This document shows, piece by piece, positions 1 through 64,000 of a stretch of 64,000 nt of DNA; within the stretch, counting starts at the first letter, position 1; each line of letters starts with the position of its first letter. The stretch is from Marinobacter lutaoensis (GTDB lineage: Bacteria > Pseudomonadota > Gammaproteobacteria > Pseudomonadales > Oleiphilaceae). Below the pieces are notes generated by a model. It worked only from the letters and a program-made list of their open reading frames with translations. It ran no database searches and was not told the origin of the DNA. The stretch is taken from positions 62,001 through 126,000 of the forward strand of contig NZ_MSCW01000004.1 in the NCBI RefSeq assembly GCF_001981305.1, in the 5' to 3' direction. Made by a program: the position numbers and the translations under genes.

Positions 1-1
1 C

Positions 2-868
2 ATCGGCAACACGGTGCAGGCCAACTCGGTGGCCGATGTGCTGGAGGCCAACTTCGGCCTGCCGCACTGGATCACCGGCCTGATCCTCATGGTGCTGGTG
101 GGTCTGGTACTGATTGGCGGCATCCGCCGTATCGGCCATGTCGCCAGCGCCCTGGTACCGCTGATGGCCATCTCCTACGTCGGCGCCGGGCTGGTGGTGC
201 TGGCCATCAACGCCGCGGATATTCCCACCGCCCTGGCCTTGGTGTTCAAGCACGCCTTCAGCTCCGCCGCCGCCGAAGGCGGTTTCGCGGGCGCGGCGGT
301 CTGGGCCGCCATTCGCTTCGGCGTCGCCCGGGGCATCTTCTCCAACGAGGCCGGTCTGGGCTCCGCGCCCATCGCCCATGCCGCCGCCCAGACCCGCAAC
401 CCGATCAACCAGGGCATGGTGGCCATGCTGGGCACCTTCATCGACACCATCATCATCTGCACCATCACCGGGCTGGTGATCATCACGTCCGGCACCTGGA
501 CCAGCGGCGAATCCGGCGCCGCCCTCACCTCGATGGCGTTCCAGGCGGCCCTGCCCGGCGTCGGCAACTATGTGGTGGCAATCGCCCTGGCGATCTTCGC
601 CTTCACCACCATTCTGGGCTGGTCTTTCTACGGCGAGCGGTGCATCGAGTTCCTGTTCGGGGTCAAGGCCATCGTGCCTTACCGAATCGCCTGGATCCTC
701 GCCGTGCCGGTCGGCGCCACGCTGAACCTGGGCTTCGTCTGGCTGGTGGCGGACACCCTCAATGCCATGATGGCGTTGCCCAACCTGGTGGCCCTGTTGC
801 TGCTCAGCCCGGTTGTATTCCGGCTGACCCGGGACCATTTTGATAAAGAGAAGACCCGGAACGCATAG
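2..868 (+). CDS. Alanine/glycine:cation symporter (AGCS family), C-terminal part
   Basis: This is the end of a sodium-coupled amino-acid importer of the inner membrane. The reading frame is open from the first base, so the N-terminus lies outside the window. The visible 288 residues are a series of hydrophobic helices and carry the family block FSNEAGLGSAPIAHAAA, typical of AGCS alanine/glycine transporters. A charged tail (RDHFDKEKTRNA) ends the protein. The peroxiredoxin gene starts 17 bases after its stop, so the two may be co-transcribed. Family is clear; the exact substrate (alanine or glycine, Na+ or H+) is not. Confidence 0.9.
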   Translation: MGNTVQANSVADVLEANFGLPHWITGLILMVLVGLVLIGGIRRIGHVASALVPLMAISYVGAGLVVLAINAADIPTALALVFKHAFSSAAAEGGFAGAAVWAAIRFGVARGIFSNEAGLGSAPIAHAAAQTRNPINQGMVAMLGTFIDTIIICTITGLVIITSGTWTSGESGAALTSMAFQAALPGVGNYVVAIALAIFAFTTILGWSFYGERCIEFLFGVKAIVPYRIAWILAVPVGATLNLGFVWLVADTLNAMMALPNLVALLLLSPVVFRLTRDHFDKEKTRNA

Positions 869-885
869 GCAAAGGAGGAAGCGTC

Positions 886-1539
886 ATGAGTTTACGTCTT
901 GGAGATACCGCACCGGATTTCGAACAAGAGTCCACGGAGGGTCGGATCCGTTTTCACGAGTGGCTTGGGGACAGCTGGGGCGTGCTGTTCTCGCACCCGG
1001 CCGATTTCACCCCGGTCTGCACCACCGAGCTTGGTCTGACCGCCAAGCTCAAGGAGGCGTTCGCCCAGCGCAACGTCAAGGCCATCGCCCTGAGCGTGGA
1101 TCCGGTCGATTCGCACCATGAGTGGATCAAGGACATCGAGGAGACCCAGGGCTGCGCGGTGAACTTCCCGATCATTGCCGACGCCGACCGCAAGGTGTCC
1201 GAACTGTACGACATGATCCACCCGAACGCCGACAGCAGCCTGACGGTCCGCTCCCTGTTCGTGATCGACCCGAACAAGAAGATCCGGCTGATCATCACTT
1301 ACCCGGCGTCCACTGGCCGGAACTTCAACGAGGTGCTGCGGGTGATCGACTCGCTGCAGATGACGGACGAGCACAAGGTCGCCACCCCGGGCAACTGGGA
1401 GCGGGGCGATGATGTGGTGATCGTGCCGTCGCTGCAGGACGAGGAGGAGATTCGCCAGCGCTTCCCGAAGGGGTACAAGAAAGTGAAATCCTATCTGCGG
1501 ATGACACCGGACCCCACCGCTAACTGGAGCGGCAACTGA
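886..1539 (+). CDS. 1-Cys peroxiredoxin (Prx6 type)
   Basis: Thiol peroxidase of 217 residues that reduces peroxides in the cytoplasm. The N-terminal thioredoxin fold carries the peroxidatic motif HPADFTPVCTTE (Cys near residue 45). The C-terminal extension after about residue 160 (PSLQDEEEIRQRFPKGYKKVKSYLRMTP) is the mark of the Prx6 subgroup and distinguishes it from AhpC. No C-terminal resolving Cys is seen, which fits the 1-Cys mechanism. An AAAGGAGGA ribosome binding site lies just before the ATG. A bidirectional terminator follows. Confidence 0.95.
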   Translation: MSLRLGDTAPDFEQESTEGRIRFHEWLGDSWGVLFSHPADFTPVCTTELGLTAKLKEAFAQRNVKAIALSVDPVDSHHEWIKDIEETQGCAVNFPIIADADRKVSELYDMIHPNADSSLTVRSLFVIDPNKKIRLIITYPASTGRNFNEVLRVIDSLQMTDEHKVATPGNWERGDDVVIVPSLQDEEEIRQRFPKGYKKVKSYLRMTPDPTANWSGN

Positions 1540-1562
1540 ACCGGGGGCCGTGACCGCCCACA

Positions 1563-1596
1563 AAAAAGCCGGACGGTGAAGGCCGTCCGGCTTTTT
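1563..1596. terminator. Bidirectional intrinsic terminator between prx and metQ
   Basis: Perfect inverted repeat with arms 1563-1576 and 1583-1596 and a six-base loop. An A-run opens the left arm and a T-run closes the right arm, so it can terminate both the peroxiredoxin transcript (+) and the metNIQ transcript (-). Confidence 0.9.
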
Positions 1597-1619
1597 CATG
1601 TCCGTGCGCGCGCGCAGGC

Positions 1620-2402
1620 TCAGAATGCCGGCACCACCGCGCCCTCGTACTTCTCCAGAATGAACTGGCGCACCGCGTCGGAGTTCAGCGCCTTGGCCAG
1701 TTTCTGCATGGCGTCGCTGTCCTTATTGTCCGGGCGAGCCACCAGGATGTTGACGTAGGGCGACTCGGAGCCTTCGATCACCAGGGCGTCCTCGGAAGGG
1801 TTCAGGCCCGCCTCCAGCGCGTAGTTGGTGTTGATCAGTGCCAGGTCGACCTGATCCAGGACCCGCGGCAGAGTCGCCGCCTCGAGTTCCTTGAAGTCCA
1901 GATGTTTCGGATTCTCGGCGATATCCCGCGGCGTCGCGGTGATCTTGCTGGCGTCCTTGAGGGTGATCAGCCCGGCCTTCTGCAACAACAGCAGGGCGCG
2001 ACCGCCGTTGGTCGGGTCGTTGGGGATGGCCACCACCGCGCCGTCCTTGAGCTCGTCCAGAGACTGAATGCGGGAGGAATAGGCACCGAACGGCTCCACG
2101 TGCACACCGGTCACGGTCACCAGGTTGGTACCACGGCCGGCGTTGAACTCATCCAGGTACGGCTGGTGCTGGAAGAAGTTGGCATCCATCCGTTTCTGAG
2201 CCACCTGGATGTTGGGCTGGATGTAGTCCGTGAACACCTTCACGTCCAGCTCCACACCCTGTTCCGCCAGCGCCGGCTTGACGAACTCCAGAATCTCCGC
2301 GTGCGGCACCGGGGTCGCCGCCACCGACAGCTCCTCGGCCGCCGCCAGGGAAGAGAAACTCGCTGCGGCCGCCAGGGCCACGAGGGTTTTCTTCAGGTTC
2401 AT
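1620..2402 (-). CDS. metQ: Methionine ABC transporter substrate-binding protein (NlpA family)
   Basis: Periplasmic D/L-methionine receptor of the MetNIQ importer, 260 residues. It has an N-terminal signal sequence (MNLKKTLVALAAAASFSSLAAAEE) and the NlpA-family body, with landmarks VAATPVPHAEILE, FQHQPYLDEFN and IPNDPTNGGRALLLLQKAGL. No lipobox cysteine is present, so unlike many MetQ proteins it should be soluble rather than a lipoprotein. It is the last gene of metN-metI-metQ, 19 bases after metI, and an AGGAGA Shine-Dalgarno precedes the ATG. Confidence 0.93.
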   Translation of the reverse strand: MNLKKTLVALAAAASFSSLAAAEELSVAATPVPHAEILEFVKPALAEQGVELDVKVFTDYIQPNIQVAQKRMDANFFQHQPYLDEFNAGRGTNLVTVTGVHVEPFGAYSSRIQSLDELKDGAVVAIPNDPTNGGRALLLLQKAGLITLKDASKITATPRDIAENPKHLDFKELEAATLPRVLDQVDLALINTNYALEAGLNPSEDALVIEGSESPYVNILVARPDNKDSDAMQKLAKALNSDAVRQFILEKYEGAVVPAF

Positions 2403-2421
2403 TGCGTTCTCCTGTTGTAGA

Positions 2422-3087
2422 TTATTTCCGACTGAAGTAGAGCACGAGACGGTCGCCCAGCATCTGCAGCACCTGCACGAAAATCACCAGCAGGGCCACG
2501 GTGATGACCATGACGTCGGTCTGGAAACGCTGGTAGCCGAAGCGGATCGCCAGGTCACCCAGGCCGCCACCGCCGATGACACCGGACATGGCGGCGTAGG
2601 ACACCAGGGTAATCGCCGTCACCGTGATGCCGGCGATGATGCCCGGAAGCGCCTCCGGCAGTAAAGCCCCGAAGATGATCTGACGCACCGTGGCACCCAT
2701 CGCCTGGGTCGCCTCGATGATGCCCCGGTCCACTTCCCGCAGCGAGGTTTCCACCAGCCGCGCGAAGAAGGGCGCGCCCCCGGCGACCAGCGGCGGAATG
2801 GCTCCGGCCACGCCCAGGGAGGTTCCGATCAGCATCACCGTGAACGGAATCATGACGATCAGCAGGATGATGAACGGTACCGACCGCAGCACATTGACCA
2901 CGAACGAGAGAATGGCGTAAGCCACCGGCTGTTCCAGCAGCTGCCGCTTACCGGTCAGGAACAGCAGCACCCCGATCGGCAGCCCGATCAGCACGCTGAA
3001 CAGCAGGGACAGGCCCACCATCACCAGGGTGTCCCAGCTGGCCCAGCCGATTTCCACCCAGTCAACATTGCTCAGCAAGGCGTCCAT
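2422..3087 (-). CDS. metI: Methionine ABC transporter permease
   Basis: Inner-membrane channel subunit of the methionine importer, 221 residues with about five predicted helices. It carries the BPD_transp_1 EAA-type loop (EATQAMGATVRQIIFGALLPEALPG, written here in shortened form as EATQAMG...LLPEALPGI), which docks onto MetN. Its ATG overlaps the metN stop by one base (TGATG), indicating translational coupling. Length and gene order metN-I-Q are canonical. Confidence 0.95.
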   Translation of the reverse strand: MDALLSNVDWVEIGWASWDTLVMVGLSLLFSVLIGLPIGVLLFLTGKRQLLEQPVAYAILSFVVNVLRSVPFIILLIVMIPFTVMLIGTSLGVAGAIPPLVAGGAPFFARLVETSLREVDRGIIEATQAMGATVRQIIFGALLPEALPGIIAGITVTAITLVSYAAMSGVIGGGGLGDLAIRFGYQRFQTDVMVITVALLVIFVQVLQMLGDRLVLYFSRK

Positions 3088-4094
3088 CAGCGCAGCACCT
3101 CCACATGCACGTCCGCCGCTTCAAATTCCCGCATCGCCGCCGCCAGGTCGCCGCCGACCAGGGACAGGGTGAGCTGGCCGTACGGGGTATCCTTGATGTG
3201 ATCGATCCGGCCCGACAGGATGGAGAAGTCCACCCCGGACGTGCGCGCCACGCTGCCCAGCAGCGGCTGGTAGGTGGCCTCGCCCTTGAAGGTCAGGCGC
3301 AGGATGCGGCCCTCGGTTTTCTGCAGGTCCTGCTGCAGCTCTCGGTGATCGATATTCTCACTCTCGAACACGAAGTCGCGGGTGGTGGGGTGCTGCGGAT
3401 GCAGGAACACCTCGCTGACCGGTCCCAACTCCACCACCCGGCCGGCGTCCATCACCGCCACCCGGTCGCAGACCCGGCGCACCACGTCCATCTCGTGGGT
3501 AATCAGCACCACCGTCAGTCCCAGTTCGCGGTTGATGTCCGCCAGCAGTTTCAGCACCGACTGGGTGGTCTGCGGGTCCAGCGCACTGGTGGCCTCGTCG
3601 CAGAGCAGGATCGACGGCCGACAGGCCAGCGCCCGGGCAATGCCGACCCGCTGTTTCTGGCCGCCGGACAGCTGCGACGGGAATTTGTGGGCGTGATCGG
3701 TCAGGCCGACCCGGGCCAACAGTTCCTCGACGCGGTCGCGGATCTCGGTCTTGCCATAGACGCCGGCCAGCTTCATCGGGAAGGCGATGTTGTCCGCCAC
3801 CGTCTTGGACGAGAGCAGGTTGAAGTGCTGGAAAATCATGCCCACCTTGCGCCGGAAGGCCCGCAGCTCCTGAGGGTTGTAGCGGGTGATGTCCTCGCCG
3901 TCGACGAGGATGCGGCCGCCGGTGGGGCGCTCCAGCAGGTTGATCAGGCGGACCAGCGTGGACTTGCCCGCCCCGGAATGGCCGACGATGCCGAATACCT
4001 CGCCGGCGTCGATGCGCATATCGGTCGGGTGCAACGCGGGGATCGCCCGGTCACCGACCTGATAGGACTTCTGTACCTGGTCAAATACGATCAC
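3087..4094 (-). CDS. metN: Methionine ABC transporter ATP-binding protein
   Basis: ATPase subunit of the MetNIQ importer, 335 residues. Walker A is GHSGAGKST, the ABC signature is LSGGQKQR, and Walker B is [14 protein letters not shown]. The C-terminal about 90 residues after the ATPase domain ([19 protein letters not shown]...) match the NIL domain, which binds methionine and trans-inhibits transport. Translation appears to start at GTG 4094, with AAGG upstream. First gene of the operon. Confidence 0.96.
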
Positions 4095-4131
4095 GGTCAG
4101 GGCCTTGTGGGTGCTGCGTTAAAAGCGGGCG

Positions 4132-4137
4132 ATTATA
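4132..4137 (-). promoter_or_regulatory. Candidate -10 element for metNIQ
   Basis: On the minus strand the sequence reads TATAAT, about 38 bases before the metN start codon. No convincing -35 hexamer is seen at 16-18 bases, and I see no clear MetJ box or SAM riboswitch in the leader. Confidence 0.4.
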
Positions 4138-4245
4138 ACGCATTCACCGGGCAAACCCGAGTGGCACCGCCGCCCAGGAACGGACGGCGGCCATCGGCAC
4201 ATCCCCGTAGGACAGTGCCCCGGAGAGGCGGCGCCGGGGCGGGCC

Positions 4246-4842
4246 TCAGTGCAGGGCGCGGAGCTGGCGCGGATACAGCGCCGCCGTCACTTCCGGTTCG
4301 TCCAGCAGGTCCGCCAGCTCACGATCGACCTCGGTTTCCTCCCCCTCGGCCGGCAGCGGCTCGAACAGGGTGCTCAGCCAGGCCGCCACCGACGGCACCT
4401 CGTCGCGGTGGTAGTCGGTCGAGAGCGCACTGATGCGGCGGAAGCCGATGATGCGCTGGTGCCGGGGGTCTCGAATCTGCTCGAACCCACGCCAGTACAC
4501 CCGGTCCCGGGTGTGCAGCTGCACGAACAGCGTGTCGATCGGGCCGGCGGCGTCCTCTCCGGCCACCGTGCCGTCGCCCTCGCCCGCCTCGGCGGAGCGT
4601 TGTCGAATGGTGGTCCAGGCCGGGTACAGCACCGCCACGGCGTCGGCTTCCACATGCTCCCGGGCCGCCCGCAGAATCAGGCCCCAGCGGGCCTTGTCGG
4701 CATCGGTTTCCAGGGACTGAATGGGCAAGTCGTAGCTTTCATCACGGGACAGGACGATCGCCATCATCGGGGCATCCAGCTCCCCCATGGCTTCGGCCTG
4801 CGCAACAGATACCAGTTCGTCGATTGCCATCGGTTGGTTCAT
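4246..4842 (-). CDS. Unrecognised soluble protein
   Basis: A 198-residue acidic protein with no signal peptide or membrane segment. I do not recognise the family. The start ATG at 4842 is chosen because GAGGAGGCG lies just upstream and the sequence MNQPMAIDELVSVAQAEAMG looks like a normal N-terminus; a longer reading from 4926 has an unlikely N-terminus. Features are two negatively charged stretches (SAEAGEGDGTVAGEDAAG and EGEETEVDRELADLLDEPE) and a central YWRGFEQIRDPRHQRIIGFRR segment. It stands alone between metN and the amidase gene. Coding is supported by codon structure and the ribosome binding site. Confidence 0.7.
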   Translation of the reverse strand: MNQPMAIDELVSVAQAEAMGELDAPMMAIVLSRDESYDLPIQSLETDADKARWGLILRAAREHVEADAVAVLYPAWTTIRQRSAEAGEGDGTVAGEDAAGPIDTLFVQLHTRDRVYWRGFEQIRDPRHQRIIGFRRISALSTDYHRDEVPSVAAWLSTLFEPLPAEGEETEVDRELADLLDEPEVTAALYPRQLRALH

Positions 4843-4956
4843 GGGACGCTCGCCTCCTCGATGCCATCTGGTGGGACAGGAAGAATTGCACCTCCTGACT
4901 GACAGCATAGCGTGTTCCAGGGACAAAGATAAACGTGGGCGTGCGCAGCGCCGTTC

Positions 4957-6453
4957 TCACCCCGCCGGGAAGGCGTCGTCCAGGCGCTCGTACCGGGAGA
5001 ACCAGGGGGTCGCCTCCTCCAGTTGGGCGGCGAGCTGGAACAAGCGGTCCTCGCGACCGTGCGGGGCACCGAGCTGCACCCCCACCGGCAGCCCGGCGGT
5101 GGTCCAGGCCAGCGGCATCGACATGGCGGGCGTGCCGGTGAGGTTGGCCAGCTGGGTGAATGGCGTCCGGGCCAGGCTGTCCAGCGCCATCTGCTCCACC
5201 TGGCCACTCTGATGCACCAGGCGTCCGGCCCTCAGGGCCAGCATCAGCCGGGCCGCCAGTTTCAGATGGACCGGCGTGTCCAGCTCGCCGATGCGGGCCG
5301 GTAGCTGGCCGGTGCTCGGGCACAAGTACAGGTCGAAGCGCTCGAAAAAGGTACCCAGCGCCCGGGCAAACTCGTTCCACTGCTGGCGCCGCCGCACATA
5401 GTCGGGCAGGGGCAGGGTGCGGCCCAGCAGGCCCAGCAGACGGGTCTCCAGCTCAAAGTCATCGTCGCTGGCGCCAAACTGGTCCCGGGCCCGGGCCATC
5501 AACGCCGATACCTCGCCGAAGTAGAGGGTCAGGTAGCAGCGCGCCAGCGCCATGCCGTCGAACTCGGGCCGGGCATAGTCCACCTGGTGGCCGAGATTGG
5601 CCAGGGTCCGGGCGGTGTCCTCCACCGCCGCGACACACTCGGGCGCCACCTCGGTGCCATAGGGCGAGGACGTGAACACACCGATGCGCAGCCGGCCCGG
5701 CGACAGAAGCATCGCCGTTTCGTAGGGCTCGGCGGGTGCGGCGATGACGAACGGGTCACCGGGGCTGGCTCCGCTGATCAGATCCAGCATGCGGGCGCTG
5801 TCCCGGACCGTGCGTGACACCACATGATCGATGGAAGCGCCGGTCCAGGCTTCACCCTGATGGGGCCCCGCCGACACCCGGCCCCGGGAGGGCTTGAGCC
5901 CGAACAGGCCGCAGTAGGCGGCGGGGATGCGGATGGATCCACCGCCGTCATTGGCCCCGGCCATGGGGACGATACCGGCGGCCACGGCGGCACCGGAGCC
6001 GCCGCTGGAGCCCCCCGGGGTCAGGCGTGGGTCCCACGGGTTCCGGCTCGGCCCCCACAACGCCGATTCGGTGACGGCCTTGAGGCCGAATTCCGGGGTG
6101 GTGGTTCGCCCCAGCGGAACCAAGCCCCCGTGCCGGGCCCTGCGCACGAACTCCGAATCCCTCGGTGCCCGGTTGTTGCGGAAGCTGCGACTGCCGTAGG
6201 TGCACGGATGTCCCGCCTGCTCCTGAGCCAGATCCTTCAGCAGAAACGGCACCCCGGCGAAGGGGGCGCCGGGGCTGACCGGCTGCGCCAGCGCTTCGGA
6301 AAACTGCGGGTGGCAAATGGCGTTCAGGGTGGCATTGACCCGGGCGGCGCGCTCGATCGCTGCCTCACAGACGTCCCGGGCAGAGACCTCACCACGCCGG
6401 ATCAGGTCAGCCAGGGCGGTGGCGTCGTAGCGCAGGTATTCGGATGGTTTCAT
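4957..6453 (-). CDS. Amidase (amidase-signature family)
   Basis: Hydrolase of carboxamide bonds, 498 residues, the usual length. It shows the complete signature: the lysine of the Ser-cisSer-Lys triad in VPFLLKDLAQE, and the serine-rich block GGSSGGSGAAVAAGIVP followed by ANDGGGSIRIPAAYCGLFGLKPSRGR. The C-terminal region has TPFTQLANLTGTPAMSMPL, typical of stand-alone amidases. There are no gatB or gatC neighbours, so a GatA role is unlikely. The substrate cannot be read from the sequence. It is divergent from the TSUP permease gene. Confidence 0.9.
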   Translation of the reverse strand: MKPSEYLRYDATALADLIRRGEVSARDVCEAAIERAARVNATLNAICHPQFSEALAQPVSPGAPFAGVPFLLKDLAQEQAGHPCTYGSRSFRNNRAPRDSEFVRRARHGGLVPLGRTTTPEFGLKAVTESALWGPSRNPWDPRLTPGGSSGGSGAAVAAGIVPMAGANDGGGSIRIPAAYCGLFGLKPSRGRVSAGPHQGEAWTGASIDHVVSRTVRDSARMLDLISGASPGDPFVIAAPAEPYETAMLLSPGRLRIGVFTSSPYGTEVAPECVAAVEDTARTLANLGHQVDYARPEFDGMALARCYLTLYFGEVSALMARARDQFGASDDDFELETRLLGLLGRTLPLPDYVRRRQQWNEFARALGTFFERFDLYLCPSTGQLPARIGELDTPVHLKLAARLMLALRAGRLVHQSGQVEQMALDSLARTPFTQLANLTGTPAMSMPLAWTTAGLPVGVQLGAPHGREDRLFQLAAQLEEATPWFSRYERLDDAFPAG

Positions 6454-6572
6454 GACGGCGTCCGTTTGTTATTGTATTTTTGTCCCGCGACCGGGCGGGG
6501 CCGGGGCGGCCCCCAGCTTACGACAGCGGCCCCGGTTTTTCACCCTGAACCAGCCATCCCTCAGCCTCGGAC

Positions 6573-7349
6573 ATGCCCATGGAACTGACCCTGCTGCCGG
6601 AATCCCTGAGTCCGGCCATTGCCGGCCTGCTGTTACTGAGCTCCGCCGTCACTTCGATGATCACCGCCAGCCTGGGCGCCGGCGGTGGTGTGTTGCTGCT
6701 GGTGCTGATGGCCGGCTGGCTACCACCGGCGGCGATCATTCCGGTGCATGGCATGATTCAGCTCGGTTCCAACGCCGGCCGCAGCCTGCTGACCTGGCGG
6801 CACGTCGACTGGCGGGTCATCGCCGCCTTCGCCCCAGGGGTGCTGGTGGGCGCCGCGCTGGGGGCGTGGTTGCTGGTGGCGCTGCCCCCTTACCTGTGGC
6901 AACTGACCATCGCCCTGTTCGTGCTCTACCTGTGCTGGGGCCCGGCCCTGCCGAAAGCCGCCCTGGGCCGCACCGGGGTCTTCCTGGCGTCCGCGGCCAC
7001 CAGTTTCATCAGTTTGTTCGTCGGCGCCACCGGCCCGTTGGTGGCGGCGTTCATCAAGCAGATCCACCGCGACCGGTTCCGCACCGTGGCCACCTTCGCC
7101 ACCGCGATGTCGCTGCAGCACGCGCCCAAGGCCCTGGTGTTCGGAGCCGCCGGCTTCGCCTTCGCCGAGTGGTTGCCGTTTCTGCTGGCGATGATCGCCT
7201 GCGGCTTTGCCGGCACCTGGATTGGCCTGCACCTGCTGAAGAACCTGAGCAACCGGGGCTTCAACCGCATCTTCAATCTGGTCCTCAGCGCCCTGGCGCT
7301 GCGGCTGATCTGGCAGGCCGGCCACCTGGCCGGGTGGTGGCCGGGCTAG
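6573..7349 (+). CDS. TSUP (TauE/SafE) family permease
   Basis: Inner-membrane anion exporter/importer of 258 residues with about eight hydrophobic helices. It has the characteristic N-terminal glycine-rich block TASLGAGGGVLLL and the second-half repeat SLFVGATGPLVAAFI. The family moves sulfite, sulfoacetate and other organosulfur anions; the substrate here is unknown. Two in-frame ATGs (6573 and 6579) are possible. Its end overlaps the convergent diguanylate cyclase gene by four bases. Confidence 0.85.
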   Translation: MPMELTLLPESLSPAIAGLLLLSSAVTSMITASLGAGGGVLLLVLMAGWLPPAAIIPVHGMIQLGSNAGRSLLTWRHVDWRVIAAFAPGVLVGAALGAWLLVALPPYLWQLTIALFVLYLCWGPALPKAALGRTGVFLASAATSFISLFVGATGPLVAAFIKQIHRDRFRTVATFATAMSLQHAPKALVFGAAGFAFAEWLPFLLAMIACGFAGTWIGLHLLKNLSNRGFNRIFNLVLSALALRLIWQAGHLAGWWPG

Positions 7350-9691
7350 CCGGGCGGCGCGGGAACCACCACCACCATGTTCCGGCCCCGGGACTTGGCG
7401 ACATAGCAGCCTTCGTCGGCCCGGGCCATGACCTCCCGGGGACCGCTGTCGTGGCGGGTGATCTCGGTCAGGCCGATGGACGTGGTGACGCCGTAGCGTA
7501 CCCCGTCCTGCTCCAGATACAGAGCCTCCACCCGAGCCCGGATCTTTTCCGCCAGGGCTTCCGCCTGGTCCAGGCCACAGCCCGGCAGGATTACCCCGAA
7601 CTCGTCGCCCCCCAGGCGCGCCACCGCATCGCTCTGGCGCACAGAATCCCGGAACAGCTCGGCCAGGCGCCGCAACAGGTCGTCGCCCAGCAGGTGTCCG
7701 CCCCGGTCGTTCACCGGCTTGAAATAGTCCAGATCGATCAGCATCAGAACCGACGGCCGGTCGTGCTGGACCGACTCCCCCAGGGTCTTCAGCAGCGCCG
7801 CCGTGAACGCCCGACGGTTCAGCAGCTGGGTCAAGCTGTCGTGGGTCGCCTCCCAGGACAAGCGCTGCTCCTCCCGGCGCCGCTCGCTGTCGTCCCGCAG
7901 GACGAACACCATGCGCTGGTTGTACTTGCCCTGGCGGATGTGCAGCATGGTCAGATCGATGTCGAAGGTTTCCGAACGCTGGTTGCGCAGGCAACCGTAC
8001 AGGCTGTCCACCGTCTCCGCCGCCAGAAAATCCGCCAGTCCCCAGCGCCGGCCGCCCGCCTCGATGGTCACCAGTTCGAAGAAATTCTGCGCCTGGCACG
8101 GCTCGTGGGTGGCCATGTAGCGGCAGGCGGCTTCGTTGGCATAGCGGACCTGGCCGTCCACGTCGACCATCAGGACACCCTCCTGCAGCACGCCCAGGAT
8201 CAGGTCGGCCTGCTGCTGTTCCTGGCGCAGGGCTTCTTCGACCTCCAGCTCGTGGGTAATGTCCTGCACCACCACAATGGTGCCCAGGGCCTTTTCCGGC
8301 GTCTCGATCACCGCCGCCATGACATCGGCCCAAACCACCCCGTACCGCTGCGGGCAGTTCAGGCGCACCCGCGACCGGAACACCTGCTGCCGGCGCAGCG
8401 CCTCCCGCCACCCAGCCAGTGCGCTGTCCCGGTCCGCCTCGTGCACGCTGTCCATCAGATAAGTCCGCTCGAGGTCGGACTGAGGACGCCCGAGGATGTC
8501 CTCGAACGTCGGGTTGACGAACTCGATGCGCCCCAGCACATCGGTCTGGACGATGCCGATCGGCGCGCTGCGCGACAGGGAGCGGAAAAACGCCTCCCGC
8601 TCGGCCAGGTGCGCCAGGGCATCTTCCCGCTCCTCGATCACCCGGTTGAAGGTTTGCGCCACCTCGCGGATTTCCTGGCCGCCAGCGACATCCAGGGGCT
8701 CGGCATGGGTGCCCAGGCGCCAAGCCCGGACCCGCCGTTCCAGCGCCTGCAACGGCGACATCAGGCTCCGGAATACCCACAGCGTGACCGGCACCAGTAC
8801 CGCCAGCACCGCCAGCAGAATCCACAGGAAGGTGTCGGCGATGCGGGTGATCGGAGCAAAGGCTTCCCGGGTTGGCCAGACCGCCACCACGAACCAGGGC
8901 ACCTGGGCCATCTGCTGCACCGACAGGATGCTCGGCGGGCCGCCGTCGCCGGGGCCGTGCCGGGTACCCTCGAAGCCGGACAACGCATCCGCCAGCACCG
9001 GATGGTCCGCCGGCACCGGGACCATGGCCTCCCGGGTTCGGCCGTTGGCGATCACCAGGCCGCTGCGGGTGGCCACCACCAGATAGCCGGAACCGCCCAC
9101 CCGGACATGGGAAAACTCATTCAGAAAGTTGTCCCCCTGCAGCAGGATCGCGCCGCCGATCATACCGATGAACCGCCCCTGGTGGTTGAACACCGGCGCG
9201 GCGACCATCACCGCTGGCAGGTCCCGGTAATTGGACCGGTAGGGCTCGCTGATCACCGGCGTCAATCCCCGTGACACAGCCTGGAAATACGGCCGCGCCC
9301 GGACATTGAGCCCGGTTTGCCGGAAGCCGTCCGGGTACTCCGCCAGCACCTCGCCCTCGGCGTCGATCAGGTAAACCCCATCGAACTGATGCTGCAGGGC
9401 CACCTGCTGTTGCAGCAGGACCCGGGCACGCCCCCGGAAGGCCGTTTCCGACATGGTGAGGTTGCGGGCAACGTGGCTGAGCAGGGCCAGGCGCCGACCC
9501 AGTTTGTCGTCCAGCCCGGAGGCGACCAGCTCCGCCAGGGTCCTGACGTGATCACGGGCCTGCAGTTCCAGCTCGCCCCGGCTCAGCAGGGAGGCAGCGA
9601 CGGACAGGATCAGGGCCGTCCCCAGCACGGCACCGAGTACCAGCACCACCGCCCGGTTTACCAGGCTGTCAAACCACCTTCCGATCAGCAA
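7346..9691 (-). CDS. Membrane diguanylate cyclase with extracellular sensor, HAMP and PAS domains
   Basis: Makes cyclic di-GMP from two GTP. Of its 781 residues, a helix at about 10-35 is followed by a periplasmic double-Cache-like domain (about 40-280, with a VYLIDAEGEVLAEYPDG segment) and a second helix (about 290-310). Then come a HAMP-like region (RSLMSPLQALERRVRAW), two PAS modules (about 375-490 and 500-610) and a C-terminal GGDEF domain. The active site GGDEF is intact, and the product-inhibition site RQSD lies five residues before it, so the enzyme is probably active and feedback-controlled. No EAL domain is seen. Confidence 0.93.
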   Translation of the reverse strand: MLIGRWFDSLVNRAVVLVLGAVLGTALILSVAASLLSRGELELQARDHVRTLAELVASGLDDKLGRRLALLSHVARNLTMSETAFRGRARVLLQQQVALQHQFDGVYLIDAEGEVLAEYPDGFRQTGLNVRARPYFQAVSRGLTPVISEPYRSNYRDLPAVMVAAPVFNHQGRFIGMIGGAILLQGDNFLNEFSHVRVGGSGYLVVATRSGLVIANGRTREAMVPVPADHPVLADALSGFEGTRHGPGDGGPPSILSVQQMAQVPWFVVAVWPTREAFAPITRIADTFLWILLAVLAVLVPVTLWVFRSLMSPLQALERRVRAWRLGTHAEPLDVAGGQEIREVAQTFNRVIEEREDALAHLAEREAFFRSLSRSAPIGIVQTDVLGRIEFVNPTFEDILGRPQSDLERTYLMDSVHEADRDSALAGWREALRRQQVFRSRVRLNCPQRYGVVWADVMAAVIETPEKALGTIVVVQDITHELEVEEALRQEQQQADLILGVLQEGVLMVDVDGQVRYANEAACRYMATHEPCQAQNFFELVTIEAGGRRWGLADFLAAETVDSLYGCLRNQRSETFDIDLTMLHIRQGKYNQRMVFVLRDDSERRREEQRLSWEATHDSLTQLLNRRAFTAALLKTLGESVQHDRPSVLMLIDLDYFKPVNDRGGHLLGDDLLRRLAELFRDSVRQSDAVARLGGDEFGVILPGCGLDQAEALAEKIRARVEALYLEQDGVRYGVTTSIGLTEITRHDSGPREVMARADEGCYVAKSRGRNMVVVVPAPPG

Positions 9692-9844
9692 AACAGGGCC
9701 GCTCCCTCCATTCGTCCAACATCGGGCACCCGCCTGGGCAGGCCCCTGGCCACGCCGAAAAGAAACCCACTCGTCATCAGCTCCAGTCTAGCAAAGCCGG
9801 GGGGCCGGATCGGGCTAAATTGGCGCCAGCCCTTGAAAATAAAA

Positions 9845-9859
9845 TAGTAACCATTATCA
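9845..9859 (+). promoter_or_regulatory. Candidate Fur box before exbB
   Basis: The 15-mer TAGTAACCATTATCA matches the 7-1-7 Fur consensus TGATAATNATTATCA at 11 of 14 positions, with the right half perfect. It lies 37 bases before the exbB start in an AT-rich stretch, as expected for an iron-repressed TonB system. Confidence 0.6.
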
Positions 9860-9895
9860 TTTGCCTGTTACTTTCTTTGGCGAGAGGCGATCCCC

Positions 9896-10675
9896 ATGTC
9901 CAACGTTCACTCAACCCTGTTCGCCGGCCCCCTCGGCCAGCTGATCGACATGGGCGGCCCGGTGATGGTCGTGCTGCTGGCCATGGCCGTCCTTGGCGTC
10001 GTGACCTTTTTCTACCTCATGCTGTACGGCACCTTCTGCACGCCCCGCCGGGACAAGCGGGTCAAACAGCTGGTCAGCCAGTGGCAGACCGACCCGGCAA
10101 CGGCGGACCCGGCCCGGGCGGTGGCCGGCGCCGGCCTACGTGCCCGCATGAACCCGTTGCTGCACCTGGTTGCCAACACCGTCTCCGCCAGCCAGGCCCA
10201 GGCCGACCCCGAGCAGATTCGCGCCACCGCCGCGCGGGATGCGCAACACGCCCTGGAGCCGTTTGAGGCTCCCCTCAAGATCATCGAGGTGATCGCCGCA
10301 CTCGCCCCCCTGCTGGGTCTGCTGGGCACCGTCATGGGCATGATGGATGCCTTCAGCGCCATGGCCGCCACCGAGGGCCGCGCCAACGCCGCGCAGCTGA
10401 GCGGCGGCATCTACGAAGCACTGGCCACCACCGCCGCCGGTCTGGTGGTTGCCATTCCCTTCGCCGCCCTGGCGGCCTGGATCGAGTTTCGCCTGCGCCG
10501 CGTGCACCAGACCGTCAACAGCACCCTGGTAACGGTCCTGCACGCCGCACCCCCGGAGGCCAGCGCCCCGGCAGCGGCCCAGCAGGACCGGACGGCGGCC
10601 GCGCCCGGAACGGACGAGAGCGGCCACGCCTACAGCCTCGATCACAAGCAGCGGTTGGTCCATGCAGCTGGTTGA
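9896..10675 (+). CDS. exbB: Biopolymer transporter ExbB (MotA/TolQ/ExbB proton channel)
   Basis: Proton-channel subunit that energises TonB from the proton motive force, 259 residues. It shows an N-terminal helix (about 20-45), a long cytoplasmic loop, and two further helices carrying VIAALAPLLGLLGTVMGMMDAF and the glycine-rich GGIYEALATTAAGLVVAIPFAA. First gene of a four-gene operon; its 3' end overlaps exbD by 14 bases. A candidate Fur box precedes it, so iron repression is likely. Confidence 0.93.
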   Translation: MSNVHSTLFAGPLGQLIDMGGPVMVVLLAMAVLGVVTFFYLMLYGTFCTPRRDKRVKQLVSQWQTDPATADPARAVAGAGLRARMNPLLHLVANTVSASQAQADPEQIRATAARDAQHALEPFEAPLKIIEVIAALAPLLGLLGTVMGMMDAFSAMAATEGRANAAQLSGGIYEALATTAAGLVVAIPFAALAAWIEFRLRRVHQTVNSTLVTVLHAAPPEASAPAAAQQDRTAAAPGTDESGHAYSLDHKQRLVHAAG

Positions 10676-11045
10676 GCCCCGTCCCAGCCGGCCGATGCCC
10701 ATCCGCATCACGCCCCTGATCGACGTGGTGTTCATCCTGCTGGTGTTCTTCATGCTAACCAGCCGCCTGTTGCCCGTCGACTATCTGGAACTGGCCAACG
10801 ACACCCGGGCCCAGGGCAGCCAGCAGGGCGATCCCATTCCGACTCTGACCGTCACCGCTCAGGGCACGGTTCGTTGGCAGGCGCGGATACTGACCCAGGC
10901 GGAGCTGGTCGACGCGCTGCGCGCAGCCGGCATCCGGGAAGTGAACCTGGCCACCGAGGACAGCGCGACCCTGGCCGCGTTTACCGAAACGCTCAGCCGG
11001 CTGGACGGCAACGGCATCACCACCCACTGGCAACGAACCCACTGA
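10662..11045 (+). CDS. exbD: Biopolymer transporter ExbD with the catalytic Asp
   Basis: Partner of ExbB, 127 residues: a short cytoplasmic N-terminus, one membrane helix at about 19-38 (TPLIDVVFILLVFFMLTS) and a periplasmic domain. The conserved Asp of PLIDVVF, which carries the proton in ExbD, is present. It overlaps exbB and is followed nine bases later by a second exbD-like gene. Confidence 0.92.
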   Translation: MQLVEPRPSRPMPIRITPLIDVVFILLVFFMLTSRLLPVDYLELANDTRAQGSQQGDPIPTLTVTAQGTVRWQARILTQAELVDALRAAGIREVNLATEDSATLAAFTETLSRLDGNGITTHWQRTH

Positions 11046-11054
11046 CGCACCACC

Positions 11055-11465
11055 ATGAACCCGCTGTTCCCCCCGCCCGCCACCTCGGGCAAGTCACTGC
11101 TGGCGCGCATGGAAGATGCCTTGCTGCCACTGATCAACCTGGTATTCCTGCTGCTGATGTTTTTCATCGTCGCGGGACAACTGGCCGATGAACCGCTGCC
11201 GGAACTGCCGGGCAGCCAGAGCAGCCCGCACCAACAGGCCCCCCAGGCCGACCTGGTGGTCACCGCCGAGGGTCGCTGGCGGATTCGCGCCGAGCCGGTC
11301 ACCGAACAGCAGCTGGCGGCCCGCCTGCCGGCGCCATCCGACGACCATCCCCTGCGGATCGCCGCCGCCGACAGCCTGACCATGAGCGACCTGGAGCACC
11401 TGTTCCAGGTTCTGGAGCGGCTCGGCTACACCGAAATCCTGCTGCTGACGGAGCCGGCCTCATGA
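11055..11465 (+). CDS. Second ExbD-like protein, catalytic Asp replaced by Asn
   Basis: An ExbD/TolR-type protein of 136 residues with the same layout as its neighbour: an N-terminal cytoplasmic stretch, a membrane helix at about 24-43 and a periplasmic domain. The helix reads LLPLINLVFLLLMFFIVAG, so the proton-carrying Asp of PLIDVVF is Asn. In ExbD this Asp is essential for coupling, so this copy probably cannot conduct protons itself and may serve a structural or regulatory role in a mixed ExbD pair. It overlaps tonB by four bases (ATGA). Confidence 0.88.
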   Translation: MNPLFPPPATSGKSLLARMEDALLPLINLVFLLLMFFIVAGQLADEPLPELPGSQSSPHQQAPQADLVVTAEGRWRIRAEPVTEQQLAARLPAPSDDHPLRIAAADSLTMSDLEHLFQVLERLGYTEILLLTEPAS

Positions 11466-12196
11466 CACCGAATGGGCGCTGGATCCGGGCCGCCTGCCTG
11501 GCGTTATCGCTGGTGTTCACCGCCGCCGTCGTGGCCTGGTCCCTTCCCGACCGCCCGCTGGAACTGACCCCACTGGGCGACGGCGCGGTGAATACCGTGC
11601 CGGCGATCCGCATCAGCCTGGCCGGCAAGCCGCAGCCGGCCGCCACGCCAGCCCCGGAGGCGGCGCCGGTCGCCGCGCCCGAGCCGGAGCCCGAGCCGGA
11701 ACCCAAACCGGAACCCAAACCGGAGCCCAAACCGGAACCCAAACCAGAGCCCAAACCAAAATCCCAACCAAAGCCCAAACCGGCCCAGGAAACCGTCGCC
11801 CGGGAACCTCAGCCGGCGCCGGCCGGTACTCCGGGACAACCGGCGGAGGCCAACGCCGACGCGCGCAACCAGGCCGCCGTGCCGCTGCACACCGCCGGCT
11901 CCGCGCAAGCGGTGGACAACTATATCGCGCGCCTGAGCCAACACCTGGCCCGCTACTACGAATACCCGAGACGGGCCCGGCGCCTGGGTCAGGAAGGGAC
12001 ACCGGTGATCGTGTTCGAGTTCCGTCGCGACGGCACATTGATTCAGCACCAGCTTCGGGAATCCTCGGGGCACCCGCTGCTGGATCAGGCGGCGCTCGAC
12101 ATGCTGGTTCAGGCCGCCCCGCTGCCGGCGGTGCCCGACGACATTTCCGGCTCACATTTCCGGTTCGCGCTGCCGGTGCGCTTCCGCCTGCGCTGA
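11462..12196 (+). CDS. tonB: TonB energy transducer
   Basis: Spans the periplasm and drives TonB-dependent outer-membrane receptors; 244 residues. It has an N-terminal signal-anchor helix (about 8-28), then a proline-rich spacer at about 60-125 containing repeated PEPEP and PEPKPEPK units. The C-terminal TonB domain begins about residue 155 with YIARLSQHLARYYEYPRRAR and LLDQAALDMLVQAAPLP. The Glu-Pro/Lys-Pro charge pattern is typical of TonB linkers. Last gene of the exbB-exbD-exbD-tonB operon. Confidence 0.93.
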   Translation: MTPNGRWIRAACLALSLVFTAAVVAWSLPDRPLELTPLGDGAVNTVPAIRISLAGKPQPAATPAPEAAPVAAPEPEPEPEPKPEPKPEPKPEPKPEPKPKSQPKPKPAQETVAREPQPAPAGTPGQPAEANADARNQAAVPLHTAGSAQAVDNYIARLSQHLARYYEYPRRARRLGQEGTPVIVFEFRRDGTLIQHQLRESSGHPLLDQAALDMLVQAAPLPAVPDDISGSHFRFALPVRFRLR

Positions 12197-12342
12197 CCCG
12201 TTCCTGCTCCGAGATGTCGCGCCTGCGCCCGCCGGTGCACCTATTGCGTGCAGGGACCAGCCTCGCCAAGCGCCGCCCCTGGGCGCTCCGGATAAAACTA
12301 ACCGACTGAATAAACGGGCTATTTGGCCTTTTCAGAAAAAAC

Positions 12343-12358
12343 TGGCACAAACCCTGCT
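12343..12358 (+). promoter_or_regulatory. Sigma-54-type promoter for the nitrite channel gene
   Basis: TGGCAC with GG at 12344-12345 and GC at 12356-12357, exactly ten bases apart as required for -24/-12 recognition. It lies at the head of a leader that contains an ANTAR-type hairpin and a terminator. Confidence 0.65.
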
Positions 12359-12369
12359 GGAGCCAACCC

Positions 12370-12468
12370 GTGGGGCCAGTGCCGGTCCCACTCACAGCGA
12401 CAGGTTTTCTTGGACGACGGCGTCCTCCCGTGATCGGCTCCAGCCGGAAACGGGGGCGCCGTTTTTTT
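12370..12468 (+). promoter_or_regulatory. Transcribed leader with ANTAR-type hairpins and attenuator terminator (FNT gene)
   Basis: Hairpin P1 at 12370-12391 has an eight-pair stem and the hexaloop AGTGCC, with A at 1 and G at 4 as in known ANTAR protein targets. Hairpin P2 at 12412-12425 (GGACG/CGTCC) has loop ACGG, an imperfect match. Its 3' arm overlaps the 5' arm of an intrinsic terminator (arms 12418-12431 and 12450-12461, then seven Ts at 12462-12468). NasR binding to P1/P2 would therefore prevent termination. Confidence 0.65.
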
Positions 12469-12536
12469 ATGTGTGAACTATGGCAGCAACCGCGTCCGCA
12501 GGAGGGCGCCGGAAACGTGCCACAGGGGGAAAGGCT

Positions 12537-13388
12537 ATGTCTTACATCGTACCTTCGGAGTTCGCGACCAAAATGGTCGATGCGGGCGAATCCAAAATCT
12601 ACATGTCCACCCGGGACACGCTGATCCGTGCGTTCATGGCCGGCGCCATCCTGGCCCTGGCCGCAGCCTTCGCGGTCACCGTGGCGGTCCAGACCGGCGT
12701 CTTTCTGATCGGTGCGCTGCTGTTTCCCGTCGGCTTCATCATGCTCTATCTGATGGGCTTCGACCTGCTCACCGGGGTGTTCATGCTCACGCCCCTGGCG
12801 CTGCTCGACAAGCGCCCCGGCGTCACCGTTGCCGCGGTGCTGCGCAACTGGGGCTGGGTCTTCCTGGGCAACTTCGCCGGCGCGCTGACCGTGGCTTTTC
12901 TGATGGCCTTCATTTTCACCTACGGCTTCAGCACCGACCCCGGCCCTATCGGTACCAAGCTCGCCAGCGTGGGCGAGGCTCGTACCCTGGGCTACGCCCA
13001 ATACGGGCTGGCCGGGTGGGTCACCATTTTCATCCGTGGCATGCTGTGCAACTGGATGGTATCCATGGGGGTGGTGGGCGCCATGATTTCCACCCACGTC
13101 AGCGGTAAGTTCCTGGCCATGTGGATGCCGATCATGCTGTTTTTCTTCATGGGCTTCGAACACTCGGTGGTGAACATGTTCCTGTTCCCCTCCGCCATGC
13201 TCATGGGGGGCGGCTTCTCCATCGCCGACTACTTCCTCTGGAACGAGATTCCGACCGCCCTGGGTAACCTGGTGGGCGGCCTCGCCTTCACCGGCCTGAC
13301 CCTCTATGTCACCCATGTGCGCACGGCGCCGAAGCGCCCGGTGGCGACCGGCCTGGACCGCGCCCCCCTGACCTCCAGCCGGGCGTGA
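12537..13388 (+). CDS. Formate/nitrite transporter (FNT) family channel, probably nitrite
   Basis: Pentameric inner-membrane anion channel subunit, 283 residues with six hydrophobic helices. Family blocks are GFDLLTGVFMLTPLALLD near 75-95, the central RGMLCNWMVSMGV and FFFMGFEHSVVNMFLFPSAML. Nitrite uptake or export is inferred from the NasR-type leader in front of it and the nearby nirBD. The start at 12537 follows a purine-rich CAGGGGGAAAGG. Its stop overlaps the GTG of the kinase/phosphatase gene (GTGA), so the two are translationally coupled. Confidence 0.88.
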   Translation: MSYIVPSEFATKMVDAGESKIYMSTRDTLIRAFMAGAILALAAAFAVTVAVQTGVFLIGALLFPVGFIMLYLMGFDLLTGVFMLTPLALLDKRPGVTVAAVLRNWGWVFLGNFAGALTVAFLMAFIFTYGFSTDPGPIGTKLASVGEARTLGYAQYGLAGWVTIFIRGMLCNWMVSMGVVGAMISTHVSGKFLAMWMPIMLFFFMGFEHSVVNMFLFPSAMLMGGGFSIADYFLWNEIPTALGNLVGGLAFTGLTLYVTHVRTAPKRPVATGLDRAPLTSSRA

Positions 13389-15178
13389 GCGCACCCGCTC
13401 CGTGCCAACCCGCGGGGGCCCGCACGCCCCCGCGCGGCCCGTCCGGCGGGGCTCCGGGCCTGCGGGTCACCTCGGGACAGCACTCCGAGGCCGGGCGCAA
13501 GCCGGTGAACCAGGACCGGCACGGCCTTGTCGTGCCCCCGCTACCGGCGCGGGCCATCAAGGGCATCGTCGCCGTCATCGCCGATGGCATCAGCAGCAGC
13601 AACGTCAGCCAGGTGGCCGCCGAGATCGCCGTGGCCGGCTTTCTGGACGACTACTACTCCACGCCCGACAGCTGGGGCGTGAAACAGTCCGGCGAGCGGG
13701 TGTTGCGCGCCCTCAACGCTTGGTTGCACGCTCACACCCGCCAGAGCCGGTTCCGCTACGATCTCGACCGGGGCTACCTCTGCACCTTCAGCGCGCTGGT
13801 ACTCAAGTCCGCCACCGCCCACCTGTTCCATGTCGGCGACACCCGCATCTACCGCATGGCCGGAGGGCTGCCGGAGCCGTTGACCACCGATCACCGCCTG
13901 CCCCTGTCCGCCAGCACCGACGGCCTGAGCCGGGCCCTGGGCATGGACCCGCACCTGGAGATCGACTACCGGCAACTGAGCGTCGCCCCGGGGGACGTGT
14001 TCCTGCTGGCCAGCGATGGCGTTTACGAGCACCTGCGCCCGCGCGACATCGCCACGATTCTGGCACGGTATCCGGAGGATCTGACGGCCGCCGCCCGGGC
14101 CCTGGTGACAGCGGCCCTGAGCGCTGGCAGTCCGGATAACCTGACGGCCCAGCTGGTGCGGATCGACGCCCTGCCGGAGCCACGACAACACGACGAGCTC
14201 GGCGAGCCGTGGCAAGCCCGGCCCTTCGCCCCGGAGTGGCAACCGGGGCAGACGGTGGATGGTTTTCACATCCTCCGGACTCTGCACGCCAGCAGCCGCA
14301 GCCGGGTCTATCTGGCCCAGGACCTGGCTTCGGGTACCGAGGTGGTGCTCAAGTGCCCCGCCACCGAATTGCGCGAACAGCCCGACGCGCTGGCCGCATT
14401 CCAGGCCGAGGAGTGGGTCGCCCGGCGCATCCACAGCCCGCATGTGGCGCGGCCGTTCGCGGTGGACCGGCCACGGTCGTACCGTTACCTCGCCCTCACC
14501 TACCATCCGGGCCGTACCCTTCGGCAGTGGCTGCTGGATCAGCCGCGCCCGGACCTGCATCGGGTCCGCTCCCTGCTGGAACAGATCGCCGCCGGACTCC
14601 GGGCCTTCCACCGTCTGGCGATGGCGCATGGCGACCTCCGGCCCGACAACATCCTGCTGGACGACCACGGCACCGTTACCCTGATTGACTTCGGCGCCAC
14701 GCAGGTGGCCGGATTGCAGGAACGGGCCCCCGACCCGGGCCCGCACTGGCCCCGGGGAGCGGCGCTCTACAGCGCGCCGGAAAGCTTTCTCGGCCAGCCC
14801 GCCAGTGCCGCCAGCGACCAGTTTTCCCTGGCCGTGATCGCCTACCAGATGCTGACCGGCCAGCTGCCCTACGGCGCCGAAATCCCAAAAACCCGCAGCC
14901 TGAGCCAGCAGCGACGGCTCAGACCGAGGCCCCTGGCGGTCGACCGGCCGGACCTGCCCGGGTGGCTGGAGCCGGCCCTGAAGCGGGCCCTCGCGATCGA
15001 ACCCCACCGCCGCTACCCGGCCCTGTCGGAGTTTCTGTTCGACCTGAGTCGGCCACGGCCGGACTGGCAACAGCGCCATCGCCCGCCCTGGATGACGCGG
15101 CACCCGGTGGCGTTCTGGCAGGGGATATCGGCACTGTTGCTGCTGGCCCTGCTGGCCACCTGGGCCGGGCGCGTCTAG
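13385..15178 (+). CDS. Fused PP2C phosphatase and Ser/Thr protein kinase, membrane-anchored
   Basis: A 597-residue two-enzyme protein. Residues about 20-260 are a PP2C-type phosphatase (NQDRHG, ADGIS, HVGDTRIYRM, LASDGVYEHL, SPDNLTAQL). Residues about 275-560 are a Hanks-type kinase with the lysine in VVLKCPAT, the catalytic loop HGDLRPDNILL (HGD instead of HRD) and LIDFGATQ. A single C-terminal helix (about 575-595) anchors it. Start is GTG 13385, overlapping the channel gene. Similar fusions sit in nitrate/nitrite assimilation loci of Pseudomonas, which suggests control of the channel, but the target is unknown. Confidence 0.88.
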   Translation: MSAPAPCQPAGARTPPRGPSGGAPGLRVTSGQHSEAGRKPVNQDRHGLVVPPLPARAIKGIVAVIADGISSSNVSQVAAEIAVAGFLDDYYSTPDSWGVKQSGERVLRALNAWLHAHTRQSRFRYDLDRGYLCTFSALVLKSATAHLFHVGDTRIYRMAGGLPEPLTTDHRLPLSASTDGLSRALGMDPHLEIDYRQLSVAPGDVFLLASDGVYEHLRPRDIATILARYPEDLTAAARALVTAALSAGSPDNLTAQLVRIDALPEPRQHDELGEPWQARPFAPEWQPGQTVDGFHILRTLHASSRSRVYLAQDLASGTEVVLKCPATELREQPDALAAFQAEEWVARRIHSPHVARPFAVDRPRSYRYLALTYHPGRTLRQWLLDQPRPDLHRVRSLLEQIAAGLRAFHRLAMAHGDLRPDNILLDDHGTVTLIDFGATQVAGLQERAPDPGPHWPRGAALYSAPESFLGQPASAASDQFSLAVIAYQMLTGQLPYGAEIPKTRSLSQQRRLRPRPLAVDRPDLPGWLEPALKRALAIEPHRRYPALSEFLFDLSRPRPDWQQRHRPPWMTRHPVAFWQGISALLLLALLATWAGRV

Positions 15179-15301
15179 CCGGGCCATTTTTTGCCCGCCA
15201 GCAACGGCTCGCCCAACACCCGAGCAAGGGGCTGCCTGCAGCCACCGGCAGCCCACCCTTTTTCAATATTAACATTTTGATAAAAAAGGAAATTTTAGAC
15301 C

Positions 15302-15316
15302 TGGCACGGGGTTTGT
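15302..15316 (+). promoter_or_regulatory. Candidate sigma-54 promoter for hcp
   Basis: TGGCACG, four bases, then TTGT matches the -24/-12 consensus at 10 of 11 positions (final GC is GT). It follows an AT-rich stretch (15258-15300) and lies about 65 bases before the hcp ATG. T6SS hcp genes are commonly sigma-54 controlled. Confidence 0.5.
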
Positions 15317-15381
15317 CTATGCCTCCTCGTCCACGGATCCATCCAGGGACAGACATTCATCAACACGTCATGGAGCAGACT

Positions 15382-15900
15382 ATGCCAACTCCTTGTTATA
15401 TCAGCATCGAAGGTCAAACCCAGGGCAACATCACCGCCGGCGCCTTTACCTCCGATTCGGTCGGCAACATCTACGTCGAGGGCCACGAAGACGAAGTCTT
15501 GGTCCAGGAATTCAGTCATGTGGTGACGGTTCCCACCGATCCCCAGTCCGGCCAGCCGTCTGGCCAGCGGGTGCATAAGCCGTTCAAGTTCACCGCCGCG
15601 CTGAACAAGGCCACGCCGCTGATGTACAACGCTCTGGCCTCCGGCGAGATGCTGCCGAAGGTGGAATTGAAGTGGTACCGCACCTCCGTCGAGGGTAAGC
15701 AGGAGCACTTCTTCTCCACCATCCTGGAGGATGCCACCATCATCAACATCGACTGCAAGATGCCCCATTGCCAGGATCCGTCCAAGGCCGAGTTCACCCA
15801 ACTGGTCGAGGTCGCTCTGGCCTACCGCAAGGTGACCTGGGAGCATGTGGTCGCCGGCACCTCCGGTTCCGACGACTGGCGTTCGCCGATCGAAGCCTGA
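15382..15900 (+). CDS. hcp: Orphan type VI secretion tube protein Hcp
   Basis: Forms hexameric rings that build the inner T6SS tube and is itself secreted; 172 residues, the standard length. It carries the family landmarks YISIEGQTQGNITAGAF, VHKPFKFTAALNKATPLMYNAL and WEHVVAGTSGSDDW. The start at 15382 is chosen because GGAG lies seven bases upstream; an in-frame ATG at 15370 would add four residues. No other T6SS gene is in the window, so it is an orphan here, between the kinase gene and the sprT-like gene. A strong terminator follows. Confidence 0.95.
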   Translation: MPTPCYISIEGQTQGNITAGAFTSDSVGNIYVEGHEDEVLVQEFSHVVTVPTDPQSGQPSGQRVHKPFKFTAALNKATPLMYNALASGEMLPKVELKWYRTSVEGKQEHFFSTILEDATIINIDCKMPHCQDPSKAEFTQLVEVALAYRKVTWEHVVAGTSGSDDWRSPIEA

Positions 15901-15922
15901 CGCCCGTCCCCCTGGCTCGTGG

Positions 15923-15950
15923 CGGCCGGCCCTTCGGGGCCGGCCGTTTT
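15923..15950 (+). terminator. Intrinsic terminator after hcp
   Basis: Ten-base GC stem (15923-15932 with 15937-15946) closed by a TTCG tetraloop and followed by TTTT. It lies 23 bases after the hcp stop. Confidence 0.9.
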
Positions 15951-16006
15951 CGTTTGAGGCGCCAGCCCCGCCCCGGTACCATGGACTTCTGTCTTGCAGG
16001 TACTCC

Positions 16007-16690
16007 ATGGACACGTATTTCCCACACCAGCTCGGCCAGCTCATGTGCGAGGCCACCCTCCGGATTCTCTGGCCGCCCGCGGCGGACTGGCTCGGCCGGC
16101 AAGCTGCCGGCAGCGCTCTGCATTGTCGGGTGGGCACCGGCAAAGCCACCTATCACCGCTACGACCCGCAGCGGCGGCACCACCTGATCACCTACGGCAT
16201 GCGCATGGTCGCCGCCAAGCAGGAAGCCGGCACCGCCGACGGCTGGCTGTCGACCCGGGAGATTCTGGCCCGGGGCTACTTTGACGGCGAACTCAGTACC
16301 CTGAACCTGCTGGCCCACACCTGCTGCCACGAATTCGCCCACCTGTTGCAGTGCAGCGCCGGGCAGCGCGCCCGTGGTTCGGTGCACAACCGCGAGTTCT
16401 ACACCATCCTCGACGAACTGCACGCCAGCGGCGGCGCCGAGGCGACCCGACGGTTTCTCGCCGATGAAGCCGACCGGCGCGGCCTGCCCTTGTCCGACCG
16501 GCCGTTCCTGCTGCCGGAACCTCGGCAGCTGGCCCGGCAGTGGCGAATCGGGCAGGCGGTCACTTTCGGTGAAGGCCGACACCAGGGGCGGGTCGTCCGG
16601 ATCAACCGCAAGACCTGCACCGTGGAGGGCACCGGCCCCTCCCGCGGCAGCCGGTTCCGGGTACCCCTGAGCCTGCTGCGACCGGCCTGA
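16007..16690 (+). CDS. SprT-like zinc metalloprotease-family protein
   Basis: A 227-residue protein with the zinc-binding motif HEFAH (about residues 109-113, in CCHEFAHLLQC) followed by VHNREFY, the layout of SprT/DUF45-type metallopeptidase domains. No signal peptide is seen, so it is probably cytoplasmic. The C-terminal about 60 residues (RIGQAVTFGEGRHQGRVVRINRKTCTVEG) look like a small SH3-type beta domain. Substrate unknown. It is followed by the convergent nasR gene with a gap of six bases. Confidence 0.75.
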   Translation: MDTYFPHQLGQLMCEATLRILWPPAADWLGRQAAGSALHCRVGTGKATYHRYDPQRRHHLITYGMRMVAAKQEAGTADGWLSTREILARGYFDGELSTLNLLAHTCCHEFAHLLQCSAGQRARGSVHNREFYTILDELHASGGAEATRRFLADEADRRGLPLSDRPFLLPEPRQLARQWRIGQAVTFGEGRHQGRVVRINRKTCTVEGTGPSRGSRFRVPLSLLRPA

Positions 16691-16696
16691 GGCGAG

Positions 16697-18001
16697 TCAG
16701 GTCAGCACGTCCGCCATGGACACCAGGGCCCGGGCCACCTCGGACAGTTTCCGGCCCTGATCCATGGCCAGCTTGCGCAGAACCCGATGCGCCTCGTCGT
16801 TGTCGATGTTGCGGTGCCGCATCAGCAGCAGCACCGCCTTTTCCTGGGTCTTTCGGTCTTCCAGCGCTTCCTTGGCACTCTGCAGTTCGTCCGTCATCTG
16901 CTGCAGCCGGCGCGCCTGCTCCTGCACCAGATCAAAGAGCGAACGGCCGAACTGGGGACCGACACCCTCGCTGTCCCAGGCTTCGGCCGGCCGGGCCTCG
17001 AGACCGGACTCGCACAGCACCAGCACCGGCTGGGCCGGATCGCTCCGCTGCGGATCCGCCAGAGCGGCGATCAGCGTCTCCTGGTGGGCCAGTGCGTGCC
17101 GGGCCTCGGCGAACCGATCCACACAGCGGGCACGGAAACTGCCCTCCACTGCGTCCTCCACCAGCTTCAGATCGTCAATCCGTTCCGTCATCAGCGTGAA
17201 CCAGCGATCCGCCAGGCTCCGATCCAGGGTCTTGTATGGGCCCACCGAGCATCCCAAGCGCCGCAGCCGTTCGATCTCCGCCTCGCGCGGGTGGGCACGC
17301 AACCGGTCCCAGAGCTCCCGGGCCTCGTCGTCGGCAAAGCTGACGAACACCTCGAAACAGCGCTCCTGCGCCTCAACCAGGTGCATCATGCGCTGGGACA
17401 GGGCAGTGTCGAAGCCGCCACTGGAAAAGCCGGCCGAGCCCACCGCCCGCTCCTGACCGCAGAACTCCTTGCCGTTCATCAGGTGCACCATAGCCACCAG
17501 AGAACCGGCGATGGAGGGGTCGACGGCGGTGTCCGCCGCTTCGAACACCACCGTGATCAGGCGCTGGATCAGACGGCAGTATGCCGCCGTGGCCTCGCCG
17601 GCGGTCAGCGCCAGGCACTCCACGCGCCGGCGCAGGTCGGCCAGGCCGCCCAGCCCGTGCAAGGCCCCGGCAAGGTGGTTGAGCAGAGAACTGCTGACCG
17701 GCTGGGTCATCAGGGATTGGTGCACCTCCGCCAGCGCCTGATGGAACAGGACACACTGCTCGTCGGATGCCCGAACGATGGCGGCCCGCTCCCGGGCATA
17801 CGTCTCACCCCCCGACCCCAGAAACACGTTGGAGGCGCCCCGCTCCCGTTGCAGCGCGTGCACCAGGTTGCCAATGCACTGGATCAGTTTGCCCAGCTGA
17901 AGAAAGTGCTCCAGATGCCGGAGTTCGCAGCGCTTGGAGGCGATGACATAGTCCGCGACCGAAGGTCCCGTCCCGGCACCGGACAAGGGTTTTGTGTTCA
18001 T
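16697..18001 (-). CDS. nasR: Nitrate/nitrite-responsive transcription antiterminator NasR
   Basis: RNA-binding antiterminator of 434 residues. Residues about 40-300 match the all-helical NIT nitrate/nitrite-sensing domain (start of domain QRERGASNVFLGSGG). The C-terminal about 60 residues, with DRKTQEKAVLLLMRHRN and EAHRVLRKLAMDQGR, are an ANTAR RNA-binding domain. ATG 18001 has a GGAG upstream. It is divergent from nirBD, and both nirB and the channel gene carry two-hairpin leaders of the kind ANTAR proteins bind, so these are its probable targets. Confidence 0.9.
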   Translation of the reverse strand: MNTKPLSGAGTGPSVADYVIASKRCELRHLEHFLQLGKLIQCIGNLVHALQRERGASNVFLGSGGETYARERAAIVRASDEQCVLFHQALAEVHQSLMTQPVSSSLLNHLAGALHGLGGLADLRRRVECLALTAGEATAAYCRLIQRLITVVFEAADTAVDPSIAGSLVAMVHLMNGKEFCGQERAVGSAGFSSGGFDTALSQRMMHLVEAQERCFEVFVSFADDEARELWDRLRAHPREAEIERLRRLGCSVGPYKTLDRSLADRWFTLMTERIDDLKLVEDAVEGSFRARCVDRFAEARHALAHQETLIAALADPQRSDPAQPVLVLCESGLEARPAEAWDSEGVGPQFGRSLFDLVQEQARRLQQMTDELQSAKEALEDRKTQEKAVLLLMRHRNIDNDEAHRVLRKLAMDQGRKLSEVARALVSMADVLT

Positions 18002-18187
18002 GTGTCCGCTCCTGCCGCGCCCGGCGGCACGACCTGGTCGATTCCTCCCCGACTCCAGCAATTAGCAGGCCAGCTCCTGGCCCGGGGCGACTCAAACTCG
18101 TGCATTGCGCCCCAGCAAAGGGCAGATTGCCCGGTCATGAACGCCGCCAACAATCACATCTAACGGATTTTAAAAGAAAAATAAAAC

Positions 18188-18203
18188 TGGCACGAAGATC
18201 GCT
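18188..18203 (+). promoter_or_regulatory. Sigma-54-type promoter for nirBD
   Basis: TGGCACG at 18188-18194 with GG and GC (18201-18202) exactly ten bases apart. It lies in the nasR-nirB intergenic region, upstream of the hairpin leader, and implies nitrogen-limitation (NtrC) control. Confidence 0.7.
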
Positions 18204-18227
18204 TTATACCAGACAAGGATGAACGTC

Positions 18228-18323
18228 CCGGCCACGGACTCGGCCGGAGCATCAGATCATTGTTGTTGGCATTGGCGCCGGACCCTCAACGCCCTTCTGG
18301 GACGCGAGGCTCCGGCTTTTTTT
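18228..18323 (+). promoter_or_regulatory. nirB leader with two ANTAR-type hairpins and attenuator terminator
   Basis: P1 at 18228-18247 has the stem CCGGCC/GGCCGG and an eight-base loop starting ACGG (A1, G4). P2 at 18266-18281 has the hexaloop ATTGGC (A1, G4). The 3' arm of P2 (18277-18281) is also the 5' arm of an intrinsic terminator, GCCGGA (18277-18282) with TCCGGC (18311-18316), followed by seven Ts. The two structures exclude each other, the classic NasR antitermination layout. Confidence 0.75.
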
Positions 18324-18375
18324 GTTGCCTGAACGCCCCGGAGCGGATCCGGCCATGACGGTGAGGACGGTACAC

Positions 18376-20883
18376 ATGAGCAAGCAACACCTGGTGGTCA
18401 TTGGCAATGGCATGGTCGGCCACCACTTTCTCGAACAGCTGATGGCCAGTCCGGCGGCAGCGACCTACCACCTGCGAGTGTTCGGCGCGGAGCAGCATCC
18501 GGCCTATGACCGGGTACACCTGTCGGACTATTTTTCGGGCGCCGGACACCGCGAGTTGGCGCTGGCCGGGCCGGACTGGTACGAGCGACACGGCATCCAC
18601 CTGCACCTGGGCGAACCAGTGACGGCAATCGACCGGTCGGCGCGGACCGTAACCACCCCCGAGGGCGAATATTCCTATGACCGACTGGTGCTGGCCACCG
18701 GGTCCTATCCGTTCGTGCCGCCGATCCAGGGACGGGACCAGCCCGGCTGTTTCCTGTACCGCACCCTGGCGGATCTGGATGCCATCCGTGCCGCCGCGAG
18801 CGGGGCCCGCCGTGGCGTGGTGATCGGTGGCGGCCTGCTCGGCCTGGAAGCGGCCAATGCGCTGCGCAGCCTGGGTCTGGAGGCGCACGTAGTGGAGTTC
18901 GCGCCCCGGCTGATGCCGGTGCAGCTGGATGCCGAGGGCGGCGCGCTGCTGCGGCGCAGCATCGAGGCCCTGGGTGTGCGGGTGCACACGGAAAAGACCA
19001 CCACCGCCATCCAGCCGGGCAGCGAACACCGGCTGCGCATGACCTTCGCTGACGACACCGTTCTGGAGACCGACCTGATCGTGTTTTCCGCCGGCATCCG
19101 GCCGGAGGACAGCCTGGCCCGGGCCAGTGGCCTGGATGTGGGCGAGCGGGGCGGCATCGTCATCGACAACCGGTGCACCACATCCGACCCGGACATTCAC
19201 GCCATCGGTGAGTGTGCGTTGTGGAACCAGCGGGTGTTTGGACTGGTGGCGCCGGGCTACACGATGGCCCGCACCCTGGTTGCCGTGCTCAACGGTGATG
19301 ACGGAGCGGCGTTCACCGGCGCCGATATGAGCACCAAACTGAAACTGCTGGGGGTGGATGTCGGCGCCATCGGCGACGCCCACGGCCAGACCCCCGGGGC
19401 CCGCAGCATCCGTTACCACGACGAGCAGGCCGGCGTGTACCGGCGCATGGTGGTCAGCGCCGACGGCAAGACCCTGCTGGGTGCCATCCTGGTGGGTGAC
19501 AACAGCCGTTACGACACCCTGCTGCAGTACGCCCTGAACGGGCTGTCGCTGCCGGCCACCCCGGAGGCCCTGATTCTGCCCGACAGCGCCGGTCCCGCGC
19601 CGGTCCTGGGCGCCGACGCGCTACCGGAGACCGCGGCCATCTGCTCCTGCCACAACGTCACCAAGGGCGAGATCTGTGGCGTGATCGACGACGGCTGTAC
19701 CGACCTGGCCGGCATCAAAGCCCAGACCCGGGCCAGCACCGGTTGCGGCGGCTGCGCGGCGTTGCTCAAGAGCGTGGTGGACAGCGAGCTGGAAAAACGC
19801 GGCGTGGCGGTCAGCAAGGACCTGTGCGAACACTTCCCCTACAGCCGGCAGGAGCTGTTCCATCTGGTCCGGGTGCAGGGCATCCGCACCTTTCAGGGAC
19901 TGATCCGGCAGTACGGCCGGGGCCATGGTTGCGACATCTGTAAACCAACCGTGGCCTCAATCCTCGCCTCCTGCTGGAACGAGCACATTCTGGCCACCGA
20001 CCATGTGCCGTTACAGGACACCAATGACACCTTCATGGCCAACATGCAGAAGAACGGCACCTACAGCATCGTGCCCCGGGTGCCCGGCGGCGAGATCACC
20101 CCGGACAAGCTGATCGCCCTGGGCGAAATCGCCCGGGAATACGACCTGTACACCAAAATCACCGGCGGCCAGCGGGTGGACCTGTTCGGCGCCACCTTGA
20201 ACGAACTGCCGGAGATCTGGGAAAAGCTGATCGCCGCCGGTTTTGAAACCGGCCACGCCTACGGCAAATCCCTACGCACCGTGAAGTCCTGCGTCGGCAA
20301 CACCTGGTGCCGCTACGGCGTGCAGGATTCGGTGGGCCTGGCGATCACCCTGGAGAACCGCTACAAGGGCCTGCGCGCACCGCACAAAATCAAGATGGCG
20401 GTATCCGGCTGCACCCGGGAGTGTGCCGAAGCCCAGAGCAAGGACATCGGCGTGATCGCCACCGAGAACGGCTGGAATCTGTACGTCTGCGGCAACGGCG
20501 GCATGCGCCCGCGCCACGCCGATCTGTTCGCCACCGACCTGTCCGACGACGAACTGATCCGCACCATCGACCGGCTGCTGATGTTCTACGTGCGCACCGC
20601 CGACCGGCTGCAACGCACCAGCGTCTGGCTGGAAAACCTGGAGGGCGGGCTGGACTACCTCAAAGCGGTGGTGTTGGAGGACAGCCTGGGCCTTGGCGCC
20701 GAGCTGGAGCAGCACATGGAGGACATCGTCAGCACCTACCAGTGTGAGTGGAAAACCGCCGTCGAAGACCCGGACAAGCGCAAGCGGTTCCGGGAGTTCG
20801 TCAACGCACCGGACAAGAAAGATCCGGTGCAGCAGTGGACCACCGAACGGGGTCAGCGCCGCCCGGCGCTGGAAAGCGCCTGA
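18376..20883 (+). CDS. nirB: Assimilatory nitrite reductase (NADH), large subunit
   Basis: Reduces nitrite to ammonium in the cytoplasm; 835 residues, full length. Order of parts: FAD/NAD(P)H domain (about 1-300, VVIGNGMVG and GVVIGGGLLGLEAA), BFD-like [2Fe-2S] domain (CSCHN ... CGGC, about 425-475), a second Cys pair HGCDICKP (about 518), then the sirohaem-nitrite reductase domain with 4Fe-4S ligands in SCVGNTWCRYG and SGCTRECAEA. ATG 18376 is chosen to match the family N-terminus (MSKQHLVVIGNG). Followed by nirD after 50 bases. Confidence 0.97.
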   Translation: MSKQHLVVIGNGMVGHHFLEQLMASPAAATYHLRVFGAEQHPAYDRVHLSDYFSGAGHRELALAGPDWYERHGIHLHLGEPVTAIDRSARTVTTPEGEYSYDRLVLATGSYPFVPPIQGRDQPGCFLYRTLADLDAIRAAASGARRGVVIGGGLLGLEAANALRSLGLEAHVVEFAPRLMPVQLDAEGGALLRRSIEALGVRVHTEKTTTAIQPGSEHRLRMTFADDTVLETDLIVFSAGIRPEDSLARASGLDVGERGGIVIDNRCTTSDPDIHAIGECALWNQRVFGLVAPGYTMARTLVAVLNGDDGAAFTGADMSTKLKLLGVDVGAIGDAHGQTPGARSIRYHDEQAGVYRRMVVSADGKTLLGAILVGDNSRYDTLLQYALNGLSLPATPEALILPDSAGPAPVLGADALPETAAICSCHNVTKGEICGVIDDGCTDLAGIKAQTRASTGCGGCAALLKSVVDSELEKRGVAVSKDLCEHFPYSRQELFHLVRVQGIRTFQGLIRQYGRGHGCDICKPTVASILASCWNEHILATDHVPLQDTNDTFMANMQKNGTYSIVPRVPGGEITPDKLIALGEIAREYDLYTKITGGQRVDLFGATLNELPEIWEKLIAAGFETGHAYGKSLRTVKSCVGNTWCRYGVQDSVGLAITLENRYKGLRAPHKIKMAVSGCTRECAEAQSKDIGVIATENGWNLYVCGNGGMRPRHADLFATDLSDDELIRTIDRLLMFYVRTADRLQRTSVWLENLEGGLDYLKAVVLEDSLGLGAELEQHMEDIVSTYQCEWKTAVEDPDKRKRFREFVNAPDKKDPVQQWTTERGQRRPALESA

Positions 20884-20933
20884 ATCAGCGTATTCACCGG
20901 CAAAACGAGCAACGAAACAGACAGGAGACAACC

Positions 20934-21296
20934 ATGACAGCACGCACAACCTGGGAAGCCGTTTGCACCGTCGAGGATCTGGTCCCGGATTCCGGCATCG
21001 CGGTCTGGACCGAGGCCGGCCCGGTGGCGGTGTTCTACCTGCCGCACCGGCTACCGGCGCTGTTTGCCATACAGCACACCGACCCGTTCACCGGCGCCAA
21101 CGTCCTGGCCCGGGGCATCACCGGCGATCTGAACGGTGAACCGGTGGTGGCCTCGCCGCTGTACAAACAGCACTTCAGCCTGCGCGACGGCCACTGCTTG
21201 GAGGATCCGTCGGTGCAGGTACCGACCTACCCGGTGCGGCTGGAGGGCGGCCAAGTGCGGCTGGCGATAGCGGTGGCGAGCGACCGGGTGGCCTGA
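20934..21296 (+). CDS. nirD: Assimilatory nitrite reductase, small subunit
   Basis: Rieske-fold small subunit of NirBD, 120 residues. Landmarks are the N-terminal WEAVCTVEDLVPDSGIAVW and the C-terminal YPVRLEGGQVRLA. As usual for bacterial NirD, the Cys/His ligands of a true Rieske cluster are absent. An ACAGGAGACA Shine-Dalgarno precedes the ATG. No nitrate reductase gene follows in this window. Confidence 0.95.
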   Translation: MTARTTWEAVCTVEDLVPDSGIAVWTEAGPVAVFYLPHRLPALFAIQHTDPFTGANVLARGITGDLNGEPVVASPLYKQHFSLRDGHCLEDPSVQVPTYPVRLEGGQVRLAIAVASDRVA

Positions 21297-21310
21297 AGCG
21301 CTGCAGGCGT

Positions 21311-21721
21311 TCAGCCGAATCGGCGCGGCTCGGAGTTGCGGATCGAGATCTGATCGTTCAAGGTCCAGAAATCGTACAGGATACCGATCAGGAACAGACC
21401 GCCGGTGAGCAGGTAAATCACCCCGGTGATCCACTTGCCCATGTACATCCGGTGCACCCCGAACACGCCCAGGAAGGTCAGCAGCAGCCAGGACACGTTG
21501 TAGCTGATGTCACCGTCCCGGAAACGCAGGTCGGCCTCCCGGTCCATGGACGGGATCAGGAACAGGTCGACGATCCAGCCGATCAGAAACAGGCCAAAGG
21601 TGAAGAACCAGAGGGTGCCGGTCACCGGCTTGCCGTAGTAAAACCGGTGCGAGCCGAGAAAGCCAAACAGCCAGAGCAGGTAGCCGAAGAGTTTGCTGTG
21701 GGTGTCCGGTCGTTGCGTCAT
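21311..21721 (-). CDS. TM2-domain membrane protein
   Basis: A 136-residue inner-membrane protein made of two similar halves. Each has a glycine/aromatic helix pair: LLWLFGFLGSHRFYYGKPVTG with FFTFGLFLIGWIVDLFLIP, and LLTFLGVFGVHRMYMGKWITG with LLTGGLFLIGILYDFWTLN. This is two TM2 units in tandem. The function of TM2 proteins in bacteria is not established. Convergent with nirD. Confidence 0.82.
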   Translation of the reverse strand: MTQRPDTHSKLFGYLLWLFGFLGSHRFYYGKPVTGTLWFFTFGLFLIGWIVDLFLIPSMDREADLRFRDGDISYNVSWLLLTFLGVFGVHRMYMGKWITGVIYLLTGGLFLIGILYDFWTLNDQISIRNSEPRRFG

Positions 21722-21790
21722 GGTGGCTCCTTGGATGTGCGGATCTACTCACGTATATGGGCCTGCTCCGGGGATTTGACAACCCCGGAG

Positions 21791-22897
21791 TCACGGCCCG
21801 AGTTCCGGTGCCGGGTCGGGCCCGCCCTCGCGGAATTCGCTGGCGGACTTGCCGGTCCATTTGCGGAACGCCCGGCTGAAATTGGAGAGGTCGGCGTAGC
21901 CGAGTTCATAGGCGATCTCACTCACCGACTGGTTGGTGTACCGCAGCAGCTGGATGGCGCGGTCCTTGAGCACCGCCTCGACGATTTCCCGGTAACTGGT
22001 TTCCCGCTCCGCCAGCCGCCGTTTCAGGGTCCGGGAGGACACGCAGAAACGCACCGCCATGGCCTCCAGCGACGGCAACGGCGCAGGCATGGTGCGCAGC
22101 ACGTTACGCACGGCCAGGACGGTGTCGCCCTGCTCCCGGAGCGCCTTCTGCAACTCGAACTCGCACTGCTCGCGCGCCATCGCCGAGGCCTCGGCATCCG
22201 CCAAGCGCATGCGCACCGCCAGCAGCGGACGGGGGAACATCAGCATTTCCTCCGACTGACCATAGCGGAAGCGCACCGGCAGCTGGTCGGCAAAGTCGCG
22301 GTAGTAGGGCGGCTCGGGGGCGCTCAGGTGCACCGAGACACCGGGCAGTTTGCCGTCCTCGAGGGCAAAGCCGCGGGCCCGGGCGTCGTCCCGGTCGAGC
22401 AGCTGCTCGGTCAGCAGAATCAAGGTGGCACTGACCGTCTCGGCCAGGAAATCGTAGAGATCCGGCACCTCGAATTCGGTGCACAGCTGCACCAGGACCT
22501 GATCACCGGCCAGGGTCCGGTTCATGGTCAGGAAGGGGGCCCGCAACCGAAGGTAGCGCCGGACCGAGTCCAATGCGCCCTCGAAGGTGGGACTGGTGAG
22601 CGCGGCGAAACCGAGGGTACCGTGAATGGTCAGCCGCAGCTCCCGGGCCAGGGCGAAACTGAGGCCCTGGGCACCGGCGATGGCCCGGGCCCGTTGTGCC
22701 ATGATCATGGCGTCGGTGACGAACACCCGGCTATCGTCCGCCTTGAGATCCTCGGCGCCGAATGCCAGCCCCTGGTACAGGGGGCGGTCGTCGTGGCCGA
22801 GCCGACGGACGGTCTCGCCCATCACCCGCAGATAGACCCCGGGAACCAGGAAAATTCCCAGCATCTGCCGTTCGTTGTCTGAGCCGGTCGTGGCCAT
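21791..22897 (-). CDS. AraC-family transcriptional regulator
   Basis: A 368-residue regulator. Residues about 25-215 form the ligand domain typical of the OruR/ArgR-like AraC subgroup (LTIHGTLGFAALTSPTFEGAL). The C-terminal about 100 residues hold two helix-turn-helix motifs (VSSRTLKRRLAERETSYREI and VSEIAYELGYADLSNFSRAF, then KWTGKSASEFR). It is divergent from the metal-dependent hydrolase gene and is the likely local regulator of it. Confidence 0.9.
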   Translation of the reverse strand: MATTGSDNERQMLGIFLVPGVYLRVMGETVRRLGHDDRPLYQGLAFGAEDLKADDSRVFVTDAMIMAQRARAIAGAQGLSFALARELRLTIHGTLGFAALTSPTFEGALDSVRRYLRLRAPFLTMNRTLAGDQVLVQLCTEFEVPDLYDFLAETVSATLILLTEQLLDRDDARARGFALEDGKLPGVSVHLSAPEPPYYRDFADQLPVRFRYGQSEEMLMFPRPLLAVRMRLADAEASAMAREQCEFELQKALREQGDTVLAVRNVLRTMPAPLPSLEAMAVRFCVSSRTLKRRLAERETSYREIVEAVLKDRAIQLLRYTNQSVSEIAYELGYADLSNFSRAFRKWTGKSASEFREGGPDPAPELGP

Positions 22898-23135
22898 AGC
22901 TGCATCCCGATGCCTGGATCATGAAGCCGGGTAACCCGTTCAGTCCCGACTCTAGCAGATGCCACGGTCGCCGGCAGTGGGGCCCGGGGCCACCCCGGCA
23001 CCGTCAGCCCAGCCAATGCGGCCCTGGCCCATCCTGAACGACCGCCGTCCCTTTCTCGCCTTCCCCCGGCCGCGCGCCTGCCACAGACTGGAATCATGAC
23101 ATCAGGCCCCGTGTCTGTCGCAAAGGAGCAAGAGT

Positions 23136-24035
23136 ATGCCAACCTCAACCACCCCTTCATCCACCGGCCGCAGGCCCGGGTCCCGGACTCCGGACACGGT
23201 CGCGATCAAACCCCAGCGCATGGGCTTCACCTTCGGTGCGGACGTGCCCCGCTACTGGGTGGCCGACAACTACCTGATCAGCCACACCATGAATGCCCTG
23301 TCGGTGCTGTTCCCGGAGGGCGAGCAGTTTTTTGTGGACTCGGTTCGGGCGTTCCGCGACCGGATCGACGACCCCAAACTCAAGGAGGACATCCGCGGTT
23401 TCATCGGCCAGGAGGCCATGCACTCCCTGGAGCATGACGCCATGAACGCCCATGTCCGGGCACTGGGTATGCCCATCGACGACATGGAACGGGATTTGAA
23501 GGTGCTGCTCGATACCGTGCGGCGGCTGCCCAAACGGCACCAGCTGGCCATTACCTGCGCGCTGGAACACATCACCGCGATGATGGCGGACATGTTGCTG
23601 GAGCGGGACGACATCCGCGAGGACATGCATGAGAGCATGCGACCGCTGTGGGTCTGGCACGCCATCGAGGAAACCGAGCACAAGGCGGTGGCCTTCGACG
23701 TGTTCCGCCACGTCGGCGGCACCTACGCCGAACGCACCGCCTACCTGGTGATCAGCACGGCGATGCTGGGCGTGGTCACCACCTGGTTCTCGGGCCGAAT
23801 GATGCTGCGCGACCGTCGCAACTTCTCGCTGCGGGACGCCGGACGCGGACTGTGGCGCATGTGGGGGCGCAACGGCGCCTTTTCCAGCCTGATCCCCACC
23901 TGGGTGGCCTACTTCAAGCCCGGCTATCACCCCTGGGATAAGGACAACCGCGACCTGATCGCCCGCTTCAAGGCGGACATCCAGACCCACATCGCGCCGG
24001 AGTACCGCAACGGCAACCGCCGGACCCTGCAGTAA
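23136..24035 (+). CDS. Predicted metal-dependent hydrolase (PF10118 type)
   Basis: A 299-residue all-alpha protein with the Glu/His pattern of the PF10118 family, a ferritin/diiron-like set: IGQEAMHSLEHDAMN near 90-105, CALEHITAMMADML, and the WHAIEETEHKAVAFDVF block near 175-190. A hydrophobic stretch (AYLVISTAMLGVVTTWF, about 205-225) suggests membrane association. Function is unproven for the family. Its divergent pairing with an AraC regulator recurs for genes of this family near lipid metabolism, from general knowledge only. Confidence 0.78.
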   Translation: MPTSTTPSSTGRRPGSRTPDTVAIKPQRMGFTFGADVPRYWVADNYLISHTMNALSVLFPEGEQFFVDSVRAFRDRIDDPKLKEDIRGFIGQEAMHSLEHDAMNAHVRALGMPIDDMERDLKVLLDTVRRLPKRHQLAITCALEHITAMMADMLLERDDIREDMHESMRPLWVWHAIEETEHKAVAFDVFRHVGGTYAERTAYLVISTAMLGVVTTWFSGRMMLRDRRNFSLRDAGRGLWRMWGRNGAFSSLIPTWVAYFKPGYHPWDKDNRDLIARFKADIQTHIAPEYRNGNRRTLQ

Positions 24036-24042
24036 CCCTACC

Positions 24043-24831
24043 TCAGTCCGGTCGGACCGGGCCCTGGCCCGACCGGATCACCTCGCCCTTGCGCCACAAC
24101 CGCCACTCCCCGGGCTGGTACGGGTCCCAGGTCTCGTCCGTGGTCAGGGGTTCGGTGGCGATGATGCTGACCACGTCGTCCGGGGTGGTCTCGGCGGCGA
24201 AGTCCACGGTCAGGTCCGCATCCTTCAGCCGGGCCGGCCCAAACGGGGCCCGCCGGGTGATGCTGGTCATCTTCGTGGAGCAGTAGCTGAACAACCAGTC
24301 ACCATTACTCAGCAGCAGATTGAACACCCCCTCGCTGGCGTAGGCGGCGGACAGCCGCACCAGCCATGCCAGCACCTCGTCCCGGGGACTGTCCCGGTGA
24401 CAATGCCGGCGCAGATGGTTGAGCAGGTCACAGAACAGCGCTTCGCTGTCGGTGTCGCCCACCGGCTCATAGAAACCCTCGGGGCAGCGGAAACGCCGGA
24501 GCTGGCCGTTGTGGGCGAACACCCAGTAGCGGCCCCAGAGCTCGCGGATGAAGGGGTGGGTGTTGGCCAGGCAGATGTCGCCGACATTGGCCTGGCGGAT
24601 GTGGCAGACCGCCACCTCGCTCTTGATCGGATGAGTCTGCACCACTTCGGCGATGCGGGAGCGGGCGCTGGCATCGGCGTCGTGGAAGGCCCGGACGCCC
24701 TTGCCCTCATAAAAGGCCACGCCCCAGCCATCTTTGTGCGGGCCGGTGACACCGCCCCGGCGGGTCAGGCCGGTGAAACTGAAGCACAGATCGGTGGGGG
24801 TATTGGCGCTCATCGCCAGCAGTTCACACAT
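24043..24831 (-). CDS. Class II glutamine amidotransferase, YafJ type
   Basis: A 262-residue Ntn-hydrolase-fold protein. After removal of Met the N-terminal residue is the catalytic Cys2 ([10 protein letters not shown]), which fixes the start at 24831. Other landmarks are [45 protein letters not shown] and [11 protein letters not shown]. It lacks the synthetase partner domains of GlmS or PurF, so its role is unknown, as for E. coli YafJ. Ends eight bases from the convergent hydrolase gene. Confidence 0.9.
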
Positions 24832-24956
24832 GGGCGTCGGCGGTCCTGACCTCGGGAATGACTCCGGCAAGCATACCGCAATCCATCACGGTTGCCAGCC
24901 GGAGGCGCGTTCTGTCCATTTTTTTCGTAAACTTACCAAAAAACAGGAGAGCATCC

Positions 24957-25415
24957 ATGACCCTTACCCTGCCCATGCCCGCCACCAAGCGCATCGCGCT
25001 GGTCGCCCATGACCACTGCAAACCCACGCTGCTGGCCTGGGCACAGCGCCACCGCGAGCGCCTGAGCGCGCACCGACTGCACGCCACCGGCACCACCGGA
25101 CACCTGCTGCAACGCCACCTCGAACTGCCCGTCCAGTGCCTGCTCAGCGGCCCGATGGGCGGCGACCAGCAGCTGGGCGCGCGCATCGCCGAGGGCGCCA
25201 TGGATCTGTTGATCTTCTTCTGGGACCCGCTCAACGCCCAGCCCCACGACCCGGACATCAAGGCCCTGCTGCGCATCGCCGCGGTCTGGAACATTCCGGT
25301 GGCCTGCAACGAGGCCACGGCGGATTTCCTGCTCGACAGCCCGCTGATCGACAGCCGCTACCAACGCCGCGTTCCGGACCTGGACGCCTACATGGGCGAC
25401 CGCACCGGCTCATGA
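24957..25415 (+). CDS. mgsA: Methylglyoxal synthase
   Basis: Converts dihydroxyacetone phosphate to methylglyoxal and phosphate, a bypass of lower glycolysis. It is 152 residues, the same length as E. coli MgsA, and nearly every family landmark is present: [43 protein letters not shown] and [13 protein letters not shown]. The ATG at 24957 has ACAGGAG upstream. Its end overlaps the convergent gntR gene by six bases. Confidence 0.97.
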
Positions 25416-26423
25416 CGCCGGCCTGAGGCTGCCCCCCTCATCGATGCGAAACGGCAGGGTCACCACCGGCGGCCCGGCCGGCTCGCCCCGCAGCCGGCGC
25501 AGCAAGCTGTCGGCGGCCCGCCGTCCCATCTCCTCGCGCGGGGTGATCACGGTGGCCAGGCGGGGCACCACCACGGCGGCAATGTCGTGCCCATGGAAAC
25601 CGGCGATGCCGATCCGATCCGGCACCGCGATCCCCCGTCGCTGGCACTCGAACAGCGCGCCGATGGCCAGGTCATCGTTGGTGCAGAACACGCCATCCAG
25701 CTCCGGCCAGCGCTCCAGCGCCTGGCCCAGCAGCAGGGCACCGCGGGTAAACGACGACGCCCGCTCGGTACGCAGGCTCCGGGGCTCCAGGCCATGGGCA
25801 CGCATGGCCCGTTCGTAACCGTGAATCTTGAGCCGGGTACGCGCGTCCATGCGGGCGGCAAAGTAGACGATGCGGCGATGACCGCGCTCAATCATCCGCT
25901 CGGTCATGGCGAAGGAGGCGGCCTCGTTGTCGAAGCCAATGGCCTGTTCGATCGCCGGAGACACCGAATCCATCACCTCGACCACCGGCACTCCGGCGGT
26001 CTCGATCATCCGCCGCACCCGCTCGGTATGAACACTTTCGGACAGGATCAGGCCGTCGACGCTGTAGCCCAGCAGCGTGGCGATGCGCGCTTCCTCCGCT
26101 TGCGGACTGTAGCCATAGTGGGCCAGCATGGTCTGGTAGCCGGCCGGTTCGGTCACCGACTCCACGCCCCGGATCAGCTCGGCGAATACCTGGTTGGTCA
26201 GTGACGGCACCAGCAGGCCGATGGCCTGACTGCGCGAGCTGGAGAGGATGTCCGGCACCTTGTTGGGAATGTAGCCGAGCGCGTCGAGTGCCTGCTGGAT
26301 CCGGGCGCGCAACGGTGCCGATACCTGCTCGGGCTTCTTCAGGTACCGGCTGACGGTCATCTTCGTCACCCCAACCCGGTCCGCCACGTCCTGAAGCGTG
26401 GGTCGTTTCTTCCTCTCTGTCAT
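25410..26423 (-). CDS. gntR: LacI-family repressor of the gluconate operon (GntR type)
   Basis: A 337-residue repressor. The N-terminal helix-turn-helix is [21 protein letters not shown] and the LacI hinge follows (ALGYIPN). The periplasmic-binding-fold effector domain covers about 60-335. It sits at the end of the dctPQM-gntK operon, and a palindrome close to the one in front of dctP lies 21 bases before its start, so it probably represses both itself and the transporter and is released by gluconate. Confidence 0.88.
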
Positions 26424-26443
26424 GCTGGTTCTCGCGCCTGCCC

Positions 26444-26457
26444 GGTTACCCGTAACA
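26444..26457. promoter_or_regulatory. GntR operator in front of gntR
   Basis: GGTTACCCGTAACA matches the half-sites of the dctP operator TGTTACCGGTAACA at 12 of 14 positions. It lies in the gntK-gntR gap, suggesting autoregulation. Confidence 0.6.
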
Positions 26458-26498
26458 TACTACCCCGCACCGGGCCGGAACCCAACTCGCCGGCGGCC

Positions 26499-26999
26499 TC
26501 AGCCGGCCCCGGCGCCAATCGCCGCCAGCACCTGCCGCAGCACCGCCTCCGGCGGCTGGTCGACGGGCACATGCACGGCCTCCTCGGGCGAAGGCTCGAC
26601 CAGCTCGCGAAACTGGCTCTCCAGCATCGTCCGGCCGTTGAAGTAGTGGCCCTGGCGCTGGCAGTGGCGCCGCCAGATGGTGTCGAAGTCTCCCTTCAGG
26701 TAGATAAACACCGCGTCGTTGCCGGCGCGCAGCCGTTCCCGGTACTGCGGCTTCAGGCTGGAGCAGGCCAGCACCGCACCCGGGTGCTGGCACAACAACC
26801 GGTTCAGGGCCGCCAGCCAGTCCTGCCGGTCGGCGTCGTTCAGGGGAATGCCCCGGCGCATCTTGTCGACGTTTTCCGGCGGGTGAAAATCGTCGCCGTC
26901 GAAGAACGGCAGCCCCAGGGATTCGGCCAGGCGCGCGCCAATCAGCGACTTGCCGCACCCGGACACGCCCATCACCACGAAACGTTGCGTCCTGGCCAT
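26499..26999 (-). CDS. gntK: Gluconokinase
   Basis: Phosphorylates gluconate to 6-phosphogluconate; 166 residues. It has Walker A GVSGCGKS at the N-terminus, then FFDGDDFHPPENVDKMRRGIPL and CSSLKPQYRERLR, the standard GntK blocks. It lies three bases after the TRAP permease gene and 75 bases before gntR, so transport and phosphorylation are co-expressed. Confidence 0.95.
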   Translation of the reverse strand: MARTQRFVVMGVSGCGKSLIGARLAESLGLPFFDGDDFHPPENVDKMRRGIPLNDADRQDWLAALNRLLCQHPGAVLACSSLKPQYRERLRAGNDAVFIYLKGDFDTIWRRHCQRQGHYFNGRTMLESQFRELVEPSPEEAVHVPVDQPPEAVLRQVLAAIGAGAG

Positions 27000-27002
27000 C
27001 GT

Positions 27003-28325
27003 CTACCGCCACCACAACGCCAGTTGGGGAAAGCCGAGCACCAGCGCCAGGGCCAGGATCTGCAGCAGGATAAACGGAACCAGCGAGCGGAAGATCTCCC
27101 CGAGGCTGATGTCGGCCGGTGCCACCGACTTGAGATAGAAAGCGGCGGGCCCGAACGGCGGCGACAGAAAGGACACCTGCATGTTCAGGCAAAACACCAC
27201 GCCGAACCACACCGGATCCAGCCCGAGGTTGTTGATGATCGGCACGAAGATCGGCATCGTCAGCAACGCCACGCCGACCCAGTCCAGAAACATACCCAGC
27301 ACCAGCAGGATCACCATCATGATGAGCACGGTGACCATGGCGTGGCCGTTGCTGAGCGACAGGATCACCGACTCGACAAAGTCGATGCCGCCCATCAGGT
27401 TGTAAACGCCGACCAGGGCACTGGCCCCCAGGCCAATCCAGATGATCATGCCGCAGGTCTGCAGGGTGGCCCGGGCGCTGTCCCGAATCATCGCCCAGTT
27501 CAGTTCGCCCCGCACCAGGGCGCTGATCATGATGCCGACGACGCCGAGCGCCGAGGCTTCGGTGACCGAGGCGACGCCGGTGTAGATGCTGCCGAGCACC
27601 ATGGCCACGGTCAGCGCCGGGAACGCCAGCGCCCGACCGTAGCGGATCCGGCGTCCGTCGTCCCCGGCCAGCTCGTCATCGGAGGGTAGGGGTGCCAACG
27701 CCGGGTTCAGATGGCAGCGCACCAGCACGTACGCCATGTACAGGGCCGCCAAAATGGCCGCCGGCAGGAAAGCCGCCTTGAACAGGTCGCCGATCGACAC
27801 GCTGGCCGTCATGCCGTAGATGATCAGCACGATGCTCGGTGGCATCATGGTGCCCAGTGCCCCACCGGCGCAGGTGGTGCCGATGGCCAGGCGCCGGTCA
27901 TAGCCCAAGCGCAGCATCTGCGGCAGCGCGAGGATACCCAACAGTACCGTCTCGCCGCCGATCACGCCGGACATGGAGGCCAGGATCACCGCCACCACCA
28001 GGGTCTGCACCGCCACACCGCCGCGCAGGCGGCGCGCTACGCGACGCATCGCATCGAACAGATCCCGGGCAATGCCGGAGCGGTCCAGCAGCGCCGCCAT
28101 CATCACGAACATCGGCACCGCCAGGAACACATAGCCGCTGGCAAAACTGTACATGCGGCTGGTGATCAGCGGCATCGCGTCCACACCGAACCAGCCCATG
28201 GTGAATAACAACGCCACCAGGCCGGTGACGAACGCCAGCTGCATGCCGGTCAGCAACAGACCGATCAGCAGCACCAGCATCAGCAGACTGCCCCAGGCAA
28301 TCCCCACAGCGGACAGGTCAAACAT
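27003..28325 (-). CDS. TRAP transporter large permease (DctM), probably gluconate
   Basis: Inner-membrane translocation subunit, 440 residues with about twelve helices, driven by a Na+ gradient. Family blocks include FVTGLVALLF, VFLAVPMFVMMAALLDRSGIA and FGPAAFYLKSVAP near the end. ATG 28325 (MFDLSAVGIAWG) is preferred over a longer reading with an unlikely basic N-terminus. It overlaps dctQ by eight bases. Sugar-acid specificity is inferred from the linked gntK and gntR. Confidence 0.93.
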   Translation of the reverse strand: MFDLSAVGIAWGSLLMLVLLIGLLLTGMQLAFVTGLVALLFTMGWFGVDAMPLITSRMYSFASGYVFLAVPMFVMMAALLDRSGIARDLFDAMRRVARRLRGGVAVQTLVVAVILASMSGVIGGETVLLGILALPQMLRLGYDRRLAIGTTCAGGALGTMMPPSIVLIIYGMTASVSIGDLFKAAFLPAAILAALYMAYVLVRCHLNPALAPLPSDDELAGDDGRRIRYGRALAFPALTVAMVLGSIYTGVASVTEASALGVVGIMISALVRGELNWAMIRDSARATLQTCGMIIWIGLGASALVGVYNLMGGIDFVESVILSLSNGHAMVTVLIMMVILLVLGMFLDWVGVALLTMPIFVPIINNLGLDPVWFGVVFCLNMQVSFLSPPFGPAAFYLKSVAPADISLGEIFRSLVPFILLQILALALVLGFPQLALWWR

Positions 28326-28893
28326 CGGCCACCTCCCCGTCACCCGGCCGGCGCAGCGAGCGCAGGTCCACCAGGGCATGCAGCAGGCACTGCACGAACA
28401 TCAGGCACACCACCAGCAGAATGACGGCCTTGAGCAGTGCCGGAAACGGGGGATTCCAGGCCGACCCGGAGGTTTCCAGGTGCAGCTCGCCCCAAGGCGC
28501 CAGCCAAGCGTTGCGTACCATGGTCCAGGCGCCCCAGGCCAGCAGGCCGGCAAACAGCAGGCCGGCCAAGGAATGGAACAGGTCCAGCCAGGCCCGCGTC
28601 CTCGCCGAGACCTGGTCGTACACCAGCACCACGCGCACGTGGCGATTGTTGGCCAGGGCATAGGCCCCGCCGACGATGAACAGGCTGCCGCCGATAAAGG
28701 CGGCGGTCTCGTGAACCCAAATGGTCGGGGCGTTGAACAGGTAGCGCATCAACACCTCGAAGAAGGAGATCGCCACGGTGAACACGAACAGCAGGCTCAG
28801 CAGATCGCCGATGCGCAGGATCCAGCGGTCCAGGCGGGTACGCGCTCGGGGCGTACCGGCCGGGACCTGACGGGGGGCGTGTGCAGGTTTCAT
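28318..28893 (-). CDS. TRAP transporter small permease (DctQ), probably gluconate
   Basis: Small membrane subunit of the TRAP transporter, 191 residues with four helices (about 28-48, 63-83, 107-127, 150-170). The block FFEVLMRYLFNAPTIWVHE is characteristic of DctQ. It carries a 20-residue basic cytoplasmic N-terminus. Overlaps the large permease gene, showing tight translational coupling. Confidence 0.92.
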   Translation of the reverse strand: MKPAHAPRQVPAGTPRARTRLDRWILRIGDLLSLLFVFTVAISFFEVLMRYLFNAPTIWVHETAAFIGGSLFIVGGAYALANNRHVRVVLVYDQVSARTRAWLDLFHSLAGLLFAGLLAWGAWTMVRNAWLAPWGELHLETSGSAWNPPFPALLKAVILLVVCLMFVQCLLHALVDLRSLRRPGDGEVADV

Positions 28894-28949
28894 GGAACAT
28901 CTTCCCGGAACAGCGCGGGGCCAGGGCCCCGCGAGAGGCTAGGGCCGGC

Positions 28950-29963
28950 TCACAGCAGGCCGTTGTCTTCCAGATAGGCGGTGATGGAGCGGTACACCTT
29001 CATCGCGTTGTCGGACGCCTGGGCCATTTCGGCCCATTGACCCTTGGCGATCTCGCGAAATTTTCTGCGCTCCTCCGCCGACCAATCGTGGAGGGTGATG
29101 GCGGGGTTCCGGCGGGCTTCCCGGACCGCCTGCTGATCGGCGATGCGCAGCTGGGTGGTGATGTCACGGGCAAAGTCGCGCACCGACACGATCAGGATCT
29201 GTTGCAGGTCCTCCGGCAGCCGGTCCCATTTCTTCTGGCTGACCGAAACATCGATCAACGGCAGCGAATGGAAGCCCGGCTGCACCGGGTGCGGCGCGAT
29301 GTCGTTCATCCCGGCCTTCTGGTTGGTGGAGAACACGGTGTAGTCGGCGGCGTCGATCACGCCCTTGCTCAGCGCCGTGAACACCTCGGAGCCGGGCAGG
29401 TTGACCGGCGCCGCGCCGGCGGCCGCGAACACCTTCTGCACCAGCCCTTCCGGCGCGCGCAGCTTCAGGCCCTTGAGATCGTCCACCCCGTCCAGCGGCA
29501 CCTTGGACACCAGCGACTCGACACCGGTGGTGGACGCGCCGATGAAGCGGACGCCGTAGGGCGCGTACAAGGCTGTCATCAGCTCATTGCCGCCGCCGTA
29601 GTTCATGTACTGCAGCAGCTGGGAGGTGTCGGACCAGGCACCCACGGTGTTGCCAATCAGGCCAAACGCGGGGTCCTTGCCGGAAAAGTACCCGGTCGCC
29701 GTGATGTGACCGTCCAGAATCCCCATGCGAATGGCGTCCAGCGTCTCGGTGTGCTTGACCACGCTGCCCACCGGCAACAGCTGGATGGCCAGACGGCCGC
29801 CCGACATGGCCTCGACCCGGTCGGCCCACTGCTGCTGAATCTGGAAGTTACGGTCCCCCGAGGGATCGGACGACTGCATCTTGAAGGTGAATTCCGCGGC
29901 CAGCGCGGACAGGGAGAACAGCCCGGACAGGGCAACCACGAGCAGTTTCTGAACGGTTTTCAT
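28950..29963 (-). CDS. TRAP transporter solute-binding protein (DctP), probably gluconate
   Basis: Periplasmic receptor, 337 residues, with signal peptide MKTVQKLLVVALSGLFSLSALA. The DctP body has the carboxylate-binding region DLKGLKLRAPEG (about 165-176), which supplies the conserved Arg, and the ligand block GVIDAADYTVFS. First gene of the operon; a pair of GntR-type operators lies 70-107 bases upstream. Gluconate is inferred from the downstream kinase and regulator. Confidence 0.92.
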   Translation of the reverse strand: MKTVQKLLVVALSGLFSLSALAAEFTFKMQSSDPSGDRNFQIQQQWADRVEAMSGGRLAIQLLPVGSVVKHTETLDAIRMGILDGHITATGYFSGKDPAFGLIGNTVGAWSDTSQLLQYMNYGGGNELMTALYAPYGVRFIGASTTGVESLVSKVPLDGVDDLKGLKLRAPEGLVQKVFAAAGAAPVNLPGSEVFTALSKGVIDAADYTVFSTNQKAGMNDIAPHPVQPGFHSLPLIDVSVSQKKWDRLPEDLQQILIVSVRDFARDITTQLRIADQQAVREARRNPAITLHDWSAEERRKFREIAKGQWAEMAQASDNAMKVYRSITAYLEDNGLL

Positions 29964-30032
29964 AAGACGTGTCCTGTCTTGTTCTTATATGACGGCACCT
30001 GGCGGGCAAGCGCCTGTTCGGTTTTGTCCGGA

Positions 30033-30050
30033 ATTGTTACCGGTAACAAT
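30033..30050. promoter_or_regulatory. Primary GntR operator upstream of dctP
   Basis: Perfect 18-base palindrome ATTGTTACCGGTAACAAT, the form expected for a LacI-family GntR repressor. It sits in the otherwise featureless 217-base gap between dctP and the SDR gene. Confidence 0.75.
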
Positions 30051-30056
30051 TTGCGA

Positions 30057-30070
30057 CTTTACCGATAACA
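30057..30070. promoter_or_regulatory. Secondary GntR operator
   Basis: CTTTACCGATAACA matches TGTTACCGGTAACA at 11 of 14 positions. Its centre is 22 bases from the centre of the perfect palindrome, about two helical turns, so two repressor dimers could bind side by side. Confidence 0.55.
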
Positions 30071-30180
30071 TCGGTGCTTTTCAACCGTTCAGAATCGGTT
30101 CGTCATGGTGGTCGGCGACCGGCGAGGCAGGGGCCGCACCCGGCAAGGCCCCGGATGCGGCGACAGCGGGGCAGCGGCGC

Positions 30181-30996
30181 TCAGACGTAGAGGTTTTTAC
30201 GGGAGAACCGCGCCACCAGCGGCTGATAGGCGGACCCCAAAAGCCGGTTCAGGGCATCGATCCCCCAGGCATCCGGGCCGACCAGGATGCGGGCCTCGTC
30301 CCGCAGAATACCCCGGACAATGATCTCCGCAGCCTTTTCCGGCGTGGTCATCGCCAGCTTGTCGAAGCCCCGGCGCTGCGCCTCGGCGTTCTCGGACTTG
30401 CCCATCCGCGCGGCCCGGGCGATGTTGGTGCGGATGCCGCCGGGATGCACACAGGACACCGCCACCGGCAGGCCCTCCAGCTGCATTTCCTGGCGCAGCG
30501 ACTCGGTGAAGCCCCGGACCGCGAACTTGGCGGCGTTGTACGCGCTCTGCTTGGGCACACCGATCAGGCCGAAGACACTGGACAGGTTCACCACATGGCC
30601 GTCGCCGGAGGCAATCAGGTGCGGCAGGAAGGCCCGGGTACCGTGGGCCACGCCCCAGAAGTCGATGTCCATCACCCAGCGGAAATCCTCGTCGGTCATC
30701 TCCCGCACCGATGCAGACAGGGCCACGCCGGCGTTGTTGATCACCAGGTTGACCTGACCGAACGCCTTCGCCACCTGCTCGGCGTGGGCGTAGAGGGCGT
30801 CCCGATCCGAGACATCGAGCCGGTAGGTACGGACCTCGGCCCCTTCCAGCTGTGCCGCGGTTTCGGCCAGGCCGGCGTCGTTGATGTCGGACAGCGCCAG
30901 CCGGCAGCCCCGAGCGGCCAGCGACTTGGCCAGAGCGCGGCCGATGCCGGAGCCGGCGCCGGTGATCACGGCAACTTTCTTGTTCAGTTCCTTCAT
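30181..30996 (-). CDS. Short-chain dehydrogenase/reductase
   Basis: NAD(P)-dependent oxidoreductase, 271 residues. The cofactor motif is TGAGSGIG (about 12-19), followed by NNAG (about 90), the catalytic serine in VVNLSSVFGLIG and YNAAK (Tyr-X3-Lys, about 156). An aspartate after the second strand (LALSDINDAG) favours NAD+ over NADP+. Substrate unknown. It has no operon partners: it ends 217 bases from dctP and starts 117 bases from yfbR. Confidence 0.9.
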   Translation of the reverse strand: MKELNKKVAVITGAGSGIGRALAKSLAARGCRLALSDINDAGLAETAAQLEGAEVRTYRLDVSDRDALYAHAEQVAKAFGQVNLVINNAGVALSASVREMTDEDFRWVMDIDFWGVAHGTRAFLPHLIASGDGHVVNLSSVFGLIGVPKQSAYNAAKFAVRGFTESLRQEMQLEGLPVAVSCVHPGGIRTNIARAARMGKSENAEAQRRGFDKLAMTTPEKAAEIIVRGILRDEARILVGPDAWGIDALNRLLGSAYQPLVARFSRKNLYV

Positions 30997-31113
30997 GTGG
31001 CAAGCCTCGTGTGGTGGTTTCCCCCGGCGACGACGCGGGGAAGAACCCTCACTGTAGGCGGCTCGCCCACCGGCGCCTATGGCACCGGCAGCCGGCGCCG
31101 GCGGGCAGCGCGG

Positions 31114-31719
31114 TCAGTCGTTGCCCGGCGACAGCAGGTTGTCCAACGGTTGTTCGTAACTGGGCGCGAATACCTCCAAGAAGTAACGCACCTCGGGCAA
31201 GCCCTCCTGTTCCAGGCGCTGGCGAATCTGCTCTGCGGCCGGTGCGAATTCGCGGTTGCCCGCGGCCAGCTCCGCCTGGCACTTGAGCCAGGCGGAGAGC
31301 CGATCGGCGGCCTTGATCAGTTCCCGCTCCTCCGGCGCCAGGGCGGACGCGCACAGGTAGGGCGCGAACGGCTCGCGCAGTTCCTCCGGCAACAGCGCCA
31401 GCAATTCCTTCTCCGCCTTGTGCTCGATATCGCCGAACGCCTCCCGCATCACCCGAGAGTGGTATTTCACCGGTGTCGGCAGGTCGCCGGTGATCACTTC
31501 GGTGGCGTCGTGGTAGAGGGCCACCGCCGCGATCCGGTCCGCCGACACCCGGCCCCCGAAGCGCTGGTTGCGGATCAACGCCAGGGCATGGGCCAGAGTC
31601 GCCACTTCCCAGGAATGGGTGGCGACGTTTTCCTCGATGGCATTGCGCATCAGCCCCCAGCGCCGAATCCAGCGCAGCCGCGATACGTAGGCAAAAAAGT
31701 GGCTTATCCGCTTGGACAT
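31114..31719 (-). CDS. yfbR: 5'-deoxynucleotidase, YfbR family
   Basis: HD-domain phosphohydrolase that removes phosphate from deoxyribonucleoside 5'-monophosphates; 201 residues. Metal-binding residues are visible in ENVATHSWEVATLAHAL, in ALYHDATEVITGDLPTPVKY and in the distal KAADRLSAWLKC (conserved Asp). The N-terminal SHFFAYVSRLRWIRRWGLMRN is the YfbR-type start. Confidence 0.92.
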   Translation of the reverse strand: MSKRISHFFAYVSRLRWIRRWGLMRNAIEENVATHSWEVATLAHALALIRNQRFGGRVSADRIAAVALYHDATEVITGDLPTPVKYHSRVMREAFGDIEHKAEKELLALLPEELREPFAPYLCASALAPEERELIKAADRLSAWLKCQAELAAGNREFAPAAEQIRQRLEQEGLPEVRYFLEVFAPSYEQPLDNLLSPGND

Positions 31720-31817
31720 AGGTCGCCCTCTCTATTTTTCTTGATGTCATCCGCCCCGGCGCCGGAAAGTCATGCTAACTTTCCTTACAGGACCCGTGAA
31801 ACACAAAAGGATGTCTT

Positions 31818-32678
31818 GTGGCCCCGATCCGCCCCGTCACCGCCATGGTGCTCGCCTTCCTGCTCACCCTGGCGACGCTCCCGGCCAACGCCGCCGAACG
31901 CGAGATCCGGGTCGGCGTCTATCACTTTCCCCCGATCGCCAAGGTGAACCAGGACCACCGGCTGGAAGGTCTGTTGGCGGATGTTCTGGCCGCGCTGGCG
32001 ACCCTCAACCCGCAGTACCGGTTCCGGATCGTGCACACCTCGCCCAAGCGCCGCTATCTGGATTTCGATGCCCGCCTCTACGACGTCATCTTCTTTGAAA
32101 GTGCGGACTGGCAGTGGCGGGACAAGCCGGCGCTGATCAGCCCGCCGCTGCTGCAGGACGAGGACCTGTTCATCGCCCTGGCCAAGCCCGGCCGCGACCA
32201 GTCGTTCTTTCATCACCTGGACCAGCGCCGAATCGTGGCCCGCGCCGGCTACCACTACGCCTTCGCCGACTTCGAGACCGATCCGGTCAAGCTCCAACAA
32301 CGGTTCCACATCGAATTTTCCGACAGCAATCACCGGACCCTGCAACTGATCAAGGCGGACCGCCCCTCGGTGGCGGAGATCGGCCTGATCAACCACGCCT
32401 ACCTGATGACCCACTTGGCGCAACACCCGGAGGACCGGGACCGGTTCCTGATACGCGAGCAACCGGACCAGATCTACCGGCTCAGCGTCATCGCCAACCC
32501 CGCCGGGCCGGTGACCACCCGGGACATCCTGCAGATGCTGACCCCGCTGGTGGCCGACGGTCGTTACCTGGCCTGGGTCGAGCACTGGGGGCTGCAGCTG
32601 CCGGATACCTTCGAGACCACCTTTCCGGCCTCGGCGACCGTCCCGGTCAGCGGGCGTCCAGGGCAAACGGCACAATGA
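31818..32678 (+). CDS. Periplasmic amino-acid-binding-protein-like (SBP family 3) protein
   Basis: A 286-residue exported protein starting at GTG 31818, with AAAGG upstream; ATG 31845 is an alternative. The signal peptide MVLAFLLTLATLPANAA precedes a type II periplasmic-binding fold (REIRVGVYHFPPIAKVNQDHRLEGLLADVL, shortened: RVGVYHFPPIA...GLLADVL). There is no permease or ATPase nearby, so it may be a stand-alone sensor or scavenging protein. Its 3' end overlaps the convergent DUF748 gene by 32 bases. Confidence 0.75.
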   Translation: MAPIRPVTAMVLAFLLTLATLPANAAEREIRVGVYHFPPIAKVNQDHRLEGLLADVLAALATLNPQYRFRIVHTSPKRRYLDFDARLYDVIFFESADWQWRDKPALISPPLLQDEDLFIALAKPGRDQSFFHHLDQRRIVARAGYHYAFADFETDPVKLQQRFHIEFSDSNHRTLQLIKADRPSVAEIGLINHAYLMTHLAQHPEDRDRFLIREQPDQIYRLSVIANPAGPVTTRDILQMLTPLVADGRYLAWVEHWGLQLPDTFETTFPASATVPVSGRPGQTAQ

Positions 32679-35454
32679 CATTGCCGGCGGGGCCCACCTC
32701 CGCCTGCCGGGACGGGTCACGCAGGAACACCTGCTGAGCCGGCACCCCGTGGCTTTCAGTCAGCAGCCGCTGTATCGCCAAGCCGCGGGCCTGAGCCAGG
32801 TTGTTCAGGGCTTCCGGCGGCAGTGAACGCGCACCGGCGAGGTAGGCGTCACGGGCCTGGGCCCAGGCCGTGTCCGACACCGGCTGCCCCGCCACGGCCA
32901 GCGACTCGCGCAACAGCGCCAGGCCATCGGCCTCCGGCGCAACGGCCCCCCGCACATTCAGCAGCAGCTCCGGCCGCTCCCGCAGCGCCTCCGCCAGTGC
33001 CGCAAGCTTGGCCGCCTCGCCGTCCGCCAGCGCTACGCTGCCGGGACGGAAGCGGACCTGGCCCAGGTCCTCGCCGGTCAGTCCAGTCATCTCAACAATG
33101 GAGCCCAGCATGCTGAACGGCGAGGCCGCCGCCTTGACCAGCAAATTGACGAAAGCCCGCATCACCACCTGGCCGACCTGGAAGCTCGGGTCCGATAGGT
33201 CGCCGCTGACCGGCAGATTCACGTCGATGACGCCATCGCTGTCGGTGAGCAGCGCCAGGCCCAGCTTCACCGGCGCCTTCAGGGCCTCGTCGCTGGCCAC
33301 CGCCGAGCCCAGCTCGAGACGATCCATCAACACTTGGTTGCTGGCGTCTATGCGGGTGCCGGCGAGGTCGTAATCCAGGGCCAGATCAAGCTTGCCACTG
33401 TCCACACTGTAACCGAGGTAACGACCAAAATAGGGGGACAGCACCGGCAGTGACAGGTCCGAAAGCCGAAGTTTGAGCTGGGTGTGGTCGTCACTGCCGA
33501 GGGCGCCGAGGGTGCCGTTGAAGGTGAGCTCGCCGACGCCACCGACCCGGCCGGTCAAGGCCACCTGCCCCTGTTGGGGCGGAATGTTGCTGAGACCGAC
33601 CACGGCACCGTTGAGCGCATCGAGGGTGGTGGTGAAGGCCGGCGCCAGAGTCCGGTCGGTGTAATCCACGCGGCCGTTTTCCACCTGCAGTTCCCCGATC
33701 CGGAAGATCAGCGCCGGGTTCGCCGTCGCACCGGCGTCACCGGTATCCGCGGCGGCGCGGTCGGAGCCCCCGGTATCGGCCTCGCCGGCCACCGGCACCC
33801 GCGCGACGTTGTAGAGGCCGTCGGTGTCCCGCACCAAATTGGCTTCGGGCGCCACCAGGGTGACCCGGCCGATCTCCAGCCGGGCCGGGTGAACGTTGTA
33901 CTCGATGGGCGCCAGGCGCAGGGTCTGCCAGGCCAGCAGGCGGTCGCCGCCGTCCGGCAGGGTCAGCCGCAGCGCCTGAACTTCGGCGGTGCCGTTGAAG
34001 GTGCCGGTCAGGGGCGACTGCTGGGCGTCCAGGTCCAGATCACCGTCAAACGCCAGGGTGCCGCCGGCAATGGCCAGATTGGCGCCCTGGCTGAGGTAAG
34101 GCTGGAACGCGGCCAGCTCGATGCCGGAACCGGAGACCGAGGTTTCCAGGTTGAAGGGGCGCGGCGTGAACTGGCCCCGCAGCGCCAGTCGTCCCCCGTC
34201 GGTCAGGTCGGCATCCAGCTGATAGGGCACCGGCTCCTCGAGGCGGTCATCAAGGCCTCCGAGGGACAGGTTCAGGTGCGCCAGGGCCAGCGTCGCTTCC
34301 GATCCCGGCATCTGGTCACGCCAGTCCAACCGGCCGGCGTCCACCTGCACCCCGTCGAGCGACCAGCGGAAAGGCGGGGCATCCGCCGCCGTCCCGGTGG
34401 CCGCTGGCGCCGTCGAGTCGGACGCCGGCAGCGCCGCCAGCCAGTCGATTCGGCCGTCGGCCAGGCGACTCACCTGAAGCTCCGGCTGGCTCAGGCTGAG
34501 GGTCCCCAGGCGCAGCGAGCGCCCAGCCAGATCAAATTCGATGCCGTCCAGGGTCAGGTCCGCGACCGTCAGCCCCGGCGCCTCCTGAGCTCCGGACACG
34601 GCCAGGGCCAGCCCGGCCACGGACACCTCGCCGTTGCGAGTGACCAAGTGCAGGCCGCCGTCCATCTGCCATTCGTAATCCGTGCTCACCGTCACGCGGC
34701 CGTCCCGGAGTTCGTAGGGAATATGGGCGGACAGGAAATGCGCCAGGGTCTGTGAGCGGATGTCCGCCAGCCGCAACCGGCCGTGGGAATACAGCGGTTC
34801 CAGGCTGAGGCTGCCATGCCACTCCAGGGTCTGGCTGCCCGCCGCCGCCAGCAGATAGTAGTTGCCGTCCTCGCCCCGGGGCCAAGTGGCGAAATCCTGC
34901 AGCGACAGGTCCAGGGGCTGGATCCGGAAGGTTTCCGGCCGGGCCTGGCTGAAATCACGCACCATCAGTTCGCCACCCTCGATCGCCGCCTGTTCCAGCA
35001 GTATCCGCGGCAGCCCGGTCGGCTCCGGCTCGGCCGCCGGTTCGGTGGGCGGATGCTGGCGCTGCCAGTCGCGCGCCAGATTGATGCCTCCGTCCGCCAG
35101 CACATCCAGACGCAGGTAGGGCTCCCGCAGCAACACCTCCTGCATCGCCACCGTCCCCCCGAGCAGGGGCCAGAAGCCAAGGTTCACCCGCAACTGCTGG
35201 AGTGACAGCACCGGCTCGCCGTCGGCATCGGCGGCACTCAGGCCCGCCACCTCCAGGGTCAGGGCAAAAGGGTTGGCGCGCACGTCCGCCAATTCGAGCT
35301 GCCAGCCGAGCTGCTGACGCACTTGGTCCGGCAAGGCCCGCTGCAGCCACCAGGGCAGGACCAGGAAACCGGCAACGGCGTAGACCAGAATCAGGACCAG
35401 CACGGCAATGGCCAGGTTTCGGGCAACGGGTCGGCTTGAACGGCGAGCGGCCAC
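32647..35454 (-). CDS. DUF748 (AsmA-like) envelope protein
   Basis: A 935-residue membrane-anchored envelope protein. GTG 35454 is chosen because AAGGAG lies six bases upstream; an ATG at 35517 would add 21 residues. One N-terminal helix (LAIAVLVLILVYAVAGFLVLP) is followed by a long beta-rich periplasmic region with AsmA/DUF748 features (LQLQEVLLREPYLRLDVL type repeats; LDLALDYDLAGTRIDASNQV). Near the C-terminus is an OmpA-like/DUF748 tail with LAQARGLAIQRLLTESHGVP. Such proteins are linked to outer-membrane lipid transport. Confidence 0.85.
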   Translation of the reverse strand: MAARRSSRPVARNLAIAVLVLILVYAVAGFLVLPWWLQRALPDQVRQQLGWQLELADVRANPFALTLEVAGLSAADADGEPVLSLQQLRVNLGFWPLLGGTVAMQEVLLREPYLRLDVLADGGINLARDWQRQHPPTEPAAEPEPTGLPRILLEQAAIEGGELMVRDFSQARPETFRIQPLDLSLQDFATWPRGEDGNYYLLAAAGSQTLEWHGSLSLEPLYSHGRLRLADIRSQTLAHFLSAHIPYELRDGRVTVSTDYEWQMDGGLHLVTRNGEVSVAGLALAVSGAQEAPGLTVADLTLDGIEFDLAGRSLRLGTLSLSQPELQVSRLADGRIDWLAALPASDSTAPAATGTAADAPPFRWSLDGVQVDAGRLDWRDQMPGSEATLALAHLNLSLGGLDDRLEEPVPYQLDADLTDGGRLALRGQFTPRPFNLETSVSGSGIELAAFQPYLSQGANLAIAGGTLAFDGDLDLDAQQSPLTGTFNGTAEVQALRLTLPDGGDRLLAWQTLRLAPIEYNVHPARLEIGRVTLVAPEANLVRDTDGLYNVARVPVAGEADTGGSDRAAADTGDAGATANPALIFRIGELQVENGRVDYTDRTLAPAFTTTLDALNGAVVGLSNIPPQQGQVALTGRVGGVGELTFNGTLGALGSDDHTQLKLRLSDLSLPVLSPYFGRYLGYSVDSGKLDLALDYDLAGTRIDASNQVLMDRLELGSAVASDEALKAPVKLGLALLTDSDGVIDVNLPVSGDLSDPSFQVGQVVMRAFVNLLVKAAASPFSMLGSIVEMTGLTGEDLGQVRFRPGSVALADGEAAKLAALAEALRERPELLLNVRGAVAPEADGLALLRESLAVAGQPVSDTAWAQARDAYLAGARSLPPEALNNLAQARGLAIQRLLTESHGVPAQQVFLRDPSRQAEVGPAGNVIVPFALDAR

Positions 35455-35635
35455 GGCAGGCTCCTTGATGACGGGACGATGGACGGGCGACCGGAGCCCG
35501 GCGGGCTCCACCTCCATCTAGCATAATCGGCGCGGCTCGGCTTTGTCAGCCCAAAGCCCCTGACAGCTCCGATGGAACCCGTTATCCTCGATGGCCTCAT
35601 CCGGCTGTGATTCTTCAAGAGGTAAGGAGACGGGA

Positions 35636-36271
35636 ATGGACATCGGCGACATGCGTCGGGAGTTTGAAAGCGAGGGTCTGGACCGGGACGACCTGGACGA
35701 TGACCCGATCCGCCAGTTCGAGCGCTGGTTCGAGGACGCCCGCACCGCCGGCATCCTGGAACCCAACGCCATGTCCCTGGCCACCGCCGGCGCGGACGGC
35801 ATGCCCGATCTGCGCACGGTGCTGCTGAAGTACTTCGATGCCCGGGGGTTCGTGTTCTACACCAACTACGGCAGCCGCAAGGCCCGGGAACTCGAGGACA
35901 ACCCCCGCGCCGCCCTGCTGTTCCCCTGGCTTGGACTGAACCGCCAGGTGCGCATCCAGGGGCCGGTGGAGAAGGTGAGCAAGGCCGAGTCCCTGCGCTA
36001 TTTCGCGTCCCGCCCCCGGGGCAGCCAGATCGGCGCCTGGGTGTCGGAGCAGAGCCGCGCCATCACCTCCCGGGGGTTGCTGGAGCAGAAGGTAGCGGAG
36101 ATGAAGCGCAAGTTTGCCGGCGGCGAGGTGCCCTTGCCCAGCTTCTGGGGCGGCTACCGGGTGGTGCCCGAACGCGTCGAATTCTGGCAGGGCCGGCCCA
36201 GCCGTCTGCACGATCGCTTCGAATACCTGAGAACCGACGACGGCTGGCACATCCAGCGCCTGCAACCGTGA
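35636..36271 (+). CDS. pdxH: Pyridoxamine 5'-phosphate oxidase
   Basis: FMN enzyme that makes pyridoxal phosphate, the last step of vitamin B6 synthesis and salvage; 211 residues. Landmarks are the FMN-binding [52 protein letters not shown] and the C-terminal [24 protein letters not shown] (shown in part: [12 protein letters not shown]). ATG 35636 has GGTAAGGAGA upstream. Confidence 0.97.
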
Positions 36272-36284
36272 CCGGGAGTCGCCC

Positions 36285-36866
36285 ATGACCACCCACACCC
36301 GCTGCCCGTGGTGCGGCACCGATCCGCTGTACGTGCACTACCACGACACCGTCTGGGGACGACCGGAATACGACGACCAGGCGCTGTTCGAGAAGCTGTG
36401 CCTGGACGGCCAGCAGGCCGGCCTGAGCTGGATCACCATCCTGCGCAAGCACGACAGCTACCGGGCCGCCTACGACCACTTCGACCCGGAGGCCATCGCC
36501 CGCTACGACGACGCCAAGGTGGCGCAACTGCTGGCCAACCCGGGCATCGTCCGCAACCGGCTCAAGGTACAGTCGATCATTCGCAACGCCCGAGCCTACC
36601 TGGCACTGCGGGAGCGGGGCGAGGGCTTCGCCGATTTTCTCTGGTCGTTCGTGGACGGCCGGCCGGTCCAGAACCAGTGGCGCACCCTGGCCGAGGTTCC
36701 AGCCACCAGCCCGGTGTCCGAGGCCATGTCCAAGGCCCTCAGGCAGCGGGGCTTCACCTTCGTCGGGCCCACCATCGTGTATGCGTTCATGCAGGCCTGC
36801 GGGCTGGTCAACGATCATCTGCTGGACTGCCCCCAGCACCACGAATGCCGGCAGTTGGGGCAATGA
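36285..36866 (+). CDS. tag: DNA-3-methyladenine glycosylase I
   Basis: Excises 3-methyladenine from alkylated DNA; 193 residues. It has the N-terminal zinc ligands (TRCPWCGTDPLYVHYHDTVWG, shown for Cys and His positions) and QQAGLSWITILRKHDSYRAAYDHF, with C-terminal GFTFVGPTIVYAFMQACGLVNDH, including the remaining zinc His ligands near CPQHHEC. It begins 13 bases after pdxH and is probably co-transcribed. Confidence 0.96.
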   Translation: MTTHTRCPWCGTDPLYVHYHDTVWGRPEYDDQALFEKLCLDGQQAGLSWITILRKHDSYRAAYDHFDPEAIARYDDAKVAQLLANPGIVRNRLKVQSIIRNARAYLALRERGEGFADFLWSFVDGRPVQNQWRTLAEVPATSPVSEAMSKALRQRGFTFVGPTIVYAFMQACGLVNDHLLDCPQHHECRQLGQ

Positions 36867-36923
36867 TCCCTTGCCCGGGGGCGTGCGTACCTTAGCGGTA
36901 ACGCAACCACAGAGGCAGACACC

Positions 36924-37361
36924 GTGATTTCCGTGGCAAGACTGGTCGCCCTGGTGGGGCTGGCCGGGCTGGTTCCGTTTCTGGCCGGGACCACCCTGCT
37001 GCTCCTGGCGCCGGACCCGGGCCCCGCCATACGCGCCGGATTCTATCTGTACAGCGCCGGCATCCTGGCGTTTATGGCGGGTGCCTACTGGCCGCTGGCC
37101 ATGCAGCTGGAAGAGCGCAGCTATCCACTGTCGCCGATGGTGATGCTGCTGCTGAGCCAGGCGTTTTTCCTCCTCGCCGGTCTCGGCCTGCTGCTGGACG
37201 GCCCTGCCCGGGCGCTGCTGTACGGCCTTGGGTTTCTGGCACTCTATCTGGTGGATGCGCGCGGGCTGCGCGACTATTGGCCGGCCTGGTATCTCCGGCT
37301 GCGCCTGGGGCTGACGCTGGCCGTCGTGATCTGCCAGGGGCTGGTGGGGCTGGCGCGCTGA
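36924..37361 (+). CDS. DUF3429 inner-membrane protein
   Basis: A 145-residue protein with about five hydrophobic helices; GTG start at 36924. Family blocks are LVGLAGLVPFLAGT near the N-terminus, GFYLYSAGILAFMAGAYWPLA and the ending DYWPAWYLRLRLGLT. DUF3429 has no assigned function. It follows tag and converges with the ectoine-linked aspartate kinase gene. Confidence 0.8.
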   Translation: MISVARLVALVGLAGLVPFLAGTTLLLLAPDPGPAIRAGFYLYSAGILAFMAGAYWPLAMQLEERSYPLSPMVMLLLSQAFFLLAGLGLLLDGPARALLYGLGFLALYLVDARGLRDYWPAWYLRLRLGLTLAVVICQGLVGLAR

Positions 37362-37400
37362 GGCGGCGACCGGCCGGTCACCGCCCCGGTGCCCCCGGGC

Positions 37401-38852
37401 TTACGCTGTGGACGCGGCGACGATGGCGTACTCGTGGTTGTGGGGTTCGATCAAGGCACCGTGCAGTGCCACGATGGCCTTCTCGAAATGGTCCTCGTCC
37501 ATCACGAACTGGATGTCCACTTGGCGCATGCACTGATGGATGGCCAGGACGCTGATGCCGGCGTCCGCCAGTGATTTGACCGAACGCGACAGAATACCCG
37601 GCACTTTCATGTCGCTGCCAATGGCCGACACCAGCGCCACCTTGCGGGTGTTGATCTCGGCGTTGGGAAACGCCTCCTGAAGCGCCTTGACCACCCGCTT
37701 GACGTGCTTGAGCGTGCTGTCCACGTAGTGGGTGATGGTGTTGGCGTTGGTGTCCTTGGAGATGAAGCGGACCTTGAAACGGTTCAGGATGTCCAGGATC
37801 TTGCGATCCGAACCCGGCTCGCCCAGCATGTCCTGATCGAACACCTCGACGGCAAACACGCCCTTGGCGCCGGCGATGATTTCCACCTGCGGCTTCTCGC
37901 TGACGTAATCGCTGGTGATCAGGGTACCGGTGTGTTCCGGCTCGAAGGTGTTCATCACCCGCAGCGGAATCTCGTTCTGGCGCAGTCCCTTGCCGGCACG
38001 GGGGTGGATCGCTTCCATGCCCAGGTTGGCCAGCTGATCCGCCACGTCGTAATTGGTGCGCCCCAGCGGCACCACCTTATCCTCGCCGACAATCTTCGGG
38101 TCGGCGGAGCTGAGGTGGTATTCCTTGTGGATGATCGCCTCGCGGGCGTTGGTGATCACCGCCACCCGGCTGAAGGTCATTTCACTGTAGCCACGGTCGA
38201 AGGTGCGCATCAGCCCTTCCTTGCACTGGGCGTAACCGGTGACAATGGGCAGCTCGCGGCTCAGATCAATGGCGTCGAACGCCTGGCGAATCTTGTCGTC
38301 CAGCGGCAGCAGCTCGTTGTCGCGCCAGCCGGTGAGGTCCACGAAGCGGGCGTTGATGCCCTCCTGCTGCAACTTGAGGGCGGTATTGAAGGCGCTGTGC
38401 GCCTCGCCGATACCGGCCAGCATCTCGCGCACCGTCAGCAGATGCTCCTCCAGCTGAAATTGACCGTAAGAGCACAACCGCTGCAGGTCGATCAGGCAAC
38501 CACGCACCCCCTCGATGCGGTCGGTGATGAACTGGTCGGCCTGCTGCTTGAGCATCGGGTCCCGGAACAGCTTGCCGTTGATGTCGGTCAGCAGCTTGAT
38601 CAACTTGGTGAGGTCGTCGCCCCAGGCCCAGTCGGAGTCGGCGTCGGCGAACAGGGCATAAACCCCGGGCTCGCCGGTCTTCTTGTGTTCCAGCAGCTCG
38701 TTGGTGACGCCGCCGTAGGCCGACACCACGAAGATCCGCTGGTACAGGTCGCTCTTTCTGCGCTTGCCGAGGATGATGTTGTCGCGAACGGCCTCATAGT
38801 CGCTCATGGAGGTACCGCCGATTTTCTCGACGGTGTGTTGTGCTCTGGTCAT
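37401..38852 (-). CDS. ask: Aspartate kinase, ectoine-cluster type
   Basis: Phosphorylates aspartate, the first step toward aspartate semialdehyde, the precursor of ectoine. It is 483 residues, start at ATG 38852 (MTRAQHTVEKIGGTSMSDY). The kinase domain has VEKIGGTSM and the C-terminal part has two ACT regions (VALVSAIGSDMKVPGILSR). Ectoine-linked kinases are typically less feedback-inhibited, from family knowledge. It follows ectB by 54 bases; the usual ectC gene between them is absent. Confidence 0.92.
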   Translation of the reverse strand: MTRAQHTVEKIGGTSMSDYEAVRDNIILGKRRKSDLYQRIFVVSAYGGVTNELLEHKKTGEPGVYALFADADSDWAWGDDLTKLIKLLTDINGKLFRDPMLKQQADQFITDRIEGVRGCLIDLQRLCSYGQFQLEEHLLTVREMLAGIGEAHSAFNTALKLQQEGINARFVDLTGWRDNELLPLDDKIRQAFDAIDLSRELPIVTGYAQCKEGLMRTFDRGYSEMTFSRVAVITNAREAIIHKEYHLSSADPKIVGEDKVVPLGRTNYDVADQLANLGMEAIHPRAGKGLRQNEIPLRVMNTFEPEHTGTLITSDYVSEKPQVEIIAGAKGVFAVEVFDQDMLGEPGSDRKILDILNRFKVRFISKDTNANTITHYVDSTLKHVKRVVKALQEAFPNAEINTRKVALVSAIGSDMKVPGILSRSVKSLADAGISVLAIHQCMRQVDIQFVMDEDHFEKAIVALHGALIEPHNHEYAIVAASTA

Positions 38853-38906
38853 AAGTTTGCCTTCGCTATCGTGCAAGAGTGGGACGTTGGCCGGAACCGG
38901 GGCGCC

Positions 38907-40175
38907 TTACGACGCCTCGCTCACACCTTCCTGCAGGATCTCGTCGACACTCCGCGCCAGCAGGGACACGCCTTTTTTCAGGTCGTCCTCGCTGGTGGTC
39001 AGCGGCATCAGACACTTGATCACTTCATCGTTGGGACCACTGGTCTCGATGATCAGGCCGTGCTCGAAGGCCCGCCGGGTGATCGGACCGGTCAAGTCCG
39101 GGTTGCGCGCCTCGATACCACGCATCATGCCCCGCCCCTTCAGCCTGAACTGGCCCGGGTACTTGTCGCAGATCGCCTGCAGGGCATCGCCCAGAACCTT
39201 GGACTTGGCCTTGACCTCATTGGCGAAGGCGTCGTCCTTCCAGTAGTGCTCGATGGCCGCGCGGGCGGTAATGAAGGCCATGTTGTTGCCGCGGAAGGTG
39301 CCGTTGTGCTCGCCCGGGTCCCACACGTCCAACTCCGGTTTGAACAGCACCAGGGCCATCGGCAGGCCGTATCCGCTCAGGGATTTGGAGACAGTGACGA
39401 TGTCCGGCTTGATCCCGGCGAACTCGAAGCTGAAGAACTCACCGGTGCGGCCATTACCGGCCTGGATGTCGTCCACGATCAGCAGGATGTCGTGCTTACG
39501 GCACAGCTGTTCCAGGCCCTTGAGCCACTCGGAGCGGGCGGCGTTCAGCCCCCCTTCGCCCTGTACCGCCTCGACGATCACCGCCGCCGGCAGCTCGATG
39601 CCGGAGGAGTTGTCCGACAGCACCTTGTCCATGATCGCCAGGGTATCGACGTCGTCGCCCAGGTAGCCGTCGTAGAACATGAAATCGACGCTGCTGAGCG
39701 GGACGCCCACACCACCGCGGTGGTGCTGGTTACCGGTGGCCGCGACCGCCCCCATGGTGACGCCGTGGAAACCATTGGTGAAGGAGATGATGCCGGTCCG
39801 ACCCTTCACCTTGCGGGCCAGTTTCAGCGCCGCCTCGACGCAGTTGGTGCCGGTGGGGCCGGTGAACTGCATCTTGTAGTCCAGCCCCCGCGGCTCCAGG
39901 ATGTAGGTCTTGTAGGCCTCCATGAAGTCGTGCTTGGCGGTGGTGAACAGGTCCAGCCCCTGGCTTACGCCATCGGCCTCAATGTACTCGAGCAGCGCTC
40001 GCTTGAGGGTGTCGTTGTTGTGGCCGTAGTTCAGGGACCCGGCACCCGCCAGAAAGTCCAGGTATTCCTTGCCGTCCTCGGTGTACAGGTGGGCGTTCTT
40101 GGCACGGTTGAAGATGACCGGGAAGGCGCGGCTGTACACGCGGACTTCGGATTCGGTCGATTTGAAAATGTCCAT
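38907..40175 (-). CDS. ectB: L-2,4-diaminobutyrate:2-oxoglutarate aminotransferase
   Basis: PLP enzyme forming diaminobutyrate from aspartate semialdehyde; 422 residues. Start ATG 40175 matches the family N-terminus ([19 protein letters not shown]). Key parts are [18 protein letters not shown], the PLP-binding [14 protein letters not shown] and the lysine in VTVSKSLSG. It lies between ectA and ask, 139 bases after ectA, in a gap that holds a GC-rich hairpin. Confidence 0.97.
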
Positions 40176-40233
40176 GGTCTTGCCTCTTAGCATGTCAGGT
40201 TCGAGGTTGATTGCGCAGTGTTGCAAGCCGGGT

Positions 40234-40258
40234 GGCGGGCCCACCTCGGTGGCCCGCC
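40234..40258 (-). promoter_or_regulatory. GC-rich hairpin between ectA and ectB
   Basis: Stem of eight perfect pairs, 40234-40241 with 40251-40258, with further ACC/GGT pairing inside. There is no T-run, so it is more likely an mRNA-stability or partial attenuation element than a full terminator. Confidence 0.5.
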
Positions 40259-40314
40259 GGCTCTGTGCGTTGGCATGGTCGGGTCCGTGGCACCATGCGT
40301 CGTGAACTCCAGGC

Positions 40315-40830
40315 TCACACCGGCTTCGTGAACGGACCGATGCGCAGCAGGAATTCGGAATCGTGCTGGCCGCCGAAGTGGCGCGCCCTCTCAAAGTGCT
40401 CGTGATAACTCAGCTCGGCGCCGAGATCCCGGGCAAACGAGCGGAACAGCGCCCAGGAGGCGGCGTTGTCCCCGGTAATCGTGGTTTCCAGATGGGTCAC
40501 CTCCCGGCACGACTCACGGCCCACGATCTCCTTCAGCATGCGCTTGGCCAGCCCCTGGCCACGCCCTTTTTCATGCACCGCTACTTGCCAGACGAACAAG
40601 GTCTCCGGTTGTTTGGGAAGACGGTATCCGGAAATGAAGCCCACCAGCTCGCCATCCTTCTCCGCCGCCACGGCGGTATCGGCAAAATGGCTGCATTGCA
40701 GGAGGTTGCAGTAGATCGAGTTGGGGTCCAGCGGCGGGCACTCGGCCACCAGCTGGTGGAGTCTGAAGCCATCATCCTTGGTGGGTTGGCGCAGGGTGAT
40801 GGCGGTGGTATTCGATCCTTCGACGGTCAT
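40315..40830 (-). CDS. ectA: L-2,4-diaminobutyrate Ng-acetyltransferase
   Basis: GNAT-fold enzyme that acetylates diaminobutyrate to ADABA; 171 residues. Landmarks are [25 protein letters not shown] near the start (in part, [12 protein letters not shown]), [19 protein letters not shown], the acetyl-CoA loop [16 protein letters not shown], and [19 protein letters not shown]. First gene of the operon, preceded by a strong promoter with an overlapping palindrome. Confidence 0.97.
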
Positions 40831-40850
40831 GATGCGATCGGTCCGGTAAA

Positions 40851-40866
40851 AATTTAGTGCTAAATT
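40851..40866. promoter_or_regulatory. Palindromic operator overlapping the ectA promoter
   Basis: AATTTAG-TG-CTAAATT, a perfect 7-2-7 inverted repeat that overlaps the edge of the -10 box and covers the likely start of transcription. MarR-family EctR repressors bind such AT-rich palindromes at ect promoters in some bacteria; no ectR gene is in this window. Confidence 0.55.
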
Positions 40867-40891
40867 ATATAGACCACAAAATATATTTCAA
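40864..40891 (-). promoter_or_regulatory. Sigma-70 promoter of ectA
   Basis: On the minus strand: -35 TTGAAA (40886-40891), 16 bases, perfect -10 TATAAT (40864-40869), 34 bases before the ectA start codon, in an AT-rich stretch unlike the surrounding DNA. Confidence 0.75.
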
Positions 40892-40952
40892 CCGGAACCG
40901 CACACCCCCGTGCCGCACCAGCCACGCCTGAACAGCTTAGACCGGACGGCGT

Positions 40953-41933
40953 TTAGCGCGAATGACAATCCCATGAAACTTTGGCAGGAAAGACCAGCTG
41001 TTCCGGCGTCAGGGCGGTGCCGGTCAGCAGCCGCTGGCGGTAGGAGCGTTCGGCCTCCGAGCCGGACGGCCACAGCGCGTCAAAGCGAGACAGCCACGCC
41101 GGCAGATCATAGGCCACCGGCACCAGGTCAAACCGGACGCCACGACAGGACACGCCCGCCAGCGCCTCCGGGGCCCCGGCCTCGCCGGCGGCCATGCGCA
41201 CCAGAAGGCCGCGCGGGTCGTTGCTCAGGTTGCCCATGCCCGCCGAGCCGTTGTTGACCACCACCCGCTCACCCCCGGCCACCGGGCCGGACCAGAGCAC
41301 CGGCAGGCAGGTGTGAGTGCACACCATGGCATCGGCACCGGTGGCACGGAACCAGTCCGCCACCTGCACCCCGTTGCCCGCCAGAAACGCCTCCCGGGCC
41401 AGGCCCCAGCCCGCCAGGGACTCCGGGTCACCGTGCAACAACAAAATCTTTAGGCCACCAAACATTAGACACCGGAAGCGGGGCAACCCCGACAGGGCCT
41501 GAGCCAAGTCCGGGTGCCGGGCCGCCACCGCCTGCAACCGCGCCATGATCCGGTTCGAACGCGCCACCACGCCGGCGTCGACAAAGTCGGGGTAGGCGCA
41601 GCCGCAACCGGCACCCGGCGAGGGCCGGGCCAGTTCGTACTCGACATTGCCCAGGCTGGCGGTGTGCGCCAGCACCCGCTCGTTCACCGCGCGGAACAGG
41701 GCATCACTGGCGTTGAACCAGTTGAAATCGCCGTTAAACAACAGGCGCACCCGACGCCCGGCCCGCCGCTCGGCCGCGGCCATGCGCTCGATCTCGTCCA
41801 GTGCCTCGAGGTTGCCGTACAAGCCGCCGATCACATACAGCACCTCGGCGGCGGCCGGCTCCGGCGACCGGCACAGGGTCTCGGGGCGGTACCGGTACGC
41901 CAGCGGGCAGGCTCGGCCTGCGTCCCCCGCCAC
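40953..41933 (-). CDS. Metallophosphatase-fold protein with degenerate metal ligands
   Basis: A 326-residue protein whose strand/loop pattern follows calcineurin-like phosphoesterases, but most signature ligands are changed: the GD-x-HGN site reads IGGLYGNLEAL, GNHE reads GNVE, and GHTH reads THTC in VCTHTCLPVL. The motifs NGDFNWF and LLHGDPES remain. A Cys-containing insert CGCAYPDF is present. Start is GTG 41933, two bases after the symporter stop, so it is translationally coupled. It is the last gene of an operon with a radical SAM enzyme. It may be a divergent enzyme or a non-catalytic partner. Confidence 0.7.
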   Translation of the reverse strand: MAGDAGRACPLAYRYRPETLCRSPEPAAAEVLYVIGGLYGNLEALDEIERMAAAERRAGRRVRLLFNGDFNWFNASDALFRAVNERVLAHTASLGNVEYELARPSPGAGCGCAYPDFVDAGVVARSNRIMARLQAVAARHPDLAQALSGLPRFRCLMFGGLKILLLHGDPESLAGWGLAREAFLAGNGVQVADWFRATGADAMVCTHTCLPVLWSGPVAGGERVVVNNGSAGMGNLSNDPRGLLVRMAAGEAGAPEALAGVSCRGVRFDLVPVAYDLPAWLSRFDALWPSGSEAERSYRQRLLTGTALTPEQLVFPAKVSWDCHSR

Positions 41934-41935
41934 GG

Positions 41936-43339
41936 TCAGGCCTCACCCGCGGCCAGGGAACGGCCAGCCAGGCGCCGCAGAAGCAGCGGCAGGAAAAAGC
42001 CGGCCGTGCAGATCAGGAAGCCCCAGGCGTTCACCCCCAGCAGCAGCCCGTACTTGCCGTCGCCGATGGCCCAGCTGGCCGGAATCAGGCCGACCGCCAG
42101 CAGCACGCCCAGGGTCAGGCCGGACCAGAAACTGAGATGGAAGCTCCAGGGCGACCAGCGGGTGACACTGTAAAACAGGAACACCGGCGCCAGCCCCATC
42201 ACCATGGTGCCGGAGATGGTGGTGGCCTTGAGGATGTCGGTGCCGGCGAACATCGGCAGATTGCCGAGCAGGGCAAATACCACCATCACCACCGCACCCA
42301 GGCGCAGGCTGGGCAACCGCTCCCGCGCCCGCGAGGCCAGCCGGGGCAAGTCCACCGCCAGCGACTTGGCCAGCGAAGTGAAGGTGGAGTCTAGGGTGGA
42401 ACCGGCCGAGGTCATCATCACCACGCTCATGAAGAACAGCGCCGCCAGCCCCAGCGACTGGCCCACGGCGGCGGGCGCGTTGCCCATGGCGTCAATGCCG
42501 TTGAGCCGGGCATGCACGCCCACCAGACTGAAGATGAACACTGCCACGAACCCCAGCAGACCCGCCACCACGAAGCTCTTGAGCATGGTCTTTTCCTTGT
42601 TGACGAAGCCCCGGTCGGTCAGCACCGGGTCATGGAAGGGGTAACTGAACAGCTGCAGCAACGCCACCAGCAGCAGATCGAACCCCGCCTCCAGGCGGAA
42701 CTCACCGCTGCCAAGCAGCGCGCCGGGACCGTTGGCCGGCAGGATCAGGAACAGCACCGCGCCCACGAAGAACACGAACACCACCGCCTGAATCACATCG
42801 GTGAAAATCGAGGAGCGCAGGCCACCTTTGAGACTGTAGGCGAGGGTAAACAGGGTGAACAACATGGCTGCGGTGTAGTAGGGCCACTCGCCGGGTCGGC
42901 CGAAGTAGCCGCCGACCACTGCGGTGTTGCTCCACACTTCGTTGTACAGCCGGATCAGCACCGCCGCGGCGAACGCCAGCGCCGCCAGGCGACCGAACCG
43001 GGACGTGAGGAAATCCTGCAGGCTGCGGGCACCGGTCTGGGTCCGGATCAGGTAGATGATGTAGCCCGCCACCGGAATCGACAGCCAGTAGCTGGCGTAG
43101 GCCAGCCCGCCAACCACGCCATAGGCGGCTCCCAGGTTGGCGGCGTTGGTCACCGACTTGGCGAAGATCCAGCTGATGAAGAGGCTCGCCGTCAGCGACC
43201 ATTGCCCGACCGGGTTACCCTGGTCGTCCGCGCCCCGATAGAAGGACTCCGCCGTGCGGCTGCGGGGCGACAAGGCGTACATCACCACCCCGTACACCAG
43301 CAGGAAGCCCCAGAACACCATTGCCTCGATTGTTGTCAT
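41936..43339 (-). CDS. Sodium:solute symporter (SSS family)
   Basis: Inner-membrane Na+-coupled transporter, 467 residues with about thirteen helices. Recognisable parts are the N-terminal SKSV-type sodium region (FISWIFAKSVTNAANLGAAYG), the LYNEVWSNTAVVGGYFG loop and MTSAGSTLDSTFTSLAKSLAVD, which holds the conserved Na2-site serines. Substrate unknown. It lies 42 bases after the radical SAM gene and directly before the phosphatase-fold gene. Confidence 0.88.
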   Translation of the reverse strand: MTTIEAMVFWGFLLVYGVVMYALSPRSRTAESFYRGADDQGNPVGQWSLTASLFISWIFAKSVTNAANLGAAYGVVGGLAYASYWLSIPVAGYIIYLIRTQTGARSLQDFLTSRFGRLAALAFAAAVLIRLYNEVWSNTAVVGGYFGRPGEWPYYTAAMLFTLFTLAYSLKGGLRSSIFTDVIQAVVFVFFVGAVLFLILPANGPGALLGSGEFRLEAGFDLLLVALLQLFSYPFHDPVLTDRGFVNKEKTMLKSFVVAGLLGFVAVFIFSLVGVHARLNGIDAMGNAPAAVGQSLGLAALFFMSVVMMTSAGSTLDSTFTSLAKSLAVDLPRLASRARERLPSLRLGAVVMVVFALLGNLPMFAGTDILKATTISGTMVMGLAPVFLFYSVTRWSPWSFHLSFWSGLTLGVLLAVGLIPASWAIGDGKYGLLLGVNAWGFLICTAGFFLPLLLRRLAGRSLAAGEA

Positions 43340-43381
43340 CGTCGTTGTCCACCTTGTCTCTGTGTTGTCCGCCGGCCCCGG

Positions 43382-44350
43382 TCACGCCGGTGCCGAGCAG
43401 CTGGCGCCGAACCGGTAGCAGGCAAAGCACCGGTGGTGGCGCAGCATGATGCGCTGTTCCAGGCTTTCCGCCAGGGTCCCGCCCAGGTCGTACTGGGGGT
43501 CGTCGTCCACCAGGGTGCAGGCATACACCCGGACCCGCCCCTGTGTCTTCACCAGCATACGGGTGTAGGTGCACATGAAGTGGGCCCGGCTTTCCCGGGT
43601 CGGATATTTTTCCATGCAGGTCTCGGTGATTTCCGGACTGCCGTCCTCCGAGCCCGGCACCCCCAGGTCGGGAAAGGCGGTAAACGCCAGCGATTCGGGT
43701 ATGCCGTGGGCACGGAACCGGGCGCGGAAGGCCGCTTCCACCGCCGCCGCGTCCTCGCCCGGGTCCGACTGCCGGGCGATGGACACCCGGAACCCCTGGG
43801 CCACCAGCCAGGCAATGCCTTCCATCGCCCGGGCGAAACTGCCCTCGCCACGACCGGCGTCGTGCCGGGCCGGGTCCGGGTGGTCCAGGCTGACCCGGAA
43901 GTGAATCGGATGCGGCTGCCGGACCAGGGGCGCCACCTGATGCCGGCGCCGCAACAGCGGTTCGGTGGCATTGGTGAGCACGAAGCAGGGCCGGTGCTCG
44001 CTGGCGTACGCGAGCAGGTTGACGAAGTCGCGGATCACGAACGGCTCGCCACCGGTGAAGGAAAACTGCTCGACCCCCAGAGCCAGGGCTTCGTCCAGCC
44101 GGGGCCGGGCGTCCGCCAGGGTCATGCCTTCAATGCGTCGGTCTCCCGGTTTCGAGCCCTCCAGACAGAACGGGCAGGCCAGGTTGCAGGCGGTGCCGGT
44201 GTGGATCCAGAGCTCTTTGAGCCGGTCGCTGTCGATGTAACCCCGGGGCTCGCCGTCGCGGGTGTGGGTCCAGCTGTCCCGGGCCCGGGGCTCCAGCACT
44301 TCGACGGCGGCAATGCGGCCGCCGGTCTTGCGGGTTTCAATCAGGGACAT
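43382..44350 (-). CDS. Radical SAM protein with C-terminal cysteines
   Basis: A 322-residue enzyme expected to cleave S-adenosylmethionine to a 5'-deoxyadenosyl radical. The 4Fe-4S motif is CNLACPFCLEG (about 55-65), followed by FSFTGGEPF (SAM binding). The C-terminal region has further cysteines (FMCTYTRM, VYACTLVDDD, HRCFACYRFGASCSA), a short SPASM-like or auxiliary-cluster arrangement. A GAGGAGAG site precedes ATG 44350. The substrate is not recognisable; no small precursor-peptide ORF is evident nearby. Confidence 0.82.
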   Translation of the reverse strand: MSLIETRKTGGRIAAVEVLEPRARDSWTHTRDGEPRGYIDSDRLKELWIHTGTACNLACPFCLEGSKPGDRRIEGMTLADARPRLDEALALGVEQFSFTGGEPFVIRDFVNLLAYASEHRPCFVLTNATEPLLRRRHQVAPLVRQPHPIHFRVSLDHPDPARHDAGRGEGSFARAMEGIAWLVAQGFRVSIARQSDPGEDAAAVEAAFRARFRAHGIPESLAFTAFPDLGVPGSEDGSPEITETCMEKYPTRESRAHFMCTYTRMLVKTQGRVRVYACTLVDDDPQYDLGGTLAESLEQRIMLRHHRCFACYRFGASCSAPA

Positions 44351-44426
44351 GGTCTCTCCTCGTTTATTGTTGCCTGTGACAACAGGGACACGGTCCTCGC
44401 GGCAATGTTACAGTGGCCGCGACCGT

Positions 44427-46601
44427 TCATTCCGACCCCGGATGGGCGGGGCCGCCCCGGCGCCAGCCATGAAACCGTTCCAGCCAGCGCAGCAGCCGCT
44501 GGGGCGCGTGCGCCCGTTTCCACTCCCCGGCGGCGTACTTGGCGGCCTCGCCCCAGGTCGGGTAGGGGTGAATGGTGGCCAGCAGCCGGTTCAGGCCCAG
44601 GCCGTGCGTCATCGCCAGGGTAAACTCGGCCAGGATGGCCCCGGCCTGGGCACCCACCACCACCGCCCCCAGGATCCGGTCCCGGCCCGGCACGGTGAGC
44701 ACCTTGACGAACCCTCGCGCCTCGCCGTCGGCAATGGCCCGGTCCAGGTCGTCCAGGTCGTAGCGGGTCACCTCGTAGGGCACGCCCCGGGCCCGGGCCT
44801 CCTCCTCGCTCAGCCCCACCCGCGCCACCTCCGGACTGGTGAAGGTAACCCAGGGCATCACCCGGTAGTCCACCCGAAACCGCCGGAACTGGCCGAACAG
44901 GCCGTTTACCGCCGCGTACCAAGCTTGATGGGCGGCGGCGTGGGTAAACTGATAAGGCCCGGCGACATCGCCGCAGGCAAACACATGGGGGTAGCGTAGG
45001 CTCAGATCCTCGTTCACCGGCAGGGTGCCGTTGGCCCGGGGCTCCAGACCGATCCGCTCCAGCGCCAGCCCCTGGGTGTTGCCCACCCGTCCCAGCGCCA
45101 CCAGCACCTCATCGAATGGAATACGCAGACACTGGCCGTCCTGTTCACAGTAGGCCACCTTCTCGCCCTGTTCGAGCCGGAACTCCGTGGCCGTGCAGTT
45201 CAGGCGAAGGTCGATGCCGTCGGCCTGGAATTGGTGCATGACCAGCGTCGACACGTCGGAGTCCTCCCGGGACAGCAGGCGATCGGCCCGTTCCACCTGG
45301 ATCACCTGGCTGCCCAGGCGGGCAAACGCCTGGGCCAGCTCGCAGCCGATCGGGCCGCCGCCCAGCACCAGCAGACGCCCCGGCGGCTCGCGCAGGGACC
45401 ACACCGTATCCGAGGTCAGCGGCGCCATGTCCGCCAAGCCGGGGATCGGCGGCATCGCCGGCCGGCCGCCGGTGGCCAGGATGATGCTGCGGGCCGTCAG
45501 GCGCCGGCAGCTGCCATCCGCCGCCCGCACCTCCACTTCCCAGGGTGTCACGAAAGACGCCTCGCCGGCCAGGCAGTCCACACCGAGGGCCCGGTAACGC
45601 TCCGGCGAGTCGTGTGGCTCCACCTGGCGGATCACCGCCTGCACCCGCTCCATGACGGTGCGGAACGAGCCCTGTACCGGCACCGACGCCAGGCCGTAAC
45701 GATCCGCGTGGCGCAGGGTATCGGCGACCCGGGCGCTGCGGATCAGGGCCTTGGACGGCACGCAGCCGGTGTTCAGGCAGTCGCCGCCCATGCGTTGGCG
45801 TTCGATCAGCGCCACCTTCGCCTTGACGGCGGCGGCGATGTACGCCGATACCAGACCCGCCGAGCCGGCGCCGATGACGATCAGGTTGTAGTCAAACACC
45901 CTGGGTCGACGCCAGCCGGCGTAGACCCGGCGTCGGCGCAGCCAGGCCACCAGGGCCCTGGCCAGGAGTGGGAACAGACCGAGCAGGGCGAACGACAGCA
46001 GCAGCCCGCCCGAGACGATGTCCCCCGGGGCCTCGACCTGGCCCAGCTGGGTGCCGGCGTTGACGTACACGAAGGTCCCGGGCAGCATCGCCAGCCAGCT
46101 GACCCAGGCATAGGTCCACAACCGCATGCCGGTGAGCCCCATCACCAGGTTGACCAGGAAGAACGGAAACACCGGCACCAAGCGCAGGGTGGCCAGGTAG
46201 AAGGCACCATCGCGCTCGATGCCCCGGTCGATACGGGCCACGGTGTCCCGGTAACGGGCCCGCAGCGTGTCCCGGAGCAGGAACCGCGCCACCAGGAAGG
46301 CGACGCAGGCACCGACGGTAGACGCCAGGGACACCGCCAGCAAGCCCAGCAGGTTGCCGAACAGGGCGCCCCCGGCCAGGGTCAGCACCGCGGCGCCCGG
46401 CAGCGACAGCGACGTGACCAGGACATAGGTCAGGGTGTAGGCCAGCAACGCCAGGGTCCGGTGTTCGCCGATCCAAAACGTCAGCGCCTGACGGTTCTCT
46501 TTCAGCGCCTCCAGGGTCAGCCACTGGTCGGCCCCCAGCAGCCAGAAACTGGCCACCGCCAGCACAATCAGGGCAATCAGCACCCGCTTTCCGTTGTTCA
46601 T
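44427..46601 (-). CDS. Membrane-anchored flavin disulfide reductase (VTT/TVP38 domain fused to MerA/Lpd-like domain)
   Basis: A 724-residue fusion. Residues about 10-215 form a VTT (TVP38/TMEM64) membrane domain (LPGAAVLTLAGGALFGNLLG, RLVPVFPFFLVNLVMGL). Residues about 240-700 are a pyridine nucleotide-disulfide oxidoreductase with FAD motif VIGAGSAGL, redox-active CLNTGCVPSKA, NAD motif VLGGGPIGCELA, and the dimer-domain active site HPYPTWGEA. Start ATG 46601 has TGGAG upstream. There is no MerA C-terminal Cys pair, so mercury reduction is not supported. First gene of the operon with the radical SAM gene. Confidence 0.85.
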   Translation of the reverse strand: MNNGKRVLIALIVLAVASFWLLGADQWLTLEALKENRQALTFWIGEHRTLALLAYTLTYVLVTSLSLPGAAVLTLAGGALFGNLLGLLAVSLASTVGACVAFLVARFLLRDTLRARYRDTVARIDRGIERDGAFYLATLRLVPVFPFFLVNLVMGLTGMRLWTYAWVSWLAMLPGTFVYVNAGTQLGQVEAPGDIVSGGLLLSFALLGLFPLLARALVAWLRRRRVYAGWRRPRVFDYNLIVIGAGSAGLVSAYIAAAVKAKVALIERQRMGGDCLNTGCVPSKALIRSARVADTLRHADRYGLASVPVQGSFRTVMERVQAVIRQVEPHDSPERYRALGVDCLAGEASFVTPWEVEVRAADGSCRRLTARSIILATGGRPAMPPIPGLADMAPLTSDTVWSLREPPGRLLVLGGGPIGCELAQAFARLGSQVIQVERADRLLSREDSDVSTLVMHQFQADGIDLRLNCTATEFRLEQGEKVAYCEQDGQCLRIPFDEVLVALGRVGNTQGLALERIGLEPRANGTLPVNEDLSLRYPHVFACGDVAGPYQFTHAAAHQAWYAAVNGLFGQFRRFRVDYRVMPWVTFTSPEVARVGLSEEEARARGVPYEVTRYDLDDLDRAIADGEARGFVKVLTVPGRDRILGAVVVGAQAGAILAEFTLAMTHGLGLNRLLATIHPYPTWGEAAKYAAGEWKRAHAPQRLLRWLERFHGWRRGGPAHPGSE

Positions 46602-46748
46602 GATGGTCTCCAGTACCGGAACGTTTCCCTTCAAACACGCAGCCGCGCCGATTGTTACACGAGTGAACCAAACCCGCGATCACCCCTCAAACCCGGCACG
46701 GGTTTCGCGACGGGGTGAACTATCCTTTGATAACAGGAAGCAACCGCT

Positions 46749-47369
46749 GTGGATACACAGGTGACCGATAACCAGGAAGCACAACTGATCCGAGGGCTCA
46801 GGGCGCGGGACGAATCCGCCTTCCGCGAGGCGGTCCGGAACTATACCCCCGGCATGATGGCGGTGGCCCGGTTCTATCTGGACCACGCCGCGGCCGAGGA
46901 CGTGGTGCAGGATTGCTGGGTCACGGTCGTGACCGCGATCCGCGACTTCGAGGGCCGCTCCGGGCTGAAGACCTGGCTGCACCGGATCGTCGCCAACCGC
47001 TGCAAGAACCGCCTGCGCACCGCCCACCGGGAAGTGAACACCGAGTTCTCCGACGCCCTGGAGCCGGAGCTGGCCAAACGCTTCGACGCCCGGGGCCACT
47101 GGCAGAGCCCGCCGAGACAGCGTTGGTCGGAGGCCGCCGACGCCCTGTTGGAGAACGGCGCCCTGAACGACTGCCTGGACAAGCACCTGGGTCACCTGCC
47201 GGAAACCCAGCGTTCGGCCCTGATGCTCTACGAGGCCCACCAGCGCAGATCGGACGAGGTCTGTAACATTCTCGGGGTCAGCGCGTCCAACCTTCGGGTG
47301 CTGTTGCACCGGGCACGACAGAAAATCTTTCTCATGGTGGAAACGTTTCAGGAGACGGGCGAATGCTAA
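46749..47369 (+). CDS. ECF-type RNA polymerase sigma factor
   Basis: A 206-residue alternative sigma factor; GTG start at 46749. Region 2 is visible in YLDHAAAEDVVQDCWVTV and FEGRSGLKTWLHRIVANRCKN, and region 4 in HLPETQRSALMLYEAHQRRS and LGVSASNLRVLLHRARQKI. It overlaps the anti-sigma gene by seven bases and is divergent from the VTT-reductase operon, which it may control. Confidence 0.92.
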   Translation: MDTQVTDNQEAQLIRGLRARDESAFREAVRNYTPGMMAVARFYLDHAAAEDVVQDCWVTVVTAIRDFEGRSGLKTWLHRIVANRCKNRLRTAHREVNTEFSDALEPELAKRFDARGHWQSPPRQRWSEAADALLENGALNDCLDKHLGHLPETQRSALMLYEAHQRRSDEVCNILGVSASNLRVLLHRARQKIFLMVETFQETGEC

Positions 47370-47611
47370 AGTGCCGGGATCTGGTGCGGGTGGCCAGCGA
47401 CTATCTGGACGGGGAGCTGGACTGGCGGCAACGGCTGTCGGTATGGACGCACCTAGCCATCTGCGGCCACTGCCGGACCTTTCTCGGCAACCTCCGGGCC
47501 ACCACCGCGTTGATGCGGGGCCACTCCGACAACCGGGCCCGGGAAGCGCTGGTCCGGCGCATCGACGAGCGCGTGGCGGAGGCCCTGGCCCGGGCCGAGG
47601 ACCCGCCGTAA
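47363..47611 (+). CDS. Zinc-finger anti-sigma factor (zf-HC2)
   Basis: An 82-residue soluble protein. It carries the zf-HC2 pattern: CRDLVRVASDYLDGELDWRQ at the start (in part) and HLAICGHC, i.e. Cys then His-X3-Cys-X2-Cys as zinc ligands. Such ZAS-type anti-sigma factors hold the cognate ECF sigma inactive until a redox or metal signal. There is no membrane helix, so sensing is cytoplasmic. Overlaps the sigma gene (translational coupling). Confidence 0.88.
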   Translation: MLKCRDLVRVASDYLDGELDWRQRLSVWTHLAICGHCRTFLGNLRATTALMRGHSDNRAREALVRRIDERVAEALARAEDPP

Positions 47612-47618
47612 CCCCCCG

Positions 47619-48473
47619 CTAGCGGCCGACGGAACGGTTCAGCTGCTCCACGAAGGCGGCCGGCAGCACATCCAGCACCGGCCGGGCATCGCCGCACACT
47701 TCTGGATTCGGAGCGGCGGGCTCCTCCGCCAGGGTCACCGGCGATTCCGACCAGTGCAGCAGCTCCAGGCGGCCGTCGTGCCGTTCCACCAGGGCGGTGC
47801 AGTGCTCGACCCAGTCACCGTCGTTGCAGTACAGGCCGTCCTCGCTGCGCAGGAAGCCGGCGGAATGGATGTGGCCGCAGATGAAACCGTCGTAGTGCCC
47901 TTTCTCGGCCACCGTCAGCGCCGCCAGCTCGAACCGGCGGATGAACGTCCGCGCCCGGCCGATGCGGGTCTTGATCCACGCCGCCAGCGACCAGTAGGGC
48001 TTGCCCTGCAACCGACGCAGCGCGTTGAACCAACGGTTCAGGCGCAACAGCAGGCCATGGGCGCGGTCACCCACCAGCAGCAACAGCGGGCTGCAGCGCA
48101 CCACCTGATCGAACTGGTCTCCGTGACAGACCAAAAACTGACGGCCGTCGGCGGTGGTGTGGACGGCTTTCTCCCGCAGTTCGATGCCGGCGAAGGTCTG
48201 GCCACAGAAGCGCCGGAAAAATTCATCATGATTGCCCGGCACGTAGATCACCCGGGTTCCCTGCGCCGCCAGGTCCAGCAGCCGGTGAATCACCGCCCGG
48301 TGACTGTCCGGGAAGTGCGCGCGCCGCTGCATGGCGATCAGGTCGATGATGTCGCCGACCAGATACAGGGTGTCACATCGCACACTGGCCAGGAAATCCA
48401 GCAGATAGTCGGCCTGGCAGTCGGCCGTTCCCAGGTGCACATCGGAAATGAAAACGCTGCGGAACTGTCGCAT
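47619..48473 (-). CDS. LpxH-like metallophosphoesterase
   Basis: A 284-residue calcineurin-like phosphatase of the UDP-2,3-diacylglucosamine diphosphatase family. The full metal site is present: FISDVHLG, LVGDIIDL, VPGNHDEFF, VCHGDQFD and CGHIHSAG. It is longer than true LpxH (about 240 residues) with an extra C-terminal tail, so it may belong to the LpxH-related family of unknown substrate. Convergent with the anti-sigma gene, seven bases away. Confidence 0.85.
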   Translation of the reverse strand: MRQFRSVFISDVHLGTADCQADYLLDFLASVRCDTLYLVGDIIDLIAMQRRAHFPDSHRAVIHRLLDLAAQGTRVIYVPGNHDEFFRRFCGQTFAGIELREKAVHTTADGRQFLVCHGDQFDQVVRCSPLLLLVGDRAHGLLLRLNRWFNALRRLQGKPYWSLAAWIKTRIGRARTFIRRFELAALTVAEKGHYDGFICGHIHSAGFLRSEDGLYCNDGDWVEHCTALVERHDGRLELLHWSESPVTLAEEPAAPNPEVCGDARPVLDVLPAAFVEQLNRSVGR

Positions 48474-48601
48474 GGGCGCCTCCCATCGTCTCGGGGACCG
48501 CGGTCGGGTTCTGGGTGTTCACCTTGGCAAGCCCCGGTGACAGCCCCGTGACACGGATGCGACAGTTTGGTGAAGCGGCCCCGGCGGCGGGGCCGGAAGC
48601 G

Positions 48602-49225
48602 TCAGCGCAGGTCCGGATTCAGGGTGTAGGTACCGGTTACCCGGGCGCTGGCCAGCACGTGCCCCTTCATGGCCTCGCGCACATCGTGGCCGTCAAACTC
48701 ACCGGACAGGCCCAGGCTGTCCACGTCCAGCGCATGGACTTCGAAGTGGTAGTGATGCAGGCGCTCGTCGTTCCAGGGCGGACAGGGTCCGTCGTAACCG
48801 GCGTAGGTACCGGCCATGTCCGGATTGCCGGCCAGGAACTGAGTGTAGTTGTTGACCCCGCGCACGCCGATCGGACCGGGGCCCGGCGCCTTGCCCTTCG
48901 GCCGGACACCGTCGCTGTCCTCGCCCTCGGGAATGCGGTTGACCGACGCCGGGATATCCACCAGCACCCAGTGGAAGAAATCCACCCGGGGCAGGTCCCG
49001 GGGCACAACCCGCCCTTCCTGGTTGACATCGTCCGCCACGCTCGGCACGTCCGGGTCGAACATCAGGACCACGAAGCTCCGGGTGCCCTCCGGCGCGTCC
49101 TCCCAGGTCAGCTCCGGATTCCGGTTGGGACCAAAGCTCATGTGATCCTGTTCGTTATAGACCCCAAACGCGAACGTCTCCGGAATCGGTTGTCCGTCGT
49201 CGATACCATGTACACGCAGTTTCAC
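48602..49225 (-). CDS. YbhB/YbcL (PEBP) family protein
   Basis: A 207-residue phosphatidylethanolamine-binding-protein-fold protein without a signal peptide. GTG 49225 is chosen because CAGGAGGT lies just upstream. Landmarks are NPELTWEDAPEGTRSFVVLMFDPDVP (in part, DAPEGTRSFVVLMFDPD), FFHWVLVDIP and GYDGPCPPWNDERLHHYHFEV. Bacterial members have no settled function. Monocistronic. Confidence 0.88.
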   Translation of the reverse strand: MKLRVHGIDDGQPIPETFAFGVYNEQDHMSFGPNRNPELTWEDAPEGTRSFVVLMFDPDVPSVADDVNQEGRVVPRDLPRVDFFHWVLVDIPASVNRIPEGEDSDGVRPKGKAPGPGPIGVRGVNNYTQFLAGNPDMAGTYAGYDGPCPPWNDERLHHYHFEVHALDVDSLGLSGEFDGHDVREAMKGHVLASARVTGTYTLNPDLR

Positions 49226-49392
49226 GGAAACACCTCCTGTCGATGGTCGAATGCCGGCCCGCGCAACGGGCCGGGCCTGATCCAGTCGGGCCGGAACCGG
49301 CTGACCCGGGTCAACTCCCCGGAGGAAAGCCCTTGATCCTGGCACCGGATACACCATAGTAAAGGATAACCGCCAACCCAGAGGAGTCACGC

Positions 49393-49563
49393 ATGCCGGA
49401 CGAGCAATACAAGAAACTGCACCCGATCCTGAACGAGGTCACCCAGACCTACATTGATCTGTACACCAACCGGCCGAACGAAAAGACCCGTGAGCAGCTG
49501 ATCAAGCTGGAAAACCTGCTGCACGAGAAACTGGAAGCCCTGCGCAAGGCACGGCAGGAGTAA
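49393..49563 (+). CDS. Small acidic/basic helical protein, 56 residues
   Basis: A short open frame with a good GAGGAG ribosome binding site eight bases before ATG. The product is highly charged and predicted all-helical (LNEVTQTYIDLYTNRPNEKT, LIKLENLLHEKLEALRK), with no signal or membrane segment. Codon use resembles the neighbours. I do not recognise the family. It converges with the LOG gene, seven bases away. Confidence 0.65.
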   Translation: MPDEQYKKLHPILNEVTQTYIDLYTNRPNEKTREQLIKLENLLHEKLEALRKARQE

Positions 49564-49569
49564 CACGGC

Positions 49570-50130
49570 TCAGCGCCACTTCTCCCGGGGTGGCGTGTAC
49601 TGCCGGAACTGGCGGACCACCGCCTCCGGCGTGCGCACGCGAATCACCATGTCCAGATATTCCTGGGCCAGGAAGCCGTAGCGCTGCATGGTCCGGGCCA
49701 TGGCAAACAGCGGTTCGTAAAAGCCGTTGACGTCGTAGACACCACACGGCTTGCGGTGAAAGCCGAGCTGGCCCCAGGTCCAGGCCTCAAACAGTTCCTC
49801 CAGCGTGCCGATGCCGCCGGGCAGCGCCAGGAAGCCGTCCGCCAACTCGGCCATGCGAGCCTTGCGCTGGTGCATGTCCGCCACCACGTGCAACTCGGTC
49901 AGCTGCGAGTGGGCCAGTTCCCGGTCACGCAGGGCCTCCGGAATCACCCCGTACACCCGGCCGCCGCCGGCCAGCACCGCATCGGCAAGAATGCCCATCA
50001 GGCCGACGTGACCACCGCCGAACACCACGTCCACGCCCTCGGCGGCCAGGTACCGCCCCAACGCCCGGGTAGCGTCGGCAAACACCGGATCGTTTCCTTC
50101 CCGGGACCCACAATACACCGCCAGTTTCAT
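49570..50130 (-). CDS. LOG-family protein (nucleotide 5'-monophosphate phosphoribohydrolase)
   Basis: A 186-residue Rossmann-fold protein of the TIGR00730 family. The catalytic motif PGGIGTLEELFEAWTWGQLG is complete, and the N-terminal YCGSREGNDPVF and central MHQRKARM are present. Members release ribose 5-phosphate from purine nucleotides or cytokinin precursors. Confidence 0.93.
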   Translation of the reverse strand: MKLAVYCGSREGNDPVFADATRALGRYLAAEGVDVVFGGGHVGLMGILADAVLAGGGRVYGVIPEALRDRELAHSQLTELHVVADMHQRKARMAELADGFLALPGGIGTLEELFEAWTWGQLGFHRKPCGVYDVNGFYEPLFAMARTMQRYGFLAQEYLDMVIRVRTPEAVVRQFRQYTPPREKWR

Positions 50131-50429
50131 CGTACCTCCCGCTCGTTCGCAGTCGTCATCGCCACCGCCCGGCCCGCTTGGGTCACAATGGCCGGGCCCG
50201 GCGATGCACCATAGCAGAGACGGGCGCCGGATGCCGCCCCGGCCAAAGGGAGGAGAGCGCCGGGCCCTGGGGACCCGGCCCCAGGTTCAATTGTGCTCCC
50301 GGCCTTCTCCGCGTTAGTATTTGCAGCATTAGCTCCTTACCTTTCAGCTCGCCCTCGTCAGTGAGGACAGCCAAGCATTCTGGCAAACCGAAGAGTGTTT
50401 GGCTTTCTTCACTTCAGGGTCGGACAACT

Positions 50430-51740
50430 ATGGAAAACCTGCATCATATCGTCGTGGTCGGCGGCGGCGCCGGAGGCCTGGAACTGGTCACCCGCCTGGG
50501 CAACAGCCTCGGCCGCAAGGGCAAGGCCCGCATCACTCTGGTGGACGCGGGCCTGACCCACGTCTGGAAACCGCTGCTGCACGAGGTGGCGTCCGGATCG
50601 CTGGACGCCAGCGCCAACGAAATCAACTACCGGGCCCACGCCCGCAAGCACCACTATGAGTTCCAGCTGGGCCGGATGAGTGGCCTCGATCGCCAGCGGA
50701 AACGGGTGGTCATCGCCCCCATTCAGGACGAGGAGGGCCGGGAGGTGGTACCGGAGCGGCACATCGGCTACGACACCCTGGTGATTGCCGTGGGCAGCAC
50801 CGCCAACGATTTCGGCACGCCGGGTGCCCAGGAACACTGCCTGTTCCTGGACAGCCTGAAACAGGCCCGGCGTTTCCACAACCTGCTGTTGAACGCCTTC
50901 CTGCGCAAGAACCACGAGGCGACCCAGGGCCGCGACCACCGCCTGGACATCACCATCATCGGTGCCGGCGCCACCGGTGTCGAGCTGGCGGCAGAGCTGC
51001 GCCTGGCGTCCCGGGAGTTGCCGGTGTATGGCATGAACCATCTCAAGGCGTCGGATGTGTCCATCACCCTGGTGGAGGCCGCCGAGCGCATCCTGCCGGC
51101 GTTGCCCGGCCGCCTGTCCGCCGCCGCCACCCGGGAATTGGAACGCCAGCAGGTCCGGGTGCTGACCGGCCAGCCGGTGAGCGAGGTCCGCGCCGACCGA
51201 GTCATCCTCAAGGACGGTTCCGAGCTGCCGTCGGAAATGACCATCTGGGCCGCCGGCATCAAGGCGCCGTCGTTCCTGGCCAGTCTCGACGGCCTGGAGG
51301 TGAACCGGAGCAACCAGCTGGTGGTGGAGCAGACCCTGCAAACCACCCAGGATGTCGACATCTTCGCCTTCGGCGACTGCGCCGCCTGCCCACAACCGGG
51401 TTCCGAGCGGCCGGTGCCGCCCCGCGCCCAGGCCGCGCACCAGCAGGCGGACACCCTGTTCAAAACCCTGAGCCACCGGCTGGAAGGTAAACCGGACGTA
51501 CCGTTCGTCTACAACGACCACGGTTCGCTGATCAACTTCAGCCGCTACACCGCAGTGGGCAACCTGATGGGCAATCTGTCCGGCCGCAGCATGTACATTG
51601 AAGGCAAGGTGGCCCGGCTGTTCTACGTGTCGCTGTACCGGATGCACCAGGTGGCGCTGCACGGGGTGATCCGCACCGGCGTAATCTGGCTGATGGATAA
51701 AATCAGCCGTGCCATGCACCCACGCCTGAAACTGCACTAG
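50430..51740 (+). CDS. ndh: Type II NADH dehydrogenase (NDH-2)
   Basis: Non-proton-pumping NADH:quinone oxidoreductase on the inner membrane, 436 residues. FAD motif IVVVGGGAGGLEL at the start, LVDAGLTHVWKPLLHEVASG, NADH motif ITIIGAGATGVELAAEL and the FAD-binding FAFGDCAACP. The C-terminal amphipathic LYRMHQVALHGVIRTGVIWL is the usual membrane-binding part. The 299 bases upstream contain no gene; I see no convincing known operator there. Confidence 0.94.
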   Translation: MENLHHIVVVGGGAGGLELVTRLGNSLGRKGKARITLVDAGLTHVWKPLLHEVASGSLDASANEINYRAHARKHHYEFQLGRMSGLDRQRKRVVIAPIQDEEGREVVPERHIGYDTLVIAVGSTANDFGTPGAQEHCLFLDSLKQARRFHNLLLNAFLRKNHEATQGRDHRLDITIIGAGATGVELAAELRLASRELPVYGMNHLKASDVSITLVEAAERILPALPGRLSAAATRELERQQVRVLTGQPVSEVRADRVILKDGSELPSEMTIWAAGIKAPSFLASLDGLEVNRSNQLVVEQTLQTTQDVDIFAFGDCAACPQPGSERPVPPRAQAAHQQADTLFKTLSHRLEGKPDVPFVYNDHGSLINFSRYTAVGNLMGNLSGRSMYIEGKVARLFYVSLYRMHQVALHGVIRTGVIWLMDKISRAMHPRLKLH

Positions 51741-51741
51741 G

Positions 51742-51865
51742 CCTGAGTTCAGATAATAACCGTAGTACTTCGGAAAAACGAGCTAGAGGGACGGGGGTAC
51801 CGGCAACGGCCCCCGCCCCGCCGTTTAATTATCGCAACCTGCTTCGACTATTATCTCGAATCAGG
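51742..51865. repeat. Imperfect inverted repeat bounding a 124-base segment
   Basis: The ends 51742-51758 and 51849-51865 are inverted repeats matching at 14 of 17 bases. Between them a GC-rich hairpin (51792-51815, CGGGGG with CCCCCG) can act as the ndh terminator. It marks the GC-to-AT transition into the copper island. No target-site duplication is seen. Confidence 0.5.
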
Positions 51866-51875
51866 TTTGAAAATG

Positions 51876-52106
51876 TCATTTTGGGCATCTCCCGATCTTG
51901 TCATAAGGCTGTTCCTCCATCCCATTCCGTCTCATTTTTTCATGCAACTTTTTATGCTGCATGCAAAGGGTTTTGGCGTTAGGAGTCTGTATCTCTTTGT
52001 CCGGAAAGCTTCTAGCCTCGTTTATCCGATCCGCCAAACCAGAATTGGCATTGACCACTGTCGAGAACAGAGTTGTGAGTATCACTGCAAAAATGACCTT
52101 TTTCAT
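51876..52106 (-). CDS. Small secreted protein of the copper island (76 residues)
   Basis: A short protein with a clear Sec signal (MKKVIFAVILTTLFSTVVNA, cleavage likely after it) and a mature part of about 56 residues rich in Lys, Met and His, with two Cys (LCMQHKKLHEKMRRNGM ... GRCPK). A Shine-Dalgarno (AAAGGAG) precedes the ATG. GC content is far lower than in the flanking chromosome. A TTCAG-N6-TTCAG box lies 42-57 bases upstream. Function unknown; periplasmic copper binding is a reasonable guess. Confidence 0.7.
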   Translation of the reverse strand: MKKVIFAVILTTLFSTVVNANSGLADRINEARSFPDKEIQTPNAKTLCMQHKKLHEKMRRNGMEEQPYDKIGRCPK

Positions 52107-52147
52107 ATTAAACTCCTTTACCTGATTTAAGACGCCGATTTAATTTG

Positions 52148-52163
52148 TTCAGCTTAGTTTCAG
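52148..52163 (+). promoter_or_regulatory. Candidate CopR box 1
   Basis: TTCAG-N6-TTCAG (TTCAG at 52148 and 52159, 11 bases apart, followed by GTT), located in front of the 76-residue secreted protein gene. The repeat is in plus orientation although the gene is on the minus strand. Confidence 0.55.
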
Positions 52164-52255
52164 GTTTGTGTGTTTTACTATGTTTGCTGAAGTCTGGCCG
52201 CTTTTCACTTGTCAGCCAGAACACGCGTCTCCACGAGTTAACTTTGCCGCGGGGA

Positions 52256-52540
52256 TTACCCTGCGGTTTTTTTCTCGCGTCGTTCCAGAGCTTCGTGATA
52301 AGCGCGACCCTCTTCGGTCATCATTTTCAGGCGAGCCTCCATGCCACTTTCAGACATTGCTTCACGCGTCATCTGCCTGTGAAGGCGCTGCATCTTTTTA
52401 TTTTTAAGAAAGTTCTTAGAGACCTGTTCATTATTCATATGAATGTAGTTGGGCTGCATTTCGTCGCCGGACGAAATGTTACTGGCAACTACAAATGTTG
52501 AAACAGAAAAGGCTGCCAAAAACAAAATCGATTTTTTCAT
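52256..52540 (-). CDS. Small secreted Met/His-rich protein of the copper island (94 residues)
   Basis: Signal peptide MKKSILFLAAFSVSTFVVA, then a helical, Met- and His-rich mature part (MQPNYIHMNNEQ, KMQRLHRQMTREAMSESGM, ARLKMMTEEGRAYHEALE). Regularly spaced Met and His suggest metal binding. An AGGAGATT site precedes the ATG, and a TTCAG-N6-TTCAG box lies 47-62 bases upstream in the same orientation. I do not recognise the family. Confidence 0.7.
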   Translation of the reverse strand: MKKSILFLAAFSVSTFVVASNISSGDEMQPNYIHMNNEQVSKNFLKNKKMQRLHRQMTREAMSESGMEARLKMMTEEGRAYHEALERREKKTAG

Positions 52541-52586
52541 AATTAAATCTCCTGGCTGGTTTGTGATTACATTTGAACATTAATTT

Positions 52587-52602
52587 CTGAAACCACCCTG
52601 AA
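52587..52602 (-). promoter_or_regulatory. Candidate CopR box 2
   Basis: On the minus strand TTCAG-GGTGGT-TTCAG, two half-sites 11 bases apart, 47 bases before the 94-residue protein gene. Confidence 0.6.
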
Positions 52603-52641
52603 ATACAAAAAATAATTCTTTTGATATTTGCCAGGAATTAA

Positions 52642-52879
52642 GGAGACTCTGAATAAGTCGTCGAAATCAGCGATAATACGGCCGTCAACAACCGCACGCT
52701 TAGGATCGTTCCCACCGTGGATCACGGTCACCTTCTCCGAAGCCAAGTACCAAATTAAAAAGCGCAAAGCCCATCGCGAGATTTTTCTGGAGCGGATGGA
52801 CAAACTGATCCCGTGGAAGCAGCTGGAGAAAAAGGTAGCCCGCCATTATCCCAAATGGTCAGGCTGGTCGCCCGCCTGA
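52642..52879 (+). mobile_element. IS5-family insertion sequence remnant (left end only)
   Basis: The segment begins with GGAGACTCTGAATAAG, similar to IS5-group terminal repeats, and is preceded by TTAA, a possible YTAR target. Inside, 52730-52879 encodes the N-terminal part of an IS5 transposase. No right end is found, so the element is truncated. Confidence 0.6.
52730..52879 (+). pseudogene. Truncated IS5-type transposase, N-terminal fragment
   Basis: About 50 codons encode TFSEAKYQIKKRKAHREIF and LERMDKLIPWKQLEKKVARH, the usual start of IS5-family transposases, then stop after YPKWSGWSPA. The DDE catalytic region is missing, so it is inactive. It lies between the small secreted protein gene and the copper ATPase gene. 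Confidence 0.7.
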
Positions 52880-52950
52880 AGTATTCTGGGGTGACTACTC
52901 CGGGTCACAACAAAAGAGTAGCGCTCCTCTCATTGTTTGAACTCAGGCCT

Positions 52951-55311
52951 TCAGGTTCGAAGTTTGATAACCCTCAAACGCAGCGCATTCACAATCACGC
53001 TGACCGAGGACAGCGACATGGCGGCCGCTGCAAAGATCGGCGACAGCAGTATGCCGAAAAACGGATACAGAACACCTGCTGCGATGGGCACGCCTGCAGA
53101 GTTGTAGACAAACGCAAAAAACAGGTTCTGACGGATATTGCGCATGGTCGCCAGAGACAAACGGCGCGCCTCGACAATGCCCATCAGGTCGCCGCGTAGC
53201 AGCGTAATGCCGGCGCTTTCGATGGCGACATCGGTCCCGGTGCCCATGGCCACACCGACATCCGCCGTTGCCAGTGCAGGCGCATCGTTTACGCCGTCAC
53301 CCGCCATCACGACAACACGGCCTTCGTCTTTCAGGCGCTGGACGATCTTGCCCTTATCTTCCGGCAGGACTTCCGCTTCCACTTCGTCGATATGCAGTTT
53401 TCGGGCAACTGCTTCAGCTGAAGTGCGGTTATCGCCGGTCAGCATGACCACCCGGATGCCGTCTTTTTGCAGCGCGGAAATAGCGGCTTCGGTGGTTTCC
53501 TTGACCGGATCGGCGATGGCAAGCAAACCGGCCACTTTGCCGTCTACGGCCGCGAAAATAACAGTCGCCCCATCCTGGCGGAGCTGGTCGGCTTCGCTTT
53601 CAAAGTCCGCGGTGTCCACATTTTCCGCTTCCATCAACAGCCGGTTTCCGAGCAATACCCGTCGTCCATCAATCCTACCGGTGACGCCCTTCCCATTGGG
53701 TGAATCAAAATCTTCCGCGTCCGGTAGTTTCAAGCCCATGGTCTTTGCTTTATCGAGAATGGCTTGGGCCAGCGGATGCTCACTGCCTTTCTCCAGGCCA
53801 CCTGCATAACGCATGAGACTACTGTCATCGAACCCGTTGGCCGCGACAAGCCGGGTGACTTGCGGCTTGCCCTCTGTCAGCGTGCCGGTTTTATCCACCA
53901 CCACGGTGTCCACCTTCTCCATACGCTCCAAGGCTTCCGCATCGCGAATCAGAACGCCACTCTGGGCACCGCGCCCAACCCCAACCATGATTGACATAGG
54001 TGTCGCCAGGCCCAGTGCGCAGGGGCAGGCAATGATCAGAACGCTAACGGCAGCAATTAAGCCGAAGGCCATGGGCGGTGTGGGCCCAAAAACAGACCAT
54101 ACGATAAAGGCGATGATCGCAATCACGATGACTGCCGGCACGAAGTAAGCGGCAACCTTGTCTGCGAGACCCTGAATCGGCGCCCGGCTGCGTTGCGCGC
54201 TGGCCACCATCTGCACAATCTGGGACAGCATGGTATCGCGGCCAACTTTGTCGGCCCGCATGATGAAGCTGCCCTGCTGGTTTATGCTGCCGCCGATCAC
54301 TTGGTCGCCGGGTTTCTTGCTGACCGCCAGGGGCTCACCGGTCACCATGGATTCATCCACGTTGGAGCTGCCTTCAAGCACCTCGCCGTCCACCGGCACC
54401 TTGTCACCGGGGCGCACCCGCAGGCGGTCGCCCACCTTGACCTGATCAAGCGACACATCGGATTCGCTGCCATCGTCATTCAACTTCCTGGCTGTGGCGG
54501 GCGCCAGATCCAACAACGCTTTGATGGCGCCGGAGGTTTTCTCCCTGGCCCGCAATTCCAGCACCTGACCCAGCAATACCAGCACGACGATGACGGCCGC
54601 CGCCTCAAAATACACCGCCACCGAGCCGTCTTCCTGCCGGAAGGCGCCCGGGAATATCTGCGGCGCTAGTGTGGCTACCAAGCTGTAGATCAACGCCACG
54701 CCAGTACCAATGGCGATGAGAGTAAACATGTTCAGGTTACGGCTAGCCACGGATTTCCAGCCCCGGACAAAAAAGGGCCAACCGCACCAGAGCACCACCG
54801 GCGTCGCCAGCACCAACTGAATCCAGTTGGATATCTGAGGAGCAATCATGTGATCAAGCCCGGTCAGGTGTCCGCCCATTTCCAGCACCAGGACCGGCAA
54901 TGTCAGCACCAGGCCAATCCAGAATCGGAGGGTCATGTCCCTGAGTTCTTCCGACGGCCCGTCATCCAGACTCACTTGCTCGGGCTCCAGAGCCATTCCA
55001 CAGATGGGGCAGTCCCCCGGCCCTTGCTGGCGAATCTCCGGATGCATGGGGCAGGTATACATGGTGCCCGGCGCCACAGGCTCGCGCGGCTTATCCTCCT
55101 GGCCGAGATATTGCTCAGGGTCCGCCTCGAACTTTGACTGACAGCGGGACGAGCAGAAGTACCATGTTTTTCCACCGTACCGACTTCGATGATCCGCCGT
55201 ATGCGGATCCACATTCATACCACAAACCGGATCCTTAACCCGATGTTCACCTGCCTCAGCGTGATTGTGAGCGGCAGTGTCATGGTAATGGGCGTGTTGG
55301 TACTCAGCCAT
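52951..55311 (-). CDS. copA: Copper-exporting P1B-type ATPase with YHS domain
   Basis: Pumps copper out of the cytoplasm using ATP; 786 residues. Instead of an N-terminal CxxC HMA domain it has a YHS domain ([12 protein letters not shown] ... [12 protein letters not shown], about 25-70) and a heavy-metal-binding stretch ([20 protein letters not shown], about 84-103). The ion pathway motif is [11 protein letters not shown], phosphorylation DKTGTLTEG, hinge [15 protein letters not shown] 55311 has GGGGAGA upstream. It overlaps the small membrane protein gene by eight bases. Confidence 0.94.
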
Positions 55312-55531
55312 TTTTGTCTCCCCTGGTTTCTGCCGGCCACTCCGAAAACGCAATGAAATACAGTAAAAACAGGTTGGCGACAGGAACGAGGATCAGAATG
55401 CCCATCCATCCCGGATACCCCGTGCGCTGGCATATTCGCCAGGCGGGTATAACCGCCACAATGGCAATCACCAGCATCCATAGCCAGTGGCCTGCCCACA
55501 TCGTGTTCCCAAACATGTTGTCGTCCATCAT
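55304..55531 (-). CDS. Small membrane protein upstream of the copper ATPase
   Basis: A 75-residue protein with two hydrophobic helices ([20 protein letters not shown] and [20 protein letters not shown]). The start is one of two adjacent ATGs (55531 or 55528), with GGGAGG upstream. It overlaps the ATPase gene and lies 26 bases after the permease gene, so it is part of the same operon. Role unknown; possibly an accessory of the pump. Confidence 0.75.
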
Positions 55532-55557
55532 GGCCGTGGCCTCCCGCCCAATTCCAG

Positions 55558-56910
55558 TTAATGGTGATGTTCGTGACTGTCGCCCTGGTACGCTTGCGCG
55601 GACTCGGGAGACCATTTAAGAAAGACCTGTTCGGATACCGCAATCACAATCATGGTTATAACGGCGACGCCAATAACAAAGGGGTCGGTATTCAGTTTGA
55701 CCCAGAGGAAGCCGCCAAGTGCAAGCAGGTCCAGGATAATAGCTAGAGACGGCACCCAGGCTTTGGCCTTGATATCGTCCCGGAGATAGCGCAACACACC
55801 CCAATGAATGGCGATGTCCATAATCAGATAAAAAATGATACCCAATGCGGCAATACGGGACAGATCGAAGAACGCGGTCAGGATCAAGCCCAGAACAACG
55901 GTATAGACCAATGTGTGCTTCTGAATGCTACCGGGCATGCCGAAATGCCGGTGTGGCACCAGTTTCATTTCTGTCAGCATTGCGAGCATGCGAGACACTG
56001 CAAAGACGCTGGCCAGAATCCCACCCGCCGTGGCCATCATGGCAATCGCGACGGTAAACCAGACACCGTATTCACCCAGCGCCGGGCGCGCGGCGGCTGC
56101 AAGCGAGTAATCCTGCGTTTCGATGATCTCGGCCAGCGACAGGTTGCTGGCGACGGCGAACCCCACCAATGTGTAGATCAGCACGCAGGCGGCAATGGAA
56201 ATAACGATGGCGCGGCCAACGTTCCGTTTTGGATCGATTACCTCAGAACCACTGTTGGTTATGGTAGTGAAGCCCTTGAATGCCAGTATCCCCAACGCCG
56301 TTGCGCCCAGAAAGTTGCCGATCGTTCCAGCTTCACCGGGCTGTGAAAAATCGACCGATATCGAGTCTGCAATCCAGACCCCAACCAGGCCGAAAATCAA
56401 TATGCCGCCGATTTTCAGAATCCCGATAAACGAAGCGACCCCCTGAATCATCCGATTGCCCAGCAGGTTGATCAGAAACGCCGTCAGAATGAGCGCTACG
56501 CCGAGAACGGGAACCATGCGGCCACTGTCATCCCCACCGAATAGTTGCATGGTGTAGGAGCCAAAGGTGCGGGCCAGGAAGCTCTGGGCGATCACCATGG
56601 AAAAGTACATCAAAAGAGCATTGAAAGCCGTTGGCAGCCGGTTTCCATAGGCCTTGTGCAGGTACATGCCGATACCGCCGGCGGACGGGTAGGCATTGGA
56701 GATCTTGATGTAGGAATAGGCGCTGAAGCTGACGATCACAGCCGCTGCGAGAAAGGCCAGAGGGAAAAGCACACCGGTCATCTGCGCCATCTGCCCGGTC
56801 AGTGCAAAAATACCGGCACCAATCATGACACCGGTGCCCAGCATGACCGTCCCTGGTAAAGTGAGACTGCCTTCCTGATAGCGGGTGGTTCGGTCCTCCT
56901 CCCTGCTCAT
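55558..56910 (-). CDS. APC-family amino acid permease
   Basis: A 450-residue inner-membrane permease with about twelve helices. The first helix has GTGVMIGAGIFALTGQMAQ, the APC substrate-binding break, and the second YSYIKISNAYPSAGGIGMYL. The C-terminus ends in a His-rich tail (GDSHEHHH). It is embedded in the copper operon between the HMA-like gene and the ATPase gene, which is unusual for a housekeeping amino-acid importer. Substrate unknown. Confidence 0.85.
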   Translation of the reverse strand: MSREEDRTTRYQEGSLTLPGTVMLGTGVMIGAGIFALTGQMAQMTGVLFPLAFLAAAVIVSFSAYSYIKISNAYPSAGGIGMYLHKAYGNRLPTAFNALLMYFSMVIAQSFLARTFGSYTMQLFGGDDSGRMVPVLGVALILTAFLINLLGNRMIQGVASFIGILKIGGILIFGLVGVWIADSISVDFSQPGEAGTIGNFLGATALGILAFKGFTTITNSGSEVIDPKRNVGRAIVISIAACVLIYTLVGFAVASNLSLAEIIETQDYSLAAAARPALGEYGVWFTVAIAMMATAGGILASVFAVSRMLAMLTEMKLVPHRHFGMPGSIQKHTLVYTVVLGLILTAFFDLSRIAALGIIFYLIMDIAIHWGVLRYLRDDIKAKAWVPSLAIILDLLALGGFLWVKLNTDPFVIGVAVITMIVIAVSEQVFLKWSPESAQAYQGDSHEHHH

Positions 56911-56921
56911 TGAACCTCCTG

Positions 56922-57275
56922 TTATTTTTTCATGGGTGGAATCTTGGAACAGCAGAACGGCTCATGCTTGGCATTCGCCCGAACGTTATCGTCGGTAAAC
57001 CGGTACCAGGCCAGTTTGCACCGGGTCCACCATCCGGTTTTTATTCGGCCACCGTACGCTTTGATCAGTTCCAGTAACTCATCGACGGACCAGTGGGTTC
57101 CGTCGTACGTCACCTTCAATGTGCCATTCGACTCACGCTCGGCGAAATCAACGCAAGGGTGGTGACTAAGATCGTGGATCAGACCCTCCCATTGATTTTC
57201 TCCAAGCCCCTCGACGGCCAATTTCCGACGCAACAAAAACTGCTCCTGATTGGTTGCTTTGTGTGCTTTTGACAT
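56922..57275 (-). CDS. Heavy-metal-associated-domain-like small protein
   Basis: A 117-residue cytoplasmic protein. The middle (LLRRKLAVEGLGENQWEGLIH ... LKVTYDGTHWSVDELLELIKAYGG, shown in part) has the beta-alpha-beta pattern of HMA domains but lacks the CxxC loop. The C-terminus has CCSKIPPMKK. ATG 57275 with GAGAGGGGG upstream is preferred. It heads the operon with the permease, small membrane protein and ATPase and has a TTCAG-N6-TTCAG box upstream. Confidence 0.65.
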   Translation of the reverse strand: MSKAHKATNQEQFLLRRKLAVEGLGENQWEGLIHDLSHHPCVDFAERESNGTLKVTYDGTHWSVDELLELIKAYGGRIKTGWWTRCKLAWYRFTDDNVRANAKHEPFCCSKIPPMKK

Positions 57276-57327
57276 GGGGTGCCCCCTCTCTTCCTGATGA
57301 CTTCTCCCTGTATCAAAACACTTCAAC

Positions 57328-57343
57328 CTGAACAGCTACTGAA
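57328..57343 (-). promoter_or_regulatory. Candidate CopR box 3
   Basis: On the minus strand TTCAG-TAGCTG-TTCAG followed by GTTGAA, half-sites 11 bases apart, 53 bases before the HMA-like gene. The second half-site TTCAGGTTGAA is identical to that of the copR box. Confidence 0.65.
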
Positions 57344-57387
57344 AATGGACACAGATTTTGGGTGGATTTGAGTTACATCAAATCATA

Positions 57388-58054
<667 letters not shown>

Positions 58055-58058
58055 GACG

Positions 58059-58087
58059 AAAAAGGACCATGGGTTTCCCCATGGCCC
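58059..58087 (-). terminator. Intrinsic terminator of the copA-copB operon
   Basis: Ten-pair stem (58078-58087 with 58064-58073, one U-G pair) closed by a GAAA loop and followed by five Us on the minus strand. It begins seven bases after the copB stop and is the apparent target of the group II intron. Confidence 0.85.
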
Positions 58088-58094
58088 ATTAGCA

Positions 58095-58844
58095 TCAAAA
58101 TGCTATTCGAGCGCCGACTACGGCAAACCAGTCTTCTGTGCTTCCACCACCGGTTTCAGCGAGGTCAGCGGTATCACCGTACTTCCGTTCATGCACCACG
58201 CCAACGTAAGGCGAAAAAGCGCGGTCGATCAGGTCGTAGCTCAGCCTGATGCCCGTTTCGGTTGAAACAAGTCCCTTTCCAACGCCTATTTCCCGATCTT
58301 CACTAAAAGCCACCGTCGCATCCAGGGTGACTGCAACGATCCAGTAGTTGGTCAGCAGCAACTCGTACTCTGCGTCCAGCTCGGCGGATGTCTCACCTTC
58401 GTTGCTGACATACAGGTTGGCATCAATCTCGAACCACTGCGGTGCAAGCCCGGCGACGCCCAGCACAGCGTACGTGCGATCCGGCCCTTGGGGTGTATCG
58501 AAGCGAACACCTGCCTTCGCGTCAAAGAATTTGGAGATAGGAACCTGTCCAACGAGCTGGTTTTCCAATCCCTCGTAGGTCTGTTCCTCAATGGCGTACT
58601 CGCCCTTGGTCAGCCAACGGACTTTGAAGTCGTCCGTACCGTAGAAAAAATCCGCATTCCAGGCTGCCAACTCCTCATCGTCATCGCTGTAACGATACTC
58701 GAACTCCTCGAATTGAACGCCCCAAGTCGTCAGCGGCTGTTTGCGTGCAGTGGTGTCATCAATCATGTCCTGAGCATGCACAGCCACTGGCAACAATGCC
58801 GCAGACAGCAAACTGCATAGTGTCAAAGACAGGCGAGAGCTCAT
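58095..58844 (-). CDS. copB: Copper resistance outer-membrane protein CopB
   Basis: Beta-barrel protein of the Pco/Cop system, 249 residues with signal peptide MSSRLSLTLCSLLSAALLPVAVHA. Barrel features include FEYRYSDDDEELAAWNADFFYG (in part), KVRWLTKGEY, GVRFDTPQGPDRTY and the closing strand WFAVVGARIAF. It is shorter than typical PcoB/CopB because the Met-rich N-terminal copper-binding segment is missing. Overlaps copA by four bases (ATGA). Confidence 0.9.
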   Translation of the reverse strand: MSSRLSLTLCSLLSAALLPVAVHAQDMIDDTTARKQPLTTWGVQFEEFEYRYSDDDEELAAWNADFFYGTDDFKVRWLTKGEYAIEEQTYEGLENQLVGQVPISKFFDAKAGVRFDTPQGPDRTYAVLGVAGLAPQWFEIDANLYVSNEGETSAELDAEYELLLTNYWIVAVTLDATVAFSEDREIGVGKGLVSTETGIRLSYDLIDRAFSPYVGVVHERKYGDTADLAETGGGSTEDWFAVVGARIAF

Positions 58845-60565
58845 ACTTCACCTCCTTCTTTGGTCACAACATCGGCTTTCGCCTGGTTTGCATCAGGACC
58901 TCCCTCAACGATCACCTTGCGGAACATTCCGGCAGCTGCGTGATAGGACAGGTGGCAGTGGAACGCCCACTGGCCCGGTTCATCCACCTCGGTTTCTATG
59001 TAGACCGTCGTACCCGGGTTCACGCTCACGGTGTGCTTGATGGGGTTCCACTGGTCCGCGCCCACATCGAGGATCGACCACATGCCATGCAGGTGCATGG
59101 GGTGCGTCATCATGGTTTCATTGACAAACTTGAAGCGAACGCGCTCACCATATTTCAGGCGGATGGGATCTGCGTCTTCGTACTTAACACCATTGATGCT
59201 CCAAGTGTAGCGTTCCATGTTGCCAGTCAGGCGAAGCTCAATTTCTCTGGTCGGCTCGCGATCTTCATACAACGGGTCTTGAGCCTTCAGGTCGGCGTAG
59301 GACAGGAACTTACCGCCATTCGCTGCTGTAGGTAATAGTCCGCTGCCCTTAGCATAGAAAGGATCACTCGCCCCGCCTTTGGGCATCATCATGTCTCCGT
59401 GGTCCATACCGGCCATGCCCGAGTGATCCATACCCTCCATGCTGGAGTGATCCACCCCTTCCATCTGGGAGTGGCCCATGTCCTCCATATTGGAATGATC
59501 CATGCCAGCCATGTCTCCGTGATCCATACCACTCATGTCCGCCATAGTCAGACGTGCGGGTTCACGTAGCTGCGGTACCGCGGCCTCCATCCCGTCTTCA
59601 GGCGCCAACGTAGCTCTGGCGTAGCCAGAACGCCCCATCGACTCGGCGAAGATGGTGTAAGCCTGATGGTCTCTGGGGCGCACGATCACATCGTAGGTTT
59701 CTGCCACGCCGATCCGAAACTCGTCGACGGTGACCGGCTGCACATTGTTGCCATCCGCCTGTACCACCGTCATATCGAGGCCCGGAATCCGGATATCGAA
59801 ATAGGTCATCGCCGAGGAGTTAATGAAGCGCAGACGGATGCGCTCGCCCGGCTCAAACAAACCGGTCCAGTTCTGCTCCGGCCCTTTGCCATTGATCAGG
59901 CCGGTAAACCCCTGCACATCTTCGACATCCGCTTTCATCATGCGCATGCTTCCCCAGGCAAGACGATCCTCAAGCGTACGCCAGAATCCCTGGCTCGAGG
60001 CATCGGAGAAAAACTCACCAATGGTCTGCTGCTGACGATTGTAGTAATCCGGCATCATTTTCAGATTCCGCATGATCCGATCACCGGAGTGCGGATGCTT
60101 GTCTGTCAGTTGGATCACGTACTCTCGATCGTAACGGAAGGGCTCTCGTTCTTTCGGCTCGATAATAATAGCGCCGTAAGCACCGTCGGGTTCTTGAAAC
60201 CCAGAGTGGCTATGAAACCAGTAGGTTCCTGCTTGCTGGATAGGAAACTCATAGGTAAAGGTTTCTCCCGGCTTGATCCCCGGGAAACTGATACCTGGCA
60301 CACCATCCTGATCGAAGGGAAGAATCAGACCGTGCCAATGAATGGAGGTCATTTCGTCCAGGTTGTTGGTAACGCTGATGCGGGCCGTCTCGCCTTCCTT
60401 GAACCTCAGAACCGGCCCAGGCGACTTCCCATTGTAGCCGATGCCCTCTTTAACAAACTCACCGGTATCTATCGTCACCCGATCAACGGTCAGACTATAC
60501 TCCCCGGCTAACAGCAGCCCGGGCACCATCAGGCCGAGCAGTAACGCTCCCAAGCGAATGTTCAT
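58841..60565 (-). CDS. copA: Periplasmic multicopper oxidase CopA/PcoA type
   Basis: Oxidises Cu(I) in the periplasm; 574 residues. All four copper motifs are present: HWHGLILPFDQDG, WFHSHSGFQEPDG, HPMHLHGMW and HCHLSYHAAAGM. Residues about 350-400 carry repeated MDHG/MDHS/MEGM units that bind copper. The start at 60565 gives a Sec-type signal (MNIRLGALLLGLMVPGLLLAG) with no twin arginines, unlike PcoA, which uses Tat. It is translationally coupled to copB. Confidence 0.93.
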   Translation of the reverse strand: MNIRLGALLLGLMVPGLLLAGEYSLTVDRVTIDTGEFVKEGIGYNGKSPGPVLRFKEGETARISVTNNLDEMTSIHWHGLILPFDQDGVPGISFPGIKPGETFTYEFPIQQAGTYWFHSHSGFQEPDGAYGAIIIEPKEREPFRYDREYVIQLTDKHPHSGDRIMRNLKMMPDYYNRQQQTIGEFFSDASSQGFWRTLEDRLAWGSMRMMKADVEDVQGFTGLINGKGPEQNWTGLFEPGERIRLRFINSSAMTYFDIRIPGLDMTVVQADGNNVQPVTVDEFRIGVAETYDVIVRPRDHQAYTIFAESMGRSGYARATLAPEDGMEAAVPQLREPARLTMADMSGMDHGDMAGMDHSNMEDMGHSQMEGVDHSSMEGMDHSGMAGMDHGDMMMPKGGASDPFYAKGSGLLPTAANGGKFLSYADLKAQDPLYEDREPTREIELRLTGNMERYTWSINGVKYEDADPIRLKYGERVRFKFVNETMMTHPMHLHGMWSILDVGADQWNPIKHTVSVNPGTTVYIETEVDEPGQWAFHCHLSYHAAAGMFRKVIVEGGPDANQAKADVVTKEGGEV

Positions 60566-60650
60566 GTGTTCTACTCCAAACAGCATTGCGTGACAGCCAA
60601 CCAGACGGTTCGCGGTCAGCTCGTCAGATCACTGGTTGCCTAAAAGTGAC

Positions 60651-61184
60651 TTACTCAAATGTTACGTCGCCGTACATACCGGACTGATAATGGCCTGGAA
60701 CATTGCAGGCGAACTCAATATTGCCTTTGTCGGCAAACTTCCAGATCACCTCCTGGCTCTGCCCGGGTTCCAGAAGCACGCTGTTCGGATCATCATGCTT
60801 CATAGAGTGGCCGTGGCCCATATCCATGTTCATCATGTCGTGGTTCAGCTTGTTACCCTGGATCACACCATGCTCAACCATCATTTGCATTTCTTTCTGA
60901 TGTGCCTCATGCATGTCTGGGGTGCCAATGTTGAACTCGTGAACAAGCTTGCCCTTGTTCTCCACTACAAACCGAATGGTCTCGCCAGGCTTCACGCTGA
61001 TTTCTTCCGGCTCGTAGTAGTTGTCGTACATTCTGACCGCTATGGTTCGAGTCACCTCCGAGGCTTTGCCAGGTTCGCCACTCGACGCACCGTGTCCGTG
61101 ACCTCCGCCATGGGTACCGCCGGCATACGCTGTCACTGCCATCGACAATGCCACACTGGCCGCCGTCAGTTTTGCTAACTTCAT
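60651..61184 (-). CDS. Cupredoxin-family copper-binding protein
   Basis: A 177-residue periplasmic protein with signal peptide MKLAKLTAASVALSMAVTAYA. A Gly/His-rich start (GGTHGGGHGHG) precedes a plastocyanin/azurin-like fold with the type 1 ligands His in KLVHEFNIG and Cys-His-Met in ACNVPGHYQSGM. An insert between them is rich in Met and His (MNMDMGHGHSMKH). It heads the operon cupredoxin-copA-copB and has a TTCAG-N6-TTCAG box upstream. Confidence 0.92.
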   Translation of the reverse strand: MKLAKLTAASVALSMAVTAYAGGTHGGGHGHGASSGEPGKASEVTRTIAVRMYDNYYEPEEISVKPGETIRFVVENKGKLVHEFNIGTPDMHEAHQKEMQMMVEHGVIQGNKLNHDMMNMDMGHGHSMKHDDPNSVLLEPGQSQEVIWKFADKGNIEFACNVPGHYQSGMYGDVTFE

Positions 61185-61279
61185 CGTTTTCTCCTTAGGT
61201 CATCCGTCGTGGAAGCCTTGCAGGCTCCCACTGAAGCTTGAGCAATGCTCAGAATCCGCAAACACTTTCTCTTACCAAC

Positions 61280-61295
61280 CTGAATTCTTTCTGAA
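61280..61295 (-). promoter_or_regulatory. Candidate CopR box 4 (cupredoxin-copAB side)
   Basis: On the minus strand TTCAG-AAAGAA-TTCAG followed by GTTGG, half-sites 11 bases apart, 96 bases before the cupredoxin start, same orientation as the gene. Confidence 0.65.
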
Positions 61296-61314
61296 AATCT
61301 GGAACTATCTTGCA

Positions 61315-61336
61315 TTCAGATTGAATTCAGGTTGAA
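61315..61336 (+). promoter_or_regulatory. Candidate CopR box 5 (copRS side)
   Basis: TTCAGATTGAA followed directly by TTCAGGTTGAA, a tandem repeat matching at 10 of 11 positions, 43 bases before copR. The 11-base period is that of OmpR/PhoB-family regulator sites. Confidence 0.7.
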
Positions 61337-61378
61337 CAGCGACACTGCAGGCTGGCAGGCCGATATGAGGATGGATCG

Positions 61379-62044
61379 ATGCGTGTTTTAGTCGTTGAGG
61401 ATGACCGATTGCTGGCCGAAGGGCTGGTCAGGCAGCTGGAAAAAGCAGGGTTCAGCGTTGATCACACGCCCAGCGCCAGAGAGGCAACCGTTCTTGGTGA
61501 GCAGGAGGACTATCGCGCCGTCATTCTGGATCTCGGCCTGCCTGACGGCAACGGCCTGGAGGTGCTGAAGCGGTGGAGATCCAACCTTGTGCAATGTCCG
61601 GTGTTGATCCTAACCGCTAGAGGCGATTGGCAGGACAAAGTCAATGGACTGAAAGCAGGAGCCGACGACTATCTTGCCAAGCCGTTCCAGACCGAGGAAC
61701 TGATTGCCCGCATCAATGCTCTCATCCGTCGCAGTGAGGGTAGGGTCCATGCTCTGGTGAAAGTTGGCAGCTTTGAATTGGACGAGTACCGTCAAAGCCT
61801 TAGAACCCATGACGGTGCAGAACACTCACTGACGGGCACCGAATTCCGGCTTCTGCGTTGCCTGATGAGTCGCCCTGGCCACATATTTTCCAAGGAGCAG
61901 CTGATGGAGCAGCTATACAATCTGGATGATAGCCCGAGCGAAAATGTCATTGAAGCGTACATTCGGCGTTTACGGAAGCTGGTTGGCAAAGAGACGATCT
62001 CAACACGCCGGGGGCAGGGGTACGTGTTCAATGCTAAGCGTTAA
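61379..62044 (+). CDS. copR: Copper-responsive response regulator (OmpR family)
   Basis: A 221-residue regulator. The receiver domain (1-120) has the acidic pair EDD at the start, phospho-acceptor Asp51 in VILDLGLPDG and the conserved Lys in DDYLAKPF. The winged-helix domain (about 125-221) ends with IRRLRKLVGKETISTRRGQG. The closest relatives by sequence feel are CusR/PcoR/CopR. It overlaps the kinase gene by 14 bases and is divergent from the cupredoxin operon. Confidence 0.93.
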   Translation: MRVLVVEDDRLLAEGLVRQLEKAGFSVDHTPSAREATVLGEQEDYRAVILDLGLPDGNGLEVLKRWRSNLVQCPVLILTARGDWQDKVNGLKAGADDYLAKPFQTEELIARINALIRRSEGRVHALVKVGSFELDEYRQSLRTHDGAEHSLTGTEFRLLRCLMSRPGHIFSKEQLMEQLYNLDDSPSENVIEAYIRRLRKLVGKETISTRRGQGYVFNAKR

Positions 62045-63359
62045 AAAGCCAACTTCGGTAAAAGGCATGTTACTAGCACTGTTACTGCCGGCCGGAATAA
62101 CTCTGATGGGGGTTGCCTGGTTTGTTCATGGTTTGCTCCTGGAGCGCATGTCGCGGGAGTTTCTTGAAAGCAGATTGAAAGACGAAGCGGCCTTTCTGGA
62201 ACATCAAATTCGGGACGTCGAAGGCCGCATCGAATTGATCCGAACGGGTGACTACTTCCAAGATGTTTTTCATCATGCTTTTGCGATCCGAACGCCAGAA
62301 CAGACGATCGTTGCACCGGACACCTGGGAACCTTTATTGACACCACTACTCGACCGCGAAACGGATGGAGCCCAACGCCTGGAAGACATCGACACCGACA
62401 ACCGCCCCGTGGATATCCTCGCTTTCCGCCAGTCTTTCTGGGTGAACGAAACGCCCGTCGTCGTGATCGTGTCGGAAGATCTGGAGGCCCTGAAACGCAG
62501 CCAGGCTGAGCTCCACGCCTGGACGGCGGTGGTGTCGGTGCTATTGATCGTGCTTCTGGTTGCTGTTATTTGGATTGGCATCACATTGTCGTTACGTCCC
62601 GTGGTAACGTTGAAAAGGGCATTGAGAAAGTTGCAGGACGGCGAAATCTCCCGGATCACTGTTCAATCACCCGACGAGTTTCTGCCACTGGTTCTTCAGC
62701 TAAATCAGTTGCTTGATTCTCTGGACAAACGGTTAGAGCGTTCTCGAGAAGCTCTTGCAAACTTGTCTCACAGTGTCAAAACGCCCATAGCAGCTGTCCG
62801 GCAGATACTGGTGGACGATGATCGCCCATTGCCGAGCGAACTGAGGCACCAGCTGGCGATCCGTCTCAGCGACATCGACAAGCAGCTGGAGGCGGAAATG
62901 CGTCGCAGCCGCTTTGCCGGCCCCCAGGTGGGGAATACCGCGTATCCCGTCAAACAGGCTCGGGACCTGCTGTGGATGTTTGGTCGGCTGTATCCGGACA
63001 AGTCGTTCGAACTGTCCAGCTCAATTTCTGAAGATAGCCGTTGGCCGATAGAGGAGCACGATCTAAACGAAGTGCTGGGTAACCTGCTTGACAATGCAGG
63101 AAAATGGGCATCGTATTGTGTAGAGCTTTCGCTGAAGCAAATTGGTGACGTAAAACAGATCATCGTGACGGATGACGGCCCAGGCGTCGATAAGGATGAT
63201 TTGTCCAATCTCGGCCAAAGAGGGCGTCGACTTGACGAGCAAACACCCGGCCACGGGCTCGGTCTTGCAATCGTACGAGAGATAGTCGCTCGCTATAGCG
63301 GCAAAATCCGTTTTGCGACAGAGCCGCGCGGAGGGTTGCGAGTAACTGTCGAGTTATAG
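62031..63359 (+). CDS. copS: Sensor histidine kinase, partner of CopR
   Basis: A 442-residue membrane kinase. Helices lie at about 12-34 and 165-185 around a periplasmic sensor region (about 35-165). HAMP follows (LRPVVTLKRALRKLQDGE), then the phospho-acceptor His in LSHSVKTPIAAV, an N box (EVLGNLLDNAGKWA), and G boxes DDGPGVD and GHGLGLAIV. The start at 62031 is within copR; MLLALL at 62067 is an alternative. Confidence 0.9.
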   Translation: MLSVKKPTSVKGMLLALLLPAGITLMGVAWFVHGLLLERMSREFLESRLKDEAAFLEHQIRDVEGRIELIRTGDYFQDVFHHAFAIRTPEQTIVAPDTWEPLLTPLLDRETDGAQRLEDIDTDNRPVDILAFRQSFWVNETPVVVIVSEDLEALKRSQAELHAWTAVVSVLLIVLLVAVIWIGITLSLRPVVTLKRALRKLQDGEISRITVQSPDEFLPLVLQLNQLLDSLDKRLERSREALANLSHSVKTPIAAVRQILVDDDRPLPSELRHQLAIRLSDIDKQLEAEMRRSRFAGPQVGNTAYPVKQARDLLWMFGRLYPDKSFELSSSISEDSRWPIEEHDLNEVLGNLLDNAGKWASYCVELSLKQIGDVKQIIVTDDGPGVDKDDLSNLGQRGRRLDEQTPGHGLGLAIVREIVARYSGKIRFATEPRGGLRVTVEL

Positions 63360-63602
63360 AGAAGCTGATACCTATGGAGTTCTTGCCTAGGCAGTCCAAC
63401 TCCCACCGATAAAACAGTAGCCTAAACCCTTGGGTTGCTTGAGCACTCGAATGTGAAGTTCCTTCCAGTGGGATGGTCCAGAATCAGGATTCCGTTGCGG
63501 GACCGCCGCTCGTAAATCGTTCCTGCGCCTGAAAAACAGTGCTTCACAATTTATTGAGAAAATCGATGTATAAAGCGATGCTAACGAGTGTGGGAACCAG
63601 TT
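63360..63602. other. Noncoding stretch at the right edge of the copper island
   Basis: Between copS and the tRNA gene. I see no gene, operator or terminator that I can support. Base composition returns gradually to that of the chromosome. Confidence 0.5.
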
Positions 63603-63676
63603 TGGAGCGGGTGAAGGGAATCGAACCCTCGTATGCAGCTTGGGAAGCTGCCGTTCTACCATTGAACTACACCCGC
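63603..63676 (-). tRNA. tRNA-Gly (anticodon CCC)
   Basis: Complete cloverleaf on the minus strand: acceptor stem GCGGGTG/CACCCGC, D arm GTTCAATGGTAGAAC, anticodon stem GCAGC/GCTGC with loop TTCCCAA (anticodon CCC), and T arm GAGGGTTCGATTCCCTTC. CCA is encoded. Its 3' end faces the copper island. Confidence 0.95.
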
Positions 63677-63747
63677 CTGAGTGTTCACCGCGTGTGAAAT
63701 ATACGCGCACAGCCCGGGGTCGGGCAAGTCTTCTGTCTGGAGTGTGA

Positions 63748-64000
63748 ATGGATCCAACCCTCACCCTGATCGGTGCCATGATGCTGGTGATCAGCATCGT
63801 GCTCAGTCCGCTGTCGAGCCGGCTCGGCATGCCGGTGCTGCTGATCTTTCTTGCCGTGGGAATGATCATGGGCGAGGACGGCCCGGGGGGGATCGAATTC
63901 GACAATTTCCAGTTGGCGTTCGTGGTCGCCAACCTGGCCCTCGGCGTGATCCTGCTCGACGGCGGCATGCGGACCCGGGCCCAGACCTTCCGGGTCGGCC
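63748..64000 (+). CDS. CvrA/NhaP2-type K+/H+ antiporter, N-terminal part
   Basis: The gene runs off the window; 84 residues are visible. The start ATG 63748 follows TCTGGAG. The sequence [41 protein letters not shown] and [15 protein letters not shown] matches the first helices of CPA1-type potassium/proton antiporters (CvrA/NhaP2), which adjust cytoplasmic K+ and volume. The C-terminal regulatory domains cannot be seen. Confidence 0.85.

Follow-up and report, generated by a model that had tools for sequence, protein, structure and literature searches.

A radical SAM enzyme in a Marinobacter-type operon as a probable replacement for ArsS in an arsenosugar-type pathway

Results

Organization of the operon

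The window, by which we mean the whole 64-kb stretch of DNA that was analyzed, comes from a marine Marinobacter-type bacterium and carries an operon of four open reading frames, all on the minus strand. In the order of transcription these encode a VTT-flavin disulfide reductase (positions 44427-46601, 724 AA; Pfam VTT_dom, Pyr_redox_2 and Pyr_redox_dim), a radical SAM enzyme (43382-44350, 322 AA; Pfam Radical_SAM), a sodium:solute symporter (41936-43339, 467 AA; Pfam SSF) and a protein with a degenerate metallophosphoesterase fold (40953-41933, 326 AA), the last assigned by its predicted fold and without a match in the Pfam search. The open reading frame coordinates confirm the four minus-strand genes of the original prediction and their spacing of 76, 42 and 2 bases; the final symporter/phosphatase-fold pair, with its 2-base spacing and GTG start, is plausibly translationally coupled. 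Matches to all four genes, in conserved order, were found at 70 of 80 related loci. Ten loci had no full set, at least two of them (L016 and L036) being truncated by contig ends, and at L051 and L059 the symporter match spans merely 62 residues.

ArsS is reported to adenosylate arsenic, and SsArsM and SsArsS to catalyze the first steps of arsenosugar synthesis (PMC12159101, PMC8552651). The reductase of the window is a VTT-domain membrane protein fused to a FAD disulfide reductase of the MerA/lipoamide dehydrogenase type, with its redox pair in GGDCLNTGCVPSK. It scored 361.8 bits against the mercuric reductase MerA model (TIGR02053), below the equivalog cut-off of 454.45, and a 54-61% identical VTT-flavin reductase was present within 10 kb at 7 of 15 canonical ArsS loci of gammaproteobacteria; on these two grounds a plain mercury or thiol stress operon was ruled out.

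The symporter scored 42.7 bits against the sodium:solute symporter family (PF00474), above the Pfam gathering cut-off of 22.8, and relatives with 59-60% identity stand directly beside ArsS at two loci (L197 and L198). Relatives with at least 59% identity occur in 3 of the 54 genomes that have either the window radical SAM family or ArsS (34-37% matches in five more), and none were found in 80 genomes presumed to have neither enzyme. For the phosphatase-fold protein the corresponding counts were 4/54 vs. 0/80, and its relatives adjoin ArsS at L197 and L199.

The predicted structure of the phosphatase-fold protein (pLDDT 93.2) has a calcineurin-like metallophosphoesterase fold, and VIA-align of this model to PH1004 gave Z 20.8 with an rmsd of 3.2 over 236 residues, so that the label of a degenerate metallophosphatase, proposed from the sequence, was right. 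Judged against the canonical motifs and metal ligands, the two-metal site is incomplete: the Asp and His of motif I are replaced by Gly and Tyr and the last His of GHxH by Cys, with D69, N96, H167 and H207 retained. The replacement of the last histidine by cysteine (HTC) is found in the gammaproteobacterial members of the family, and the protein has an invariant C-G-C motif.

An ECF sigma/anti-sigma pair and promoter-like sites

Divergent from the operon, on the plus strand, lies a gene for an ECF sigma factor (46749-47369; Sigma70_r2 and Sigma70_r4_2), overlapped by a gene for a zf-HC2 anti-sigma factor (47363-47611; zf-HC2 33 bits); matches to the two were found at 50 and 49 of the 80 related loci, respectively. 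Perfect copies of the ECF-type promoter-like sequence TGTAAC-N14-CGT occur only twice in the window, both on the minus strand: upstream of the reductase gene (46637-46659) and between the reductase and radical SAM genes (44390-44412). Neither the sigma/anti-sigma pair nor the two matching sites had been included in the earlier listing of the operon.

A relaxed form of the motif was found in 37 of 78 reductase upstream regions (the window and 77 loci), vs. 1.1 expected from mononucleotide shuffles. Outside these regions the strict motif had 16 matches at the 78 related loci, eight of them in the corresponding reductase/radical SAM gap. No strict match was seen just before the glycosyltransferase pairs of L167-L171, nor in front of ArsS at nine loci that were scanned for it (L187-L189, L195-L200); at L189 a version with N13 precedes ArsS by about 120 bases.

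The radical SAM enzyme is distinct from ArsS

The window radical SAM protein scored 39.8 bits against the ArsS model (TIGR04167), for which the curated cut-off is 300, and the Pfam search found in it no DUF3641 (PF12345) C-terminal domain, which scores 184.8 bits in the ArsS of L197. On both counts a simple ArsS orthologue was ruled out. Six other NCBIfam radical SAM models outscored the ArsS model, the highest being that of the Rv1681 family (NF049973) with 103.2 bits against a cut-off of 380, and the radical SAM core aligned more strongly with an Rv1681-like protein than with ArsS.

Nine cysteines are invariant in a 40-sequence alignment: C55, C59 and C62 of the CX3CX2C cluster motif and, in addition, C245, C260, C278, C308, C311 and C318, which makes real the extra cysteines pointed out in the original prediction. 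Alignment A1 of the family excluded 8 of 47 sequences (L029, L078, L082, L089, L124, L131, L142 and L147). A stretch RG-x-GSF is common to the window protein and ArsS; since MftC carries the same stretch, it indicates no special link to ArsS. The spacing of the C-terminal cysteines resembles that of SPASM/Twitch domains at large, and neither feature was therefore counted as proof. The idea of a selenoprotein was ruled out: at 40 loci translated beyond the aligned region, the flagged stop codons come after the SC motif, at the C-terminus. The closest solved fold was that of the RiPP maturase SkfB (Z 19.8, rmsd 3.0 over 237 residues), BlsE also being among the nearest; the likeness to SPASM/Twitch RiPP maturases is one of fold only.

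The operon keeps company with ArsS and arsenosugar-type genes

In the genome L197, from the same order but a different family, ArsS, the symporter (59%), the phosphatase-fold protein (39%) and the VTT-flavin reductase (59%) stand in a row within one operon, and canonical ArsS holds the position that is occupied in the window by the radical SAM gene. Co-occurrence beyond close relatives, the lack of which would have refuted the original prediction by its own terms, is thus seen for the three partner genes together with ArsS, and the prediction withstands that check. At L198 a row is formed by ArsS, the symporter (60%), the VTT-flavin reductase (57%), and TIGR04282-type and TIGR04283-type genes.

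Among 397 proteobacterial genomes, the window radical SAM family was found in 45 and ArsS in 83, and no genome had both (9.4 expected; hypergeometric P 1.3e-5). A TIGR04283 match at E 1e-20 was present in 42/45 genomes with the window family, 81/83 with ArsS and 33/269 with neither (Fisher P 7e-28); above the curated cut-off the counts were 34/45, 77/83 and 11/269 (P 2e-26), all of these P values ignoring shared ancestry. The genome searches scored 5 to 7 candidates per genome, so that some absences may be misses. Two genomes (G559 and G569) that match residues 16-219 alone are counted among the 45 and excluded from the set of 54. The window's own genome has, on another contig, a TIGR04283 protein (272 bits against a cut-off of 182), next to which lies a TIGR04282-like one. 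One TIGR04282 protein and one fused TIGR04282/04283 protein fell slightly below their NCBIfam cut-offs. The label "arsenosugar" of these two families rests on association.

Neighborhoods of the window radical SAM family were drawn from 38 genomes (40 loci), and those of ArsS from the gammaproteobacterial 15 of the 83 ArsS genomes. At the 40 non-Marinobacter loci of the family, within about 10 kb, ArsM-type genes were found at 10, TIGR04282/04283-type genes at 12 and MTA phosphorylase at 5; a VTT and/or flavin reductase was found at 11 (including L137 on a 32% match), and 25 loci had none of the partners nearby. In other gammaproteobacteria, relatives stand beside ArsM-type, MTA phosphorylase and glycosyltransferase genes in varying sets. 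A full-length ArsM-type match was present in 1 of 25 same-genus genomes and in 18 of 41 other genomes with the radical SAM enzyme; the ArsM-type protein tested reached no NCBIfam cut-off (175 of 263 bits).

We treat a possible anticorrelation between importer and ArsM as a lead only: the single clade formed by Marinobacter confounds it, and L080 (M. mobilis) and G020 carry both.

Discussion

The statement of the original prediction that no pathway can be named for these genes fails, as the gene set accompanies an arsenosugar-type pathway (ArsS, ArsM-type, TIGR04282/TIGR04283, MTA phosphorylase); its broader idea, a system for the uptake and modification of a small molecule, agrees with the evidence, leaving that reading partly supported overall. 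We consider it probable, at roughly 0.7, that the operon belongs to an organoarsenical pathway of the arsenosugar type, with a radical SAM enzyme from another branch taking the place of ArsS.

The leading alternative, although we regard it as unlikely, is that neither the operon nor its radical SAM family works on arsenic. The substrate would instead contain, for example, selenium, phosphorus or sulfur, and the pathway would have the glycosyltransferases and the reductase in common with that for arsenosugars. The absence of a full-length ArsM-type match from 24/25 same-genus and 23/41 other enzyme-bearing genomes speaks for this, as does the phosphonate-type ABC transporter paired with the radical SAM enzyme at two alphaproteobacterial loci (L162 and L125); however, canonical ArsS has the same partners beside it, and ArsM-type genes directly adjoin several relatives. 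Still less probable is a salvage in the reverse direction, with the symporter importing arsenosugars or other arsenicals and the enzymes degrading or detoxifying them. An importer and the phosphatase-fold protein do occur together both in gammaproteobacteria (symporter; the window and L197) and in alphaproteobacteria (the ABC transporter of L125 and L162), yet the position held by ArsS and the glycosyltransferases suggest synthesis. A role as peptide (RiPP) maturase, suggested by the SkfB fold, was rejected as very improbable: the gaps within the operon are too small for a precursor gene, no open reading frame was common to all among the 16 larger gaps of relatives that were inspected, and the TIGR04283 association noted above also argues against it.

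For an arsenosugar-type pathway, the following sequence of steps may be proposed. The Na+ symporter would import the small substrate, which is most probably a methylated arsenical; as full-length ArsM is so rare in the genus, the importer may be what supplies methylated arsenic. The VTT-flavin reductase would provide thiol reducing power by which arsenic is kept or made trivalent, and the radical SAM enzyme would join the 5′-deoxyadenosyl group of SAM to arsenic in this trivalent state. An intermediate may then be handled by the phosphatase-fold protein, which would dephosphorylate it or use its cysteines to bind the arsenical, and the TIGR04283/TIGR04282 pair of the other contig would complete the sugar, with a phosphorylase step suggested by the relatives. 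The adjacent ECF sigma factor would turn the operon on. What the analysis itself establishes is the gene order and its conservation, the partner genes, the mutual exclusion with ArsS, the promoter-like sites and the predicted folds; arsenic as substrate, the adenosylation, the cargo of the symporter, the role of the phosphatase-fold protein and the control by this sigma factor are inferred.

A wider proposal, to which we give somewhat less than even odds, is that a second arsenic-adenosylating radical SAM family, apart from and mutually exclusive with ArsS, is the basis of arsenosugar synthesis in many members of the Alpha- and Gammaproteobacteria. In Marinobacter the system would be one of scavenging: methylated arsenic produced by other organisms would be imported, the cysteine-modified phosphatase-fold protein would help to handle arsenicals, and control would lie with the system's own ECF sigma factor.

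The producers of arsenosugars in marine food webs are still debated. If our reading is true, bacteria without ArsS, including Marinobacter, can perform the key step of arsenosugar synthesis, and surveys based on ArsS alone would therefore miss them. It would also provide means of testing the pathway, namely a bacterium amenable to genetics together with a promoter and an importer, and would be an instance of one radical SAM enzyme replacing another inside a shared gene set. In the open-access literature we found no description of an ArsS substitute or of a Marinobacter arsenosugar operon; one may be in print.

Comparison with known systems

The nearest known system is that of ArsS and the ArsM-ArsS arsenosugar pathway of Synechocystis. 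In proteobacterial loci the two radical SAM enzymes have partners in common: VTT-flavin reductase, symporter, phosphatase-fold protein, TIGR04282/04283-type genes, MTA phosphorylase and ArsM-type genes. ArsS itself has CX3CX2C and a similar C-terminal spacing (MC..C..HxxCx2C..SC) in common with the window enzyme, which differs in its low TIGR04167 score, in having no DUF3641 and in never sharing a genome with ArsS among the 397. Rv1681-family proteins resemble the core of the window enzyme, which stays below their cut-off; in its alignment to an Rv1681-like protein (L202) the C-terminal segment with the cysteines is left unmatched. The phosphatase-fold protein shares its fold with the asymmetric Ap4A hydrolase SapH (Z 20.7, rmsd 3.2, 239 residues) and calcineurin-like phosphoesterases, from which it differs by the substitutions in motif I and GHxH and by the added C-G-C. 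The arsinothricin cluster arsQML likewise combines a radical SAM enzyme, ArsM and a transporter handling an organoarsenical; unlike the chemistry proposed here, its ArsL transfers a 3-amino-3-carboxypropyl group, and in the sections cited ArsQ is proposed to be an exporter and no glycosyltransferases are described (PMC8552651).

Gene content and conservation of the operon

As in the original prediction, four minus-strand genes with gaps of 76, 42 and 2 bases were found at 40953-46601. The first (44427-46601) encodes a VTT-flavin reductase with the Pfam domains VTT_dom, Pyr_redox_2 and Pyr_redox_dim, the second (43382-44350) a Radical_SAM protein and the third (41936-43339) an SSF-type symporter. 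The product of the fourth (40953-41933) has no Pfam match, and its predicted fold is that of a calcineurin-like phosphoesterase, which agrees with the metallophosphatase identity proposed earlier. The original observation is thus right, and the co-occurrence of the genes is wider than could be seen at that stage. For the radical SAM protein, the best 80 of 271 loci were retained; 77 are labelled Marinobacter and the rest Oleiphilaceae, Psychrobacter and Tamilnaduibacter. All four genes were matched in 70 of these 80 Marinobacter-type loci, a count that takes in two (L051 and L059) whose symporter match covers 62 residues only.

In the window, 42 bases separate the radical SAM gene from the symporter gene, but in many of the Marinobacter-type loci this distance is 400-450 bases or more, with a maximum of 667; no ORF was common to all 16 gaps inspected, and similar translations recurring in them suggest repeated intergenic elements. 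On plasmid pHP-187 of Marinobacter adhaerens HP15 (L161, 9001-11758) the radical SAM gene is present as two overlapping pieces followed by the symporter gene, with no match to the reductase or the phosphatase-fold protein, and is apparently a decaying plasmid-borne copy. A lone radical SAM gene (74% identical) in Psychrobacter sp. 72-O-c (L088, 8001-8951), with no matches to the other three operon genes, suggests transfer or contamination in a Psychrobacter-labelled genome. Directly downstream of the operon (37401-40830), acetyltransferase, aminotransferase and aspartokinase translations resembling an ectoine cluster were assigned by eye. DoxX/MauE-type membrane proteins, identified with weak Pfam scores, occur repeatedly near the operon or its relatives: in L113 (12096-12545), in L148 (13358-13777) and in 11 of the 80 Marinobacter-type loci.

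Association with arsenosugar-type genes

The best explanation of the operon is an arsenosugar-type pathway in which a substitute takes the place of the radical SAM enzyme ArsS, with a dedicated importer and probably a dedicated sigma factor; the chemistry proposed for it is putative. In seven gammaproteobacterial loci (L113-L117, L119, L122), related radical SAM proteins (47-62% identity) are encoded in runs of genes that include an ArsM-type methyltransferase and varying sets of TIGR04282-type, TIGR04283-type ("arsenosugar" glycosyltransferase models) and MTA phosphorylase genes; three of the seven have the fused VTT-flavin reductase. No ArsM-type, TIGR04282/04283-type, MTA phosphorylase or fused reductase gene was found in gammaproteobacterial loci L118, L120 and L121. 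These labels were checked on example proteins of L113, L115 and L127. The L127 TIGR04283 protein scored above the cut-off (214.9 vs. 182 bits) and its TIGR04282 protein slightly below (126.7 vs. 134), the fused TIGR04282/TIGR04283 protein of L115 was slightly below both cut-offs, the L127 phosphorylase was above that of TIGR01694, and the L113 ArsM-type protein had the arsenite methyltransferase model as its best match (175 of 263 bits).

Beyond the Marinobacter set, partner genes within about 10 kb were counted at 40 loci (38 genomes): ArsM-type genes were present in 10, TIGR04282/04283-type genes in 12, MTA phosphorylase in 5 and VTT and/or flavin reductase in 11. Fifteen loci had one or more of these partners, and the other 25 had none within about 10 kb. 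On a Roseomonas plasmid, a family member is accompanied by TIGR04282, another radical SAM protein, a metallophosphoesterase and an ABC transporter of the phosphonate type; genes for a flavin reductase, a glycosyltransferase and a VTT protein lie further along. In alphaproteobacterial L162 and L125, the radical SAM gene is paired with a degenerate metallophosphoesterase and a phosphonate-type ABC transporter instead of the symporter pair. In a Mycolicibacterium vanbaalenii plasmid locus (L202, 4991-10849), which is perhaps an actinobacterial counterpart, an Rv1681-like radical SAM gene directly follows a gene for a PhnD/SsuA-type binding protein; another radical SAM gene and a methyltransferase gene are close by.

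ArsS is described as adenosylating arsenic during arsenosugar synthesis (PMC12159101) and, in Synechocystis, as acting together with ArsM (PMC8552651). Among 15 gammaproteobacterial loci with canonical ArsS above the TIGR04167 cut-off, the fused VTT-flavin reductase is present in seven (54-61% identity to that of the window), and in one more the VTT protein and the flavin reductase are encoded separately; the symporter (59-60%) and the phosphatase-fold protein (39 and 45%) each occur in two. In L197, ArsS, symporter, phosphatase-fold protein and VTT-flavin reductase follow in a row on one strand, which is the window's gene set with ArsS replacing the radical SAM gene and a different gene order.

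In a single sample of 397 proteobacterial genomes, with 5-7 candidates scored per genome per search, the window's family was present in 45 and ArsS in 83, and no genome had both (9.4 expected, P 1.3e-5). TIGR04283 was matched at E 1e-20 in 156 of the 397: 42/45 genomes with the window's family, 81/83 with ArsS and 33/269 with neither (42/45 vs. 33/269, Fisher P 7e-28), and above the curated cut-off in 34/45, 77/83 and 11/269, respectively (P 2e-26), these co-occurrence P values being too small because of the shared ancestry of the genomes. Three window-family genomes had no TIGR04283 match. In two (G559, G569) the radical SAM match spans residues 16-219 only, and these proteins may belong to another family; the third (G159) has ArsM-type, MTA phosphorylase and TIGR04282-type genes. 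In the window's own genome, TIGR04283 (272 bits) lies on contig C7, adjoined by a TIGR04282-type gene.

The symporter, the phosphatase-fold protein and methylated arsenic

We compared 54 genomes carrying either ArsS or a member of the window's family with 80 taken to lack both; the same queries and limits were used, and they gave matches in the 54. The phosphatase-fold protein was found in 4/54 and a close symporter (at least 59%) in 3/54; neither was found in the 80 (0/80 each). Symporter matches of 34-37% in five further genomes of the 54 probably belong elsewhere in the superfamily. For gammaproteobacteria alone the counts were 4/19 vs. 0/61 (P 0.002) and 3/19 vs. 0/61 (P 0.012), respectively. 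By the 4/54 and 3/54 counts, both genes are infrequent partners except in Marinobacter and its relatives. In G712 they lie side by side, on a contig separate from the radical SAM gene.

In an alignment of 18 phosphatase-fold sequences, including two alphaproteobacterial ones (26% identical to the window's), Gly and Tyr occupy the motif I aspartate and histidine positions, D69, N96, H167 and H207 are kept, and C-G-C at 110-112 is invariant. The gammaproteobacterial proteins carry cysteine in place of the final GHxH histidine, and in the two alphaproteobacterial proteins a cysteine stands one place earlier. By the metal-ligand assignment that we assume, one metal site is presumably lost and the other kept; as a guess, the cysteines might form a putative thiol site for arsenic.

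With one ArsM query, the 25 same-genus genomes gave a single full-length ArsM-type match, in G020, where it lies about 14 kb from the radical SAM gene; G003 has a fragment and G013 a partial match (38%), and the window's genome had no match at E 1e-25. Among the 80 Marinobacter-type loci there is one further case, L080 (M. mobilis), with an ArsM-type gene about 5 kb from the operon. Matches were present in 18/41 other genomes with the window's enzyme and in 6/15 ArsS gammaproteobacteria. Import of methylated arsenic by the symporter is a natural reading given an importer in the operon, but it is a lead: Marinobacter counts as one lineage, and importer and ArsM-type gene are both present in G712, G020 and L080.

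The ECF sigma factor and promoter-like sites

Next to the operon and divergent from it lies an ECF sigma gene, overlapped by a gene for a zf-HC2 anti-sigma factor; the two were matched in 50/80 and 49/80 related loci, respectively. The motif TGTAAC-N14-CGT, first spotted by eye ahead of the reductase gene, occurs twice in the window without mismatch, once ahead of the reductase gene and once ahead of the radical SAM gene; with one mismatch allowed there are five occurrences, the chance number. In 78 upstream regions (the window and 77 loci), a relaxed motif precedes the reductase in 37, with 1.1 expected from shuffles, an expectation that overstates the case since related sequences are not independent; it is present in 32/51 loci with an ECF match vs. 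5/27 without. The strict motif occurs 32 times ahead of the reductase and 16 times elsewhere in the 78 related loci, eight of the 16 being in the gap ahead of the radical SAM gene; none was seen just ahead of glycosyltransferase pairs or ahead of ArsS in the loci scanned. The site ahead of the reductase gene in the window favours ATG at 46601 as the reductase start over TTG at 46634, because the latter would coincide with or precede the likely start of transcription.

Comparison of the radical SAM protein with ArsS and other families

With the ArsS model, the window's radical SAM protein reaches 39.8 bits (cut-off 300), and six other NCBIfam models give it a higher score; unlike ArsS, it has no DUF3641. 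Its best NCBIfam match is Rv1681, with 103 of the 380 bits required. The profile alignment with ArsS (267 columns, probability 98.7%, E 1.5e-16) reaches the C-terminus and aligns five C-terminal cysteines, whereas the stronger alignments with MftC (159 columns, E 1e-18) and an Rv1681-like protein (197 columns, E 1e-29) cover the core only. Since SPASM/Twitch domains generally show a similar C-terminal spacing and the closest solved folds are those of SkfB and BlsE, the resemblance to ArsS need not reflect a special shared ancestry, and it is from gene context that we infer that the radical SAM protein acts in place of ArsS.
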